From Bdellovibrio sp. (GTDB taxonomy: Bacteria > Myxococcota > SpSt-1050): 6,531 bases of DNA. This document shows positions 1 to 6,531 of this stretch, in pieces. The stretch lies in NCBI GenBank assembly GCA_020725805.1, contig DYEF01000028.1, positions 1-6,531 on the forward strand, in the 5' to 3' direction. Position 1 is the stretch's first letter. Each line of letters opens with the position of its first letter. Position numbers and translations under genes: made by a program. The notes under the pieces are model-generated. The model was not told the DNA's origin and did not search any database. It was given only the letters and a program-made list of their open reading frames with translations.

Positions 1-114
1 GACGGATTATCTGAAGTGCTTAAAATCATTATGAAAAGGATAAAGCAGATGCTTAGTAAAGAGAAAAAAGTGAATAAAAACCAGCTAAGATTTAGTTTTG
101 CGGAGGATTTATGA
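1..114 (+). CDS. C-terminal end of an unidentified upstream protein (partial)
   Basis: Frame 1 is open from the first base to a TGA at 112-114, while the other two forward frames close within about 35 bases. The visible 37 residues are a basic, probably helical segment (LSEVLKIIMKRIKQMLSKEK) followed by NKNQLRFSFAEDL at the C-terminus. I do not recognise the family from this tail. The stop codon overlaps the next ATG (111-113) as ATGA, the usual arrangement for translationally coupled genes, which supports this being a true gene end. The start lies outside the window. Short but consistent evidence. Confidence 0.6.
   Translation, partial: DGLSEVLKIIMKRIKQMLSKEKKVNKNQLRFSFAEDL
102..106 (+). 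promoter_or_regulatory. Ribosome binding site for the ATG at 111
   Basis: GGAGG lies 4 bases upstream of the ATG at 111, inside the end of the preceding gene. It fits initiation at 111, slightly close, much better than the TTG at 121, from which it is 14 bases away. It therefore points to 111 as the original start of the propeller-like gene even though that frame soon closes. Confidence 0.5.
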
Positions 115-164
115 AAAATTTTGGGGTATTTCCAGTCAGATCTTATGACCTTGCCTACCTATGA
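111..164 (+). other. Coupled start codon with a 17-codon reading frame, probable broken 5' end of the next gene
   Basis: ATG at 111 overlaps the preceding stop as ATGA and has GGAGG upstream, so it looks like a genuine start. Its frame gives MKNFGVFPVRSYDLAYL and stops at TGA 162-164. The downstream long frame is offset by +1: 111-936 is 826 bases, one more than a multiple of three. The junction includes consecutive runs of A (114-118), T (119-122) and G (123-126), where a single extra base would produce exactly this picture. No hydrophobic signal peptide is encoded in either frame, so a larger 5' deletion is also possible. Confidence 0.5.
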
Positions 165-936
165 CAACTCGTTGTATCTTACAGGTGTTTATGATAAGGG
201 CAGTGACCGTAAAAGTGCCTTTGTTGTGAAACTTTCATATCAGGGAGAACTGATACAATTTCATAAAATATCTTCACAGATTGATCTGTATGGTGTGACT
301 TTGAATCCTTTTATGGGCGTTGTAAATAATGAACAGGTTTTTGTGTTTGGTGAGGCCGGAGTCAGAGGATTTAACCTGAATGCCCTTGGCATTTTGTATG
401 ATTTCAGTTCAAAGAAAATTATCAATAGTGTTGTACTTTCAGGAAAAGATGTTTTGGGTAATTCTGCGGGGTTGTCTTTCAGAACTTCACAGGTCATCGG
501 CAAGAACGGGCCGGCAAATCTGGTGGGTGGTCTTGCATTGTTCAGGAAAGATACGTCAACTGTATCGGGCGCCCTTATATCGGTTATAGACCAGAATCTC
601 AAAGTAAGTCTGATGAAATCGGTAAGAAGCTCAGATGTTGAAGAGGTTATTGATATGACGTTTAAAAACTCTGTCTTTTTTGTATCTCCTATGAGATATA
701 ACAATAATCTGGATGTTCTTGCCGTCAAACTCAATACCGACCTTCAGATTGAAAATGCCAGTTGTGTCAAGTCATTTCTGTCGGATGTGGAATTTGCAGG
801 GGTTTCGTTATTAAATCCTTCGGTTGATACCGTTTCTGTCAAGGTCTATGATATCAAGGACCTGAAGATGCAGGAGGCATTGAATTCACAGATTGCTGCA
901 GCGGGGACTGCAAATAATGTCTGCAGCAAACCGTAA
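121..936 (+). CDS. Beta-propeller-like repeat protein, 5' end truncated or frame-disrupted
   Basis: This frame encodes 271 residues if started at TTG 121; no well-placed ribosome binding site serves TTG 121 or the in-frame ATG at 145. The protein is beta-rich and shows about four imperfect units of 40-60 residues with the pattern hydrophobic strand, variable loop, a strand such as AFVVKL or VLAVKL, then a turn and a polar strand. Examples begin at NSLYLTGVYD, NEQVFVFGEA, ANLVGGLALF and NSVFFVSPMR. This resembles blades of secreted bacterial propellers of the SBBP or Kelch-like kind. Complete propellers usually have 6-8 blades and a signal peptide, and neither is present, so the N-terminal half seems lost. 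The C-terminus ends in CSKP. The function is unknown. About 68 bases separate it from the DUF4416 gene. Propeller assignment is inference from strand pattern, not from a recognised family motif. Confidence 0.6.
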   Translation: MGYFQSDLMTLPTYDNSLYLTGVYDKGSDRKSAFVVKLSYQGELIQFHKISSQIDLYGVTLNPFMGVVNNEQVFVFGEAGVRGFNLNALGILYDFSSKKIINSVVLSGKDVLGNSAGLSFRTSQVIGKNGPANLVGGLALFRKDTSTVSGALISVIDQNLKVSLMKSVRSSDVEEVIDMTFKNSVFFVSPMRYNNNLDVLAVKLNTDLQIENASCVKSFLSDVEFAGVSLLNPSVDTVSVKVYDIKDLKMQEALNSQIAAAGTANNVCSKP

Positions 937-1004
937 GTTTATTATTATTTACTTCCGGAATTAAAAATTGATTTTATCGTGCGATATGGTAAAAGGAATT
1001 CTCT

Positions 1005-1529
1005 ATGGGAGAGATAAAAAGACCACCTGATGTTTTGCTGATTGTAAGTATCCTCTATTGCAGAGATGATATGCTGGAGGCTGCTGTCAGTGAACTCGGA
1101 AAGGAGTTTGGCAGAGGCAGAATACTCGGCTATTCCGGCAGTTTCGACAAATCGGATTACTACAATGAAGAACTGGGAACTCCGATAATGAGAAGATTCT
1201 GGCGGGCAGAGAGGTTATTCCCAAGGGATATGCTTGCCGATATCAAAACAAAGACAAACGGAATGGAGTCTAAATTTTCAGAAAACGGCAAAAGGAGATT
1301 CAATCTGGACCCGGGATTCTTATCGGCGGAAAATTTTGTTCTTGCGACTACCAAGAATTATACACACAGGATCTATCTTAAAGACGGTATTTATGCCGAC
1401 CTGACCTTAATTTACAAAGGTAAGGAATTCAGACCTCTTGATTGGACATACCCCGATTATGCAGGCAAGGAGATAAGGGAACTTTTGAGAAACGAACGAA
1501 ATGAATTTATCAGAAGTCAGAGAGGGTAA
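1005..1529 (+). CDS. DUF4416 family protein
   Basis: The 174-residue product matches the DUF4416 family in length and motifs. An N-terminal KRPPDVLLIVSILY strand is followed by FDKSDYYNEELG (residues 47-58), RRFNLDPGFLS (97-107), THRIYLKDGIYADLTL (120-135) and a closing DWTYPDY (146-152). The Asp, Tyr and His residues clustered in the last three motifs are the best candidates for an active or ligand site. No enzymatic activity is established for the family to my knowledge. There is no signal peptide or membrane segment, so it is probably cytoplasmic. ATG 1005 is chosen because AAAAGGAA lies just upstream (991-998) and the family begins near this point. The stop is 3 bases before yicC, implying co-transcription and possibly a shared role with YicC and Gmk in RNA or nucleotide metabolism (inference). 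Confidence 0.9.
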   Translation: MGEIKRPPDVLLIVSILYCRDDMLEAAVSELGKEFGRGRILGYSGSFDKSDYYNEELGTPIMRRFWRAERLFPRDMLADIKTKTNGMESKFSENGKRRFNLDPGFLSAENFVLATTKNYTHRIYLKDGIYADLTLIYKGKEFRPLDWTYPDYAGKEIRELLRNERNEFIRSQRG

Positions 1530-1532
1530 GAT

Positions 1533-2399
1533 ATGCCGGTTTTGAGTATGACGGGTTATGGTTTTGAAATCACCAGAGACGGATATATGACAGAGATTCG
1601 TTCACTGAACGGAAAATATCTGGATATAAACATAAAGATTCCTCAGGAATTATATCCCTACGAAAACGAATTCAGGAATGTTGTCAAATCACATTTTGTA
1701 AGGGGAAGTATAGAATTGACGATTTCCCATAAGAATATGGAGAGGTCCGTACTGATTCCGCGGCTGAACAGGTCGTACGCTCTTCACTATATCAATATCC
1801 TCAATGAACTCTCTTCGATAGGCAAGGGAAAGGCTGACTTTTCATCTCTTTTGCAGATAAGGGATATTGTATATACAGATATCGATGAAAAGGCGGTATT
1901 AAGAGCTGTCAAAAATATCCTCGTCTCTATTGCAAATGTATGCGCGACTGTCGGAAGGATGAGGGCAAAAGAGGGGAGTGTGCTCAAAAGATTTCTTGTT
2001 CAGGATATCAAAAGTCTGAAACAGATCTGCAGTGGTATATCAGGGTTTGCAGGTAAACAGAATGATCTCATCAGGCAGAATCTCAGAAATAAGATATCGG
2101 AACTTGTGGCGGATATCAGGCAAAACGACAACCGGTTCGAGGAAGAGATACTCTTCTTTGCAAACAGAATGGATATTTCGGAGGAACTGGATAGGCTCTC
2201 GAGCCATATTAAACAGTTTGAATCGCTGATAAAGGAAGGGGGACAGATAGGGAGAAGGCTTGATTTTCTGTGTCAGGAAATACTGAGGGAGTTTAATACA
2301 ATAGGTTCCAAGTCCACAATGATTGAGATAAAGCGGCTCGTTATTTCAGGTAAGGATATGATAGAGAAGCTGAGAGAACAGGTACAGAATATCGAGTGA
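1533..2399 (+). CDS. yicC: YicC/YloC family endoribonuclease
   Basis: The 288-residue product has the family's usual length and both hallmark ends. The N-terminal YicC-like domain opens with MPVLSMTGYGF and continues with EIRSLNGKYLDINIKIPQEL, covering about residues 1-155. A C-terminal DUF1732-type helical domain contains FFANRMDISEELDRLSSHIKQF (from residue 208), NTIGSKS (255-261) and the final REQVQNIE. Members in E. coli and Bacillus are endoribonucleases that form hexamers and cleave single-stranded RNA in the cytoplasm; that activity is known from the family and not visible here. The start ATG has GAGGG (1522-1526) 6 bases upstream, partly inside the end of the DUF4416 gene. yicC lies immediately upstream of gmk in many bacteria, as it does here. 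No truncation or missing motif was seen. Confidence 0.95.
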   Translation: MPVLSMTGYGFEITRDGYMTEIRSLNGKYLDINIKIPQELYPYENEFRNVVKSHFVRGSIELTISHKNMERSVLIPRLNRSYALHYINILNELSSIGKGKADFSSLLQIRDIVYTDIDEKAVLRAVKNILVSIANVCATVGRMRAKEGSVLKRFLVQDIKSLKQICSGISGFAGKQNDLIRQNLRNKISELVADIRQNDNRFEEEILFFANRMDISEELDRLSSHIKQFESLIKEGGQIGRRLDFLCQEILREFNTIGSKSTMIEIKRLVISGKDMIEKLREQVQNIE

Positions 2400-2464
2400 G
2401 AATATATATGGGAATAAATGTGTACTGAGGAGTGTTTTTAAGTGTACGGGAGAAGATAAGAATT

Positions 2465-3088
2465 ATGCAGTCATCTTACAAAGGCAGTCTGGTAGTTCTT
2501 TCTGCTGTATCGGGAGCAGGTAAGACAACAGTGACGAATCATCTCTTGAAAACTGACAGGACTTTCGTAAGGTCTGTTTCGGTAACCACCAGGACCAGAC
2601 ACATAGGAGAGAAAGAAGGAGTTGATTACTTCTTTGTGTCACAGGATGAATTTGACAGAATGATACAGCAGGACAGCTTTCTTGAGTATCAGGAGGTGCA
2701 CTCTCATTATTACGGGACTCCGAAGAAGTATGTGCTGGAAAAAATAAAAGACGGGAAGAATGTAATCCTTGTCATAGATACCAAGGGGGGACTGAATGTA
2801 AAAAAGATGTTTTCGGATGCTATACTGATATTCCTTTTACCTCCCTCATTAAACGAACTTATAAAGAGACTCGATATCAGAGGCAGGGAATCGCAGGAGG
2901 AGAGGATGAAGAGGATAAAGAACGGTCGTGAGGAACTCAGGGACGCCCTCAACTATGATTATATCGTAGTAAACGAGAAGGTCGAGAATGCGGTTGAGGA
3001 TATAAGGGCGATTGTGCGGGCACACTTTCTTTCGGCAGGAAGAAACAGGGATAAGGTAATAAGAATTATGAAGGAGTACGAAATATGA
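2465..3088 (+). CDS. gmk: Guanylate kinase
   Basis: Transfers phosphate from ATP to GMP (or dGMP), giving GDP in the cytoplasm. Starting at ATG 2465 the protein has 207 residues, the usual length. The P-loop is SGAGKTT (16-22, Lys20). The GMP-binding region is SVTTRTRHIGEKEGVDYFF (39-57), then FLEYQEVHSHYYGTP (72-86) and IDTKGG, followed by the lid and adenine-side segment LPPSLNELIKRL...RGRESQEERMKRI and the late NYDYIVVN. Two positions differ from the usual pattern: the motif TTRxPRxGE reads TTRTRHIGE, placing His where an Arg normally contacts the GMP phosphate, and DxQG reads DTKG. An in-frame GTG at 2432 would add 11 residues, but GAGG sits directly against it; ATG 2465 fits family length better although its GGAG (2449-2452) is 12 bases away. 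The stop overlaps the next start as ATGA. Confidence 0.93.
   Translation: MQSSYKGSLVVLSAVSGAGKTTVTNHLLKTDRTFVRSVSVTTRTRHIGEKEGVDYFFVSQDEFDRMIQQDSFLEYQEVHSHYYGTPKKYVLEKIKDGKNVILVIDTKGGLNVKKMFSDAILIFLLPPSLNELIKRLDIRGRESQEERMKRIKNGREELRDALNYDYIVVNEKVENAVEDIRAIVRAHFLSAGRNRDKVIRIMKEYEI
3071..3076 (+). promoter_or_regulatory. Ribosome binding site of the S41 peptidase gene
   Basis: AAGGAG lies 8 bases before ATG 3085, inside the end of gmk. With the ATGA stop-start overlap at 3085-3088 it fixes the peptidase start and indicates translational coupling to gmk. Confidence 0.8.
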
Positions 3089-5946
3089 AAAAGATAATGC
3101 TGGTGGCAGTATCTGTTCTTCTGGCAAATATTGCGTTTGCAAATCTGCTGGGGATTCTGGGAGATGAAGGTGAAAGTTATTCTCTTAAAGAGATGAGATA
3201 TTTCAACTGGACCACGCTTCACATAGTGGAAAATTATGTAGACCAGAAGAGAGTAAATCCGTTTGAAATGTTTAAGGCGGCCCTAAGGGGTATTGAAAAG
3301 GCAGTCCCCGAACTGATAATAAGGTTCAACGAAGAGACACTGGAGATAGACCTTACAATGGGAGACAAACATGTTACAAAGCGACTCGAGAAGAAACCAA
3401 CTGTGATATGGGAGAATACGTTGCTTCTGAAGTGGGTCTTCGATTTTGTCGATACAAATGCAACGGACAGGAAGAAATTATATGAGGTCGAATTCAGTGC
3501 CATAAACGAGATGCTTTCCGAACTGGACCCGCACAGCAATTTCCTGAATGCGAGTCAGTGCAACGAACTCAGGATTTCGACAGTAGGTAAATTCGGCGGA
3601 CTCGGAATAATCATTCAGTCCAAGAACGGTTATGTTACCGTTGTTTCACCGATTAAGGGAACTCCGGCGTTCAAGGCTGGAATAAAGTCGGGAGACAGGA
3701 TAATCAGAATAGACGATGAATCGGCTGTTAATATGACCCTTGACCAGGCCGTTAACCGCCTGAGAGGAGAACCGGGGACCAAGGTTACAATTTATGTTAT
3801 GAGAGATGAGTGGACAGAACCGAAGAAAATGGTTCTCATCAGGGAGGAAATAAAGACGAGGAGTGTGGATAAGCTCCTGCTGTCCGATGAAAAGAAGGCA
3901 AAGAAAGTCGCTTATATAAAGATTAACGGTTTCAGTGATGAGACATATCAGGACGTGAAGAAGGCCTATAACGACCTGAAAGATGAGGCCAGAGGTCAGC
4001 TCTCCGGTCTGATTATTGACCTCAGGAATAATCCGGGCGGACTCCTTGACGCATCTGTCAGGATATCGGATATGTTTCTGAAAAGCGGTCTCATTGTGAC
4101 AACGCGGGCAAAGGACGGTGAAAAGGAGGATGAGAAGAAGGCGTATGAAGACAAGAGCGATATCGACCTCCCTATGGCCGTTCTGATAAACAGGGGCTCT
4201 GCCTCTGCCTCGGAGATTGTGGCAGGAGCACTCAAGGATAACAACAGGGCAATAATTATTGGACAGACCTCTTTCGGGAAAGGTTCTGTTCAGATTCTGT
4301 ATGACAGAGCTGCCTCTCAGGACGAACAGGAGAATCTCAGGGAATTCAAACTGACCCAGCCTGTAAAGGACTGTCTGAAGCTCACGATTGCCGAATATAT
4401 GACACCGGGGAATGTCTCGATTCAGTCAGTCGGAATTACTCCGGATGTCTATCTCGTTCCGCAGGTAGTTCAGAAACAGTCTATGAATATGTACTACTTC
4501 CCGAGATATTCGTCCGAAATGAAGCTCGAGAAACATCTGGAGAGTTCAAGACCTCCGGAGGATAAGCCGTTCGTGATTCTTCCGTTTGTTCTCGAAAAGG
4601 GGCTCGATGATGATGAGGAAGAGGATGACCCCTACGGGAAGGATATAAAGGAAGATTTCGAGATGAAGTTTGCAAAGGAGGTTCTTATTAATTCCAGAGG
4701 GGCGGGCAGGATGGAACTTGTTGAGACTGCAAAAAAGCTCAGGGAAAAGCATTATACCGCCGAGAGCAAGAAATTCTTTGATATACTAAAAGCCAGAGGG
4801 ATAGATTTTTCTGATGGCCCGGCAGGAAATCCGGATGTCGAAATAGGTGTTAAATACAAACTTATTGTATATAAAAACACCAAGGAAGGTTCAAAAAAGG
4901 AATCGAAGAAGGATGATAAGGCTATCGAAAAGACGGAAGATGTGAGCAGTGATATTCTCAGGGCAGGTAACGATTATTTTCTCACTTTCAGACTGAAAAA
5001 CAAATCCGACAAGCCTCTTTATAGACTAAGCGGAATTATTGAGTCCCACGACCCTGTTCTGAACGGTAAGGAGATATTCTGGGGGTATATCCCGCCGGGC
5101 GGACAAAAGGAGTACGACGTACTGGTAAAATTTTCGAAATCATTTCCCAAGGTTGCAATTCCGTACAGGGTAAGGCTCCTTTCGGGCGGTAAATATCTGG
5201 AGAAGAATTTTGAAAAGGTCCTTAAGGTAGATAGCCTTCCACAGCCGAGATATGTCTTTTCGTACAGTATCAGGGATAGCGGTGAAAATTCCAACAACAA
5301 CGGAAAGATCGAGAAGGGAGAGACAGTAACGGTTAAGGCCGAACTGAAGAATGCAGGTGAGGGCGAGGCACAGAACGCAAGAATCTCTTTGCAGAATCAG
5401 TCCGGAAAGGCAGTATATCTGAAAAACGGAATGTGTACGGTTGCATCTCTCAAAAAGGGAGAAAAGACCGAGTGCGAGATGCAGTTTTCACTCAGGGAAA
5501 AACCCGAATCGGACCTCAAATTCAAGCTCTTTGTTACCGATGACGTCTTCTATGAAGAGAGTTCGGTGACTCTGAAACTGCCGTTTATGAAACCGATTGC
5601 CGAGTACTTAAGAGGTGTGGTTGACCTGCCCGTAATTAATGTGGTCTCTGCCCCCGAACAGGAGGTGGTTGACAGCAAGAGCGCTGAGATTGTTTTCTCT
5701 GTCTTTAATCTCAAGGGCGGGGAGGATATCTATATCAGGTCAAATGAGAATAAGGCATTTTATCTGAAAAACTCCCAGTCAAAGAATCAGATCGAGAATA
5801 TCAAGGCCAGTGTGCCGTTGAAAGAGGGATTTAACAATATTTACATTTTCGTCAGAATAAATGACGAACAGTATATTTACAAACGTGTTGTCATTACGAC
5901 TCCGAAGAAATTCGAACAGAACGATATAATTGCGGGACAGAATTAA
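3085..5946 (+). CDS. Secreted S41 C-terminal processing peptidase with long Ig-like C-terminal extension
   Basis: The 953-residue product is about twice the length of ordinary CtpA/Prc-type proteases. A signal peptide (1-19) ends in AFA before Asn20, so the protein is exported. The S41 N-terminal helical part includes LDPHSNFL (147-154). A PDZ domain spans about 170-243 (FGGLGI, then SPIKGTPAFKAGIKSGDRI). The catalytic core has DLRNNPGG (312-319), the nucleophile in GSASASE (Ser374), GQTSFGKG (Lys399) and Gln403; the 25-residue Ser-Lys and 4-residue Lys-Gln spacings match the known Ser-Lys-Gln triad, so it should be active. The core ends near GITPD (450-454). Then come an acidic run (508-515), a helical stretch, a Lys/Glu-rich linker (597-619) and about three beta-sandwich segments (621-712, 723-830, 847-945). 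The second contains DSGENSNNNGKIEKGE (731-746), like the Asp/Asn-Gly loop opening CARDB-type domains. It resembles the long MXAN_5808-type peptidases of myxobacteria (from memory). Substrates unknown. Confidence 0.93.
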   Translation: MKKIMLVAVSVLLANIAFANLLGILGDEGESYSLKEMRYFNWTTLHIVENYVDQKRVNPFEMFKAALRGIEKAVPELIIRFNEETLEIDLTMGDKHVTKRLEKKPTVIWENTLLLKWVFDFVDTNATDRKKLYEVEFSAINEMLSELDPHSNFLNASQCNELRISTVGKFGGLGIIIQSKNGYVTVVSPIKGTPAFKAGIKSGDRIIRIDDESAVNMTLDQAVNRLRGEPGTKVTIYVMRDEWTEPKKMVLIREEIKTRSVDKLLLSDEKKAKKVAYIKINGFSDETYQDVKKAYNDLKDEARGQLSGLIIDLRNNPGGLLDASVRISDMFLKSGLIVTTRAKDGEKEDEKKAYEDKSDIDLPMAVLINRGSASASEIVAGALKDNNRAIIIGQTSFGKGSVQILYDRAASQDEQENLREFKLTQPVKDCLKLTIAEYMTPGNVSIQSVGITPDVYLVPQVVQKQSMNMYYFPRYSSEMKLEKHLESSRPPEDKPFVILPFVLEKGLDDDEEEDDPYGKDIKEDFEMKFAKEVLINSRGAGRMELVETAKKLREKHYTAESKKFFDILKARGIDFSDGPAGNPDVEIGVKYKLIVYKNTKEGSKKESKKDDKAIEKTEDVSSDILRAGNDYFLTFRLKNKSDKPLYRLSGIIESHDPVLNGKEIFWGYIPPGGQKEYDVLVKFSKSFPKVAIPYRVRLLSGGKYLEKNFEKVLKVDSLPQPRYVFSYSIRDSGENSNNNGKIEKGETVTVKAELKNAGEGEAQNARISLQNQSGKAVYLKNGMCTVASLKKGEKTECEMQFSLREKPESDLKFKLFVTDDVFYEESSVTLKLPFMKPIAEYLRGVVDLPVINVVSAPEQEVVDSKSAEIVFSVFNLKGGEDIYIRSNENKAFYLKNSQSKNQIENIKASVPLKEGFNNIYIFVRINDEQYIYKRVVITTPKKFEQNDIIAGQN

Positions 5947-5953
5947 ACTCATT

Positions 5954-5979
5954 TTTTAGGTTTTACGTAAATTCTAAAA
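5954..5979 (+). repeat. AT-rich nested palindrome after the peptidase gene
   Basis: TTTTAG (5954-5959) pairs with CTAAAA (5974-5979) around a perfect 10-base palindrome TTTACGTAAA (5962-5971). It could be an operator for a dimeric regulator or a weak transcript-end hairpin. It lacks a G+C-rich stem and has no T run after it, so I do not call it a terminator. Confidence 0.4.
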
Positions 5980-6015
5980 TGTCCGTGTAGATAAGACGTA
6001 GACAAATCGGCTGCT

Positions 6016-6044
6016 TTGACATTTCAGGACAGGTGTTTTACAAT
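6016..6044 (+). promoter_or_regulatory. Sigma-70-type promoter for the small lipoprotein-like gene
   Basis: A perfect -35 box TTGACA (6016-6021) is separated by 17 bases from TACAAT (6039-6044), one mismatch from the -10 consensus. A start near 6050-6053 would leave a leader of about 35 bases before GTG 6088. It is the only promoter in the window that stands out by eye and makes the downstream small gene an independent transcription unit. Confidence 0.7.
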
Positions 6045-6075
6045 AAACCGTCAGGTGATTTATTGGCTTTAGCTC

Positions 6076-6082
6076 AAGGAGG
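6076..6082 (+). promoter_or_regulatory. Strong ribosome binding site for GTG 6088
   Basis: AAGGAGG lies 5 bases ahead of GTG 6088. With the promoter upstream it supports GTG 6088 as a real initiation site despite the very short frame that follows. Confidence 0.75.
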
Positions 6083-6087
6083 AAAGG

Positions 6088-6198
6088 GTGAAAAAGGAAT
6101 TAATATTTATCTGGCTGATTTTCATTCTGGACGGCTGTGAGGTAGGTTATGAAAGTTCGGATATCAAAACGTTTAAAAGTAAACTGCGAATGTATTAA
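6088..6198 (+). CDS. Small lipoprotein-like frame, probably the front half of a frameshifted gene
   Basis: GTG 6088, read as Met, gives 36 residues. They begin with a classic export signal: Lys2-Lys3, a hydrophobic core LIFIWLIFIL (5-14), then LDGC (14-17), a lipobox-like site with an unusual Asp at -2. Cys17 would be lipidated and the protein anchored in a membrane. The mature part is only about 20 residues (CEVGYESSDIKTFKSKLRMY) before TAA 6196-6198. The near-consensus promoter and strong ribosome binding site make initiation convincing, yet the product is implausibly short for a lipoprotein. The +1 frame continues as a cysteine-rich segment to 6313, and 6088-6313 is one base more than 75 codons, so a single extra base within 6146-6198 would join them into a 74-residue lipoprotein. 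Runs AAAA at 6166-6169 and 6175-6178 are candidate sites. Alternatively it is a genuine 36-residue lipopeptide. Confidence 0.55.
   Translation: MKKELIFIWLIFILDGCEVGYESSDIKTFKSKLRMY
6139..6142 (+). promoter_or_regulatory. Possible internal ribosome binding site for ATG 6149
   Basis: GAGG sits 6 bases before ATG 6149, within the lipoprotein-like frame. If used, the cysteine-rich frame would be translated separately. The GAG also encodes residue 18 of the first frame, so the match may be coincidental. Confidence 0.35.
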
Positions 6199-6313
6199 TT
6201 GCAGGTGGATATGCGCCTGTTCCGACTGCTTTGACTGGATGTGCGATGCAGGATATGATACGGGAACCGATGTGTCCGGTCTGCCGGATTCGGATAATAT
6301 CGCCGATCAGTAA
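6149..6313 (+). CDS. Cysteine-rich mini-protein with tandem CxCxxC modules
   Basis: ATG 6149 gives 54 residues ending at TAA 6311-6313; the frame is open only from 6146. Seven cysteines fall between residues 13 and 32 in a regular order: CECINC-RWI then CACSDC-FDWM, followed by C32. Each unit is C-x-C-x-x-C followed by Trp and Ile or Met, so it reads as a short tandem duplication, and the C-terminal 22 residues (DAGYDTGTDVSGLPDSDNIADQ) are acidic and polar. Such spacing suits metal binding or dense disulfides, but I recognise no family. CDAGYDTGTD (32-41) echoes CEVGYESSD in the overlapping upstream frame, which favours both being parts of one secreted lipoprotein broken by a +1 shift. Alternatively it starts at 6149 with GAGG as ribosome binding site and remains in the cytoplasm, since it has no signal peptide of its own. 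The regular cysteine pattern argues that this frame is or was coding. Confidence 0.5.
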   Translation: MKVRISKRLKVNCECINCRWICACSDCFDWMCDAGYDTGTDVSGLPDSDNIADQ

Positions 6314-6334
6314 AAAAGGTGTTAAAAAGGTGTC
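6313..6334 (+). repeat. 11-base tandem repeat at the left edge of the inverted-repeat element
   Basis: AAAAAGGTGTT (6313-6323) is followed directly by AAAAAGGTGTC (6324-6334), identical except for the last base. The second copy contains the first bases of the inverted repeat GGTGTCAT. It may be a slippage product, a second binding site of a terminus, or chance in A-rich DNA. Confidence 0.45.
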
Positions 6335-6524
6335 ATCTATGAAAGTGGGTTGTCAAGAGAAAAATCGTTTCTATCCATAATCAAATTGGAATAATTTGTT
6401 CATATCCCATATTCCAAAGCCATAAGGGTTCTCACCCATCTATTCGAGGTCTATTTGCCTCAGGTTTTTTATTTGAGGCCCCAAAGCCGCATACAGGTAC
6501 AAAACCTCTTATGGTTATGACACC
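6329..6524. mobile_element. Candidate non-autonomous inverted-repeat element (MITE-like)
   Basis: GGTGTCAT (6329-6336) and its exact reverse complement ATGACACC (6517-6524) face inward 196 bases apart. Reading inward from both ends, the match resumes after six unrelated bases as AAG-x-GG-x-TT, giving an imperfect terminal repeat of about 23 bases, the layout expected of a cleavage tip plus an inner transposase-binding block. The interior has no credible coding frame and carries several foldbacks. No clear target-site duplication is visible: the left flank is GTTAAAAA and only 7 bases remain on the right. It could instead be a structured non-coding locus or chance. I cannot name a parent insertion sequence. 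Confidence 0.4.
6420..6514 (+). repeat. Nested inverted repeats inside the 3' non-coding region
   Basis: CCATAAG (6420-6426) pairs with CTTATGG (6508-6514) and, skipping T6507, GGTT (6427-6430) pairs with AACC (6503-6506), giving an 11-bp interrupted stem. Inside it GCCTCA (6457-6462) pairs with TGAGGC (6474-6479) over an 11-base T-rich loop, and smaller stems GGGT/ACCC (6426-6429, 6434-6437) and AGGT/ACCT (6495-6498, 6504-6507) are alternatives. CCAAAGCC also occurs twice in direct orientation (6414-6421, 6481-6488). The T run lies in a loop and not after a stem, so this is not called a terminator. Confidence 0.5.
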
Positions 6525-6531
6525 ACAAAGC

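Follow-up and report, generated by a model that had tools for sequence, protein, structure and literature searches.

Does the cysteine-rich open reading frame at the end of this contig encode a small protein of its own, or is it a piece of something else? The frame runs from ATG to TAA at positions 6149–6313 of the window, by which we mean the whole stretch of DNA that was analysed (6531 bases, the entire contig C23 of a 3.29 Mb draft genome made up of 115 contigs). The initial annotation had taken it for a tandem CxCxxC mini-protein. We believe that it is the out-of-frame 3' part of a surface-lipoprotein leader, whose gene has been frameshifted and truncated or was broken by an assembly error, and we put the probability of this at roughly two in three (0.68). 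All features are given on the forward strand.

Genomic context and the repeat border

The window carries genes for a DUF4416 protein, YicC, guanylate kinase and an S41/PDZ peptidase with a CARDB-like part. The sister species (L053) keeps the order of these four (1005–5946), an indication that DUF4416 has a functional link to the YicC, guanylate kinase and S41 group. Near the other end of the contig there is an ATG at 111 (111–164) with GGAGG in front of it that overlaps the stop of the preceding frame and opens just 17 codons, and a long frame at 121–936 (271 aa) that has no family match and lacks a good start. This is possibly a second frame break in the contig.

The intergenic stretch 3' of the S41 peptidase gene, where our reading frame lies, has no counterpart in the relatives. 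In the sister species the S41 protein is 78% identical, and a convergent lipoprotein gene lies directly behind it. The orthologue of that lipoprotein in our genome (81% identical) is on another contig and in another context, so the spot behind the S41 gene has been rearranged.

A multi-copy repeat starts at 6329 with GGTGYCATCTATGAAAGTGGGTTGTC and continues to the end of the window at 6531. It ends this contig and eleven others of the same genome (G000: C14, C59, C96, C6, C107, C54, C51, C90, C73, C114 and C105). The border is sharp, with the same GGTGYCATCTATGAAAGTGGGTTGTC at all 12 contig ends and a variable number of A (0–4 or more) before it. We did not find the repeat from 6329 in 18 relatives, in plasmids or in IMG/VR. 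It is likely to be a mobile element at which the assembly broke off. On one of these contigs (L079, G000:C105) the last ~30 bases, AGATCGGAAGAAGCACACGTCTGAACTCC, come right after the repeat border and look like leftover sequencing-adapter sequence.

The open reading frame and its cysteines

The frame at 6149–6313 is open and reads MKVRISKRLKVNCECINCRWICACSDCFDWMCDAGYDTGTDVSGLPDSDNIADQ (54 aa), with cysteines at 13, 15, 18, 22, 24, 27 and 32. As the initial annotation described, these form two CxCxxC units, with C18-R-W-I-C22 and C27-F-D-W-M-C32, and an acidic tail follows. On the mini-protein reading, WICACSDCFDWMCDAGYDTGTDVSGLPDSDNIADQ would be a tryptic peptide of the product. GAGG lies six bases 5' of ATG 6149. 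Structure prediction of the 54 residues gave no confident fold (AlphaFold, pLDDT 47, single sequence), and the frame has no export signal of its own.

How unusual this is depends on what is compared. In first-order Markov simulations of the intergenic stretch, an open reading frame of at least 54 aa was present in 38% of cases, so its length is not notable. A pair of CxCxxC units within one open segment was rare in the same simulations (5e-5). The two units arose in 0.13% of shuffles of the residues of the whole frame and in 2.7% when the Cys-rich block alone was shuffled, so they are less exceptional once the local richness in cysteine is allowed for. We also scanned a genome collection and a viral collection for the motif with a stricter DNA pattern, which gave at least 275 matches. 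Among the 275 matches listed, another frame was longer in 271, and 205 had a matched frame below 100 codons next to another of at least 150. Shadow frames thus produce this spacing often, and the spacing alone does not argue for a protein.

A lipoprotein start in the neighboring frame

A better start lies just upstream in frame 1. A sigma-70-like promoter match, TTGACA-17-TACAAT at 6016–6044, is identified by its agreement with the consensus only (11 of 12 bases), and it ends 44 bases 5' of a GTG at 6088. A perfect Shine-Dalgarno sequence, AAGGAGG at 6076–6082, lies five bases 5' of this GTG. The promoter that the initial annotation had placed in front of the mini-protein is thus real as a match to the consensus, but the start codon that it precedes is in another frame and has a ribosome-binding site that is much better.

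The frame of GTG 6088 encodes MKKELIFIWLIFILDGCEVGYESSDIK, and the frame of 6149–6313 is the next one and overlaps it. By inspection, GTG 6088 opens a lipoprotein signal peptide, MKKELIFIWLIFILDGC, with the features of Sec/SPII export: basic N-terminal residues, a hydrophobic stretch and a lipobox with its cysteine. The lipoprotein start in frame 1 covers 6088–6168, (M)KKELIFIWLIFILDGC-EVGYESSDIK, in which the lipobox is LDGC and its cysteine is Cys 17. The Asp at -2 is an unusual lipobox residue. The signal and the mature part do not share a single open frame: frame 1 stops at 6198, and frame 2 carries the mature part. For this reason we speak of the remnant of a lipoprotein gene and not of a working member. 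Translation from GTG 6088 would yield 36 residues before the stop at 6198, and we therefore expect little or no functional product.

Codon usage and a probable frame break

We compared codon usage, scored among synonymous codons only, with long open frames of the same genome (29, later a few more). These stretches have only 9–43 codons, and we designed the test after we had seen both frames, so the percentiles should be read with this in mind: frame 1 at 6088–6168 scores at the 17th percentile of genuine windows, which is inside their range, and 17% of open off-frames do as well; frame 2 at 6182–6310 is genuine-like (70th percentile, a score reached by 1.6% of open off-frames). Frame 1 at 6169–6195 falls below all genuine windows, and so does frame 2 at 6149–6181, the first 11 codons of the open reading frame, which look non-coding. 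The usage thus switches from frame 1 to frame 2 between 6168 and 6182. Frame 3 (6183–6377) was favored locally by a plain codon score; synonymous scoring went against it, and its matches in the same genome are repeat DNA only.

Both switches fall on TTTAAAAGTAAA, which suggests one frame break there. The apparent break is within 6172–6183, where there seems to be one base too many, and we infer that it is either a true mutation or an error of the draft assembly. A single four-base step joins the two parts into 74 open codons, (M)KKELIFIWLIFILDGCEVGYESSDIKTFKSNCECINCRWICACSDCFDWMCDAGYDTGTDVSGLPDSDNIADQ, in the order signal, lipobox, Cys-rich block and acidic DTGTD linker. From the codon usage, residues 1–11 of the open reading frame (6149–6181) are probably not translated, and the leader of the lipoprotein probably continues at 6182–6310, with its Cys block and acidic DTGTD linker.

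Comparison with other lipoprotein leaders

A pattern search found eight other DTGTD-coding sites in the genome, and six of them are in N-terminal regions behind a lipobox cysteine (L084–L089). The leaders of L084, L087 and L089 resemble the joined sequence in having a hydrophobic signal, a lipobox cysteine and a DTGTD-type acidic linker, and in L084, as in the joined sequence, a Cys module adjoins the linker. Unlike the joined sequence, which has a frame break and no domain, leaders of this type are in one frame and run into large domains, with open frames of 538–558 codons in the stretches examined.

A search of the phylum with the joined sequence gave three matches at chance level. One of them, L340 (G122, same phylum), spans the joined sequence with an E-value of 0.004 per genome, which is not significant over 195 genomes. 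L340 is a lipoprotein with a signal, a GC lipobox, a short Cys module and an Asp-rich linker in the same order, although its linker is DSGTPD, its Cys spacing is different and it is a single frame of 575 codons. To judge from this arrangement, the likeness supports the kind of protein and not a relationship.

Searches for homologues

The initial annotation had looked to homologues with conserved cysteines as support for a mini-protein, and as far as the collections searched reach there are none. Searches of the sister species and further relatives, of 195 genomes of the same phylum, and of 84,980 species genomes, IMG/VR, plasmids and phages gave no homologue of the frame at 6149–6313, and hence no homologues among which the Cys spacing could be conserved. 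The joined lipoprotein sequence had no significant homologue in the relatives or the 195 phylum genomes, where tblastn, run also on the genome itself, gave matches at chance level only; no intact homologue across the frame break turned up in these searches. Pfam and NCBIfam profiles gave no match up to an E-value of 1, Rfam gave none, and a search of the PDB returned nothing meaningful. A literature search on such lipoprotein linkers brought up no directly relevant paper.

Weighing the explanations

The strongest competitor is still unlikely: that the frame is open by chance, in non-coding or decayed sequence lying between the S41 gene and the start of the repeat, with the Cys spacing a coincidence of a TGY-rich stretch. 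Frames of this length are common by chance (38%), no collection searched has a homologue, and the Cys motif is mostly in shadow frames among the matches listed. A chance frame does not account well for the genuine-like codon usage of frame 2 at 6182–6310, which only 1.6% of off-frames reach, or for a tail that resembles lipoprotein linkers of the same genome. We give still less weight to a genuine, species-specific 54-residue Cys-rich protein that starts at ATG 6149, may be coupled to the 36-codon frame upstream and would bind a metal through the two CxCxxC units. The open frame is intact, its duplicated spacing is rare in random sequence and GAGG lies six bases before the ATG, but the first 11 codons look non-coding, there is no homologue and no export signal in frame 2, the better start is the one in frame 1, and the prediction gave no confident fold (pLDDT 47, single sequence). 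An independent mini-protein from 6149 is thus made unlikely by the codon usage, the searches and the lipoprotein start just upstream. The suggestion of a disulfide-rich secreted peptide was a reasonable guess for the Cys block, which is probably coding and exported, but not as a stand-alone protein.

Further readings keep a functional product. Programmed +1 frameshifting at TTTAAAAGTAAA could give an intact short lipoprotein, and the two open parts do meet at an A-rich site. However, no relative has a conserved case, we could not identify a known +1 signal, and so close to the end of a contig a mutation or an assembly error is the simpler account; we consider programmed frameshifting very improbable. 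It is improbable, if less so, that the locus encodes a small, functional, lineage-specific Cys-rich product peculiar to this species, either a lipoprotein or a free peptide, with a putative metal site made of the duplicated CxCxxC. The product may also be a short intact 74-residue lipoprotein with no further domain.

The frame-broken leader brings together the two frames, the signals, the codon-usage switch, the missing homologues and the repeat boundary. The lipoprotein gene would start at GTG 6088 in frame 1 with a Sec/SPII signal peptide and the lipobox LDGC. Past a one-base break near 6172–6183, the leader would go on in frame 2 through the Cys-rich block and the acidic DTGTD-type linker and end at 6313, beside the repeat element and 11–15 bases 5' of it. 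The large extracellular domain that normally lies behind such leaders in this genome is missing here, so the arrival or recombination of the repeat element probably truncated the gene. An intact product would carry its lipid at Cys 17 and be anchored in the envelope, with the remaining cysteines in disulfides.

This case calls for caution, as a striking Cys pattern in a short open reading frame may have its origin in a shadow frame or in a leader whose frame is broken. Such cases are resolved by checking the neighboring frames for a start site and a switch in codon usage.
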